Shown here one piece after another: positions 1 to 40,933 of a stretch of DNA of 40,933 bases. The stretch comes from a virus. The position numbers were made by a program, and so were the translations under genes. Numbering within the stretch: position 1 is the first letter of the stretch; every line of letters starts with the position of its first letter. Under the pieces are notes generated by a model. The model was not told the origin of the DNA. It saw only the letters and a program-made list of their open reading frames with translations, and searched no databases. Location: positions 1-40,933 of the IMG/VR virus record IMGVR_UViG_3300047468_000081; one strand, 5' to 3'.

Positions 1-127
1 ACGACCGGGTCGGCGAACGTGATCGCCTGACGTGCATAGCCGCCCGTGCTGGTCGGTTCGACTGCGCCGGCCGCGTTGGTCTGGCCGTCATCGCCGGGAT
101 TTGCTGTGGTGAGCGCTGCGTGAGTCG
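1..127. repeat. Left copy of 127-bp terminal direct repeat
   Basis: These 127 bases are identical to the last 127 of the window. They lie inside an open reading frame that continues without interruption through the join, as expected if the sequence is a circle cut at an arbitrary point. A length of exactly 127 matches a common maximum k-mer of short-read assemblers, so an assembly overlap is more likely than a biological terminal repeat. Confidence 0.95.
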
Positions 128-206
128 CCGCCGTGTAGCTGGTGCTGCGTCCGGTTGCGAAGCGCGTCAGCTGTTCGCGGGTGCGGCGTCCATATCCGTT
201 TGCCAT
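1..206 (-). CDS. 5' part of junction-spanning small virion/fibre-like protein
   Basis: This is the first part of a gene that runs off the left edge. The ATG at 206 has an AGGAG about 10 bases upstream. On the closed circle it joins the segment ending at 40554 and gives 152 aa. The N-terminus begins MANGYGRRTREQ; further on come a stretch with TTANPGDDGQ and then a GGYARQAITF motif. That layout (short N-terminus, TA-PGD/G-x-T, G-x-YAR-x-xxxF) is common in small phage structural proteins next to tail fibres; this is resemblance by eye, not a search result. It follows the 113-aa paralog by 17 bases, so it belongs to the same late transcript. Exact virion role unknown. Confidence 0.8.
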   Translation of the reverse strand, partial: MANGYGRRTREQLTRFATGRSTSYTAATHAALTTANPGDDGQTNAAGAVEPTSTGGYARQAITFADPV

Positions 207-223
207 CTGTACTTACTCCTACG

Positions 224-565
224 TCACAACGTGGTTGATACGTGCCAAGACAGAAAGCCGGCAGTTGCACCGGCCGCCATGATGACGCGCATCGTTGTTA
301 CGTCGCGCGGCACAACATATTCGTCGGTCTGGCTCCCAAAGAAGAGCAGATCCGTCACGTCGGCGGCGGCCATGCCTGCAACGCCAAACGCGATGTGACA
401 GTTCGTGGTTGGCTTCAGGGTGATCGTTCGATCGTCGACCCCCGAGCCAGGGATCGTGATCTCGGCGCTCGAGGTGCCGTCCACGGTGACTTTGCCCGCG
501 GCTTGCGGCTCGCCGCTGCCAGCTCTGCGGGGAACGATGCGGCGAATGGTGTAGGTTTTTGCCAT
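224..565 (-). CDS. Small virion-associated protein, paralog A
   Basis: This 113-aa protein starts MAKTYTIRRIVPRR. The ATG at 565 was chosen over an upstream in-frame start at 613 because the upstream residues lie inside the preceding gene and look like frame shadow. Its C-terminal two thirds match the neighbouring 116-aa protein: both have IPGSGVDDR or VPGSGVDDR, CHIAF, LFF, EYVVPR and MRVI in the same order, about two thirds identical over some 67 residues by eye. No signal peptide, membrane segment or catalytic motif is visible. The position between the ejection proteins and the fibre-side genes suggests a small capsid- or tail-decorating protein. The function is not recognised. Confidence 0.85.
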   Translation of the reverse strand: MAKTYTIRRIVPRRAGSGEPQAAGKVTVDGTSSAEITIPGSGVDDRTITLKPTTNCHIAFGVAGMAAADVTDLLFFGSQTDEYVVPRDVTTMRVIMAAGATAGFLSWHVSTTL

Positions 566-575
566 GTGAGGTTCT

Positions 576-926
576 TCAGATCGGAGACGACAAGCACCAC
601 GCCAGCTCACCATCGGCGGCGCCGGTTTTCTTGATTACGCGCATGCTCGTTACCTCGCGCGGGACCACGTACTCTTCCGTCTGCCCGGCGAAGAAAAGCA
701 TGTCATTTGTTGTCGCTGCGCCCATGGTCGCCACGTCAAACGCAATGTGACAGTCGACCGTAGGACGCAGGCAGATGTAACGATCGTCGACCCCCGAGCC
801 GGGAACCGTGATCACGCCGCTCGAGGTACCAGTGAGCGGCACGCGCGGCTGCGACGCCTGCGGAGCGGTCGAGCCGTACGGGCGGGGTGCGTAGCGTAGG
901 GTCGCTTTGGTGCTGAACGCGCTCAT
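576..926 (-). CDS. Small virion-associated protein, paralog B
   Basis: This 116-aa protein starts MSAFSTKATLRYAPRP and overlaps the end of the 605-aa ejection-protein gene by four bases (ATGA), so its translation is probably coupled to that gene. The stretch from GTSSGVITVPGSG to the C-terminal region is homologous to the next gene downstream, while the N-terminal 30 residues differ. The pair therefore looks like a tandem duplication in which the N-termini diverged or were exchanged. The beta-rich, cysteine-poor composition would suit a decoration or fibre-attachment role, but that is inference only. No known family was recognised. Confidence 0.87.
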   Translation of the reverse strand: MSAFSTKATLRYAPRPYGSTAPQASQPRVPLTGTSSGVITVPGSGVDDRYICLRPTVDCHIAFDVATMGAATTNDMLFFAGQTEEYVVPREVTSMRVIKKTGAADGELAWCLSSPI

Positions 927-2740
927 CGGTCGGGCTCCTGCGTGAGACTTTCAATGTGGGGCAAAACCTGCAAGCGGAACTCGGGATCGGTCTGGCTGAG
1001 TCGCAGCAGCTCGGCGTTCAAGCGGTCGTCGTCGGCCGCCTCTGCCAGCTGCTTTCCCCACTTGCCGAGCACGTTGGGACTCTGCTTGATCAGGGTTTCT
1101 GTCGCCCTCGAGTTCTGCCAGCCGCGCGCGCGGTTAGACCGCTCGCTCGCGCTGTTCGGTCCGAACGGCAGCCCCGGAGCTTGCGCTCCGAACGCCCTGG
1201 CGACCGTAGGCGTCGCCTCCTCAGCCAAGACGCCCAGCGACTCGGCTTTGTTCGCCAAGCCGCGCTGGCCAGCCGCTAGGGTGCTCGCACCGCGGTACTT
1301 CACGAAGTCCGCCGCCATGCCCATAAGCCCGCCCCGCAGCGGGTTCTCTTGCGAGCTTGCAGCGATCCAGCTCGGGAGCGAGATCTTCTGGTTGCCGTAC
1401 TCCTGATAGACGCGGGCCACGGCTGGATCGTGGACGGCGGCGCCGAGCCGGAAGTCGTTGTTAGCCCCGTTCCATCCGGCGTTCAGCTCGGGAGGCACGG
1501 TTCCGTTCGAGACGCCGCGCTGTAGCGCGTCCTTGGTTCCTGCGCGCAAGTCGCCGGCTATGAAGCGCCGCACGGACTCCTCCATGGGAGCTTCCGGGCC
1601 GCCGCCGAGCCTGTTCCAGTCGATCTGGCTGTCGGTGTAGCGACGCTGTTCCATGGCGTCGGGCCATTCGGCATAGTGCGCTTCGCTGCCGTCCGGCTTC
1701 ATGACCGCGTTGGTGTTGCGATCGATGCGGTCGGCGTACTTGGTCGCGAAGTTGGCTTCGCTGGTGCCCGCGGGGTCCCATGCTCGGCTGCGCAGGTCTG
1801 CGCGGTCGCGGAGCTGGCCAGTCAGGTCATCAAGCGGGACAGTCGGCGGCGAAGCCAGGTTCGCGATGTCGTCTTCGTACTGACCCATACGGTTGCCGGC
1901 GTCGTCGAGCAGCGCGCCAGCGTTGTCGGCGTACGTTCGAGCGTCCGCGCCCACGTGGTTCAGCGGGTTCCACTTGCCGCCCGGATAGTTGCTCTTGTGC
2001 AGCCCTGCGCGTTCGATGTCCTCGCCGAGCTGGATCACTGAGTCTTCGCCGTGGTTCTGCATGAACCGCTTGAGCCCCGAGCCGTAGACGCCCGTGGCCG
2101 CGACACGGTTGATCGAGGCTTTGTCGTTCAGCCACTTGGCAGCGCCCTCTGTGGCCGCTTCTGTGGGGGTTCCCGGCGTGCCGTGCATGACGTTCTTCAC
2201 CACCTGCCCGCCCGCGCCAAACAGTCCGCCCGTCGCGCCGCCTAGCACCGCGCCGCGTCCCGTGTCGTAAAGCTGCTCTAACGGGCTGCTGTCCTTGTCC
2301 GTGTCGCCGTACGCGCGCAAACCGCCTTCGATCGCGCCTTCCGTGAGTCCTCGAGCAACCATCCCCATCTTGCCGATCGCGCCGATCTTGCCGACTGGCG
2401 AGAGCAGGGACGCCGCGATGTCGCTGCCGTGGTAGCCGATCGGCGAACGCCCGCGCGCGCGCTCACCTGCGGCGCGGTACTCGTTTGCGGTCGACTCGCC
2501 GGCCAGCAGCTCGAGCGCGTCGTCATCGAAACCGAATGACAATCCGTGCGCCGCGCCGAGTGCCATGTCCTGACCGGTCTCTTTGACCGTGTCGAGCCCG
2601 GTGCGCGGCTTTGGGGCGTACTCGGGGGCCTGCGCGGCTTCGACCTTCTTTCCTGCCGCGTTCACCTCATCCATGAACGCATTGACGTCCTGGTCGTCAA
2701 CCTCGATCTCCTGCCCGTCGACTAGGAACTTGCGACTCAT
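923..2740 (-). CDS. Putative DNA-ejection / internal virion protein (605 aa)
   Basis: The product starts MSRKFLVDGQEIEVDDQDV, an acidic N-terminal segment. A Gly/Ala-rich region at about residues 75-185 (ALGAAHGLSFGF, GAVLGGATGGLFGAG) resembles the membrane-active helices of phage internal virion proteins. The rest is hydrophilic and Ala/Arg-rich with no enzyme motif seen. It is the third of three consecutive large genes downstream of the tail hub, the place where P22- and T7-like phages keep their three ejection proteins. Its ATG overlaps the stop of the 499-aa gene (TGATG). The ejection role is inferred from context and composition; no lytic transglycosylase motif was seen here. Confidence 0.75.
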   Translation of the reverse strand: MSRKFLVDGQEIEVDDQDVNAFMDEVNAAGKKVEAAQAPEYAPKPRTGLDTVKETGQDMALGAAHGLSFGFDDDALELLAGESTANEYRAAGERARGRSPIGYHGSDIAASLLSPVGKIGAIGKMGMVARGLTEGAIEGGLRAYGDTDKDSSPLEQLYDTGRGAVLGGATGGLFGAGGQVVKNVMHGTPGTPTEAATEGAAKWLNDKASINRVAATGVYGSGLKRFMQNHGEDSVIQLGEDIERAGLHKSNYPGGKWNPLNHVGADARTYADNAGALLDDAGNRMGQYEDDIANLASPPTVPLDDLTGQLRDRADLRSRAWDPAGTSEANFATKYADRIDRNTNAVMKPDGSEAHYAEWPDAMEQRRYTDSQIDWNRLGGGPEAPMEESVRRFIAGDLRAGTKDALQRGVSNGTVPPELNAGWNGANNDFRLGAAVHDPAVARVYQEYGNQKISLPSWIAASSQENPLRGGLMGMAADFVKYRGASTLAAGQRGLANKAESLGVLAEEATPTVARAFGAQAPGLPFGPNSASERSNRARGWQNSRATETLIKQSPNVLGKWGKQLAEAADDDRLNAELLRLSQTDPEFRLQVLPHIESLTQEPDR

Positions 2741-4239
2741 CAGTAGCCCCCGGCGTTAGGCGCGAACGTGCCGGGCTTCCACTTGATCGCCGCCCCAGGC
2801 TTCGGCGGAGCTGCGGGATCGGGCGGCTCGTCATAGTTCGTTTTCATGCGCACATAATGCCCGCCGATCGGCGCAAGTCGTACGTTCACGCGGTTTTTGA
2901 CGTCCTCGAGCGCGCCCTTGAGCTTCTCGAGCTGCGTGTCTTGGTTGGGGTCGCCGTAGCCAGCGAGTGAGGCCATGGCGTCGAGCGCGTCACGGCCACC
3001 AAACGTGACACTCGCGGCCATGCCCTCGAGCTTCTCTCTCTCCTTGTCCGACAGCACGCCGCCCATGCCCGACATGGCGCCGAGTCCGCCGACGAAACGC
3101 GCCTGAGCTTGCTGGAATCGGTTGATGTCCTTCGCATCCTTCTGGATGTCGCCGACGCCGATCTTTGTGCGGATGTCGACCATGTCGTTCATGGCATCGG
3201 CGGCCGCGCCGATCACTGAGCGCGCCTCGATCGCCTTTTCGCGCATGGCTGCGTTAGTCATCGCGGCATCAGCTGCGCGCTGATCGTGCGTCTCGATGCC
3301 GGGGATCGGAGAGCTAAGAAGGTTGCGCTGTTCCTCCTTGTCGGTGCGGGCCTGATCCTTGTCCTCTTGGCGCCACTTGGCCTGATCCCGGCGAAACTGG
3401 TCCGTTAGCCACATCTGCGAACGGCCCTGGCGTTCCAGCTCGAGGCCGTGGCGGTTCTGCTCCGTGTTGTCAGTCTCCATGTTGGAGATACTTGCGGTGT
3501 TCATGCGAGCTTGCTCGGCGAGATGCGCGGCGTCGCGCGCTTCCGCCGACGTGAGCTGTCTGCCCTGACGTTCGTTCTCCGCCTCGATCGTCCGCTGCGA
3601 CCGGCCGTCCTGCGCTTCCTCGCCCAGCGCGTGCATGCGCTCGCCGCTGGTGACGTGGCGCAAGTCGCGAGTCTCGATGCCCTCCTGGTCGGCCTGATGC
3701 TGCGCGCGCGCGGCTTCCTGGTCGGCCTGGTGTTGCGCGCGAGCGCCGGCGATCTCTCGGTTGCGCTGCGCAAGCGCCCGGTCGCGGTCGGCCGCCTGCA
3801 TCTTGCCTTGAGCCCAGCCCATCCCGAGTTTGCCGATCCCCTGCCCCTTGTTGCCAGCGATGTCACCGACCAGGGCGGCGATCACACTCAAGTCGTTGAG
3901 CGCGCCGCCGAACTTCGCCTCACCCTCGGCGTCGATGGCGTTGCGGTCGGCCTGACGCTCCTCCGCGGTCAAGGGGCGCTCGGGTGCGGGCTGCGGCTGT
4001 CCACGGTTCGCCAAGGCTTCTAGCGGGCTGCTGAACGTCGGCTCGAGCGCGCGCCCGCGCAGAGCTGGCTCGACCAGCTCGGGCGCTAACTCGGAAGCCA
4101 GCGCGGGGGCTGGTGGCTGCTCGGGGACGAGCGGGGCCGGGGCGGGAGCAAGCTCGTCCGGGTCGAGTCCCGCAAGCGCGCGCATGCGGCGCTCCGTCTC
4201 GGGATCGTCGTAGCCGTAGTTAGTCTGGTAATAGGCCAT
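2740..4239 (-). CDS. Putative internal virion / ejection protein, coiled coil (499 aa)
   Basis: The N-terminal 110 residues are rich in Pro, Ala and Glu. A long Ala/Gln/Arg/Glu-rich helical stretch follows (about residues 140-300) with repeated AxxQADQEAARAQ-type heptads, predicted by eye to be coiled coil. A central to C-terminal helical domain contains GGLGAMSGMGGVLSDKE. No signal peptide is visible. The gene is 9 bases after the 660-aa gene and overlaps the 605-aa gene by one base. The middle position among three large Ala/Gln-rich genes fits the second ejection protein of a podovirus. This rests on context and composition; no specific family was recognised. Confidence 0.75.
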   Translation of the reverse strand: MAYYQTNYGYDDPETERRMRALAGLDPDELAPAPAPLVPEQPPAPALASELAPELVEPALRGRALEPTFSSPLEALANRGQPQPAPERPLTAEERQADRNAIDAEGEAKFGGALNDLSVIAALVGDIAGNKGQGIGKLGMGWAQGKMQAADRDRALAQRNREIAGARAQHQADQEAARAQHQADQEGIETRDLRHVTSGERMHALGEEAQDGRSQRTIEAENERQGRQLTSAEARDAAHLAEQARMNTASISNMETDNTEQNRHGLELERQGRSQMWLTDQFRRDQAKWRQEDKDQARTDKEEQRNLLSSPIPGIETHDQRAADAAMTNAAMREKAIEARSVIGAAADAMNDMVDIRTKIGVGDIQKDAKDINRFQQAQARFVGGLGAMSGMGGVLSDKEREKLEGMAASVTFGGRDALDAMASLAGYGDPNQDTQLEKLKGALEDVKNRVNVRLAPIGGHYVRMKTNYDEPPDPAAPPKPGAAIKWKPGTFAPNAGGY

Positions 4240-4248
4240 CGAAACCCT

Positions 4249-6231
4249 TCAATCGAAGTCATGCGCGCCGCGGTTGCTGTTCTGCCAACGATCGAAATCG
4301 TTGTCTGAGCCGTCATCTTCATTTTTGATCGGCGGGATGCTCGCCGCCGCGATCTGCATGCCGACGTCGGCCGCGTTCGCTTTGGTCTTGTCCTGGTAAC
4401 TCTGAACGTGGCGATCCGTAGTCGTGTTGTTGTCGGTGATCCGCAGACCCGCCGCCGAGCCGATGTTGTTTAGGTTGCCCTGGTTGACGTTGACGCCAAA
4501 CTGTCCGGCGCCGAGCTGTGCGCCGCTTGCGGAGCTGTAGCCGCTGATGGCATTCATCCCGAGTCCGCTCTGCACGCCGATCGAGCCTTGCGTGCGCGCG
4601 TCGGCTGCGCTGTTCACTCCGAATCCGCCGTTGGCGATATTCGTTGCACCGGTCATCGCGGTGTCGGTGTACTGGTTGCCGGCCTGCTCTACGAGGTGGT
4701 TCCGGTTCGTTAGGTCGCGCTGCTGGTCGGCGGCGTAGCCCTCCTGCCAGCGCTGCGAGATCTGCGACTGCGCCTTGTTGAACGTGGCCATCTGGTCGGC
4801 CGCTGACTTGGTCGAAAAGTCCTCATTGAACGACTGCGTCCGCATGTCGGTCGCGAGCTGACCTTGCATGTTGGTCGCGTTGAGCTTCGTTGTGGTGTTG
4901 AACTCGGTTGCCCGGTCCGCCGCCACGCCGCGCGCATAGCTCTCCTGGAACGTGTCACGCCGCAGCTGGCCGCTTTGGTCCACGTACATGCCCTGCGCCG
5001 CAAGCTGCCGATCGCGGTTCGCGGTCGAAAGCGCATTGGCTTGCGCGTTCATCTGCGTGCTCACGCCTGCGTAACCTTGCAGAGCGGCCATCGAACGGTT
5101 GACCGCGTTTGCCTGCGCACCCAGGTCGCCGAGCAGTCGATTCTGACTCAGCTGCCGCGCGCCGAGCTGCGCCGCAAGCTGCTCGCTCGCGCCGCCGCCC
5201 ATGCCGCGCTCGCGCAGGTTCGACATCGCAGCGCCGCGCAGCGCGCGCTCGCCCTGCTCCTGCTCCAAGCGCCCGCGTTCGTAGATCAGCCGCTCGGCAG
5301 CGGTGATCTGCGGAGTCGTGAGCGCCTTGAACTTGTCGCGCGCGTCGACTGCCGCAGCGTACGCCTCGGGGTCCAGGTCGCCGGGCTTGACGTCCTTGGA
5401 GCCGCCCGCAATGTTGCCCAGCTCAGCGATACCCTCGCGGTACATCGCATCGGCCGCGGGATCTGCGTATGCACCGGCAGCTTGCGAGGTGTAGTCGTAT
5501 TGCCCGCTTGCGAAGCCGCCGAGCTGCGAATACGCCGCGTTCTGGTTCGCGATGTCCTGCGGGTTCGCGCGCGCGTACTGCGCTTGCGAGACCACATCAG
5601 GACCGTAGCCGCCCGCGGTCAGGATCGGCTGCGCGTTGGTCTTGTTCGCGAAATTTTCGTAGTTGCCACGCGAGAAATCGACAGTGTTGTTGACGCTGTC
5701 CGTGTACGTGCGCAGGACCTCCTGATCGGCGGCGTTCGCGGACGCCGCGCTCTGCGCGCTCTGACGCTGCCACGCTGGCACCATCGCGTTCAGCTGGTCG
5801 GCCGCAGTGCCCACCTTGTTGGCGCTGGTGACTACAGGCTGAACGTAGCTGTTGTTACTCTCATTCGCTTTGTGAGTCTCGCCCCAGACATTATCTATAA
5901 CTGGCGCGTTTACGTTGTCTCGACTCGTGATGTAGTCGTCGCCAAGACCCCAGTTCTGTGACTGGCTTACAGGGCGACTGCGTTCGTTCTGACGGATGTT
6001 CTCGTCATACGTCTTGCGGCCCTCTTCAGTGTTGGGCTGCGTCGATCCGGGGATCGTTGTGGCCCCGTTCCACTGTCGACCAAACGCCTCGACGTCATCC
6101 GGGTTGTTGGGATCCAACCCGTAGAACGACATCATCCACTTTACCTGTTCCCAGGACTGATCCTCGGTATTGGGCGTGGAGCTGGACGAGATGTCCTCAT
6201 CGTAATAGGTGCCGTTAGGGGTGTATGGCAT
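4249..6231 (-). CDS. Putative internal virion / ejection protein, Gln/Asn/Ala-rich (660 aa)
   Basis: This 660-aa protein starts MPYTPNGTYYDEDIS. It is unusually rich in Asn, Gln, Ala, Ser and Gly, with extended helical blocks (for example QLAAQLGARQLSQNRLLGDL near the middle) and a Gly/Asn-rich C-terminal quarter. There are no cysteine clusters or enzymatic motifs. It is the first of three large genes after the small tail gene, with only one base between that gene's stop and this ATG. Such proteins in podoviruses form the ejected inner-core or trans-periplasmic channel components. That function is an inference from order and composition. Alternatively it could be a large structural tail needle or knob subunit. 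Confidence 0.72.
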   Translation of the reverse strand: MPYTPNGTYYDEDISSSSTPNTEDQSWEQVKWMMSFYGLDPNNPDDVEAFGRQWNGATTIPGSTQPNTEEGRKTYDENIRQNERSRPVSQSQNWGLGDDYITSRDNVNAPVIDNVWGETHKANESNNSYVQPVVTSANKVGTAADQLNAMVPAWQRQSAQSAASANAADQEVLRTYTDSVNNTVDFSRGNYENFANKTNAQPILTAGGYGPDVVSQAQYARANPQDIANQNAAYSQLGGFASGQYDYTSQAAGAYADPAADAMYREGIAELGNIAGGSKDVKPGDLDPEAYAAAVDARDKFKALTTPQITAAERLIYERGRLEQEQGERALRGAAMSNLRERGMGGGASEQLAAQLGARQLSQNRLLGDLGAQANAVNRSMAALQGYAGVSTQMNAQANALSTANRDRQLAAQGMYVDQSGQLRRDTFQESYARGVAADRATEFNTTTKLNATNMQGQLATDMRTQSFNEDFSTKSAADQMATFNKAQSQISQRWQEGYAADQQRDLTNRNHLVEQAGNQYTDTAMTGATNIANGGFGVNSAADARTQGSIGVQSGLGMNAISGYSSASGAQLGAGQFGVNVNQGNLNNIGSAAGLRITDNNTTTDRHVQSYQDKTKANAADVGMQIAAASIPPIKNEDDGSDNDFDRWQNSNRGAHDFD

Positions 6232-6232
6232 G

Positions 6233-6571
6233 TTAGGCCGTCACGATCAGGTTGATGTCGTATTCTTGGCCAACCGTGAGGCCGGGTATTTCAATGATGG
6301 ACAGCACCCCGCTCGCCCACTTCCAGCGGACACCAGACGTCGCGATGTACTCGGTTCCGGATCGCGATTTTGCGCGCCCGCACGTGACACCACGCGGCAG
6401 GAAGTCGCAGCCGACTTGCAGCGGCGGGGCGTATATCTTCGACAGCTCGATTACGCGCGAGCTTCCAGCTTCATTCATGGCTGCTTCCACGTCACGGAAC
6501 GCTGCCGCGACATCGGGGTCTTTCAGTGAAACGCCAAAGCGAAAGGCGCGCGCCCTCCTGCCGGTTCCCAT
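6233..6571 (-). CDS. Small conserved-looking tail-region protein (112 aa)
   Basis: The protein starts MGTGRRARAFRFGVS and ends with a beta-rich segment (SIIEIPGLTVGQEYDINLIV). Its start overlaps the stop of the 853-aa tail hub gene (TGATG), so the two are translationally coupled. A predicted helical middle (DVAAAFRDVEAAMNEAG) precedes the beta-rich half. There is no signal peptide and no recognisable catalytic site. The position between the hub and the ejection proteins suggests a small tail accessory such as a plug or needle-like part, but nothing in the sequence proves this. Confidence 0.8.
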   Translation of the reverse strand: MGTGRRARAFRFGVSLKDPDVAAAFRDVEAAMNEAGSSRVIELSKIYAPPLQVGCDFLPRGVTCGRAKSRSGTEYIATSGVRWKWASGVLSIIEIPGLTVGQEYDINLIVTA

Positions 6572-9132
6572 CAGCGCACCAGCCTTGCGAATGAGATGGT
6601 TTCAAACTGGACGGCTACGCCGATCATCTCGAACAGACTCGTTGATGCCGCGATGTCCATCCCGAACGTGAATGCGGGCGCAATGGCTGGCGCATCGCAC
6701 GGGACAGCAAACCCGAACCGCTTTGCGTTCACCGTGTCTTCTGAGTTCAGGGTTACCGTTGAATAAGCGACCGAACCGTTCATGAAGATTTGCTGAGCGA
6801 CAACGTCAGCAGCGCTCACGATGAGAGGGTCTGCCGTCTGCCAATGCTTCTGCTCAAACGGACTCTCGCCGCAGATCGGTTGGAAGTGTATGCGGCTGAC
6901 AGGAAGCGTCCCGCCCGACGTCTGCGGGGCGCTGATCTGCGTTCCCGCAAGCACGCACAAAATGCCGTCGCGTCGGAAGTAGGCGCCATGGTGGGCCGCA
7001 GAAGCAGACGGTTTGTCGGTGACCCACGTCTTAGTCACGATGTTGTAGCGATAAATGCTGGTCGTCGAGCTGCTGTGGTCAAACAGAATGACTTCGTTGT
7101 TCGCTTCGTCCGCTTCCATCCAGACGCACGTTGACGTACTGACCACGTACGCAGCGCCGGGCGCTACCATGCGGCCCGGAAGCAGATCGCCGATCACACC
7201 CTCAGTTATCGGCATCACGAGACCGTCTGACGTGATGGCCACGACGCCGCGTGACGTGCGCGCATAGACGACATCGCGCAGCACGCACCACGCGCGAGGC
7301 CCTGTCAGAATGAGCGTTTCGTCGACCGGGTCCATACGCCAGTCGAACCCATCACCCGCGCTGCCGCCGCTGCCGCTGAGTCGCTTCACGCCTTTTGTGG
7401 TGAAGAAGATCACGGCGTCCTTGGTCGGCGCAATCGCGAGGATCTTTGCGCCGCCGCCGATCCGCTCGTAGTTCGCGAGCGGCACGCGCCACGGCTGATG
7501 CTGCTCGGACACGCACCAGCCGTCCTCTTGCTCGACGGGTGACACGGTAAGAGCGGTTTCCGCGGCTTCGATGCGCGGCAGCGGCGGGTCGAACCGGTTG
7601 CCGTGCGTTGCGCGGATCGTGAAGGTGGGCATGCCCGCTCTCGTGCCGCTCATGTTTTCGGAGCGGAACGTGACGAGCGCGATTGACTGACGGGACAGGT
7701 CATCGCCGGGCGGCGCGTAGTTCTCGATGCCATACACGCGCATCGATCTTTGCGTGCCGAGGTAGCTGATCTCGAAACCAAACTTTCCGGAGTCCGTTGC
7801 GAGGTATTCCGTGCCGTTTATCTCGATCACATCCGACAGGTACACGATCTGATTGGTTGCGTTGGATGTAGGGGCCGGAGTCACCGTGAAGGTACTCACG
7901 CCGACCGATTGGATACGCACTCCGCCGCCGGGCAGCCCCGGACCCAGTGTCATTCGCATACCGACGCAGAGCTTCGACGGTAGATCCGGGTTTACAGCTG
8001 TAATCGTTGCGTTGCCGTTCGTGTAGTTGACGATCCCGAGACGCAGTCCAAAGTTGTTGTCAGGTAGTGGGTTCGTCGCGTGGGTGCCTACCGAGTGCCA
8101 GCCGTTGACGGGTCGCAGCGAGAGCTGCGCAGGCTGCTTGATGTTGCCGTAAAACGTGTATCCCTTGAACTGCGCCATGCATGCAGCTGCGGGCGGCGGA
8201 TACGTCGTTCCCTGAACGCCCTGGAATCCATCGTTTGTGTAAAGCGCGTCGCCAAGCGCGTCGTCAGTCGATCGATCCACAAAGGGAACGTTCCAGTTGC
8301 CGACGTCACCAGACGTCAGCTTGATCGAGCAAACGCGGAAGTAGTCGGCGCCGAGACTCGTGAACGCAAAGTCCTTTTCTTGCGGCTGCGTGCGGGTTCT
8401 GTAGATCTCGACGAAGTCACCGGCCCGCACGAACTCGTTGTGAAAAGACAGTGTCCCACCCACGTTTGCAGATGGATAGTCGGCTTCGGCGCCCTGGATC
8501 CAAGTGACGTAGATCGACGCGCACGGCGCGCTTACGTACTCGGCGCCGCTTAGACCTTTCCTACGGATGATCGCGGTGTACGCCGCGCCATAGCCCCAAG
8601 GGATCGCGCCGCCTTCGACCTCCAACACGTCGGCTCCGGCCGAGATGAACCCGATCGGCGCGCGGATGCCCGCGTTGCTGACCATTGCGCCAGAGCCAGA
8701 CGGCGGGTCTGCGCTGCGCTCGAAACACACGACGCCGCAATCCATGTTCACGTACTGGTAGCCAGCAGCTTCGACAGCCCAAACGCCGCCGTCGTCGCGC
8801 GGGTAGAAATACGAGCCGTACTCAGCAAGGATCGATGCGCCAGGGTAGTAGCCGCCCAGGGACGGGCTGTTCCATGCGCAGTACCAGTCGTTTAGGGCGT
8901 TCTCGTAGACCACAAGAGACCATGCGTTGCTGCCGCTCGGAAGCATCCAGGCACGCATGCCCGACGACAGAGGCACCGAAGCGGCGAACGCCCACTGTCG
9001 CGCGCGCTCGATCTTGTATGGGCTGCGGATGTAGATGTTTTCGGCCACCGACATGGCGCCGGGCGGCAGCGACACGAGCTTTCCGGGCTGCGTGACGAGT
9101 CCTAACGGCTGCAAGATGAGCTGCTGCGGCAT
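6571..9132 (-). CDS. Large tail hub / nozzle-like protein (853 aa)
   Basis: The product begins MPQQLILQPLGLVTQPGKL and continues with PPGAMSVAENIYIRSPYKIERARQ. This opening (short leader, PPGAMxxAENxxIR, then arg-rich turn) is typical of podovirus tail proteins that form the tube or nozzle below the portal adaptor, such as tail tubular protein B or P22 gp10-like stabilising proteins. The rest is beta-rich with many aromatic and Gly residues, compatible with a beta-propeller or barrel hub. Its start overlaps the adaptor stop by one base and its end overlaps the 112-aa gene, so the three form a coupled tail module. Homology is judged by eye; a tail-fibre hub is the main alternative. Confidence 0.78.
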   Translation of the reverse strand: MPQQLILQPLGLVTQPGKLVSLPPGAMSVAENIYIRSPYKIERARQWAFAASVPLSSGMRAWMLPSGSNAWSLVVYENALNDWYCAWNSPSLGGYYPGASILAEYGSYFYPRDDGGVWAVEAAGYQYVNMDCGVVCFERSADPPSGSGAMVSNAGIRAPIGFISAGADVLEVEGGAIPWGYGAAYTAIIRRKGLSGAEYVSAPCASIYVTWIQGAEADYPSANVGGTLSFHNEFVRAGDFVEIYRTRTQPQEKDFAFTSLGADYFRVCSIKLTSGDVGNWNVPFVDRSTDDALGDALYTNDGFQGVQGTTYPPPAAACMAQFKGYTFYGNIKQPAQLSLRPVNGWHSVGTHATNPLPDNNFGLRLGIVNYTNGNATITAVNPDLPSKLCVGMRMTLGPGLPGGGVRIQSVGVSTFTVTPAPTSNATNQIVYLSDVIEINGTEYLATDSGKFGFEISYLGTQRSMRVYGIENYAPPGDDLSRQSIALVTFRSENMSGTRAGMPTFTIRATHGNRFDPPLPRIEAAETALTVSPVEQEDGWCVSEQHQPWRVPLANYERIGGGAKILAIAPTKDAVIFFTTKGVKRLSGSGGSAGDGFDWRMDPVDETLILTGPRAWCVLRDVVYARTSRGVVAITSDGLVMPITEGVIGDLLPGRMVAPGAAYVVSTSTCVWMEADEANNEVILFDHSSSTTSIYRYNIVTKTWVTDKPSASAAHHGAYFRRDGILCVLAGTQISAPQTSGGTLPVSRIHFQPICGESPFEQKHWQTADPLIVSAADVVAQQIFMNGSVAYSTVTLNSEDTVNAKRFGFAVPCDAPAIAPAFTFGMDIAASTSLFEMIGVAVQFETISFARLVR

Positions 9133-10097
9133 CAGCCACCCCTCGCAATCTCGCCGCTATAGACGTTGTTCCAGACGATCGATCGGTGGTTCTGCTGCGC
9201 ACGCGGCTGGATGTGATCACGAAACGCCATGATGACCGACATGCACTTGTCTTCGATGGCCTGCTGCGCATCGAAGAAACGCCGCTGTCGGCAGATCTCC
9301 GCAGCGGTCAGATCGGCAAGCAGCCGCTGATACTCTTCGGGTAGCGGCGGGAATGGCGACTGACCTTCTGCGACGATGTAGTCGCCACCGAAGCCGCCGA
9401 TCACTAGAGACTGGTCGCTCGTCCCAGCAAACTGATAGTTCAGCGCGGTGAGCGTCAACACCTCGGCCTGCGCCACGACCTCGCACCATCCTGTTGTGCG
9501 TACGATCTCTCCGCGAAACGCTGTCGAAAGCGTTTGCGAGGATGTCAGGTTCGCTTGCCACAACACGGCGGCAGCCGAAACGGCATACTGTCGCGTCCCT
9601 ATCGACGTCCCCGTGATTAGGCCGTTGCTCGTGCTTGTTAGTGGAGTGAGCAGCGGCGGCTGCAGGTAGTAGAACAGCTTGATCTTGTAGACAGCATCGG
9701 GCGCGGGCGCGATTACGATGCGGTCGCCGCGCAAACAGTAGCGCTGCGGCTTGCCCGTTTGCCCAACGCCGAGCTGGTAACTAAGCAGCTGCTGCTCGTC
9801 GACCTCGTCGAGCTGCACGTAGTTCTCGCCGGCGTCGTAGGCAATTTGGATCTGCTGCAAACCGCCGGCGCACGCGCGGTTAGGCATGCGGTAGAACGGT
9901 TGGCCGATCGTCGTTGTGCGCGGCTCGACCTGTAGCCAGTAGTTGCCCTTGCTCTTGACGACCATGTCCGCGAACTTTCCGCGAAGCATGTCGGTCATCT
10001 CGCGACAGATGCGCGCATCAGTGTAGTCACCCGGTGCAGCGCTGCTGATGAACGCCGCTTCACGAACGCGTGGGCATAGGCTCTCGGTTGTGTTCAT
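9132..10097 (-). CDS. Portal-tail adaptor / tubular-like protein (321 aa)
   Basis: The start chosen is the ATG at 10097, which overlaps the preceding stop in ATGA; a start at 10115 would only add six residues from inside the upstream gene. The protein opens MNTTESLCPRVREAAFISS. It contains a RICREMTDMLRGKFADMV helix and a YYLQPPLLTPLTSTS stretch, with beta-rich content in between and a C-terminal helix (FFDAQQAIEDKCMSVIMAF). The pattern of beta-rich protein with terminal helices, length and position right before the hub match head-to-tail connector or tubular A-type proteins. Function is inferred from position and general resemblance. Confidence 0.72.
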   Translation of the reverse strand: MNTTESLCPRVREAAFISSAAPGDYTDARICREMTDMLRGKFADMVVKSKGNYWLQVEPRTTTIGQPFYRMPNRACAGGLQQIQIAYDAGENYVQLDEVDEQQLLSYQLGVGQTGKPQRYCLRGDRIVIAPAPDAVYKIKLFYYLQPPLLTPLTSTSNGLITGTSIGTRQYAVSAAAVLWQANLTSSQTLSTAFRGEIVRTTGWCEVVAQAEVLTLTALNYQFAGTSDQSLVIGGFGGDYIVAEGQSPFPPLPEEYQRLLADLTAAEICRQRRFFDAQQAIEDKCMSVIMAFRDHIQPRAQQNHRSIVWNNVYSGEIARGG

Positions 10098-10588
10098 GCG
10101 TAATTGCCGAACCAATCCTCATCGTCGTCATCGATGCCGCCGCGGCTACCCGGCTTGCGGTCGGGGCCGCTGATGATCAGCGGAGCCTGAATACGCTGCG
10201 TCGAGATGACGCCGTCACCCTCCGGAGTCGCCGACGCCGGTGCGATCTCGGGACCCGCGATGCGCACGTTGTTTGTAGGCTGCTTGCCACCTAGCGCACC
10301 GGTAGTGCCGCTGATGAGAGACGCGATGTTTCCGTAGTCGACGGGTCGATCCTCGACCTCGCGGAGCGCGTTGTCGTACTGCTCGTTTAGGTCGCTGGTG
10401 TGCTTCTGGTATGCGCCCGCGTGCGTGTCGCCGCCCGCGCGCGCTCCGGTCGCGAGCGCGTTCTCGACATAGTTGTTATAAAGCTGCTTGCGCCGAGCTT
10501 GCTCAAGCTTGCGCTTCTCACCGATCTTACCCACCCCTTGCTGGATGAGCGAAGCCGCCGCGAGGATCGCTGCGATCGGGATGGCCAT
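10094..10588 (-). CDS. Small internal-core-like protein (164 aa)
   Basis: The protein starts MAIPIAAILAAASLIQQGVGK, a short hydrophobic helix that could insert in a membrane. A basic coiled-coil stretch follows (EKRKLEQARRKQLYNNYVEN), then a polar region ending in a very acidic tail (GGIDDDDEDWFGNYA). This layout resembles the small internal virion proteins of T7-like phages, which have an N-terminal amphipathic helix and a Gln/Arg-rich coil. Its ATG overlaps the stop of the preceding 164-aa gene by one base, and its stop is coupled to the adaptor gene. The role is uncertain; a head-completion protein is equally possible. Confidence 0.75.
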   Translation of the reverse strand: MAIPIAAILAAASLIQQGVGKIGEKRKLEQARRKQLYNNYVENALATGARAGGDTHAGAYQKHTSDLNEQYDNALREVEDRPVDYGNIASLISGTTGALGGKQPTNNVRIAGPEIAPASATPEGDGVISTQRIQAPLIISGPDRKPGSRGGIDDDDEDWFGNYA

Positions 10589-11082
10589 CAGCGCTCCGGG
10601 TTACGTCGTGGATCGATCGGGCCGCCGGCCTGGCCGCCCATTTGCCCGCCCATGCGTTGCCCGAATTGCTGGCGACGCTGGCCGAGCCGCTGCGCGAGCG
10701 CTTGGAGCGCCCCACTCATGTAGCCGCCGCCCTGCTGTGGGGCTTGAGCGCCGCCACCCTGCCACGGCATGCGGAACCCGCCCGGCGCGGCTTGTGGAGC
10801 CTGCTGCGGGGCTTGCTGCGGGCCGCCCTGCGGCGCGCCTCCACCTTGGAATCGCTGCGCGATGGCACCCCAGTTGATCGGGGCCCCTGCGCCGGTCGCA
10901 CCCATCGGGGGCGGCGGGGGTTGCCATGCGGATGGTCCGGGCTGCGCTGCGCCGCCTGCGCCCTGCGGGGCACCCTGTGGACCCATGCGGTAAGGCGGTG
11001 CGACCTGGCCGGGCTGCGGCGCGGGCCCTGCGCCCATGGTCATCTGGTTGCGCTGGTTTCTCGGGTCCTGTGGGTCGTACAT
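10588..11082 (-). CDS. Pro/Gly/Gln-rich low-complexity virion-region protein (164 aa)
   Basis: The sequence is dominated by Pro, Gly, Gln and Ala (QPGPSAWQPPPPPMG, QQAPQQAPQAAPGG and similar runs), with an Arg/Gln-rich C-terminal helix around LAQRLGQRRQQFGQRMGG. A good ribosome site (GAAAGG) lies 6 bases before the ATG at 11082. The gene is the first after the capsid terminator, so it starts a new section of the late operon or depends on readthrough. Such disordered proteins occur between capsid and connector genes, but no family was recognised and no function is proposed beyond a likely structural or assembly-accessory role. Confidence 0.78.
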   Translation of the reverse strand: MYDPQDPRNQRNQMTMGAGPAPQPGQVAPPYRMGPQGAPQGAGGAAQPGPSAWQPPPPPMGATGAGAPINWGAIAQRFQGGGAPQGGPQQAPQQAPQAAPGGFRMPWQGGGAQAPQQGGGYMSGALQALAQRLGQRRQQFGQRMGGQMGGQAGGPIDPRRNPER

Positions 11083-11100
11083 GCAGAGCCTTTCAACGAG

Positions 11101-11144
11101 AAAAACCCGAGCCCCAAAGCGCGGAGCGCGCTCGGGGACTCGGG
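11101..11144 (-). terminator. Rho-independent terminator after major capsid gene
   Basis: Read on the minus strand, CCCGAG-T-CCCC pairs with GGGG-CTCGGG around a GC-rich inner loop, followed directly by TTTTT (plus-strand 11101-11105 are A). It lies 12 bases beyond the capsid stop codon. It would cap an abundant capsid transcript and lower expression of the tail genes downstream. Confidence 0.88.
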
Positions 11145-11155
11145 CCGGTCACTCA

Positions 11156-12427
11156 TCAAGCCGCGAGGTTGACGATGTTAGGGATGTACGCGCACTGGTA
11201 GGGAATGCGCAGGAATGGAGCCTGGTTCGAGAACGTGCGGAGCTGACAACCAGCGTTGTTATCCAGCTCATGGAAGAACCACTCGTCGCCTTCGCCGCGG
11301 AACGTGATGTCCGTGGAGCCGATGCGCTTGCCCAAGCCTGCGGGCACGTACATCGCGTGGCCATCCTTCATGTACGCGTGCAGCGCGACGTCGATGACGC
11401 CTGCGGGGCTCTTGTACTGGATGTTATTGGTTCCGGTTCGCTTCGCCTCTTCCGAGGAGATCCAGCGCTGATCGTCGTCCAGCTCGTTGGCCATGTCGGC
11501 GAACGTCGGAGCGCCTGTGAACAAGCGGCCGCCCTTGCGTGAGCCGTTCGGGAACAGCTTCGCAGCCAAGCCGCTGAGCTTCGCGCGCGTCAGCTGACCC
11601 GAGCCTGCGGAGTGCTGTACGACCTTCCACGACGGGTACAGGTTCGCGTCGATCAGGAACATGGTTCCTGTGTTCTTCATGATTGCTTCGAGGCCGATGC
11701 ACGACTTACCGAGCCAACCGGCAGGGACCAAGCGGTCGCCTGCGACAGGCAGGTAGGTCGAGCCGCTCTTGAACAGCAGAAGCGACTTGGTGTCAGGCTG
11801 CACGCCCGACACGTCGACATCGGTTGCGCGCACGGTCGAACCGTTCGACGCAATGATGTCCACCTGCGCGTTCTGCATGTGGTTCCAGATGCCTGCGGAC
11901 CACGAAGCAGCCGTGATGACAGTCGTGTTACCCGTGCCGGTTCCGAGGTTGGTACCGGTGACAGAAGCCAGCACGCCGATGTCGCACGCGATGGTCGACG
12001 TCGAGCCCGGACCGTAGAGCATGCTCAGCTCACGATAAAACTCGTGAGACTGCGACATGAGCATGGTCTTCAGCTCGAATGCCGAGCGGAACGCGCCGCC
12101 GCCGCTGCCGTCCTTCGCGCCATTCCGCGAGCGGAAAGTCACGTCGTAGGGGATGTTACCGATCATGGCCAGCGTGGAGCCGTCCACCTGCGCGTTCTTC
12201 ATGACCGAGTCGCGGGCAGCTCGGAAGCTGAACGCGGTGCCCGAGACGTCGGCTGTGATGCCGTGCTCGAGCGACATGATGATCGGCACGTTGAACGCGA
12301 GGCCGGGGCGCTGGTTCTGCGGGATGAACCCGAACCAGTCGGCGATCGTATTCTCTTCGGGGATCGGGTTCTCGATCGCCCCGTACTGCTGTTTATAGTT
12401 TGGGAGCCAGTTCGCGAGAGATGACAC
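11156..12427 (-). CDS. Major capsid (coat) protein, 423 aa
   Basis: This gene follows the portal and scaffold genes and is flanked by a hairpin-rich gap upstream and a strong terminator downstream, the usual setting of the most abundant virion protein. Its length is close to that of P22 coat (430 aa). The start is GTG at 12427 with AGGTG five bases upstream. The sequence is mixed alpha/beta with no signal peptide; the C-terminal third contains SSEEAKRTGTNNIQYKSPAG and the end is hydrophobic (CAYIPNIVNLAA). An HK97-type fold is expected for a coat protein in this position but cannot be proven by eye. The call rests mainly on gene order, length and transcription setting. Confidence 0.87.
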   Translation of the reverse strand: MSSLANWLPNYKQQYGAIENPIPEENTIADWFGFIPQNQRPGLAFNVPIIMSLEHGITADVSGTAFSFRAARDSVMKNAQVDGSTLAMIGNIPYDVTFRSRNGAKDGSGGGAFRSAFELKTMLMSQSHEFYRELSMLYGPGSTSTIACDIGVLASVTGTNLGTGTGNTTVITAASWSAGIWNHMQNAQVDIIASNGSTVRATDVDVSGVQPDTKSLLLFKSGSTYLPVAGDRLVPAGWLGKSCIGLEAIMKNTGTMFLIDANLYPSWKVVQHSAGSGQLTRAKLSGLAAKLFPNGSRKGGRLFTGAPTFADMANELDDDQRWISSEEAKRTGTNNIQYKSPAGVIDVALHAYMKDGHAMYVPAGLGKRIGSTDITFRGEGDEWFFHELDNNAGCQLRTFSNQAPFLRIPYQCAYIPNIVNLAA

Positions 12428-12776
12428 GTTTACACCTGCAAGACGGTTGTGAGCTTCGAAAGCTCGTTTCCTCGCCGATTGCCGGTGTCACGTATGGGTC
12501 GCGTCGGTTGCTGGGTTTACTCAGTCCGCGCGCCGCTGTGAGCGGTTCGTATGTGGTCTGTATCTTGCGCTGCCGCCCTGCGCTGCGCAATGGGGTGGCC
12601 GCGTGGCCGGCTGGTAGGTGGAAGCCTGCCCCGAACACCGCGCGGCCACCCATCACGGGGTCCCGTAAATTAACGGGGGGGCCGCCCACGGCTACAACCC
12701 CGTGAACGGCCCCCATAAACCTGGTCGGCCCGCGAAAATGCCGATGCCTCAACACTACCCGGAACCAGGTCGCGAC
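12428..12776 (-). promoter_or_regulatory. 349-bp non-coding gap between scaffold and capsid genes
   Basis: No convincing gene was found here. On the minus strand the first structure is a two-part stem-loop at 12677-12714: GGGGGCCG pairs with CGGCCCCC, and an inner CACGG pairs with CCGTG. Next is CCCGT-AAATTA-ACGGG at 12662-12677. There is no clean T-run, so this looks like an attenuator, an RNA-processing site or a weak terminator. Nearer the capsid gene an inverted repeat TTGCGC...GCGCAA (12565-12590) could lie near a capsid promoter, but no good -35/-10 pair was found. The gap may give the capsid transcript separate control or stability. Confidence 0.6.
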
Positions 12777-14069
12777 TCAGTAGCCCATCTTGTTGCGGAT
12801 GTCACTAGGTCGCATGCCCGACTGACCCGAGCTGCTGATCGGCAACGCTCCGCCGCCCTTCGAGTTTCGGATCACGCGCTCGCCGGGAACCTTGCCTGAC
12901 GCGTCGCGCCGCACTTGCTCCTCGCGTGTCGCAGCCTGCGCACCGCCCGGCACCCTCGGCCGCTTGGCCTGCTTCGCCGCGTGCTCCGCTCGCTCTGCGC
13001 CAATCTCTTCACGCACGGCGATCGATGCCTGCCTGGCGCGCTCGGGAGTGATCTGCCCGTCGTCGCGACACAGAATCTCGAGGTTCTGAATGAACAGCTG
13101 CTCCGAACGCGGGTAGACGCCGATGCCCTGCGCCTTGAGAGCGCGTGGCATGTAGTCGTTGATGCGCTGCATCGCAGCTTGCGTAGCGGCGTCCACGCTC
13201 CGGCGCTGCGTCTGCTGCTGGATCATTTGCTGCTCCTGCTGGATGCGTTGCCGCTCCTGCGCGAGCTGCTGCCGTTCCACGTGGAGCTGCTGTTCCATCG
13301 GCGACATGCGCTTGAACGCGACGTATTCCTTCGCGATGTCCTCCGCCATCTTGAACATGACGTCCTCGGGAACGCGCATAGTGCGCAGCCCCTGACGCAA
13401 CATGTTCGGGTCTCGCCATTCCTGCGATCGCTGCTGGTCGAGCCGTAGGATGTGCTCGGCGCGGTCCTTGAGCGCATAGGTCTCTTGCTTGCTGCGGGTG
13501 TAGTCCGCCGTCCGCATGTAACCCTGGCGCATCTCCTCGAACGTGACTTGCTGCGGCTGCCCGTTGACCGTGACTTCGACCGGCAGATCTTTCAGCAGCT
13601 CATGCGGGATCTTGCCCTCGGCGAGCGACCTCGAGAGCTTCTCTGTCCACTCCTGATACGCCTTGGTTTCGGCAGTCGTGTCGATCTCGTTGCCGAACTC
13701 GTCGTATTCCTTGGGTGCGTCAGGCTCGGCGATCTCCTCGAGCGGCTGATCGTCGGGTTCCGCGTCGGACTCGGCGTCGCGCGCGACCTCATCGGGCCGC
13801 GCTTTCGTGTGGTCCACCCACGAGTCGCCGAGCTGGCTTTCGTCCGGTGGCTCGTCGGACTCGAATGCATCCATGCCGCTGGTGACGGCGCCCATAAACT
13901 CGCTCGGCCGCAGCGCCTTGGGCTTCGGTCCGCCGCGAGACGGGGCGTTGGCGTTGGGCTTCGCCGGCGCACCCTGCGGCGGGGCTGCGGGTGCTGCGGG
14001 TGCGGGCCCGCTCGGAATGTTCTGCGCTAGCGCGCCCTCGAGACTCGTTGCTGCTTGTACTCCACTCAC
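12777..14069 (-). CDS. Scaffold-like protein (430 aa)
   Basis: The start is GTG at 14069, overlapping the portal stop in GTGA. The first 70 residues are Ala/Pro-rich, the next 80 very acidic (DESQLGDSWVDHTK, SDAEPDDQPLEEIAEPD). A long Gln/Arg/Glu coiled coil follows (for example VERQQLAQERQRIQQEQQ at about 265-285), and the C-terminus is basic. This acidic-plus-coiled-coil layout and the place between portal and capsid fit an internal scaffolding protein, which assembles coat subunits around the portal and leaves before DNA fills the head. The basic C-terminus could bind coat protein as in P22. No protease motif is seen. Confidence 0.82.
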   Translation of the reverse strand: MSGVQAATSLEGALAQNIPSGPAPAAPAAPPQGAPAKPNANAPSRGGPKPKALRPSEFMGAVTSGMDAFESDEPPDESQLGDSWVDHTKARPDEVARDAESDAEPDDQPLEEIAEPDAPKEYDEFGNEIDTTAETKAYQEWTEKLSRSLAEGKIPHELLKDLPVEVTVNGQPQQVTFEEMRQGYMRTADYTRSKQETYALKDRAEHILRLDQQRSQEWRDPNMLRQGLRTMRVPEDVMFKMAEDIAKEYVAFKRMSPMEQQLHVERQQLAQERQRIQQEQQMIQQQTQRRSVDAATQAAMQRINDYMPRALKAQGIGVYPRSEQLFIQNLEILCRDDGQITPERARQASIAVREEIGAERAEHAAKQAKRPRVPGGAQAATREEQVRRDASGKVPGERVIRNSKGGGALPISSSGQSGMRPSDIRNKMGY

Positions 14070-16309
14070 GGGCCTTCTCCTGGTCTAGCGGTATTCGGGG
14101 GCGTTGCGGGTTCGGGTAGCCCCGTGCCGGCCGCTGCGGCCGCGGGGGATGGCGACACGCTGCCGCCCTTGTCTGCGCTCTGCTGCGACTGCGGGCCGCC
14201 GCCTTGGAGCGCTGGCGGGGCTCCTTGCGGCTGTCCTTGGGTTTGCTGCTGCGGCTCGCCGGGCATGGGCGGCGGCTGCGTCTGCATCCCGAGTAACGCG
14301 GTCGGCGAGTTTGGGATCGGCGGCGGGAGCGGCACGCCAAGCGGCATGGCCATGCGGGGGTCGATGCCCTGCCAGCCGAGTAGGTGATCGTAGATGTGTT
14401 GGAGCCCAGCGCCGACAGCCGCGCGCTGCTCCGGCGTGTCGGGCAGGGTCATCAGCTTCTCGACGACGCCCCAGTGCTTCGGAAGGTGCTTGAACGGGTT
14501 GTCACCCGCACCCACCGTGACCGGCTTGCCGTCTTGCAGCTGCTCGTTTTCCCACACGAGACGCAGATCGGACGCGCTGTTCGTGTCGAACAGACCCGAC
14601 CAGTCACCCGTGTTGATGCCGCGGATCGTCGCGTCGATGCGCTCGGGTGGCTGCTCTTTGATGGCCTCCCACAGCTCGAAGCGCCCGGCCTGGCTTCGCA
14701 TCATCGGGCTTGCTGTCTCGACTTGGACGCGCGCCACGCCTTTCAGCGATTCCTTGCGGAACTCCATCAGGTATGGCTGCTCGCTCTTGCCGGCGACCTC
14801 GATCAGGAATTTCTCGGTCGCGTTGTCGCGCGTCAGCTCGAGCACGATGTTGCCGACCTGGCGGCGGAAGTCATCGAACCCGGCCTGAATGCTGTTCTGG
14901 TACTCGTAGGTGATCGAGTGGTAGAGCGCGGCCATGCGGCCGCTGGTGATGTTGGGGTCTGACTTGCCACGAGACGTCGCATACAGACCGCTCACGCTGT
15001 CCATGCGTTCGAGGAGATGCCCGAAGAACCACTTCACGGACTCGGGCAACTGCGCGTAGTTCATCGCCACGGGCGGGTCAGTGCCAGGTGTCTTGGCGAT
15101 GGCGACCAGACCCTTCGCGATCTGCTTGAAGTCGTAGTCGGCGCCTTTGTCGAACACCATGACCTGGCGTCCGAACGTGCTGAGGTTCGTGGCGCTGTCG
15201 CTCGACAGTTGATCCAGCATTTGCTGAATGGCGAGCAGGTCCCACGGGTTCGCGTAGCCGAGCGCCGAGAAAAAGAACCGGTCGGGGCACAGCTCGGCGA
15301 TTGGTACGCCCTTCTTACGTGGGCAGCCACCGTGCCATAGGATCACGTCATCGAGAAACGCGAGGTAGAGCCCATCAGGAAGTGCGGGGCACTTCTCGTG
15401 ATAGAGGTGCTCGATCATGCACGTGTCTTCGTCGATCGCTTCACGTGTCGACCAGCCAAGCAACGCCTCGGGTAGGTACTCGTCGAAGTCTTTGCACTCG
15501 AGGATATCGTCGGCCAGGTCGGGCAGCTTGGCCGCTAGATCGTACTTGTTGACGTACTCACGCACGATGCACCAGCGCATCTTGGGGTTGCGCGTGTCGC
15601 GCACGAGATCCCAAGGTCCGAGGATCGCGCCAGTGGGAGCGCCCGACATCTCTTTGACCTCGATCTCCGCGTCCTGCTTCGCAGTGATCGGCTGCCCCGT
15701 CATCTCGTCGATCATCGGCGAGCCGTCCGGGTTCGTGGCTGGCACGTCGATTTGCAGGATCTGACCAGGGTTCTCCTTGTCAGGGATCGGGCGCATCACC
15801 TCCATCTCGTCGCCCGACGTCGGGTCCCAGTGGATGTGGGCGTAGCCCATGCCCCCGGTCCCCATGTACTCGAGCGCGCGCCGCTCGCCGGCGTCTCCGA
15901 CAGCGCCGGTATAGAGGTAGTGCACGGCGTTGTTGCTCGTGCCGATGCTGGCAAGCGCGCTGTAGTCGCTGTTTCGCGTGAGGCACTGGAATGCCGCGCG
16001 CTGCCCCTGCGCCATGCTGTTCAGCTGCCGCTGGTAGCTGCGTACTTCATTGATGCGGAAGCGCGTGAACTGACCCTCGGGGCCAACCTGCGCCGTGCTC
16101 TGCGTCGCGAAGTCGCCGGGCCGGTTGGGTGACTGCCCGAAGTACTGCGCGATCGCGGTGCGCCACATCCAGACGAGCCCGGATGCGGTGCATTCTTGGA
16201 AGTAGCGTTGGGTGAGCCGTTTGGCATGCGTGATAACTTCGGAGTGCTCACGCGCGGCCCAATACGTCTTATCACTGTCCGCTGGGTTTACTGACTGCGG
16301 TGCGAACAT
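14066..16309 (-). CDS. Portal protein (747 aa)
   Basis: A large protein directly after the terminase/RyR group and before the scaffold. It starts MFAPQSVNPADSDKTYWAA. The N-terminal half is mixed alpha/beta; the middle has the long helices expected of a portal stem and wing, and an NITSGRMAALYHSITYEYQ segment typical of podoviral portals. The last 80 residues are a disordered Pro/Gln/Gly tail (PPPMPGEPQQQTQGQ). Its length is close to P22 portal (725 aa). The dodecameric portal forms the DNA entry vertex, docks terminase during packaging and later holds the tail. Only a weak ribosome site precedes the ATG; the upstream gene ends two bases before it. Confidence 0.88.
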   Translation of the reverse strand: MFAPQSVNPADSDKTYWAAREHSEVITHAKRLTQRYFQECTASGLVWMWRTAIAQYFGQSPNRPGDFATQSTAQVGPEGQFTRFRINEVRSYQRQLNSMAQGQRAAFQCLTRNSDYSALASIGTSNNAVHYLYTGAVGDAGERRALEYMGTGGMGYAHIHWDPTSGDEMEVMRPIPDKENPGQILQIDVPATNPDGSPMIDEMTGQPITAKQDAEIEVKEMSGAPTGAILGPWDLVRDTRNPKMRWCIVREYVNKYDLAAKLPDLADDILECKDFDEYLPEALLGWSTREAIDEDTCMIEHLYHEKCPALPDGLYLAFLDDVILWHGGCPRKKGVPIAELCPDRFFFSALGYANPWDLLAIQQMLDQLSSDSATNLSTFGRQVMVFDKGADYDFKQIAKGLVAIAKTPGTDPPVAMNYAQLPESVKWFFGHLLERMDSVSGLYATSRGKSDPNITSGRMAALYHSITYEYQNSIQAGFDDFRRQVGNIVLELTRDNATEKFLIEVAGKSEQPYLMEFRKESLKGVARVQVETASPMMRSQAGRFELWEAIKEQPPERIDATIRGINTGDWSGLFDTNSASDLRLVWENEQLQDGKPVTVGAGDNPFKHLPKHWGVVEKLMTLPDTPEQRAAVGAGLQHIYDHLLGWQGIDPRMAMPLGVPLPPPIPNSPTALLGMQTQPPPMPGEPQQQTQGQPQGAPPALQGGGPQSQQSADKGGSVSPSPAAAAAGTGLPEPATPPNTARPGEGP

Positions 16310-16311
16310 GG

Positions 16312-16722
16312 TTAGGCGTCAGGTTCCTTCGCTAGGAGGACAAGCCCAGCAATGATGGAAGCGTGCTTGGAGCAGATGTCGAAGATCTTGGCTTTGCTGC
16401 GCGTGTTCTGCGGCAGCTCATCCCATGGGAGCAGGTTCGGGTGTTTCTTGTTGGCTGGGTCCAGCTCGGGGCCGTACGTCCAGCCTGACGCGTAGTGAAT
16501 CTCTCGCCAGCTCTCGTGGCGCTCTGCATCGCTCGTGTGGAACGCGGCGCACTTCTGCATGGCTTCGATGCGGCGCTTCACGTCGTCGGGGCCAAACATC
16601 TTTTGATCGTATGACGGCTCGTTGAGCAGCACGCGGATCTCACGTGCGATCTCCGCCTGCATCTGCTCAAACGCAGACCAGACCATGAGCGCGATGTCGT
16701 CGGGTGTTGGGTGCGGGTGCAT
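16312..16722 (-). CDS. RyR-domain protein (136 aa)
   Basis: Residues 69-118 match the ryanodine-receptor repeat pattern: HESWREIHYASGWTYGPELD, then KKHPNLLPWDELP and a C-terminal helix. The hallmark is W-x10-GW-x-YG followed by HP-x-L-x-P-[WY]-[DE]-ELP. RyR domains occur in a number of phage proteins with unknown binding partners. The N-terminal 65 residues are helical, with a DDVKRRIEAMQKCAAFH segment. The start overlaps the preceding stop by one base (TGATG), and the portal follows after two bases. The domain call is clear by eye; the role (ligand sensing, packaging accessory or host interaction) is unknown. Confidence 0.86.
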   Translation of the reverse strand: MHPHPTPDDIALMVWSAFEQMQAEIAREIRVLLNEPSYDQKMFGPDDVKRRIEAMQKCAAFHTSDAERHESWREIHYASGWTYGPELDPANKKHPNLLPWDELPQNTRSKAKIFDICSKHASIIAGLVLLAKEPDA

Positions 16723-17198
16723 CAGATCCTCCGTAGACGCAGAATGTCGGGTTCGCCGACCTCGCGTCGTGGTGTGCAGGGTTGGCAGACGAGCGCGAGC
16801 GCATCGAACAGCGTGTCTAGGTTGACGTCACCGCTGAGCGAGTTGCTAAAGATGTCCGCTTGCGCGCTCGCGTTCGGCGCGAGGACCCAGTGGTTCTTGA
16901 CGGGGATCGGCGTGCGCGGCACGACCTCGGCCGCGAGCGTTGCGACCGGTGCGTTCTTCACCTGGACGCGCTTGCCAAACTGGTCGCGCTCGACCGTCTG
17001 CGCCGGCGAGCAGCCCTCCTCACGCACGATAGGTACCAGCACGTGCGCCGGTGCGAGCTTGGACAGCTTCACCTTGTCCACGACTCGGCCTTCCGAGATG
17101 GCGCCCGGATCGTTCTTGATTGCCCACGCACGCGCGATGCCCGCTTCGAGCGGGTCTGACTCGTGCACGTAGATCTTCACTGTTTTGTTTTCTGACAT
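16722..17198 (-). CDS. Hypothetical protein between terminase and portal (158 aa)
   Basis: The protein starts MSENKTVKIYVHESDPLEAG. It is mixed in composition, with beta-prone stretches (AHVLVPIVREEG, QVKNAPVATLAAEVV) and no membrane segment or signal peptide. Its last residues contain CQPCTPRRE, a lone CxxC without a partner pair. It sits three bases after the 85-aa membrane protein and is coupled to the RyR-domain gene. No family was recognised. Being in the packaging cluster, it may be a terminase or portal accessory, but this is location only. Confidence 0.83.
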   Translation of the reverse strand: MSENKTVKIYVHESDPLEAGIARAWAIKNDPGAISEGRVVDKVKLSKLAPAHVLVPIVREEGCSPAQTVERDQFGKRVQVKNAPVATLAAEVVPRTPIPVKNHWVLAPNASAQADIFSNSLSGDVNLDTLFDALALVCQPCTPRREVGEPDILRLRRI

Positions 17199-17201
17199 CG
17201 G

Positions 17202-17459
17202 TTAGCTCTGCGTTGGGAATGAGCGCATGCGGCTTGCAAGCGCGTTGGTCTGGGTTTCGAACTTGGTCGCGTTCACGTCCGCTTCGACCTTGTCGAGCCG
17301 CGCGACCAGCTTTTGCATGGTGCCCGCAAGCTCGCTCGCGAGGATGCGGCGTTCTTCTGCTTTCGGGTCGTTCTTGGTCTTGTCGTACAGCCGCGCGGCT
17401 ATCAGCGCGACGAGTAGGACGGTTACAGCCCATATGAGGTGTTCGTACATGTTCACCAT
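17202..17459 (-). CDS. Small membrane protein with N-terminal helix and coiled coil (85 aa)
   Basis: A single hydrophobic segment near the N-terminus (EHLIWAVTVLLVALIAARLY, about residues 6-25) is followed by a charged helix with heptad character (AGTMQKLVARLDKVEADV). The likely topology is membrane-anchored with the coil outside the bilayer, as in inner-membrane spanins and some phage membrane proteins of unknown role. At 85 aa it is shorter than a classic Rz-type spanin. The start at 17459 overlaps the terminase stop; an in-frame ATG at 17450 is an alternative. The endolysin is far away at 27.4-28.0 kb, so a lysis role is only a possibility. Confidence 0.78.
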   Translation of the reverse strand: MVNMYEHLIWAVTVLLVALIAARLYDKTKNDPKAEERRILASELAGTMQKLVARLDKVEADVNATKFETQTNALASRMRSFPTQS

Positions 17460-19000
17460 TGCGTAGACGTAAACGCCTGCGCCAATCCTTCGAATAGTGG
17501 GGACATCGTTTGCGGAACGAAGTGAGTTTCGCTCCGCTTGCCATCAAACATCGGCGGCGGGTCGGGCCGCACACCGCGCAGCGGGTCGAGCATGCGCCAC
17601 ATGTAAACGAGCGCGTCTACAAGGTCGTAGTGCCCGAAGTTTTCCGTGCGCTCGTAGTCGGTGCGTTGCTCATTCCAGACCGCAACCTGCAAGTGAGCGC
17701 TGAGACGCGGGCAGCTCGGGAGCACCACGATCTTATCGCTGTGGAATGCATCGCGGAGCGCATACAGGGCCGCTTCCTTGTCGTCTTTGCGCGTGTGGCC
17801 TACCTCGATCTTGTGCGTCACAACCAGGTCGCCGATGAGCTGCGCGCTCGTGTCGCTGATGCGTAGGTATGGGTTGCCGTGAAAGCTGCCGTGGTTCTCC
17901 GACCAGAAGTGCAGCCCCTTGGGCCGTTCGTGCCCGTACAGCTTCTGCCCGCCGCGCGCGAGGATGCTCGCATCGCCATACAACGCCAGCTCGGCGCGGT
18001 TGATCTCCGCAACGATGTCATGCGTGGTCTGGTTGCGCTCTGCGTACTCGCGTTCGATTACGAGCTTCGCGAGCGTCGGGTGCCAGTATCCCCATAGGAT
18101 AGCGAACAGGTCGCGAAACCCAGGGTCCATAGCAACGATACCCAAAGCACATCGGGGACGTTCCAGCGGGACAACGTGTCGACCAGGATCAAAGTCAGGA
18201 ACCACGCGCCTAGAACGCGGACGGATGCGCTTACCGTCATACTCACGCTCCGCGAGTTCCTTTTCGATGCGCGCTGAATCAGCGTAATAAGCCTCTTTTT
18301 CCTCCTGCGTGAGCGCGGTGTTATCCCATAGCGTGCGGAAGATGTACGCATCGCGTGTCTTGGCCTCATCGCAGAAGTGTTCGAAGTCGTGATCCAGGTC
18401 CTCGGGTGCGGAGCTTTCGAGGATGAGCCGCGCGCCATGCCGCCGCTGGAACATGGGCATGATGACGCCGCCCACGGTCCGCTTCAGCCGCTTGACGTGC
18501 CCCGCCTCCGTGATGGCGTAGCCGTCCGACGCGCGACCGCGGCGACCCTTGGGCTTCATGTCGAGCCCGATCAGCAACAGCTTGGACCCGTTGGGGAAGT
18601 AGTAACCCTCGCGAAACCCGTCTTTGCTGCCGTAGTACTTTGGCCGCACGTCCTCGGGAGCGTCTGCGAACAGCCACTCGATAACCGGGATGATCACCTC
18701 GCCGATGTCACCGTAGAACGCGTGCGCGAAGGTGTGCGTGCTGCCTGCCTGCCGCATGCAGTCCTCAGCCTTGATCGCACTGACTAGCGTCGTCTTGCCT
18801 GTTCGGCGGGCGCAGTCGAGTACGAAGATCCTGCCCTCGCCATGGGCTTCCCAGTGGCGGTATTTCTCGTAGATCACCAGCTGGTGATCTTCCAGCAACC
18901 AGTCGAGCCGACCCGAGCGGTACAGCAGATCCCGCACGTCTGCGGGATGCATCTGCGATACATCTATGTAGGTCGGCTCGACTGCAGCTGACGGGGTCAA
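17453..19000 (-). CDS. terL: Terminase large subunit (about 515 aa)
   Basis: The ATPase half has a Walker A-like CARRTGKTT about 63-71 residues from the chosen start and a GYAITEAGHV segment where the Walker B region is expected. The C-terminal nuclease half shows GIVAMDPGFRD and, near its end, HYDLVDALVYMW with a conserved Asp. The enzyme pumps DNA through the portal and cuts concatemers. The N-terminus is uncertain: the frame stays open to 19192, but those residues overlap the 92-aa gene and look like shadow. TTG at 19000 is preferred; an ATG at 18952 is the alternative. The gene precedes the portal region as in many tailed phages. Confidence 0.9.
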   Translation of the reverse strand: MTPSAAVEPTYIDVSQMHPADVRDLLYRSGRLDWLLEDHQLVIYEKYRHWEAHGEGRIFVLDCARRTGKTTLVSAIKAEDCMRQAGSTHTFAHAFYGDIGEVIIPVIEWLFADAPEDVRPKYYGSKDGFREGYYFPNGSKLLLIGLDMKPKGRRGRASDGYAITEAGHVKRLKRTVGGVIMPMFQRRHGARLILESSAPEDLDHDFEHFCDEAKTRDAYIFRTLWDNTALTQEEKEAYYADSARIEKELAEREYDGKRIRPRSRRVVPDFDPGRHVVPLERPRCALGIVAMDPGFRDLFAILWGYWHPTLAKLVIEREYAERNQTTHDIVAEINRAELALYGDASILARGGQKLYGHERPKGLHFWSENHGSFHGNPYLRISDTSAQLIGDLVVTHKIEVGHTRKDDKEAALYALRDAFHSDKIVVLPSCPRLSAHLQVAVWNEQRTDYERTENFGHYDLVDALVYMWRMLDPLRGVRPDPPPMFDGKRSETHFVPQTMSPLFEGLAQAFTSTQW

Positions 19001-19008
19001 AGGTTGTT

Positions 19009-19287
19009 TTACTCGGGGATCTCTTCGAACTGCGCCGCGAACTGCGCCGCGGTTAGAACGTAGAACGTCACACCGTCGTCGTCGGTCAAGACGTAGTCGG
19101 TGAGGTTGATGTCGGTCTGCACCGCGTCGCCAGTGTCCAGAACGATCGGGAAACCGTCGATCGTGGTCGCGCGCACTGCGCCGCCCGTCCACTCGAGCAG
19201 GAACTCGCGCGTCTCCGCTGTGCCGTCGTACTGCACCACGTCCGCTTCGGTCGCGATGCGCTGATATGCTGTTGCTTCGGTTGTCAT
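19009..19287 (-). CDS. Small acidic hypothetical protein before terminase (92 aa)
   Basis: The protein starts MTTEATAYQRIATEADVVQY and is acidic, with several short beta-prone stretches (DYVLTDDDGVTFYVLTA) suggesting a small beta-sandwich or barrel. It has no cysteine or membrane segment. Its ATG overlaps the previous stop (ATGA), and its stop lies just upstream of the terminase start. It could be a terminase-associated or regulatory protein because of this position, but no family was recognised. Confidence 0.82.
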   Translation of the reverse strand: MTTEATAYQRIATEADVVQYDGTAETREFLLEWTGGAVRATTIDGFPIVLDTGDAVQTDINLTDYVLTDDDGVTFYVLTAAQFAAQFEEIPE

Positions 19288-19904
19288 GGGTTCTGCTCCA
19301 AAAATAGCGCCTTGAACTCTGCGAGGGTGGCGTTCAGGACAGCTTCAGCCTGCCCCCAGAGCTTCGCGGCGTCTTTGCCCTGTGCTTCTACCAGGGTAGC
19401 CGTCTGGACGGCAGCCGTGGACACCTCGTAGCGGCGTCGGGCATTGATGCACTTCGGGGTCTGGTCGGCCTGCGGGCAGTACACCGCGAGCATGTGGCCG
19501 TACTTGATGAGCCCGGCGTCGGCGGCTTGCAGGAAGCCGCCGCACGCGATGAGCAGCATCGCCGGCACGACGATCGCGAGCCTGGTTGCCCAGAGCTTCG
19601 CCTCATCGAGCTTCGTGTGCACCAGCGACTTGACCCGACTCTGCTCAGGGTAGTCCTGGTCGAGCTGTGTCTTCGCTTTGTCGATGTGGTGGCCGATCAT
19701 CCAGCCGCGGAACGCGTCAGGCTCCGGCGCTTCGACGATCGGTGACTCTGCTTCTTTGTCTTCTGGCATGGTTACTCCCATCACTTTGTCACGCGTTAGC
19801 GTGCTTGCTCCTGACACCTGCGTGCGCGCGTCGAGCCACGCGGCGTTCATGCGTCGCACCACGACGCAGTTCGAGCATTCGCACTGCTGCTTCACGTGCG
19901 TCAT
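19284..19904 (-). CDS. Membrane-anchored hypothetical protein with two possible starts (206 aa)
   Basis: The long form starts at 19904, overlapping the preceding stop by four bases (ATGA), and begins MTHVKQQCECSNCVVV with a CxC-x2-C cluster. An in-frame ATG at 19769 (residue 46) has a better ribosome site, GGGAG five bases upstream, giving a 161-aa form that begins MPEDKEAESP. Both share a hydrophobic helix at about residues 107-125 (ATRLAIVVPAMLLIACGG) and a helical C-terminal part with two Cys. The LLIAC sequence looks like a lipobox but follows a long cytoplasmic segment, so lipidation is doubtful. Function unknown. Confidence 0.75.
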   Translation of the reverse strand: MTHVKQQCECSNCVVVRRMNAAWLDARTQVSGASTLTRDKVMGVTMPEDKEAESPIVEAPEPDAFRGWMIGHHIDKAKTQLDQDYPEQSRVKSLVHTKLDEAKLWATRLAIVVPAMLLIACGGFLQAADAGLIKYGHMLAVYCPQADQTPKCINARRRYEVSTAAVQTATLVEAQGKDAAKLWGQAEAVLNATLAEFKALFLEQNP

Positions 19905-20233
19905 TCGTCGAGGCCAATCCCACGCAAGATGGCGTGCGCGCGGAGCACTCGGCTTGCGTCTATGGCGTTCAGCACCGCCAGCCGATCGCCAACCTGGCGA
20001 AACACAGACATGGTGGACTCGTCGTCGTCTGCGGCGTCGTCGTCCAGGATGGCGCCAAGCTCACCGTAGCCCGGTCGCCACGTCTTGAACTCGGCTTCGA
20101 CCGCAACGATGCAGCGGTGCAGCTCATCCCTAAGCGGAGCCGACTCCGTGTCGGCGCGAGCGGCTAGCGTGGCCCACGCGTTCTGCGCCGCCGCCCGCAG
20201 CTGCAACACGGCATCCTTCTGCCTGGTGTTCAT
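19901..20233 (-). CDS. Hypothetical helical protein (110 aa)
   Basis: The start is the ATG at 20233, which overlaps the stop of the secreted-protein gene in ATGA; a longer frame to 20359 only adds Arg-rich shadow residues. The protein starts MNTRQKDAVLQLRAAAQNAW, with an N-terminal helix, a very acidic centre (GAILDDDAADDDES) and a C-terminal helix (AIDASRVLRAHAILRG). No metal-binding or membrane motif is visible, and no family was recognised. Confidence 0.8.
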   Translation of the reverse strand: MNTRQKDAVLQLRAAAQNAWATLAARADTESAPLRDELHRCIVAVEAEFKTWRPGYGELGAILDDDAADDDESTMSVFRQVGDRLAVLNAIDASRVLRAHAILRGIGLDE

Positions 20234-20682
20234 GGCAACCCAATATTGTACGTGCCCACGTGTTGTGAACCCACGCAGCCGCCCGGAATCTCGCCGCCGC
20301 CGCATGTGCACTTGAGCTTGTTTACGTCGTGGTAGCCGTTGCCGGGATCCATCTCCCAATAGACCGTAGAGTTGCTCTGCGCGAGGTGGGTGTTCGGCGT
20401 TTGCCAGTTGTTGTCAGCGTGGCTGTAGTCGAACCGGTGGTAGCCCGCTCGAGTGCAGCGGTACTCGTCGACGCCGCCCGCGTTCGGCGAGCTGTAGGTC
20501 AGCTCGCACGCTGACAGTGAGCCCTGCGACCTGATCGTGTCCTCGGCCATGGTGTAGGCCGTCTTGTTGAACAGGTTGCACTGGTTCACGTAGACCACAG
20601 CCGCAGTCGTGTTGGGCTCGATACCCAACATTGCAAACGCCACAGCGACCAGTAACAACGCCGAAAGTAAGGTTTTCCGCAT
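20230..20682 (-). CDS. Secreted cysteine-rich protein (150 aa)
   Basis: A classical signal peptide opens the protein: MRKTLLSALLLVAVAFAML has a charged start and a hydrophobic core, and cleavage is possible around TTAAVV. The mature part of about 120 residues contains six cysteines (NQC, SAC, RC, KC, TC, GGC), which could form three disulfides in the periplasm, and is rich in Tyr, Asn and Gly. A good ribosome site (GAGGAAAG) precedes the ATG. Exported proteins are unusual inside a packaging operon. Superinfection exclusion, periplasmic or outer-membrane modification, or an unusual lysis component are possible; no family was recognised. Confidence 0.82.
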   Translation of the reverse strand: MRKTLLSALLLVAVAFAMLGIEPNTTAAVVYVNQCNLFNKTAYTMAEDTIRSQGSLSACELTYSSPNAGGVDEYRCTRAGYHRFDYSHADNNWQTPNTHLAQSNSTVYWEMDPGNGYHDVNKLKCTCGGGEIPGGCVGSQHVGTYNIGLP

Positions 20683-20884
20683 GTGCTTTCCTCGATCTTC
20701 AAAGTTGCCGAACCGTAAAACGACAGCCTAATCCTGTTCTTACGCCGCCGACCTGGCGCGCGATCCCGCGTGTGCTGTTGAACCCACGCATAGAAGAACC
20801 CGGCAGCAACGGCCACACATGACCGTTCTGCTTGTCCACACGTGTCCCGTAGCTGGATGCCAAGCCGCGCCGCATGAGCTGCAT

Positions 20885-21601
20885 CTATTCATCGCTGCCC
20901 TCACTCACGTCGAAGACTCGAGCGCCCGGCGCGAGCCCGGTCACGTCGATGTGCTTGATCGCTTCCTCGACCTGACGCAGCTCGGGCCATGCGATCAGAT
21001 GCGGAAGCACGACGCCGCTGCTCGGCGGGTCGTTCAGCGGTCGCTGGTCGGACCATGCGGGGAACACGGGCGGGTCAGCGTTGACGCCGAACGGTGTGAC
21101 ACTGATCGGAACGCTAGGGATCGCCGGGTCGTTTCCATGAACCACCGACGATCGCAAGTTGTCGGGAATGCCGAACAGCGAGCCGCTAGGCGGCAACGCG
21201 AGCGTGTTCCATTCGTTCGAGTAGCCCGGCCCGCGCCACTTCTCGACGTGCGCCGTGTGTGCCTTCTGCGTGTCAGCCAAGAAGCCGGTCAGCAGAGCTT
21301 GCATCTTGCGCAGACCCTCGAGCTTCTTGACGTTCAGCGCGTACGCCTTCTCCTCGGGTTCCGAGCGCGTTCGGTGCTTGTCCTTGGCGTCGAGCTTGCG
21401 CTTCGCCTGCTCCGTGCGCCGGATGTTGCGAGCCAGCAGCTTGGCGCGGCGCTGCGCGCGCTGCCGCTCTACTGCGGTGTTCGCGTCGTAGCTGATGAGC
21501 GACGCGAGCTTGTGTTCGCGGCGCAGTGCTTCACGCTCCTGCTTCTCGCGCTGTTCGTGCCGAGCTGCGGCTTCGATCGTGGCCAGATGTTCGTTACTCA
21601 C
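20885..21601 (-). CDS. Hypothetical basic coiled-coil protein (238 aa)
   Basis: The start is GTG at 21601 with GGAG seven bases upstream and an 8-base overlap with the preceding gene; a longer start at 21637 lies deeper in that gene and has no support. The protein begins MSNEHLATIEAAARHEQ. The first 110 residues are strongly helical and Arg/Lys/Glu-rich (AQRRAKLLARNIRRTEQAKR) and likely form a coiled coil that may bind nucleic acid. The second half is Pro-rich and less charged. The 202 bases after its stop (20683-20884) hold no clear gene. Function unknown; a packaging-related DNA-binding role is conceivable from location. Confidence 0.78.
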   Translation of the reverse strand: MSNEHLATIEAAARHEQREKQEREALRREHKLASLISYDANTAVERQRAQRRAKLLARNIRRTEQAKRKLDAKDKHRTRSEPEEKAYALNVKKLEGLRKMQALLTGFLADTQKAHTAHVEKWRGPGYSNEWNTLALPPSGSLFGIPDNLRSSVVHGNDPAIPSVPISVTPFGVNADPPVFPAWSDQRPLNDPPSSGVVLPHLIAWPELRQVEEAIKHIDVTGLAPGARVFDVSEGSDE

Positions 21602-22160
21602 TCTTATGCTCCAACCCTCCGCGCACGCGCGCGGCAAAGTACGTGTCTGGCTTCATGTTCGTGTTGAACGCAGGATGCGTCTGCCTGGTCGGGATGACCT
21701 CGATCCATCCCGCGCGCGACTGGTCCCACGGACGGTTCACCGAGTCGCAGATGTCGGCGAACGCCCGATCACACACAACGTACGTCTCCGCGCGCGCTTC
21801 CAGCTCCTTCGCGCTCCGCGGGCAATCGCACTGCGCGAGCTTGGGGTGTTGCCAGTTTGCCGGCGTGCGTTGCGCCTCGGGGTGTGCGTCGGTGAGCCGC
21901 TTGCCGTCGATGAACAGGCACTCATCCAGCTCGTGCAGCAGCATGTTGCCTACCATCTGACGGATCTGCATCTTCAAGCTCTCGCGAGGGTGCGGGCCGG
22001 CTTGCATCACCGACGACCGCATGATCACGCTCTCGCGTTTGTTCGTGGTCATGTCGTAGACAATCATCTCGCCTCGAACGGTAAGCGCCGGCGAGCTGTC
22101 ATCCTCACCGATCGTCACGTTGATGCGCTCGATCTTGAGCTTGCTCAGGTCGACTTTCAT
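21594..22160 (-). CDS. Hypothetical protein (188 aa)
   Basis: The start is the ATG at 22160, overlapping the stop of the zinc-ribbon gene in ATGA; an earlier in-frame start at 22181 lies inside that gene. The protein begins MKVDLSKLKIERINV. A beta-rich N-terminal half (ALTVRGEMIVYDMTT) is followed by a helix (LKMQIRQMVGNMLLHELDE) and a C-terminal region with isolated cysteines (CDCPRSAKE, CDRAFADICD). These do not form a clear zinc site. No family was recognised. Confidence 0.8.
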   Translation of the reverse strand: MKVDLSKLKIERINVTIGEDDSSPALTVRGEMIVYDMTTNKRESVIMRSSVMQAGPHPRESLKMQIRQMVGNMLLHELDECLFIDGKRLTDAHPEAQRTPANWQHPKLAQCDCPRSAKELEARAETYVVCDRAFADICDSVNRPWDQSRAGWIEVIPTRQTHPAFNTNMKPDTYFAARVRGGLEHKSE

Positions 22161-22498
22161 GTCTTCCTCAGATCGGGGCACTCACCGTTATTGTGGTGGC
22201 GCATGAGCTGCAAGCATGAGCCGCAGCGAAAGTCGCCCGATACCGATAGCGGCAGGTCCGGGCATTTCTTGCCAACTGGCGAGTGCAGCCAGCTCGGGAA
22301 CTGGCACCGCTCGCAACAGTCATCTGTCAGGGTGAATGCGCGCGAGCCGTCATCGGTCGGCGGCTTCGTGCTCTCTAGGTCGAGCTTGATCGCAGCTGTC
22401 ACGCTGTGTTGCGTCATCACCTGCGGCTTGCAGCTGCAGCTCGCGGTAAACGGCGCGTTGACGGTATCGCACCGTGGGCATATCCACGGGGCGTTCAT
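22157..22498 (-). CDS. Small zinc-ribbon-like protein (113 aa)
   Basis: The protein starts MNAPWICPRCDTVNAPFTAS. The W-x-C-x2-C-x3-N ... C-x-C pattern at residues 5-23 resembles a RanBP2-type zinc finger. A second cysteine-rich half contains DDCCERC, KKC, CGSC and GEC, enough for one or two more metal sites. Its ATG overlaps the previous stop by four bases. Zinc ribbons often bind nucleic acid or protein partners, but the role here is unknown. Confidence 0.78.
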   Translation of the reverse strand: MNAPWICPRCDTVNAPFTASCSCKPQVMTQHSVTAAIKLDLESTKPPTDDGSRAFTLTDDCCERCQFPSWLHSPVGKKCPDLPLSVSGDFRCGSCLQLMRHHNNGECPDLRKT

Positions 22499-22806
22499 GG
22501 CTTGAGCCTGATGTGCAGCGGAGCCTTGCGGAGTGGGCACCAATCGGGGATCGAGTCGAACGGTGGGCGATCAGCCGGCGCGCTTGGGTGATCGCAACTC
22601 ACATCTTCGTAGCCTGACGAGTGGTACATCGGGCATTCCCTGCACTCGCCGACGTCAGCCAGCACTGCCGCATCCCATTCGAAACGGTTGTCAGGCTTCG
22701 GACGGTTGAGCAACGGTCGCAGCGCGTCGAGCGCTTGCTGATACACCTCAGTGTTCCCGTCTGGCTCGGTTTCGCTAACGACCTTGAACGCTTCTTCGGG
22801 TGTCAT
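22495..22806 (-). CDS. Hypothetical Cys-containing protein (103 aa)
   Basis: The start at 22806 (MTPEEAFKVVSETEPDG) overlaps the preceding stop in ATGA. An N-terminal helical region carries QALDALRPLL. The second half contains ECRECPMYH, SCDHP and a terminal IPDWCPLRK, giving four cysteines spaced like a small treble-clef or ribbon metal site. Short phage proteins ending in a PxWCPL-type motif are common but mostly uncharacterised. It lies between a small membrane protein and a zinc-ribbon protein. Function unknown. Confidence 0.77.
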   Translation of the reverse strand: MTPEEAFKVVSETEPDGNTEVYQQALDALRPLLNRPKPDNRFEWDAAVLADVGECRECPMYHSSGYEDVSCDHPSAPADRPPFDSIPDWCPLRKAPLHIRLKP

Positions 22807-23051
22807 GGCTTGGCATCTCCGCAACAGAACGTGGCGCACCCTTCTCCGACTTCGACCACAGGTGCAACCTTGTGCATTACTCTCACGTAATGCGATGCGT
22901 AGGCAAGCTCGACCGCGATAGCGACCCAGCAGATCCAGCCGAGCGCGGCAGACTGCGACCCGCCGACCCATGCATTCGCTCTGCGCACTGCGCGACCCAA
23001 GCGACCGGGAGGCTTGCGAACGGGTTCGGTCGGCTCGTCGTCACTTCGCAT
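22803..23051 (-). CDS. Small single-helix membrane protein (82 aa)
   Basis: The protein opens MRSDDEPTEPVRKPPGRLGR, a basic polar segment, followed by a hydrophobic helix at about residues 37-55 (LGWICWVAIAVELAYAS) and a C-terminal part with Cys-Cys (TFCCGDAKP). The positive-inside rule would put the N-terminus in the cytoplasm. An AGGA lies about 9 bases before the ATG at 23051, and the gene overlaps the upstream gene by 11 bases. It could be a membrane regulator or lysis accessory, but it is far from the endolysin and no family was recognised. Confidence 0.77.
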   Translation of the reverse strand: MRSDDEPTEPVRKPPGRLGRAVRRANAWVGGSQSAALGWICWVAIAVELAYASHYVRVMHKVAPVVEVGEGCATFCCGDAKP

Positions 23052-23475
23052 CGCGCGCCATCCTTCCAGCTTCCTTGAGATCCAAGATCACCACCTGCGG
23101 CGCCTGCTGCTGCTGCCCGCCAAACGAGCTTGCAGCCGCTCCATTGTTCGCCTCGAGCTTGGGTGGTGTCGAGGCAATGCGTATCAGCTCGACCGCCGCC
23201 TTGAGCCGCACGGAATCTTCAAGCCCGCTCGTTGCGATGCGCCGCAGCTCCTCGATCGACTCGGCGACAGCTGCAGCTGCAAGCGACTGCGCCAACATGG
23301 CCGACCTCGCGTAGCTGTCTTGCGCAGTTGAGCCGCGCTGCCGAGCAAGCACCGTGCCGCCTTCGACGGGTGTGTCGTCTGCGACGTCTACGACCCTCAT
23401 CCAGCCGCCTTTGGAACCTCCGGTGTTACTTCTAGACCGCCCCCTAACTACTTGGGATTCATCATCTTCTGACAA
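23041..23475 (-). CDS. Possible small terminase subunit / first late gene (144 aa)
   Basis: The preferred start is TTG at 23475, because the strong ribosome site GGAGG lies 7 bases upstream; other starts at 23505 or 23400 lack such a site. The protein begins MSEDDESQVVRGRSRSNTG. A helical centre contains ELRRIATSGLEDSVRLKAAV and ELIRIASTPPKLE, a pattern seen in some small terminase subunits and related helical phage proteins; the C-terminus is Gln-rich. It is the first gene of the leftward late operon, a common place for TerS, which recognises the packaging site. The assignment is tentative; a different DNA-binding late gene is possible. Confidence 0.62.
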   Translation of the reverse strand: MSEDDESQVVRGRSRSNTGGSKGGWMRVVDVADDTPVEGGTVLARQRGSTAQDSYARSAMLAQSLAAAAVAESIEELRRIATSGLEDSVRLKAAVELIRIASTPPKLEANNGAAASSFGGQQQQAPQVVILDLKEAGRMARDAK

Positions 23476-23511
23476 CGCATCACCTCCCAACCACAACCCG
23501 CACACCTAACA

Positions 23512-23539
23512 TGGCACTGAGTGCCACTTAGTGTGCCAC
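23512..23539. promoter_or_regulatory. Candidate operator between divergent operons
   Basis: A perfect 15-bp palindrome TGGCACT-G-AGTGCCA (23512-23526) is followed by related half-sites AGTGCCAC (23520-23527) and TGTGCCAC (23532-23539), 12 bases apart. They lie between the late leftward and early rightward operons and upstream of the TTG start at 23475. A repressor or activator of late transcription could bind here; the protein is not identified. Confidence 0.55.
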
Positions 23540-23568
23540 AAAATGCGGCCTTTACGCCGCCGCAATGC

Positions 23569-23597
23569 TTGACCATTACGTTCTCGTCAAGTACGCT
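23569..23597 (+). promoter_or_regulatory. Putative sigma70-type early promoter
   Basis: TTGACC (23569-23574) and TACGCT (23592-23597) are 17 bases apart, a good -35 with a modest -10, 32 bases before the first rightward gene. Overlapping it is TTACG-N4-CGTCAA, close to the palindrome at 30067 and 32871, so the promoter may be regulated through that site. Confidence 0.5.
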
Positions 23598-23629
23598 GGG
23601 CACTCGGCTACACACCCCGAGGCAAACAA

Positions 23630-23890
23630 ATGAGACACGTCACCCTCAGCATTCAGGACATCCGCCGCATCGCCGCTCACTTCGTCGAGATGGCAGCCAC
23701 GGCCGACAACACGCCCCGCATCTCGTCTCGCACCGGGCTGCCCCGCCCCAACGAACGCGACCGCCTGCTGCGCAAGGCAAAGCAGGAGTCCGACACCGCC
23801 GACAGCTTCGAGCTGATGCTGTCGCAAGGCGTCGACCACTACATCACGGACGACTACTTCGGCGCGATCCGCACCAAGGTGGTGCCATGA
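23630..23890 (+). CDS. First early rightward gene, hypothetical (86 aa)
   Basis: The protein starts MRHVTLSIQDIRRIAAHFVE, with a helical N-terminal half and a C-terminal ELMLSQGVDHYITDDY segment. A GAGG stands upstream of the ATG, and the candidate promoter begins about 60 bases upstream. Its stop overlaps the next start in ATGA. No motif or family was recognised. As the first gene after an early promoter it is a candidate host-takeover or regulatory protein, but that is inferred from position only. Confidence 0.8.
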   Translation: MRHVTLSIQDIRRIAAHFVEMAATADNTPRISSRTGLPRPNERDRLLRKAKQESDTADSFELMLSQGVDHYITDDYFGAIRTKVVP

Positions 23891-24186
23891 CCGTCGCCGT
23901 TGAATGGCAGTTCCAGAACGGCATCGCCCTGTACCTGACGCGCGAGCAAGCCCTGCGCGCGTCGTCACCCCTCACCGACTATCCCGGCTTGATGTCGGTC
24001 ATCGCCGAGCTTGAGCCACAGCTCAAGCCGCTCAAGAACGCGCAGCTCGCCGGCGCGCTCGAACCCTATGGGTTCATGTCTCACGAACTGGCACACGCGG
24101 GCCGCCACACAAACATGCGCCGCCTGGTCTGGATGGCGGCGTGCGGCGTCAAAGAACTCACCGAGCCGGGAATGGTGCAAGCGTGA
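23887..24186 (+). CDS. Early hypothetical protein (99 aa)
   Basis: The ATG at 23887 overlaps the previous stop (ATGA). A long in-frame open stretch begins as early as 23521, but its residues are Arg/His/Pro-rich shadow of the preceding gene, so the short form is preferred. The protein starts MTVAVEWQFQNGIALYLTRE and has helical centre and C-terminal segments (VIAELEPQLKPLKNAQ). No metal site or membrane segment is seen, and no family was recognised. Confidence 0.78.
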   Translation: MTVAVEWQFQNGIALYLTREQALRASSPLTDYPGLMSVIAELEPQLKPLKNAQLAGALEPYGFMSHELAHAGRHTNMRRLVWMAACGVKELTEPGMVQA

Positions 24187-24386
24187 TCCCGCTCAACATC
24201 AAGCCAGGCACTGCTCAGTATGACGGCCTAGTTGAGGCCCTCGACCAGTATTGCGCCAACCAATCAGAGCACGAAGAGTGCGCCGGCGACCCTCCCAGCG
24301 AAAAGCTGGTAGCGGCACAAGAGCTGCTCGCCGAGCTGCAGCGCGGTCTGATCGATCACCTCCGGCTTTGGGGTGACCCAACATGA
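24183..24386 (+). CDS. Early hypothetical protein (67 aa)
   Basis: The start is GTG at 24183, overlapping the previous stop in GTGA. The protein begins MIPLNIKPGTAQYDGLVEAL and is mostly helical (EKLVAAQELLAELQRGLID) with a lone pair of Cys residues. The next gene starts inside its stop codon. It is acidic and small; no function can be assigned from the sequence. Confidence 0.75.
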   Translation: MIPLNIKPGTAQYDGLVEALDQYCANQSEHEECAGDPPSEKLVAAQELLAELQRGLIDHLRLWGDPT

Positions 24387-24571
24387 GCTTGTCATCTCGC
24401 CTATGCGAAGCCGCGATCTACTTCCAAGAGCTTGCGGAATACCAAGCAAGCTGCGCGCGCTGGGAACGCGACAAGGGGCGCTCTAAAGCAGCAAACAACC
24501 ACGCAAAACTCTCCGAGCTGTACTACCGCAATGCCCGCAACATGCTGTCCGACGAGGAGACGCCATGCTGA
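24383..24571 (+). CDS. Early hypothetical helical protein (62 aa)
   Basis: Translation starts at 24383 in an ATGA overlap. The product begins MSLSSRLCEAAIYFQELAEY and appears to be a helical hairpin with basic and aromatic residues (HAKLSELYYRNARNML). It overlaps the following gene by seven bases. No family was recognised. Confidence 0.74.
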   Translation: MSLSSRLCEAAIYFQELAEYQASCARWERDKGRSKAANNHAKLSELYYRNARNMLSDEETPC

Positions 24572-24777
24572 TCACCCGCGGTTCCAAAGCGCTGCGTACG
24601 TTCCCCGAGCTGTGCGGCTGCTGCGTCAAGCACGACGATGTCATGCTGTTCGAAGTAATGCCCGGCGACATCTGCACCGGTCGCGTGTTGAATGCCGATG
24701 GCACCACGGGCCCCACCCTGATCTGGTTCAACAAGACCGCCTACAACAACCTTGTCCAGTCGATCGCCGACTGGTGA
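24565..24777 (+). CDS. Early hypothetical protein, beta-rich (70 aa)
   Basis: The protein starts MLITRGSKALRTFPELCGCC and has a beta-rich middle (MLFEVMPGDICTGRVL) with an N-terminal CGCC. The four cysteines are too close for a typical zinc ribbon. It overlaps the previous gene by 7 bases and precedes a 10-base gap. Function not recognised. Confidence 0.74.
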   Translation: MLITRGSKALRTFPELCGCCVKHDDVMLFEVMPGDICTGRVLNADGTTGPTLIWFNKTAYNNLVQSIADW

Positions 24778-24787
24778 AGCTCGAGCT

Positions 24788-24970
24788 ATGAGCGACCCGA
24801 AAACAAAAGCGTTCGATAGCTTTTTTGTGGCTGCACTTGCCGCAGAAAAGTATCTGCATGGCACCCAAGACCCAGAAGGCAGGCAGTGCGCCCGCAACAT
24901 GCGCGCTGCCATTTACGCCATCATCGAAGCCTTCAGCGAAACCACAACCACAACCGAGAAACCGCAATGA
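24788..24970 (+). CDS. Early hypothetical protein (60 aa)
   Basis: The ATG at 24788 was preferred to one at 24752, which lies inside the previous gene. The protein begins MSDPKTKAFDSFFVAALAAE, is helical and has a Thr-rich end (SETTTTTEKPQ). It is coupled to the next gene by ATGA. No family was recognised. Confidence 0.72.
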   Translation: MSDPKTKAFDSFFVAALAAEKYLHGTQDPEGRQCARNMRAAIYAIIEAFSETTTTTEKPQ

Positions 24971-25194
24971 GTGACGAGCAACTACCACCCCAGACCCCCG
25001 AGATCCCCGAGTCCATCACGCTCGAATACGGCGCAGTTGAGATAGAGCTGCGCGTGTTCCTGAACGGCGTCGAGCAATCAGACCGCGCCGCGGTCGCCAT
25101 CCTGTGCGCGACCCTCGCCACCCACTTCGAAACCCTCTTTACCGGCGAGCCTGCTGTCATCGCTCACCGAGTCAGCGAGCCCAAGCATGGCTAA
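24967..25194 (+). CDS. Early hypothetical acidic protein (75 aa)
   Basis: The ATG at 24967 overlaps the previous stop (ATGA). The protein begins MSDEQLPPQTPEIPESITLE and is acidic, followed by a helix (RAAVAILCATLATHFETLF). The ssb gene starts eight bases before its stop. It could modulate SSB or replication because of this tight linkage, but no motif supports that. Confidence 0.75.
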   Translation: MSDEQLPPQTPEIPESITLEYGAVEIELRVFLNGVEQSDRAAVAILCATLATHFETLFTGEPAVIAHRVSEPKHG

Positions 25195-25702
25195 CTCACG
25201 AAACGCGGTGCAGCTCCTCGGCCGCCTCGGCGCCGATGCCGAGCTGCGAAACACCAACAACGGCAAGAGCGTCTTGAACTGGCGAATGGCCACATCCGAA
25301 CAGTGGAAGGATGACCAAGGCAACAAGCAAGAGCGCGTTGAATGGCACTCGTGCGTAATGTGGGGGAACTACGCCGCCGCCGTCGCCAAGTACATGACGA
25401 AAGGCAAGCGCCTACACGCGTCCGGCAAGCTCCAGACGCGCAAGTGGACCGATAAGAACAACGTCGACCGCTACACCACCGAGATTGTCTGCGATGACCT
25501 CGTGTTGCTCGACGGTGGCACGGACGCCAAGCAGCCCTCGGCGGGCGCCCCTGCGGGCGGCTCGCGCGACTACAAGCCGCAGACGCAGTCACGCCGCCCC
25601 GACAACCAAGGTCTGTCTTGGGACCAGCCACAGACCACAGATGAGGCCATCGCCGCGAGCGATCCTGGTATCCACGGTGCCGACGACAATATTCCCTTCT
25701 GA
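25187..25702 (+). CDS. ssb: Single-stranded DNA-binding protein (171 aa)
   Basis: The N-terminal domain opens with MANSRNAVQLLGRLGADAEL and has the classic OB-fold pattern of bacterial SSB (N-x-V-x-LLGRLG at the start, W-R-A/M-x-T-x-E-x-W, then ERVEWH, KGKRLHASGKLQTRKW and VDRYTTEIV). A flexible Gln/Pro/Gly linker follows, ending in the acidic tip DDNIPF, close to the DDDIPF consensus that recruits replication and repair proteins. It binds single-stranded DNA at forks and during RecE/RecT recombination. A strong terminator follows 31 bases after its stop, so SSB closes this early operon. Identification is firm. Confidence 0.97.
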   Translation: MANSRNAVQLLGRLGADAELRNTNNGKSVLNWRMATSEQWKDDQGNKQERVEWHSCVMWGNYAAAVAKYMTKGKRLHASGKLQTRKWTDKNNVDRYTTEIVCDDLVLLDGGTDAKQPSAGAPAGGSRDYKPQTQSRRPDNQGLSWDQPQTTDEAIAASDPGIHGADDNIPF

Positions 25703-25733
25703 GCTATAACGCCCCTGTGCACATGCTGTGCAT

Positions 25734-25773
25734 GCCCCGCCGATCTGGACAGTCGGCGGGGCTTTTGTTTTTT
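25734..25773 (+). terminator. Strong intrinsic terminator after ssb
   Basis: GCCCCGCCGA (25734-25743) pairs with TCGGCGGGGC (25753-25762) around a 9-base loop, followed by TTTT-G-TTTTTT (25763-25773). It ends the first early rightward transcript and insulates it from the promoter at 25788. Confidence 0.93.
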
Positions 25774-25787
25774 GTACACGAAACCCA

Positions 25788-25816
25788 TTGACCGGGTTAT
25801 TCGCACACGATACTCC
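25788..25816 (+). promoter_or_regulatory. Putative sigma70-type promoter for second early unit
   Basis: TTGACC (25788-25793) and TACTCC (25811-25816) are 17 bases apart. The same -35 and a similar -10 occur upstream of the first early operon. The next ATG is 40 bases downstream with AAGGA before it. Confidence 0.45.
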
Positions 25817-25855
25817 TTCTCTTGCAGCACGGCGCTGCAGGGAAAGAAGGACACC

Positions 25856-26437
25856 ATGGCAAGCGGAATGCTCAGCACCGAGTGGAAGAAAGTCTTGTCG
25901 AAGCGCGTGCAGTTCCACGACATGCACGACTTCCACGACAGCTACACCGCGTCCATTTGGGACGGCAAGGAAAAGGCTTGGCGCGAATGGGTTGACCAAG
26001 CTGCCGCAGTCGAGAGCCGCGATGAGACGCTCGGCGCGCTTCTGTCCGCCGCACGCATCGAGCTGCGGCTCGGGATCGCGCACGATGACCTACAGACTGC
26101 GAAGGTTGCCGAGGCCATGGGGCTTGCAGCGGCGTTCAAGCTCCGTTTCAGCAGGCTCCCAACCCCGCGCATCCCATTCTGGAACGTTCGCGACTTTGTC
26201 GAGTTCCCCGACAATGAAGATCTCGTGAAGTGGCGCAAAGCGTACATCAAGTGGCACGCCCACGCAGACCTCGCGGAGAGCGCCGACACGCGCGATGACC
26301 TCCACGCCGAGCTGGACGCATGCGCGGACATCGAGCGCGCATTCGTTGGCGAGCACACCTACATGGCCTATGAGCGCACGGCTGCCCTGGCCGACTTCCT
26401 GGCCGCGAACACGTGGCTCCCCAAGGCGGCCCGCTGA
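25856..26437 (+). CDS. Hypothetical protein (193 aa)
   Basis: The start is ATG 25856 with AAGGA upstream; the frame extends further left but that part overlaps the terminator and promoter. The protein begins MASGMLSTEWKKVLSKRVQF. It is strongly helical, with aromatic-rich segments (HDMHDFHDSYTASIWDGK, IPFWNVRDFVEF) and no cysteine pairs or membrane segment. A 60-aa gene is coupled to its stop. No family was recognised; its own promoter suggests an early role distinct from the first operon. Confidence 0.8.
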   Translation: MASGMLSTEWKKVLSKRVQFHDMHDFHDSYTASIWDGKEKAWREWVDQAAAVESRDETLGALLSAARIELRLGIAHDDLQTAKVAEAMGLAAAFKLRFSRLPTPRIPFWNVRDFVEFPDNEDLVKWRKAYIKWHAHADLAESADTRDDLHAELDACADIERAFVGEHTYMAYERTAALADFLAANTWLPKAAR

Positions 26438-26619
26438 TGACCAAGCCTACCGGCCGCCCCCCAGGGCGGCCACGGCACCCCGTCCCGCACGTACGCCTCC
26501 ACGTCTACACCGAGAAATACGCCGCCGAATGGCTGGTAGCTCGAGCTGCCCAACTAGGCATCACACCAGGGCAGCTCATCGCCTATCTTGTCGACCGCGC
26601 AGCGTTGGAGCTACCCTAG
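26437..26619 (+). CDS. Small basic DNA-binding-like protein (60 aa)
   Basis: The protein begins MTKPTGRPPGRPRHPVPHVR. The GRPPGRPRHP stretch is similar to AT-hook type minor-groove binding segments, and a helical domain follows (AAEWLVARAAQLGITPGQL, then YLVDRAAL), which could be a ribbon-helix-helix or short HTH. It overlaps the previous stop by one base (TGATG). It may be a DNA-binding regulator; the target is unknown. Confidence 0.72.
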   Translation: MTKPTGRPPGRPRHPVPHVRLHVYTEKYAAEWLVARAAQLGITPGQLIAYLVDRAALELP

Positions 26620-26646
26620 CCGCTTACGGTCCAGATCAAGACGCAG

Positions 26647-26684
26647 CGCCCCGCCGGGATGGTCCCAGCGGGGCGTTTGTTTTT
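26647..26684 (+). terminator. Intrinsic terminator between convergent operons
   Basis: CGCCCCGC (26647-26654) pairs with GCGGGGCG (26668-26675), with an inner GGGA/TCCC pair, followed by TTTGTTTTT. It ends the rightward early unit just before the convergent leftward gene ending at 26684, whose stop codon touches the T-tract. Confidence 0.9.
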
Positions 26685-27343
26685 CAGCGGACGAACGTTT
26701 TCCACTCTGCGAGATCTTCCTCGCTCGGGATCGGGATCGCCGGGAGCTTCCGCTGCACGACCTCCCAGCCCTGCTTCATTTTGACCTCGGCTTCGATCTT
26801 CTGGTCGCGCTTCTCCTCGAGCAACTGCCGCATGGTCGCCGGCGTCACCAGCCCTGCGTTGACCATGGCTTGCGCCACATTCAGCTGAGCCTGATGCGAC
26901 CGTTCAGGCAAGCCGAGCCGAGCCTGGTACGCGAACGCGTCCCGCTCGACCTTGTCCCGCACGGCGCGCGCGTAGCTGTTCGGCTGTCGCTCCCACACGT
27001 GCCGCGCGTAGCCGTCGCCTCGCGCGTGCGCGTTGACGGTTGCCATCTCCGATGGCCGCGCTCCGCGGTTCGCTCGCGCACCCGCGCAGATCAAGCAGTC
27101 GCAGCCGGGCTCCGCAGCGGCGATGCCCGCTAGGCGGCTCGCCTCCTGCGCCCGCAACGCCTGCATGCGCTCCACGTCCCGCCGCACCAGACACGCAGGC
27201 GTGCACTGCGCGTAACCGCAGCTGCTGCAGCCCAACAGGTCGTCGACCTCGCGCCCCACCTCCAGCGTCATCATCGGCCGCTCTTTGGGCAGCGGTCGCC
27301 TCGAGGCTATCGCCGCCATGTTCCACGATTCTCTTCCAGCCAT
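26684..27343 (-). CDS. Cysteine-rich hypothetical protein, last gene of lysis block (219 aa)
   Basis: The start chosen is the ATG at 27343 (AGGTGA upstream); a GTG at 27352 directly after the previous stop is an alternative. The protein begins MAGRESWNMAAIASRRPL. Its N-terminal half contains GCSSCGYAQCTPACL and GCDCLICAG, enough cysteines for one or two metal sites. The C-terminal half is helical (VERDAFAYQARLGLPERSH, LLEEKRDQKIEAEVK). No membrane segment is present. It shares the transcript with the endolysin but nothing shows a lytic activity. Function unknown. Confidence 0.8.
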   Translation of the reverse strand: MAGRESWNMAAIASRRPLPKERPMMTLEVGREVDDLLGCSSCGYAQCTPACLVRRDVERMQALRAQEASRLAGIAAAEPGCDCLICAGARANRGARPSEMATVNAHARGDGYARHVWERQPNSYARAVRDKVERDAFAYQARLGLPERSHQAQLNVAQAMVNAGLVTPATMRQLLEEKRDQKIEAEVKMKQGWEVVQRKLPAIPIPSEEDLAEWKTFVR

Positions 27344-27352
27344 TACGCTCAC

Positions 27353-27451
27353 CTATCCCTTGATAAACAGCCAAACTGCAGTCACCGCGCACGCGACCCA
27401 TAGGGCGAACAGCACCCCGTGGAGCCGCTCCTCTTCGTGCCGCTTGGTCAC
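27353..27451 (-). CDS. Tiny membrane protein downstream of endolysin (32 aa), mini-holin candidate
   Basis: A GTG start at 27451 overlaps the endolysin stop in GTGA. The 32-aa product opens MTKRHEEERLHGVLFALWVA and ends AWLFIKG. A hydrophobic stretch of about 17 residues between charged ends makes a single transmembrane helix. Direct coupling to the endolysin points to a holin, antiholin or pinholin-type protein, although it is shorter than known examples. The following 219-aa gene starts immediately after its stop. It escapes usual gene-length cut-offs. Confidence 0.7.
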   Translation of the reverse strand: MTKRHEEERLHGVLFALWVACAVTAVWLFIKG

Positions 27452-27984
27452 AACCCCGTCTCCTGCAAACCCATCCAGCCCAGCACTGCAAGCGGCTTGT
27501 CTTTGCGAAGCACGATCGACACCTCATTGCCCTGGTTGCCGCCGAGCACCCAAAGGCCGTTGTTTTCCGTGCTTGCGTAGAACCCCACATGACCCGCAGT
27601 CGGGCCGGCTTCGGGTCGCGCATACACCAGGATGTCACCACGCCGCGGAGCCGACGTGGATTCCCTGCGTCCCTTGCTGTTGTTCCAGTTGATCCACGCC
27701 AGCGCCGACGCAGAGCGCGGCGATAGGATGCCCGCGCTTTCGCAGCACCAGCACGCGAACGCCGAGCACCAGGGCACCTCATCCGAGGTAGCGCGGTAGC
27801 TGGTCGCGGTGAAGTAGTCCGCAATGATCGGGTTTGTTCCCGTGCCTGCAACTTCGCGCTCGCCGATCTGTGTGATCGCAATCGCGAGCGCTGCGGGGAT
27901 GTCCATCTCATCCGCCATCAGCTTCACTGCTTTGCGGCCCTCGAACAGCCGCATCGTGTCTTCGAATCTGACCTTCTGTTCCAT
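27448..27984 (-). CDS. Endolysin, NlpC/P60-CHAP-like peptidase (178 aa)
   Basis: The C-terminal catalytic domain shows EVPWCSAFACWCC (Cys73 as likely nucleophile), a TGTNPIIADYFTATSY segment upstream of it, GDILVYARPEAGPTAGHVGF (His132) and WVLGGNQGNEVSI near the end. This arrangement matches the phage endolysin family of NlpC/P60-like cysteine peptidases (TIGR02594-type), which cleave peptide bonds in peptidoglycan. The N-terminal 30 residues are helical and polar with no signal sequence, so a holin or pinholin is needed for access or activation. GAGGA stands just before the ATG. The identification is based on motif order by eye. Confidence 0.9.
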   Translation of the reverse strand: MEQKVRFEDTMRLFEGRKAVKLMADEMDIPAALAIAITQIGEREVAGTGTNPIIADYFTATSYRATSDEVPWCSAFACWCCESAGILSPRSASALAWINWNNSKGRRESTSAPRRGDILVYARPEAGPTAGHVGFYASTENNGLWVLGGNQGNEVSIVLRKDKPLAVLGWMGLQETGL

Positions 27985-27990
27985 GTGTCC

Positions 27991-28077
27991 TCAGTGTGTA
28001 AGTAGCCAGCCAACGACCAGCCCCGCAGCGCCGCCGACCAGCGCTGCGAGGATGGATACTAAAACGCGCTCAAGCAT
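27991..28077 (-). CDS. Tiny membrane protein upstream of endolysin (28 aa), mini-holin candidate
   Basis: The ATG at 28077 gives MLERVLVSILAALVGGAAGL followed by VVGWLLTH, a 28-residue one-helix protein with a glycine-rich core and a short C-terminus. Just upstream a five-codon frame (ATG 28087 to TGA 28070) overlaps both the SF2 helicase stop and this start, so translation may pass from one to the next. The gene stops 6 bases before the endolysin ATG. The Gly-rich short helix recalls pinholins such as those of phage 21, but sequence similarity cannot be judged by eye. Confidence 0.66.
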   Translation of the reverse strand: MLERVLVSILAALVGGAAGLVVGWLLTH

Positions 28078-28086
28078 CGGCGAACA

Positions 28087-29700
28087 TTACGCGTGCGCAA
28101 CGTTGGGCGCAACAGGCTCGCTCACCACAACCGGGCGACCCTTTGCCCACGCGAGCATTTTACCCTTCGTGACTGCGTCAGGCTTCCAACCGTAGCGCGC
28201 GAGGCCATCGATAAGCGTCGACGCATCGCGGAGTGAGACGTTCGTAGGCAAGCCCGCCTTGCGCAGCAGCTTCGCTTGTTTGAGCGTGCACAAGCCGAGC
28301 GCCTTTCGCTCGCGAAGGTGCGCGTGCAGCTTGTCGGCGTCTGCGACTGTGATCGGCTCGTTGATCGTGAATCCCTTGTCACGCAGCATCGCCACGTCTG
28401 CGTCATGCGCGAGCACACCATCGATCACACGCTCCTCGCCCAAGATGTCGTCGAGCGACACGTGATTCCAAACGTACTGCGACTGTACTTGTTTGATGCG
28501 CCGCTCCTCGGCTTTCTCCGCGTCGACCTCGGCCGTAGCCGTGAGGATGAGTTCATCCATCTCCGCGCAGTTGAGCGAGAGCTGGCGAGCCCGCTCGCGC
28601 ACGTCATCGGGCAGGTCGCCGGCGAGCACATCGAACGGCGCCGACAGCCGCAGACCCGCAGTCCGCTCGGGAATGAAGTCGAGAATGAGGCACGCCGTCT
28701 TGCCCTCGGCGAGCCGTGTACCTCGGCCGATCATTTGCGTGATCAGCGCGCGAGACTTGGTCGGGCGCGCGAGCGCGATGCATGCCGTCTCGGGAGCGTC
28801 GAAACCCTCTGTGAGCAGCATCGCATTACACACAACCTGCGTCTCACGCGAGCGGTAACGCGCGAGCACGGCGGCGCGGTCCTCCTGCTTCATGCCGCCG
28901 TCGACCGACTCGGCTGCGAGGCCATAGCCACACAGGATCTCCGCCATGCGCTTCGACTGCTCGACGCCGACGCAGAAGCAGAGCGTCTGACGTAGCCCGA
29001 TCTGCTCCGACATCGGCAGCGCCATCTGATGCAATACCTCATCGCGGATCAACTCGGCTTGCAGCTCGTTTTGCGCGAAGTCGCCCGCACGCGTTTTGAT
29101 GCTCGACAGGTCGAGCGCGCCGACGCGCACTGACCGCAGCTCGAGTGGCACCAGGTAGCCGCCCTTGATGCCGTCTTTGATGTCGAACCGGTACGCGCAG
29201 CGCTCGAAGATCGAGCCGAGGCCGAGGCCGTCTAACCGGTCCGGCGTCGCAGTCACCCCGAGCACCAGCGCGTTCGGGAACCGGTCGAGGATGTTCCGGT
29301 AGCTCTTGGCCGCCGTGTGGTGCGCTTCGTCGATCACAATGAGGCTAAACGCCCCAGAGTCCCAGGCTTCCAGCCGCTTGCCTTGGAGCGTCTGTAAGCC
29401 TCCCAGAACCACGTCGACCTCATCCCGAGCGAAGGCACCGCCCGCCCGCTCGCCGGCCAGCTCCGTGGCGCAGCGGAGCCCGAACCGAGCCAGGGTCGCC
29501 CCGGCTTGCTCAAGCAGCTCGCGTCGGTGGGCCACGACGAGTACTCGACCCGCCGCGCGCTGAACCAGCTCAGCGGCGATGTACGAAAAGATCACAGTTT
29601 TCCCACACCCGGTGGCCAGCACTACCAGTTGGGAACGGTGTTTCTGATATCCGACAGCCAGCTCATTTACTGCGCATTCTTGGTACGGTCTAAGTTTCAT
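28087..29700 (-). CDS. SF2 DEAD/DEAH-like helicase (537 aa)
   Basis: Clear helicase motifs are visible: RPYQ near the N-terminus, Walker A ATGCGKT at 29-35, DEAH (IVIDEAHHTA) at 124-127, TATPDR at 150-155 and QMIGRGTR at 322-329. This is the arrangement of the restriction-helicase/RecG-like SF2 family with a C-terminal domain of about 180 residues. It would use ATP to unwind or remodel nucleic acid in replication or recombination. AAGG lies before the ATG, and the repeat array begins about 50 bases upstream. A restriction-type endonuclease domain is not seen, so a lone helicase is preferred. Confidence 0.93.
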   Translation of the reverse strand: MKLRPYQECAVNELAVGYQKHRSQLVVLATGCGKTVIFSYIAAELVQRAAGRVLVVAHRRELLEQAGATLARFGLRCATELAGERAGGAFARDEVDVVLGGLQTLQGKRLEAWDSGAFSLIVIDEAHHTAAKSYRNILDRFPNALVLGVTATPDRLDGLGLGSIFERCAYRFDIKDGIKGGYLVPLELRSVRVGALDLSSIKTRAGDFAQNELQAELIRDEVLHQMALPMSEQIGLRQTLCFCVGVEQSKRMAEILCGYGLAAESVDGGMKQEDRAAVLARYRSRETQVVCNAMLLTEGFDAPETACIALARPTKSRALITQMIGRGTRLAEGKTACLILDFIPERTAGLRLSAPFDVLAGDLPDDVRERARQLSLNCAEMDELILTATAEVDAEKAEERRIKQVQSQYVWNHVSLDDILGEERVIDGVLAHDADVAMLRDKGFTINEPITVADADKLHAHLRERKALGLCTLKQAKLLRKAGLPTNVSLRDASTLIDGLARYGWKPDAVTKGKMLAWAKGRPVVVSEPVAPNVAHA

Positions 29701-29749
29701 GTCCCAACCTTCTGGTGTGCAGTTCCTTGCCCCTACCGCCTAAATCAAT

Positions 29750-30031
29750 CGGTTCCCGATCGGTTCCCGCCGCCCCCTACTACGTAGGGGGGCGGCAAAT
29801 ACGGGAACCGCTCGGAAACCGCTTGTTTTGTAGGCGGTCCCTGCGGTTCCCAAATTTCGGGAACCGATCGGGAACCGATCGGGAACCGTTGGGAACCGCT
29901 GCCATTCTAGGACGTACGATCGTCGCCAAACCCTCCACAACCGGTTCCCATCGGTTCCCGTCACCCAAATTGGAGCGGTTCCCATCGGTTCCCTTTTGTA
30001 CGCCATCAGCGGCGGGAACCGATCGGGACCG
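29750..30031. repeat. GGGAACCG repeat array (candidate origin)
   Basis: Thirteen exact copies of GGGAACCG occur, six forward (starting 29803, 29859, 29870, 29881, 29891, 30014) and seven as CGGTTCCC (29750, 29761, 29844, 29942, 29952, 29976, 29986). Variants appear near 29813, 29835 and 30025. Many neighbours are 10 or 11 bases apart, so sites would face one side of the helix. A strong hairpin (29769-29796, GCCG-CCCCCTAC-tac-GTAGGGGG-g-CGGC) lies inside. The array sits in a 429-bp gene-free gap between the two helicase genes and looks like iterons of a replication origin or a dense array for a DNA-binding protein. Confidence 0.85.
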
Positions 30032-30064
30032 GCTTTCGAGCGCCGCCATCAGCTGCGTAAATCG

Positions 30065-30082
30065 CATTACGTAGACGTAATG
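30065..30082. promoter_or_regulatory. 18-bp palindrome with TTACG-N4-CGTAA core
   Basis: CATTACGT-AG-ACGTAATG is a perfect palindrome with a 2-base centre. It lies between the DnaB-like gene and the repeat array. The core TTACG-N4-CGTAA recurs at 32871-32884 and, slightly altered, at 23576-23590, so it may be an operator shared by three control regions. Confidence 0.55.
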
Positions 30083-30129
30083 TGAATGGGGGCAAGTGAT
30101 CAAGGGGCGTGCGGCCTTTTTCTCACACG

Positions 30130-31767
30130 TTATTCGGAAGCGGCGGCCGCGGCGGCGACTGCTGGACGGATGTACCCGCCCACGTTGGCTAGCTCGCCTG
30201 ACTCGAACATGTCGTCTATGACGCGCAACACGTCGGTCTTCTTACCTCCGACCACACGGTGCACGGCGCTCTTCGAGCTGCACTGATTGGTCGCGCACGC
30301 GGTCTTGATCTGCTCTCGAAGCAGGTCGTCGCGGCGATTCTCGCGGGCGGCTCGCGCGCGCGAAACCCGCTCGCTGCGCTCGTCCTCCATGCTCCGCTGC
30401 TTCGCCTCGACGTCGAGCGCTTCGCTTACCTGCTGCGTGTCATCGAACCGGATGTGAAACGTGGGCTTGTTCCAGCCGAACCGGTTCTTTGCGACCTCGA
30501 GTTCATAGATGCCCGGCAGCCCTGGCACAAAGCGCATGCCGATCAGCAGCTTGGCGGCGTACTCGATTGCGCCGCTTTCCTTCGAAGCACTGAGCGCGCT
30601 CGCGTTCGCTTTGGGGTCGCGAGACGCGTAGCCGCTGCGCGCCATCTCACTGATCGCGATGACCGTTACACCGCTCTTAGCGGTCGCTTTCAGCGTGCGG
30701 ACAAGCGCGTCCATGCGGTCGCGGCGAGTCTCGTGCAGCTCGGAAGCTTCGCAAGGTGCGGTCTGCAAGCTGTCGACGATCAGGACCGGTGGTCGCCCCG
30801 TCTGTACCGCAAGCCAACGGACCACGCGCGCCGCGTGCTCCACCGTGGCCATCTCGTTGTCAGGCATCGAGTCCGGGTCGACGAAAGCCAAAGAGCGGCC
30901 CACCACACTTTCGGCGTAGCGCGCGCGCGCCGCATGTCCGATATCCCCGCCGCCCTCGAAAAGCTGACGGGAAACGCCGGCGCGCTGTGCCATTCGCGAA
31001 AGAATGCCTCGCGACTCTTCATCGATCGCGAGATAGACGCACGCACAACCAGCCAGCTCCATGGAATCAAACCACCATGTAGCGAGCGATGTTTTGCCTG
31101 CACCTGGAGCCGCAGCGAGCACCACGAATGCGCCATGCGGTATCCCGCCACCCGTGGCCTCATCAAGCGTTGCAAACCCAGTTGCATGTCGAATACCGCT
31201 AAACCCTGCATCACATGCTCCAATCGCTTCGTGCATCAGTAGGCAAGTCGGCGGGCGCGGCGAGCCTTCCGCCTCTTGCTCGCGCTCGTCAGCTGCGTCG
31301 ATGTGCTGGCGAGCTTCCGAACGGTTGCCTTCGTCGAGCGCGACCTTCGCGCGCTTCGTGAACTCGTCGGCGAGCTGGCGATCGCGCTCGCGCCGTAGCA
31401 GCTCGAACAATCGAGTCGCGCCGTCTCCGCTCACCTCATACAGATCGAACGTCAGCTCAGTGTCTGACTCGCTCGGGTCGAGCGGGCCCATGATCTTCGA
31501 GAGCGAGCTTCGATAGCCGCCTAGCGCCGCTTCAAGCTCGGCTTGGATCGGCATGCGATCCGACTGGTCGCGCAGCAGCACGATCGTTTCGAATAGCCGT
31601 TGCTCATCAGCGCCGGTAAAGATCTCTGACGTGAGCCCCGAATCGCGGAACAGCGGGAGCACATCGTTGCGCAGCCATAAGCTGCGGAGCGCGACGTGCT
31701 GCAAACGCATGTAAGTGTCAGTCGATGCGGGTCGTTGGCGTGGCGCGGACAAGCGTGTTACCGTCAA
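30130..31767 (-). CDS. DnaB/RecA-like replicative helicase (545 aa)
   Basis: The start is TTG at 31767 with AGGAG six bases upstream. The N-terminal 190 residues are helical. The RecA-type core contains the Walker A segment AAPGAGKTS (around 219-227), VLIVDSLQ as Walker B (328-335) and a LDEATGGGIPHG entry loop just before the core, typical of DnaB/RadA-like phage helicases. The C-terminus carries a winged-helix-like stretch (QIKTACATNQCSSKSAVHRV) and an Ala-rich tail. It would unwind DNA ahead of host polymerase. A separate primase domain was not recognised. The origin-like array follows downstream of its stop. Confidence 0.87.
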   Translation of the reverse strand: MTVTRLSAPRQRPASTDTYMRLQHVALRSLWLRNDVLPLFRDSGLTSEIFTGADEQRLFETIVLLRDQSDRMPIQAELEAALGGYRSSLSKIMGPLDPSESDTELTFDLYEVSGDGATRLFELLRRERDRQLADEFTKRAKVALDEGNRSEARQHIDAADEREQEAEGSPRPPTCLLMHEAIGACDAGFSGIRHATGFATLDEATGGGIPHGAFVVLAAAPGAGKTSLATWWFDSMELAGCACVYLAIDEESRGILSRMAQRAGVSRQLFEGGGDIGHAARARYAESVVGRSLAFVDPDSMPDNEMATVEHAARVVRWLAVQTGRPPVLIVDSLQTAPCEASELHETRRDRMDALVRTLKATAKSGVTVIAISEMARSGYASRDPKANASALSASKESGAIEYAAKLLIGMRFVPGLPGIYELEVAKNRFGWNKPTFHIRFDDTQQVSEALDVEAKQRSMEDERSERVSRARAARENRRDDLLREQIKTACATNQCSSKSAVHRVVGGKKTDVLRVIDDMFESGELANVGGYIRPAVAAAAAASE

Positions 31768-32105
31768 GACGTGCTCCTCTGACTGGTGTGAGTTGCCGTT
31801 CCGACCTAGCTGGCCCTCTCAACCCTCGCTAACCGTGCCAAGCACACGGACCAAGCGTAGTTGAGGGGGCAGCACCCTTGGGGTCTGGGTGGCGCATAGG
31901 TGGTTCAGCAACCATGAACCAAGCCGCCGCATGCGCGCAAGTACATGCGCGAACGTGCCACGCGACCACGTGTGACGCGTCACGTCACGTCACGGCATGA
32001 GCCTACACAAGCGCTTGTGCGTACGACATCGCCATCCAACAACATTACTAGTCCGTACACTGAGATCTTGCGTGCGCTGGATCACTCGGGTTACACCTGG
32101 TCGCC
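31768..32105. promoter_or_regulatory. Divergent control region between helicase and recombination operons
   Basis: No gene is seen. Near the leftward start an inverted repeat CCCTCTCAAC (31814-31823) / GTTGAGGGGG (31860-31869) matches at nine of ten positions. On the rightward side GTGAC-GC-GTCAC is followed by two further GTCAC units (31972-31993), and a perfect 14-bp palindrome CACAAGCGCTTGTG lies at 32006-32019. These are probable operators. A good sigma70 promoter was not found by eye. Confidence 0.6.
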
Positions 32106-32180
32106 ATGACTGATGGCAGCGGGGCGAAAAGGCATGGCCAGCTTGGGCCGCCTTTCCCTGTCGGATTCTCGCGTTTGTCC

Positions 32181-32303
32181 ATGGAGGAGTGCCGCCAATG
32201 CGGGCGGCTCCGTCCCGAGGTTTTGGACGTCGCCGAGCCAACCCGCGTGTGGGCCCTGCTGCCCTGTTTCTTCTGCCCTCGGAAGCCCAAAGACCCCAAG
32301 TGA
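32181..32303 (+). CDS. Tiny CxxC/CxxC zinc-finger protein (40 aa)
   Basis: The start is ATG 32181; a 65-aa alternative from 32106 adds a Gly/Pro-rich stretch with weaker codon bias. Cysteines at residues 4, 7, 29 and 32 give CxxC-x21-CxxC, and a KPKDPK basic tail follows. The gene overlaps the following GTG start by four bases. Small zinc ribbons of this sort are common beside phage recombination genes; no specific function can be assigned. Confidence 0.65.
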   Translation: MEECRQCGRLRPEVLDVAEPTRVWALLPCFFCPRKPKDPK

Positions 32304-32854
32304 AACAGCCCCCCTTACACTACGTCGAGCCGCACCAGTGGTATTCGGATGACGGCATGACATGTCGAATCCGCATCCCGTGCCACGTGCCCACGGGTAA
32401 CGATCTGACACGCATGCACCACATGCAGCAGCACAAGATCAAACTACGGCAACAGGAATCCGTGTATCTGTCGCTGATCTCGCACTGCCGCGAATGGACG
32501 CGCGAGCCGATCAAACGTCAGGAGATCACGCACATCACTCTCACGCGGCTTGGTCCACGTAGGGGTGACCCTGACAAGGCGGTGGTGTTTGCCATGTGGG
32601 CGATCCGCGATGCGATCTGCGCTTGGATCGCGCTAGGCGGCGACATTCGCACGCGAACGCCGGGCAACTACGACGACATAGTCCTCGGCGGCGCGAGCCC
32701 TCGAGCGTACCTGACAATGCAGTACGCGCAGGAACTAGCGCCGATCGGCACCAGTGGTAAGCGCGGGTTCGGCGTTCAGATCGAGCTGGACCGGACGCCC
32801 GGTTTCGTGCCGCCGCCCCGAGCTGCAAAGAAAATCCTTGCGCAGGGAACGTAA
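32300..32854 (+). CDS. RusA-like Holliday-junction resolvase candidate (184 aa)
   Basis: The start is GTG at 32300, overlapping the preceding stop. The centre contains ITHITLTRLGPRRGDPDKAV followed by a helix and IRDAICAWIALGGDI, ending in a YAQE...GFGVQIEL strand. This order (beta strand, acidic D-x-D-K turn, IRDxxxxWI helix, final strand) resembles RusA-type resolvases and related phage proteins, which cut four-way junctions. The expected DDS acidic site is not exact (NYDD follows instead), so catalytic activity is uncertain. It opens the recombination operon and would act with RecE/RecT. Confidence 0.6.
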   Translation: MKQPPLHYVEPHQWYSDDGMTCRIRIPCHVPTGNDLTRMHHMQQHKIKLRQQESVYLSLISHCREWTREPIKRQEITHITLTRLGPRRGDPDKAVVFAMWAIRDAICAWIALGGDIRTRTPGNYDDIVLGGASPRAYLTMQYAQELAPIGTSGKRGFGVQIELDRTPGFVPPPRAAKKILAQGT

Positions 32855-32870
32855 CTAGCGCACCGTCACT

Positions 32871-32884
32871 TTACGTTGTCGTAA
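32871..32884. promoter_or_regulatory. TTACG-N4-CGTAA operator-like site
   Basis: TTACG-TTGT-CGTAA lies in the 52-bp gap before the gene at 32907 and is flanked by another inverted repeat GTTGTC-N5-GACAAC (32875-32891). The same core is inside the palindrome at 30065-30082. Confidence 0.5.
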
Positions 32885-32906
32885 TGACAACCAGTAAGGG
32901 GATCAC

Positions 32907-33200
32907 GTGAACAAGAGACGTGAGCGACCCGAGCGCGCAGTACCGCTCGTGAGCGCCAAGCTTTCGGAATCGGCACGGATACGAAAGGCGGCGATGGATT
33001 TTGCCGACAGCTTCCACGCTGCGATGCGCCGGTGCGCGCTTCACCCGGATCACCCTGTGCCTGATCACGCGCAGGATGATGCGGAGGATGCGATCGCCTT
33101 CATGCGCAAGGCACAACTGATCAGGGAATCGGAATCGGATAACAGCAATGGAACCAGCACCGCAGAGGAAACCAGTGACACACAAGAGCAACCCCAATAA
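32907..33200 (+). CDS. Hypothetical protein (97 aa)
   Basis: The start is GTG at 32907, with AAGGGG upstream. The protein begins MNKRRERPERAVPLVSAKLS, a basic N-terminus followed by helices (SARIRKAAMDFADSFHAAMR) and an acidic, Ser/Glu/Gln-rich C-terminus. It overlaps the Fis-like gene. The basic N-terminus could bind DNA. No family was recognised. Confidence 0.75.
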   Translation: MNKRRERPERAVPLVSAKLSESARIRKAAMDFADSFHAAMRRCALHPDHPVPDHAQDDAEDAIAFMRKAQLIRESESDNSNGTSTAEETSDTQEQPQ

Positions 33201-33417
33201 ACGGCTGCACGTCATCCTGCGGGATGCCGAGCGCCTCGAGATAGCTCGAGCGCTCGTCGAGTGCGGCCACAACCGAACCCACACGGCATACGCGCTCGGA
33301 ATCTCCCGCCGCACCCTGCTCAACAAGATCAAGCAGTACGGTCTGACGCGCGCCGTGTGCCGTCAGCTTGCCGGCGACATCCTGCCAGTGGCTCCAACGC
33401 TCGAGGTGGCATCGTGA
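33175..33417 (+). CDS. Fis-type HTH DNA-binding protein (80 aa)
   Basis: Residues from about AERLEIARALVECGHNRTHT to the LGISRRTLLNKIKQYGL segment form the C-terminal HTH of the Fis/NtrC family (the HTH_8 pattern: ExxxIxxALxxxxxNxxxAAxxLGISRxTLxxKIKxxG). GTG 33175 with AGAGGA five bases upstream is the preferred start; ATG 33148 would add nine residues. The gene overlaps its predecessor by 26 bases. It may bind and bend DNA near the operators or the repeat array, or modulate transcription. The family call is clear; the target is not known. Confidence 0.86.
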   Translation: MTHKSNPNKRLHVILRDAERLEIARALVECGHNRTHTAYALGISRRTLLNKIKQYGLTRAVCRQLAGDILPVAPTLEVAS

Positions 33418-33638
33418 GCAAGCCTGGACGCAAAACCGTAGAGCCCAACATCTCGCTCCCATACAGACTCGGCTCCAATCAGCCGAGCTGGTGCGTTGAA
33501 GTTGTTGGATCATGGGATCGCAGCTTCGAAGTTAGCGCTCGCACCAGAACGGAAGTCCTGCGCCTCGCACGCGCCGTCGCCAAGCTCATGAAGGGCAAGC
33601 CACCCCAGAAGCCGCGAGGGTCGTACAATGCCGACTGA
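33414..33638 (+). CDS. Hypothetical protein before Dam methylase (74 aa)
   Basis: Start GTG at 33414 overlaps the HTH stop (GTGA). The protein begins MSKPGRKTVEPNISLPYRLG and has a beta-rich centre (WCVEVVGSWDRSFEVSAR) then a basic helix (TEVLRLARAVAKLMKGK). Its end overlaps the methylase by 11 bases. It resembles a small DNA-binding or regulatory protein, but no family was recognised. Confidence 0.76.
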   Translation: MSKPGRKTVEPNISLPYRLGSNQPSWCVEVVGSWDRSFEVSARTRTEVLRLARAVAKLMKGKPPQKPRGSYNAD

Positions 33639-34527
33639 CGTTCCCCTGGTCCCCCTGTTCCGGTGGGCAGGAGGCAAGCGCCGGCTTGTGTCGCAGCTGG
33701 TGAAGCTGCTACCCGCCGACCTCAAGACTCGCGTCTACAATGAGCCTTTCGCAGGCTCGGCGGCCCTCGGGCTGCATGTGATGCACCACCATCTCGCAAA
33801 GTCACCGTTCTATCTGTCGGACGCCAACTGGCAGATCTCGAACGCGCACAGAAGCGTTTTGTATCACTACCCGATGATCGACGGTTACCTGCGAGACATG
33901 GAGCTGCGATACAGCTTCGAGCCGCGCGAAACGTTCAAGGAAAACGTTAGCGTTATGCAGGACCAGAGCTACGACCCTTGGGATCGCGCCGCGGCATTCA
34001 TCTGCGTGCAGCAGATGAGCTTCAACGGTCTTTGGCGTGTGAACTCCAAGGGCCGCTACAACGTGCCATTCGGCAAGCGCACGTCGATCAACCTGCCGAG
34101 CTACGAACACCTATTCTTGGCCAAGTCGGCCATGCATCCCGGTATGGTCGCGGAAAACATATCGGCGGAAAGCGCGATCGCCATGGGTGAAGGTCTGAAC
34201 CGCCCATCGTTCTGGTACATCGATCCGCCGTACCTCGCCGAGGCCAGCGAGCACACGCGCTACATGCCGCAAGACTTCAAGCGCGCGGATCACGAGCAAC
34301 TGATCGCTGACATCAACACGCTGGTGAAGGGTGACGCCAAGGTGATGATCTCGGCGTCGAATAGCAACGAGTCGTTCAACTTCTACAAGGAAAAGCTAGC
34401 CAGCAACTGGTGGATGACCACCGTATCAGTGCAGCGCAGCATCTCCGCGAAAGCTCGCGGCCGTAAAGCTGTCACCGAGCTGGTGTTCACGAACTACAAC
34501 CCGGTATTCGATCACAAGGTGGAGTGA
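33628..34527 (+). CDS. dam: DNA N6-adenine methyltransferase, Dam/D12 class (299 aa)
   Basis: Typical D12-class motifs are present: FRWAGGKRRL at 11-20, NEPFAGSAALGL at 38-49 for cofactor binding, QQMSFNGLWRVNSKGRYNVP in the middle, and the catalytic DPPY at 199-202 (WYIDPPYLAE). This is the layout of Dam-like enzymes that methylate adenine, probably in GATC, using S-adenosylmethionine. No restriction partner is encoded nearby, so it is probably for protection from host restriction, replication timing or promoter control. The start overlaps the previous gene and the next gene overlaps its stop by one base. Target specificity is inferred. Confidence 0.95.
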   Translation: MPTDVPLVPLFRWAGGKRRLVSQLVKLLPADLKTRVYNEPFAGSAALGLHVMHHHLAKSPFYLSDANWQISNAHRSVLYHYPMIDGYLRDMELRYSFEPRETFKENVSVMQDQSYDPWDRAAAFICVQQMSFNGLWRVNSKGRYNVPFGKRTSINLPSYEHLFLAKSAMHPGMVAENISAESAIAMGEGLNRPSFWYIDPPYLAEASEHTRYMPQDFKRADHEQLIADINTLVKGDAKVMISASNSNESFNFYKEKLASNWWMTTVSVQRSISAKARGRKAVTELVFTNYNPVFDHKVE

Positions 34528-34643
34528 TGGAAGCGCTCATCATCGCCGCCGCGATCTACTGCGCGCTATGGCTGCTGCCAATGCTGTTCAGCAGCCGCAG
34601 CCGCGCAGAGTTTCAACGCATGCTTGAAGGCAAAAGGAAATGA
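34527..34643 (+). CDS. Tiny membrane protein in recombination operon (38 aa)
   Basis: The ATG at 34527 overlaps the methylase stop by one base, and the stop overlaps the exonuclease start in ATGA, so the frame is tightly linked. The product begins MEALIIAAAIYCALWLLPML, a single transmembrane helix, followed by a short basic tail (FQRMLEGKRK). Its role is unknown; one-helix proteins in phage recombination operons may be anchors or toxicity modulators. Confidence 0.68.
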   Translation: MEALIIAAAIYCALWLLPMLFSSRSRAEFQRMLEGKRK

Positions 34644-35488
34644 TCAACTCACCACTCGTCACGCGCGGCATGTCGTTTCGCGAGTACAGCGTACGCAAGC
34701 TCGGCGAAGCTTCGAACAGCGGGCTGCAAGAGTTTCTGCGGAGCCCGCTGCATTACTGGCAATGGTGCCAGCCGCAGCCGCAGAGCGACTCAAAAGCACA
34801 GCGGCGCGGGCGCATGCTGCACGCGGCCATGTTCGAGCCCGACGTGTTCGCGCGCATGCTGCCCGAGCCCGACTTCGGAGATCTGCGCACGAAGATCGGC
34901 AAGGCTGCAAAGGCCGAGTTCATGGCTCAACTCTCGCCATCTGCGACGCTCGTCGACATGGAGGATCACGAGGCGGTGTGCCGCATGGCACAGTCGCTGC
35001 GTGAGCGTCACCCGTTCGCCGGCAGTGTGTGCGACGCGGCCCAGAAGGCTGGCGTCACCGAGCTAACGGTGACGTGGGCCGCCGATGGCATCGCGCACAA
35101 GGCACGGCTCGACGCGTACCCGCCCGACCTGGACGCAGTGATCGACCTCAAGACCTGCTTGAACGCGAGCCCCGAGACGTTCGGGCGGGACGCCGCGACC
35201 TACCGTTACGACATCCAAGCGGCGTTCTATCGGCGCGCTTGCCGTGTCGCTGGGATGCCCTGGGACGGTCACATCTTCATGTGCGTCGAATCAGAGCCGC
35301 CTTACGCCCCCGTATGCTATCAGCTCGACATCAACGCGATCGACGCAGCCGACGCAGAGATCAGCGCGGCGCTCGCGCGCCTTGCAACGTGCATCGATAC
35401 GGGCAACTGGCCCGGATACGGTGACGGCATCCAGACACTGTTTCTGCCCGCATGGCACATGAACCGACCCAGTCCCGAGGAGCTATGA
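34640..35488 (+). CDS. RecE-like PD-(D/E)xK exonuclease (282 aa)
   Basis: The active-site pattern is visible: GRMLHAAMFEP at 57-67, ELTVTW at 141-146, KARLDAYPPDLDAVIDLKT around 154-172 (D158, D169, K171) and YDIQAAFYRRA at 190-200. It belongs to the RecE/YqaJ-like or DUF3799-type family of phage exonucleases, which resect double-stranded ends to leave single-stranded tails. The next gene is RecT, and the two overlap by four bases, forming a RecE/RecT recombination pair. The N-terminal 50 residues are helical. Identification from motifs is strong; exact subfamily is uncertain. Confidence 0.91.
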   Translation: MINSPLVTRGMSFREYSVRKLGEASNSGLQEFLRSPLHYWQWCQPQPQSDSKAQRRGRMLHAAMFEPDVFARMLPEPDFGDLRTKIGKAAKAEFMAQLSPSATLVDMEDHEAVCRMAQSLRERHPFAGSVCDAAQKAGVTELTVTWAADGIAHKARLDAYPPDLDAVIDLKTCLNASPETFGRDAATYRYDIQAAFYRRACRVAGMPWDGHIFMCVESEPPYAPVCYQLDINAIDAADAEISAALARLATCIDTGNWPGYGDGIQTLFLPAWHMNRPSPEEL

Positions 35489-36453
35489 GCAACATTCAGC
35501 GCTACCAACCCGCGCAGCTGCAAGCTGCAACCTTCGACAACGATCTGCGTATGGCCGAGGCCCTCAGCATGTCCGAGCTGATGCCGCAGTCGTACCGCGG
35601 CAGCATCCCGAACACCCTGATCGCGATCGACATCGCGCGACGCATCAACGCGTCGATCCTGCAAGTCGCCCAGAACCTACACATCATCAACGGCAGGCCG
35701 AGCTGGTCTGCCAGCTTCCTGATCGCCACCGTGAACAGCTCGGGAAAGTTTTCGCGGCTCAAGCCGGTGCTCACTGGCGAGCGCATGGAACGCGGTTGCC
35801 GGATGGTCGCGACCGACCTGGCCGACGATACGCAGTGCGTTGGCACGCTGTTCACCTACGCCATGGCCGAGGCCGAGGGTTACATAAAGCGCACAGGCAG
35901 CAAGTGGAAGACCTTCGGCGAGCAGATGCTGGTCTATCGCGCGGCGTCGCTGTGGGTCCGTGTGTACTGCCCCGAGATCTCGCTCGGGATGGCCACCGTA
36001 GACGAGGCCGAGGATGCCTACGCGGTGAGCGGGGCCCCGCAAGCCACGGCGGCGCCGGCTGCCCGGCGAGGGTCGCGCGCGCAAGCTGTCTCGAGTCCCG
36101 CCGGCGACCAGTTCACCAAGCGCATGGAAGCCGCTACGGCGGCCGTCGTGGACACGACTGTCCAGGCCATGGCTGCGACGTCGGCGCCCAAGAGCGAGTC
36201 ACTAGGCGACCGTCTGGCGGCGGCTGCGGCTGCGCGCGCCGCCGAGTCTGCGCAGCGCACGCAGGAACAGGCGTTGGCCGCTGCGCGGCAGACCGTGAAT
36301 ATCGCGGCAGTCGGCATCACGTCGGCCATCGGCCAGCAAGTCGTGGCCGAGGAGTACGAAGCGCGCGCCGAGGAGCAAGCCCGCCAGTTCTTCGCCAGCA
36401 TGTCACCCGAGGATCGCGAGCCGGGCGGCGACGATGAGCCGCTAGGCGGCTGA
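35485..36453 (+). CDS. recT: RecT-family single-strand annealing recombinase (322 aa)
   Basis: The start is the ATG at 35485, overlapping the exonuclease stop in ATGA; a start at 35452 lies inside the exonuclease gene. The N-terminal domain contains PQSYRGSIPNTLIAIDIARR and VAQNLHIINGRPSWSASFLI, with KTFGEQMLVYRAASLWVRVY further on, typical of RecT/Bet-like annealases. The last 110 residues are a disordered, Ala/Gln/Glu-rich acidic tail. It anneals complementary single strands resected by the exonuclease and works with SSB. It ends the rightward recombination operon before the structured region at 36463. Confidence 0.93.
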   Translation: MSNIQRYQPAQLQAATFDNDLRMAEALSMSELMPQSYRGSIPNTLIAIDIARRINASILQVAQNLHIINGRPSWSASFLIATVNSSGKFSRLKPVLTGERMERGCRMVATDLADDTQCVGTLFTYAMAEAEGYIKRTGSKWKTFGEQMLVYRAASLWVRVYCPEISLGMATVDEAEDAYAVSGAPQATAAPAARRGSRAQAVSSPAGDQFTKRMEAATAAVVDTTVQAMAATSAPKSESLGDRLAAAAAARAAESAQRTQEQALAAARQTVNIAAVGITSAIGQQVVAEEYEARAEEQARQFFASMSPEDREPGGDDEPLGG

Positions 36454-36462
36454 AAACAGGTA

Positions 36463-36602
36463 TGCCGACTGACGATCTCCTAGATGGCATCGCTGCCCAC
36501 AAGTTGCGGGTTGTGAGGAGATGAGCCGTGTCAGAAATCGCCTAGTCGGCAGGAACCTTACGAGTTAGTATCGTTCCCAGATGCGAGCTGTCAACACATC
36601 TG
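36463..36602. other. Structured non-coding region after recT
   Basis: Nested inverted repeats suggest a folded RNA. TGCCGACT (36463-36470) pairs with AGTCGGCA (36544-36551); inside, ATCTCCT (36475-36481) pairs with AGGAGAT (36516-36522) and CACAA with TTGTG. An alternative pairing ATGCC/GGCAT (36462-36466 / 36486-36490) competes with the outer stem. A further hairpin CAGATG/CATCTG spans 36578-36602. It is not a normal tRNA: no T-arm pattern could be found. Whether the transcript is rightward, leftward or both is unknown. Confidence 0.5.
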
Positions 36603-36609
36603 AGGGTAG

Positions 36610-36663
36610 AGCTTGGCGGCGGGCAGGAGCGGCACAACCCCGCAATCCGTCCGCCGCCAAGCT
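36610..36663. terminator. Bidirectional terminator-like long inverted repeat
   Basis: A 13-bp arm AGCTTGGCGGCGG (36610-36622) pairs with CCGCCGCCAAGCT (36651-36663) over a 28-base loop. It lies between recT (ending 36453) and a convergent leftward gene ending at 36670. There is no T-run, so termination could be Rho-dependent or the element may be a protein-binding or packaging site. Confidence 0.55.
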
Positions 36664-36669
36664 GGCCCA

Positions 36670-36972
36670 TCACTTGACCGACTTGCGCGGGTCAGGGATG
36701 TCGGAGACGCCGTCCAGCGCGTCTTGCCATTCCTTGGGCAGCGCCGCCTTTTCGACGTCCCCCGGAAAGCGCAGCGTGGCTCCTGCTAGCAAAAGCGGCA
36801 GCTTGGCCACGACATCAAGCCAGTTGATCGGTCCGGGGTGCGCGGAGACGTACTCGGCGACCGCGGAAACGAAAGCCACCACGAACAGAGCGATCCGAGG
36901 CAAAGACGCAGGCATGGAAAGCACTCTCACGCGCTGGACAGCCGCATGCCTTTTCACTGTCAGATCTGACAT
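36670..36972 (-). CDS. Small membrane protein (100 aa)
   Basis: A hydrophobic segment LPRIALFVVAFVSAVAEYVS at about residues 24-43 is followed by a second, weaker one (WLDVVAKLPLLLAGATL), so one or two transmembrane helices are likely. The C-terminus is polar with DPRKSVK. The ATG at 36972 has no good ribosome site, and a 14-bp palindrome overlaps the first codons, suggesting control by the neighbouring repressor. It is transcribed away from the HTH gene. A holin is possible but it lies far from the endolysin. Confidence 0.7.
   Translation of the reverse strand: MSDLTVKRHAAVQRVRVLSMPASLPRIALFVVAFVSAVAEYVSAHPGPINWLDVVAKLPLLLAGATLRFPGDVEKAALPKEWQDALDGVSDIPDPRKSVK
36958..36971. promoter_or_regulatory. 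Perfect 14-bp palindrome between divergent genes
   Basis: TGTCAGATCTGACA overlaps the start of the leftward membrane-protein gene and lies about 22 bases before the HTH start. It has the size and symmetry of an operator for a dimeric HTH repressor, which could control itself and the divergent gene. Confidence 0.55.
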
Positions 36973-36992
36973 GTGACTAACACTTTTTCAAT

Positions 36993-37241
36993 ATGACAAA
37001 ACGATCAAGGAAAGGCAGCCAAACCGAGTGCTACACCGGCGACCTCATCGCCCGCCGTCGCGTCGAGCTGCAACTCACGCAGAAGCAGCTTTACCTTTTG
37101 AGCGAGCTTCGAGGTGGCGAGAGTGTGATCTCCCAGTACGAAGGAAACCGGCGTATCCCTTCGATTTACGCGCTTCGCTCGATTGCGAGCGCTCTAGAAA
37201 CGAACATGGAAACCCTAGTCGGAACGCGGGTACCGCGGTGA
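36993..37241 (+). CDS. Xre/Cro-type HTH regulator (82 aa)
   Basis: Residues 16-75 form the classic HTH_XRE pattern: GDLIARRRVELQLTQKQLYL, then GGESVISQYEGNRRIPSIYA and LRSIASALETNM. Such proteins bind DNA as dimers and repress or activate nearby promoters. The 20-bp gap to the divergent gene holds a palindrome, and the following gene overlaps by GTGA. Size suggests a small repressor or anti-repressor rather than a CI-like protein with a protease domain. Without an integrase a lysogenic switch is not implied. Confidence 0.92.
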   Translation: MTKRSRKGSQTECYTGDLIARRRVELQLTQKQLYLLSELRGGESVISQYEGNRRIPSIYALRSIASALETNMETLVGTRVPR

Positions 37242-37693
37242 AGCTCGACGACGTAGTCAGGTGGGCGCGGCAGGTTGCCGCCGACATCCTAGCGCCGCCC
37301 GCCCTTCCAGGGCTGCCAGTATTCACCCCGGACGAGTGGGCGTCGAAGTGGCGCCGCTACGTGGAAATGACCGGCCGTGAAATCGTGCGGAGCGCCGAGC
37401 GCGCCTACCTCTTCGAGGCCACCATATGTGGCCCCATGCACGGCCCTGGCGGACACGTTCGGATGACCCTAACCCCGGTCATCCTGCGGCCCCCGATCCG
37501 CATGGTTCGCGGCGTGCTACCGGTTCCAGCTCGACCCCCGTTCGGCACCCTCGGACAGATGGACGCGCTGTGCGCGGCGCTCAACATCAAGGTCCACGAG
37601 ATGATCTACGTCCTGGACAGTGTCGAGCCGTTCGCCGGTATGCAGGGTGCGCCGCCCGCGAACTACGACAACGGCGACGAGACGATCAACTAG
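37238..37693 (+). CDS. Hypothetical protein coupled to HTH regulator (151 aa)
   Basis: The start is GTG at 37238, overlapping the HTH stop in GTGA; an upstream in-frame start at 37028 is a shadow of the HTH gene. The protein begins MKLDDVVRWARQVAADILAP and has a mixed alpha/beta fold with Pro/Gly-rich loops (PVILRPPIRMVRGVLPVPAR) and no cysteine pair or membrane segment. It ends in a CTAG shared with the stop of the convergent LamG-like gene. No family was recognised; because of coupling it may act with the HTH regulator. Confidence 0.78.
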   Translation: MKLDDVVRWARQVAADILAPPALPGLPVFTPDEWASKWRRYVEMTGREIVRSAERAYLFEATICGPMHGPGGHVRMTLTPVILRPPIRMVRGVLPVPARPPFGTLGQMDALCAALNIKVHEMIYVLDSVEPFAGMQGAPPANYDNGDETIN

Positions 37694-39384
37694 CGACGCG
37701 TCCGACGCCGCCCTCCGACGTCTGCAGCTCGCCGGCGGTAGCTCGAGCCGCCGCCACCACCCGAGGTTGCGGGTGGGTCGCCGCCCGTCTGCTGCGCGGT
37801 GCCAGTGGTGGCCACCGTGCCGACCGCGCTGATCGAGTGCCCCAGAGTGCGCGTGGCGGTCCCGCTCGCGGCCACCGTGCCGACTGCGACCAGGTCGACG
37901 CTTGCCGGGGCTGCAGAAGCCCCAGAAGCCGCGACGGTGCCGACCGCGGCCACGGACGCCGCGCCAGTGGCGACGACGCCGCCCGACGACGCGACGAGCC
38001 CGGTAGCCAGCACGATGTCAAAGACGCCTGGCGCTGCCGCGGAGCCCGACGCAGCCACGATGCCGATCGCGTCGATGTAGACCGTAATGGCCGCGTCCGA
38101 TGTCGCGGTCGCGTTGCCGCTAGCCGCGACCGTGCCGACTGCGCCGATCGAGACGTCCAGCTCGCGCGCCGCGACACCCGACGCCGCGACCGTGCCAACG
38201 GCGGCTATCGACGCCGCGCCGGTAGCCGCAGCCGCACCGCTCGCGGCTACCGTGCCGACAGCTGCCACGGCAGCGCCGGCAGGGGCCGCCGCCGCGCCGC
38301 TTGCCGCCACCGTCCCGACCGCTGCCACCGATGCCGCGGCGGGGGCCGCAGCCGTGCCGCTCGAGGCCACCGTGCCCACAGCGCCGACCGACACGTCGAG
38401 CTGACGAGCCGCCGTGCCGCTAGCCGCTACCGTGCCGACTGCGGCTACCGATGCGCCGCCCGTAGCCGCCGCCGTGCCGCTCGCGGCTACCGTTCCGGTT
38501 GCGGCCACGGAAGCAGCGCCGGGCGCCGCAGCGGCGCCGCTCGCGCGCACAGTGCCAGTGGCGGCGACCGATGCCGCACCGGTCGCACCCGCCGTGCCAC
38601 TCGCGGCCACGGTGCCCACGGCGTCGGTGATGGTGATCACCGTGCCGAAAGACATCGGCAGGAAGATCGCCCGCCTGGCCGGCGTCCAGATGACGGGCGG
38701 CGCTTCATTCGTGGTCGTCGGGTTCGTGCCCGTTCCGCTCTGCTGAATGCTCAGCGTGTTCCCATTGCCGCTGTAGTCAGTCGTCAGACTGTCTGACAGC
38801 TCGGGATACCAGCCAAAGCAGCCGTCCATGTTGCGAGGCCGGCGAACGTTCGCCAGCTCGACGATCTCCGCCGCTGTCAGCATGCGCGAGAAGAACGCCG
38901 CGTCGCAGAATACGCCTGGGTGTGGGCCACCGACACTCAGCGAGTTGGCCGTGCTGTTCGCAACAGTGGCAAGCGGACTCGATACCGTTGAACCAGCTGC
39001 GCCGTTTATGTAGCTGCGAATCGTGGTTGCAGCCGCGTCGTAAACGAACGCAACATGAACCCAAGCGCTCGTGCTTCCGTACGCCCCTGCGACAGAAACT
39101 GAGTCGTAGGTTGGGAACGTCTGGTCGTCGAACCTGTACCAAGCAAGCGAAGTTGATGGGTCTCCATTGAACCGCGCGATGTACGAGCCGGCGCCGAAAT
39201 CAGGTGAGCCAGAGTCAAGGTACAGACCAAGGACGACGCCATCATAGTTAGTCGCCGTAGACGTGTGACGAACGCGAACACACATCGTGTGGTTTGCACG
39301 AAGGTTGACCGCGTTTGTGAGCCCGGCGAGGCGACCGTAGTACGCCTGCCCTGCTCCACCCGTGTTGACGTTGGTCTGCGTCAC
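37690..39384 (-). CDS. LamG-like repeat-rich fibre / receptor-binding protein (564 aa)
   Basis: The start is GTG at 39384 with GAGGTG five bases upstream. Residues about 25-185 form a LamG/ConA-like lectin domain: NHTMCVRVRH, LYLDSGSP, YIARFNG, WVHVAFVYDAAATTIRSYIN and AAFFSRMLTAAEI fit the strand pattern of LamG_3. Residues 255-535 hold 14 repeats of about 20 residues with the core AVGTVAASGTAA; the end is Gly-rich and basic (YRRRAADVGGRRRTRR). The lectin fold suggests binding of host polysaccharide, with the repeats as an extended shaft or linker. It is probably the receptor-side end of the tail, as it lies with other fibre-like genes. Confidence 0.82.
   Translation of the reverse strand: MTQTNVNTGGAGQAYYGRLAGLTNAVNLRANHTMCVRVRHTSTATNYDGVVLGLYLDSGSPDFGAGSYIARFNGDPSTSLAWYRFDDQTFPTYDSVSVAGAYGSTSAWVHVAFVYDAAATTIRSYINGAAGSTVSSPLATVANSTANSLSVGGPHPGVFCDAAFFSRMLTAAEIVELANVRRPRNMDGCFGWYPELSDSLTTDYSGNGNTLSIQQSGTGTNPTTTNEAPPVIWTPARRAIFLPMSFGTVITITDAVGTVAASGTAGATGAASVAATGTVRASGAAAAPGAASVAATGTVAASGTAAATGGASVAAVGTVAASGTAARQLDVSVGAVGTVASSGTAAAPAAASVAAVGTVAASGAAAAPAGAAVAAVGTVAASGAAAATGAASIAAVGTVAASGVAARELDVSIGAVGTVAASGNATATSDAAITVYIDAIGIVAASGSAAAPGVFDIVLATGLVASSGGVVATGAASVAAVGTVAASGASAAPASVDLVAVGTVAASGTATRTLGHSISAVGTVATTGTAQQTGGDPPATSGGGGGSSYRRRAADVGGRRRTRR
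37780..38622. repeat. 60-bp tandem repeats inside LamG-like gene
   Basis: Fourteen near-identical units of 60 bp (two slightly longer) encode the AVGTVAASG-core repeats. Copies differ most at the second half of each unit. Such arrays can change length by recombination or slippage, and the RecE/RecT system could promote it. Confidence 0.88.
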
Positions 39385-39396
39385 GTCAACACCTCA

Positions 39397-39885
39397 TCAA
39401 TCGGAGTATGTGATCCCTGCGTCGAGCAAAAGCGCATCGCCGGTAAACGAGCTGAACGCGGTTGCGCGCAAACGGATGGTCACCCAATCGTTGGCCGCGA
39501 TCGAATCGAGATTTGTGAGCGTAATCGTGGTCTCTACCGCTGCGTTAGCGTTGCCGCTCGTTGTCGTAGACTGCGTGGTTTCGGTCGCAAACGCGTCGGT
39601 CAGGATCGACTGTGTATCGCCAGGAGTGAGCGCCATGATGGAGCCGCCCCAAGTGACGCTGCCCGACAGCGTACCAGCCGTGCGCGCTGCCCAAATGAGC
39701 TTTAGCGTGAGGTTGCCTGAGCCGTAGTTGTACGCCTTGAAGCGCACGAAAATAGCTTCGTTCGCAACGCCAAACGCCCACGCGGGAACGGCAGAGTTGG
39801 TGCCTTGCAGCAGCACCTTTTCCGGGATGTTGGACGTCCCGACTGTCGCCGATTCAAGGTCTAACGGTATCGGGATCGTCGCCAT
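39397..39885 (-). CDS. Beta-rich virion / fibre-associated protein (162 aa)
   Basis: The protein begins MATIPIPLDLESATVGTSNI and is rich in Ser/Thr, small residues and predicted strands (EAIFVRFKAYNYGSGNLTLK, ETTITLTNLDSIAANDWVTI), compatible with a jelly-roll or carbohydrate-binding beta-sandwich. No signal peptide. It lies between the 64-aa helical protein and the LamG-like gene in the fibre module. A role as a fibre tip or adaptor is plausible; no family was recognised. Confidence 0.8.
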   Translation of the reverse strand: MATIPIPLDLESATVGTSNIPEKVLLQGTNSAVPAWAFGVANEAIFVRFKAYNYGSGNLTLKLIWAARTAGTLSGSVTWGGSIMALTPGDTQSILTDAFATETTQSTTTSGNANAAVETTITLTNLDSIAANDWVTIRLRATAFSSFTGDALLLDAGITYSD

Positions 39886-39886
39886 A

Positions 39887-40081
39887 TCAGTTCATCCCTG
39901 CGATCTGCTGCGTCAGCGCGAGCGCGTTCTTGAGTGCGTCTTCACGGATCTTCGACAACGCGATGACCGCAAAGTGTTGCGCGTGATCGGCTTGGGTCGC
40001 CGCGTTCGCGATGGCGATCCATGCGCTGAGCTGCACGGATAGCTGATACTCGATGTCGGCTAAGAGCTGCTGCTCGGTCAT
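39887..40081 (-). CDS. Small helical fibre-module protein (64 aa)
   Basis: The ATG at 40081 overlaps the previous stop in ATGA. The protein begins MTEQQLLADIEYQLSVQLSA and is almost wholly helical (SKIREDALKNALALTQQIAG), perhaps a coiled-coil chaperone or assembly factor for the fibre. No membrane segment of convincing hydrophobicity is present. Function not recognised. Confidence 0.78.
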   Translation of the reverse strand: MTEQQLLADIEYQLSVQLSAWIAIANAATQADHAQHFAVIALSKIREDALKNALALTQQIAGMN

Positions 40082-40557
40082 GACACCACACCTTTCGAAT
40101 GCTCAAGCAACGCCTCGCGCTGCTTAGGCGTCGGGCGATCGTCCACGTTGCCGAAAGCGGAGCGCAGGATCACTTCCTGCGGCGTGCAGATCGTGAATCG
40201 GTGAAGCGCGGCGTAGTGCGGCATCGAAAACACATCGCCGTGCTTCAACACAACGAGCTGATGCTCATAGGGTTCCCAGTGGTACAGCGGAATCAGCACG
40301 GCAGGCACGTCCGTGCCTTTCTCCGTGTAGTAGGCAAACGACATGGAAGGGTGCTTGTAGAGCTGCTCGACGGACTCCGGCGCATCCTTGTCGAGCTTGA
40401 AATACAGCTCGAGGTGGGACGCCGGCACAGCGTACGTCCGTCCGCTCGGGTAGCGCACCGCGCACTGTGCCGAAAAGATGTCGTCAACAGCCGGATACTC
40501 GGCGACAAGCACCCGAGTATCCGTGCCGATCTCGCTGTACCAGTGCGCGCGGATCAT
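40078..40557 (-). CDS. Hypothetical protein in fibre module (159 aa)
   Basis: The product starts MIRAHWYSEIGTDTRVLVAE and has a mixed beta-rich fold with aromatic segments (ASHLELYFKLDK, YHWEPYEHQLVVLK) and no cysteine cluster. Its start overlaps the junction-spanning gene's stop (ATGA). A structural role near the tail tip is likely from position, but no family was recognised. Confidence 0.8.
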   Translation of the reverse strand: MIRAHWYSEIGTDTRVLVAEYPAVDDIFSAQCAVRYPSGRTYAVPASHLELYFKLDKDAPESVEQLYKHPSMSFAYYTEKGTDVPAVLIPLYHWEPYEHQLVVLKHGDVFSMPHYAALHRFTICTPQEVILRSAFGNVDDRPTPKQREALLEHSKGVVS

Positions 40558-40933
40558 GTGCTGATGAGACCCAACTGCACGGCATCGGCGGCAATGGTGA
40601 TCGTGATGCCGGCCGAGGCTACCGCGGGCGGCGTCGAGATGGCCGCGCGAGCGCAGAACCGGATCTCAGTGAACAGCGTGGAGCTGTCGTAGGTCGCGAT
40701 GTGCGTCAGCACGGTTGCACCAGTGGACCACGCAACCGAGCTTGCGCCGTAGTTGAACGTGCTGTGCTTGCAAAGGCTCGCCGTGTCGTTCGTCACCGAC
40801 GTGTAAACGACCGGGTCGGCGAACGTGATCGCCTGACGTGCATAGCCGCCCGTGCTGGTCGGTTCGACTGCGCCGGCCGCGTTGGTCTGGCCGTCATCGC
40901 CGGGATTTGCTGTGGTGAGCGCTGCGTGAGTCG
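40554..40933 (-). CDS. 3' part of junction-spanning small virion/fibre-like protein
   Basis: This is the remainder of the gene whose start is at 206. The right edge cuts it, because its first codons lie beyond position 40933 on the circle. The visible part includes a strand-rich core (SSVAWSTGATVLTHIATYDS) and a C-terminal TITIAADAVQLGLIST. The pattern of a central W-x-x-G-x-x-x-THxx-x-YD strand is the signature seen in small phage structural proteins near tail fibres. On the circle the total length is 152 aa. Its stop overlaps the 159-aa gene. Confidence 0.82.
   Translation of the reverse strand, partial: THAALTTANPGDDGQTNAAGAVEPTSTGGYARQAITFADPVVYTSVTNDTASLCKHSTFNYGASSVAWSTGATVLTHIATYDSSTLFTEIRFCARAAISTPPAVASAGITITIAADAVQLGLIST
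40807..40933. repeat. Right copy of 127-bp terminal direct repeat
   Basis: Identical to positions 1-127 and part of the same coding frame. It indicates that the molecule was assembled as a circle of 40,806 bp. Confidence 0.95.

What the first reader, a model, noticed from the sequence alone, without database searches (positions are those of the whole stretch)
29750..30031. Dense, helix-phased GGGAACCG array, candidate replication origin
Thirteen exact 8-mers in both orientations, many spaced 10-11 bp, fill a gene-free gap between a DnaB-like and an SF2 helicase. Such phasing is typical of iterons bound by an initiator. No initiator protein is obvious, so the binding protein may be new.
Basis: partly seen in the sequence, partly recalled or inferred. 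Interest (0 to 1): 0.75.

Follow-up and report, generated by a model that had tools for sequence, protein, structure and literature searches.

The report
Iteron origin bound by its helicase
A block of 13 short DNA repeats beside a phage's DNA-unwinding enzyme is most likely the phage's replication start site, and comparison with about 60 relatives indicates that the enzyme's own tail domain reads the repeats, because repeat sequence and tail change together.

Summary
In detail: 13 exact GGGAACCG boxes in 272 bp, half of the gaps 10-11 bp. The replication-origin reading is supported, but "no obvious initiator, binder may be new" is not. The best candidate binder is the neighbouring DnaB-like helicase (30130-31767, minus strand), through a C-terminal winged-helix (wH) domain that ordinary DnaB lacks. 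The array begins 109 bp past its stop codon.

GGGAACC arrays recur in phages and integrated elements of many hosts, usually directly 3' of RecA-fold (DnaB/RepA-like) helicase or primase-helicase genes. Two protein families, collected without using the motif, gave the key test: the box sequence follows the wH domain, not the helicase core. In 12 DnaB-like loci every array is significant, with boxes GGGAACC, GGGTACCT, GGGACCTC, CGAACCG, CCGAAACG or GGGCAAGGT. In 36 non-redundant actinophage-type helicases the partial correlation of box with wH given core is 0.69; of box with core given wH it is -0.04.

Many arrays hold a GC-rich hairpin flanked by oppositely oriented boxes. SaPI Rep, SCC Cch2, P4 alpha and pRN1 share this plan with other helicase types. 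This is a new variant of a known kind. Binding and origin activity are inferred, not shown.

The parts
29750..30021 (.). Array of 13 exact GGGAACCG boxes in both orientations (+: 29803, 29859, 29870, 29881, 29891, 30014; -: 29750, 29761, 29844, 29942, 29952, 29976, 29986), plus a one-mismatch box at 29814. Proposed initiator-binding iterons.
   Evidence: de novo enrichment log10P -29.8
29761..29810 (.). GC-rich hairpin/cruciform (core CCGCCCCCTACTACGTAGGGGGGCGG) flanked by oppositely oriented boxes; proposed structural element of the origin. Its exact role (melting, priming or other) is unknown.
   Evidence: DNA fold -24 to -25 kcal/mol, z about -5; hairpins recur in related arrays: median stem 8 against 5 in controls
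30130..31767 (-). DnaB-like replicative helicase, proposed self-contained initiator; its stop codon is 109 bp from the array.
   Evidence: Pfam DnaB_C 2e-15, phrog_19 2e-31; model matches solved DnaB structures
30163..30279 (-). C-terminal winged-helix domain (residues 497-535) of the DnaB-like helicase, proposed GGGAACCG-binding domain; recognition helix at residues 510-523 (30199-30240).
   Evidence: AlphaFold2 pLDDT about 90, helix-helix-beta-hairpin; profile match to the C-termini of other array-linked helicases; covariation with the box
28087..29700 (-). SF2 helicase (phrog_16) downstream of the array; probably a replication gene but not the determinant of the array.
   Evidence: none of 80 SF2 relatives carries a GGGAACCG array

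Best explanation
The array is the phage's replication origin. GGGAACCG boxes are iterons bound by the C-terminal winged-helix domain of the DnaB-like helicase encoded immediately upstream. Binding of several helicase subunits to helically phased boxes in both orientations, around a GC-rich hairpin, would position and orient helicase hexamers and nucleate melting and loading, so the helicase acts as its own origin-recognition protein. Shown by comparison: the array, its position 3' of RecA-fold helicases, the predicted winged helix, covariation of box with winged helix, and the recurrent hairpin. Inferred: physical binding, hexamer loading, melting, and that replication starts here.
For: 1) The array is far beyond chance. 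2) GGGAACC arrays found by motif alone tend to sit next to replicative helicase/primase genes: 34 of 69 lie within 150 bp of the 3' end of an ORF of at least 400 aa, against a mean of 7 (maximum 15 in 300) for random placement, while 5' ends are at chance (7 against 6.8). Of 47 non-redundant neighbours with a 3' end at such an array, 32 hit AAA_25, 14 Prim-Pol and 3 DnaB_C. 3) Relatives of the DnaB core, found without the motif: all 12 loci (including the window) have a significant array 3' of the stop, log10P -10.7 to -30, against a minimum of -8.9 in 180 control windows. The box differs in step with recognition helix 3: partial Mantel r(box, helix | core) 0.43, p 0.01; r(box, core | helix) -0.17. 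4) A second family, collected by core only: boxes GGGAACC, GGGAACGT, GGAAACGT, GGGCAGGT and GGACAGGT track the winged-helix class; 36 non-redundant loci, partial r(box, wH | core) 0.69, p 0.0005; r(box, core | wH) -0.04. L401 and L421 are 90% identical in the core and 45% in the wH, with boxes GGGAACC and GGAAACGT. 5) The window wH is confidently modelled and its family profile matches the C-termini of Prim-Pol/AAA_25 helicases that also have GGGAACC arrays. 6) Precedents: SaPI Rep and SCC Cch2 bind iterons 3' of their own gene through a C-terminal domain (PMC7581432); PICI origins lie 3' of rep (PMC6092414); pRN1's origin is a stem-loop 3' of a replication protein with a C-terminal winged helix (PMC4234260).
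Against: No binding or replication data. The end of the wH coding region and the array are physically adjacent, so recombination could transfer both together and create part of the correlation without binding. Relatedness is controlled only by core identity. GC skew has no inflection at the array, and there is no clear AT-rich melting region. Some arrays in the motif-selected set are not next to a recognisable helicase (22 of 83 had no ORF of at least 200 aa ending within 350 bp). Two members of the second family (L420, L384) have no array 3' of the gene, and L426 has no clear one. One simple GRK-type residue signature explains only part of the GGGAACC set (24 of 47, against 30% in shuffles).
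Confidence: 0.77

Rival explanations
1. The helicase wH does bind the array, but the site serves copy control, incompatibility, partition or autoregulation (like the second site crr of P4), and replication starts elsewhere.
For: Iterons often double as copy-control sites. The array also covers the region upstream of the SF2 gene. No skew inflection or AT-rich melting region is seen.
Against: A single array in the 40.9-kb record. The 3'-of-helicase position and the recurring hairpin match experimentally shown origins of SaPI/PICI and pRN1. Many relatives have another or no gene start directly beyond the array, so a promoter role is not the shared feature.
Confidence: 0.11
2. The array is an operator bound by a phage regulator (Xre at 36993 or Fis-like at 33148) that controls the SF2/replication operon.
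For: Helically phased boxes upstream of the SF2 start at 29700; the window encodes small DNA-binding proteins.
Against: No homologue of Fis or Xre was found in 13 array-bearing relatives (limited flanks). The box covaries with the helicase wH. Arrays sit at 3' ends of helicase genes, not at 5' ends of large genes. No promoter-like site in the region.
Confidence: 0.06
3. A host factor binds GGGAACC, and the covariation is hitchhiking of physically linked DNA during module exchange.
For: wH and array are adjacent; modular exchange is evident. GGGAACC recurs in elements of very diverse hosts.
Against: Boxes change between close relatives of one helicase family and within similar hosts, which a fixed host factor would not allow. 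The same box recurs with independently diverged wH domains (window, L291 and L293: cores 40-44% identical, helix 3 26-32%, all with GGGAACC).
Confidence: 0.06

Closest known systems
SaPI Rep / PICI pri-rep-ori replicons
   Same: Initiator helicase recognises short repeats directly 3' of its own gene through its C-terminal domain (PMC7581432, PMC6092414).
   Different: The window's helicase is DnaB-like (RecA fold), not the SaPI Rep type; PICI origins have two iteron sets flanking an AT-rich region, whereas here boxes flank a GC-rich hairpin.
SCCmec Cch2 origin
   Same: Isolated C-terminal domain binds iterons just 3' of the gene (PMC7581432).
   Different: Cch2 is not DnaB-like; its iteron is AAGTG, three copies, in contrast to 13 GGGAACCG boxes.
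Phage P4 alpha protein and its origin
   Same: A winged-helix domain in the helicase binds origin repeats (as described in PMC4234260).
   Different: P4 alpha is a primase-helicase with a different helicase domain. No sequence match between this wH and P4 structures appeared in the PDB search.
pRN1 plasmid origin
   Same: Essential stem-loop 3' of a replication protein with a C-terminal winged helix (PMC4234260).
   Different: pRN1 has an SF3 helicase and no iterons; here there are iterons plus a shorter hairpin.
PrimQH-family primase-helicases of mobile elements
   Same: RepA- or DnaB-type helicase domain followed by a C-terminal WH suggested to recognise origins (PMC5862659).
   Different: No cognate DNA site was given in the passages of that paper read here; the window's helicase is free-standing, without a primase domain.
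FtsK gamma domain with KOPS (GGGNAGGG)
   Same: RecA-fold motor with a C-terminal wH that reads polar 8-bp sites (PMC2680272 abstract; motor fold and KOPS sequence from general knowledge). FtsK gamma appears among the structural matches, but with non-significant E about 0.03.
   Different: FtsK is a dsDNA translocase and not a replication initiator; the analogy is mechanistic only.

Membership tests
Iteron-type origin 3' of an initiator helicase (SaPI/PICI/SCC plan) | Multiple short repeats immediately 3' of the replication helicase gene | tested here: met
   13 boxes from 109 bp past the stop; same in 12 of 12 loci of the DnaB-like family
Iteron-type origin 3' of an initiator helicase (SaPI/PICI/SCC plan) | Helicase has a C-terminal DNA-binding domain | tested here: met
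   Winged helix predicted with pLDDT about 90
Iteron-type origin 3' of an initiator helicase (SaPI/PICI/SCC plan) | That domain binds the repeats specifically | tested here: inconclusive
   Indirect only: box and wH covary independently of the core in two families
Iteron-type origin 3' of an initiator helicase (SaPI/PICI/SCC plan) | Region supports autonomous replication | not testable with these tools
   Needs a plasmid replication assay
SaPI/PICI replicon proper | SaPI Rep-type helicase | tested here: not met
   Helicase is DnaB-like by Pfam, PHROGs and fold
SaPI/PICI replicon proper | Two iteron sets flanking an AT-rich region | tested here: not met
   Array region 59% GC; boxes flank a GC-rich hairpin
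DnaB-type replicative helicase | DnaB_C RecA-fold domain | tested here: met
   PF03796 E 2.4e-15; fold matches DnaB structures E 1e-16 to 1e-13
P4 alpha origin-binding domain | Sequence homology of the wH to P4 alpha's C-terminal domain | tested here: inconclusive
   Profile search of PDB chains found only weak generic wH matches (best E 4e-4, a ribosomal protein) and no P4 alpha

The most novel reading that the evidence does not exclude
A very widespread, previously undescribed class of phage and integrated-element origins: DnaB/RepA-type hexameric helicases that carry their own origin-recognition winged helix, with a box 'code' (GGGAACC and its variants) that can be read from the recognition helix, and wH-plus-array modules swapped as a unit between replicons. 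Recognition and loading would then need no separate initiator.
Probability: 0.55. Interest if true: 0.75.

Novelty: new variant of a known kind. Interest (0 to 1): 0.62.

Why it matters
It would allow origins to be predicted from sequence in many phages and integrated elements whose start site is unknown. It would explain how elements with DnaB/RepA-like helicases start replication without a recognisable initiator protein, and it supplies dozens of natural helix-box pairs for working out a DNA-recognition code. The origin-recognition role of the C-terminal WH was only suggested for related primase-helicases (PMC5862659); here a specific DNA site is paired with it.

Tried and rejected
Near DNA relatives in the phage collection: none. 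Window DnaB as a single-protein query in viral contigs: no hits; the 3-sequence core alignment worked. SF2 helicase as determinant of the array: rejected, none of 80 relatives had it. Fis/Xre as binders: not supported. Known RNA element: none. Intrinsic terminator: the array hairpin lacks a T tract and was not called. GC-skew support for an origin: none. A single residue signature (G-[RK]-[KRT]) for GGGAACC binders: only partly holds. An alignment of all Prim-Pol/AAA_25 cores was too diverse to search with. Searching the genome behind L145 by handle failed twice on the server; L186 was used instead. Literature search for GGGAACC/GGTTCCC iterons found nothing relevant by title and abstract, in an open-access library only. 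Purely unidirectional 11-bp GGGAACC tandem repeats in bacterial chromosomes were set aside as probably unrelated.

Full report
OBSERVATION. The window is a whole 40,933-bp virus record with no near match to its right-hand 22.9 kb among 50,697 phage records. Thirteen exact GGGAACCG boxes lie in 29750-30021, 6 on + and 7 on -, with 1.46 expected in the entire window. Six of 12 gaps are 10-11 bp. The array lies between the 3' end of a DnaB-like gene (30130-31767, minus) and the 5' end of an SF2 helicase gene (28087-29700, minus). Portal and large-terminase genes, a single-strand binding protein, RecT, exonuclease VIII and a D12 methyltransferase complete a phage picture.

GENERALITY, MOTIF-SELECTED. 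The pattern GGGAACCG-3-GGGAACCG in viral contigs returned 38 stretches, about 18 of them dense arrays. A triple pattern found 108 stretches in bacterial and archaeal genomes and 69 in viral contigs, from Streptomyces to Acidobacteria, Planctomycetes and archaea. Many are bidirectional arrays next to a large gene. Arrays are enriched at 3' ends of ORFs of at least 400 aa (34 of 69 within 150 bp; random mean 7, maximum 15) but not at 5' ends (7 against 6.8). Among 47 non-redundant genes with a 3' end at such an array, 32 have AAA_25, 14 Prim-Pol and 3 DnaB_C domains (examples). ORF calls here are a simple length-based heuristic.

GENERALITY, NOT MOTIF-SELECTED. The core of the window helicase with two relatives found 11 loci, nine of them new contigs. 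All 12 loci, window included, have a significantly repeated box just 3' of the helicase stop (log10P -10.7 to -30; minimum of 180 control windows -8.9). The box is not always GGGAACC: it is GGGAACC or CGGAACCGA in window, L287, L288, L291, L293 and L294; GGGTACCT in L290; GGGACCTC in L289; CGAACCG in L296; CCGAAACG in L292 and L297; GGGCAAGGT in L295. The recognition helices differ correspondingly (for example GGKKTDV in the window, GGEKAFT in L296, DGT-type in both CCGAAACG loci). Box similarity follows helix-3 identity with core identity held constant (partial r 0.43, p 0.01) and not the reverse (-0.17). L291 and L290 are 84% identical in the core yet have GGGAACCG and GGGTACCT.

INDEPENDENT REPLICATE. 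A second helicase family from Streptomyces-type prophages and phages was collected by core only. Its boxes fall into classes that match the wH class: GNPRT...RK/GK helices with GGGAACC (some mixed with GGGAACGT), AGSDKV...RQNR with GGGAACGT, GGN/SDKIAEAV...RKAR with GGAAACGT, AATSK (phage mu1/6) with GGGCAGGT and AASNG with GGACAGGT. For 36 loci below 97% core identity, partial r(box, wH | core) = 0.69, p 0.0005; r(box, core | wH) = -0.04. Core identities are similar within and between classes (0.80 and 0.74), whereas wH identities are 0.71 and 0.45. Prim-Pol relatives with quite different C-termini carry other 3' repeats, such as CGCATTAG or GTGTCCA.

PROTEIN. The window helicase is modelled as a DnaB fold followed by a long helix and a winged helix with high confidence. 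A profile of three DnaB-like C-termini matches the C-termini of over twenty Prim-Pol/AAA_25 helicases with GGGAACC arrays (E 1e-5 to 0.02 within a 61-sequence set, first round). PDB searches give only generic wH matches, FtsK gamma among them at non-significant E.

DNA STRUCTURE. The window array contains a hairpin that extends into flanking, oppositely oriented boxes (DNA z about -5). In ten further loci z ranges from -3.3 to -6.5. Over 47 non-redundant arrays the longest perfect stem has median 8 against 5 in control stretches; inverted boxes themselves contribute to some of these stems. A common order in helicase sense is <<<< hairpin >>.

MECHANISM. Best-supported: the helicase recognises its origin through its C-terminal wH, with inverted boxes orienting hexamers around the hairpin. 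This parallels SaPI Rep, SCC Cch2 and pRN1, with a RecA-fold helicase instead of their helicase types. Origin recognition by such WH domains was suggested for PrimQH primase-helicases, without a DNA site in the passages read. Binding, loading, melting and initiation are inference.

CAVEATS. wH and array are neighbours, so co-transfer contributes to their correlation; recurrence of GGGAACC with independently diverged wH domains argues for function. Skew and base composition give no support for an origin. The literature library is open-access only. The window's host is unknown.

Noticed in passing
L377 (DQ372923.1) 6500-6650; record about 14190-14340: Streptomyces phage mu1/6 has an unannotated GGGCAGGT array with hairpin overlapping the 3' end of its helicase gene gp21: a culturable model for this origin type.
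   Followed up: partly
L310-L376, 3' of the Prim-Pol helicase gene: Prim-Pol helicases with a different C-terminal region carry other repeats 3' of the gene (CGCATTAG, GCATTACC, GTGTCCA), so the 3'-array plan is wider than the GGGAACC type.
   Followed up: partly
L287, L290, L292, L295, L297 downstream of the array: A gene beginning like 'VIVGLDQASRSGWGIA' lies just beyond the array in several relatives; it looks like a RuvC-type resolvase (not tested).
   Followed up: no
L051, L048, L019, L039 (SF2 relatives): Other dense short-repeat arrays occur near relatives of the SF2 helicase (GGGTGAAA x15, CGCGAACC x11, CAGGGACA x9, GTGTCAAA x7); not examined for neighbouring initiators.
   Followed up: no
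L153 6517-7951 (Methanocella MAG): A GGGAACC array sits at the 3' end of a gene that looks like a Schlafen/RecG-C-type protein with a C-terminal wHTH, rather than a helicase; possibly a regulator using the same box.
   Followed up: no
L124, L159, L177, L193 and others: Purely unidirectional tandem GGGAACC repeats occur in unrelated chromosomes and archaeal MAGs, often without an obvious adjacent helicase; probably a different kind of repeat.
   Followed up: no
window 30050-30085: An extra inverted repeat (ATTACGT-AG-ACGTAAT) in a 48% GC stretch lies between the DnaB-like stop and the first box; a possible melting or regulatory element.
   Followed up: no
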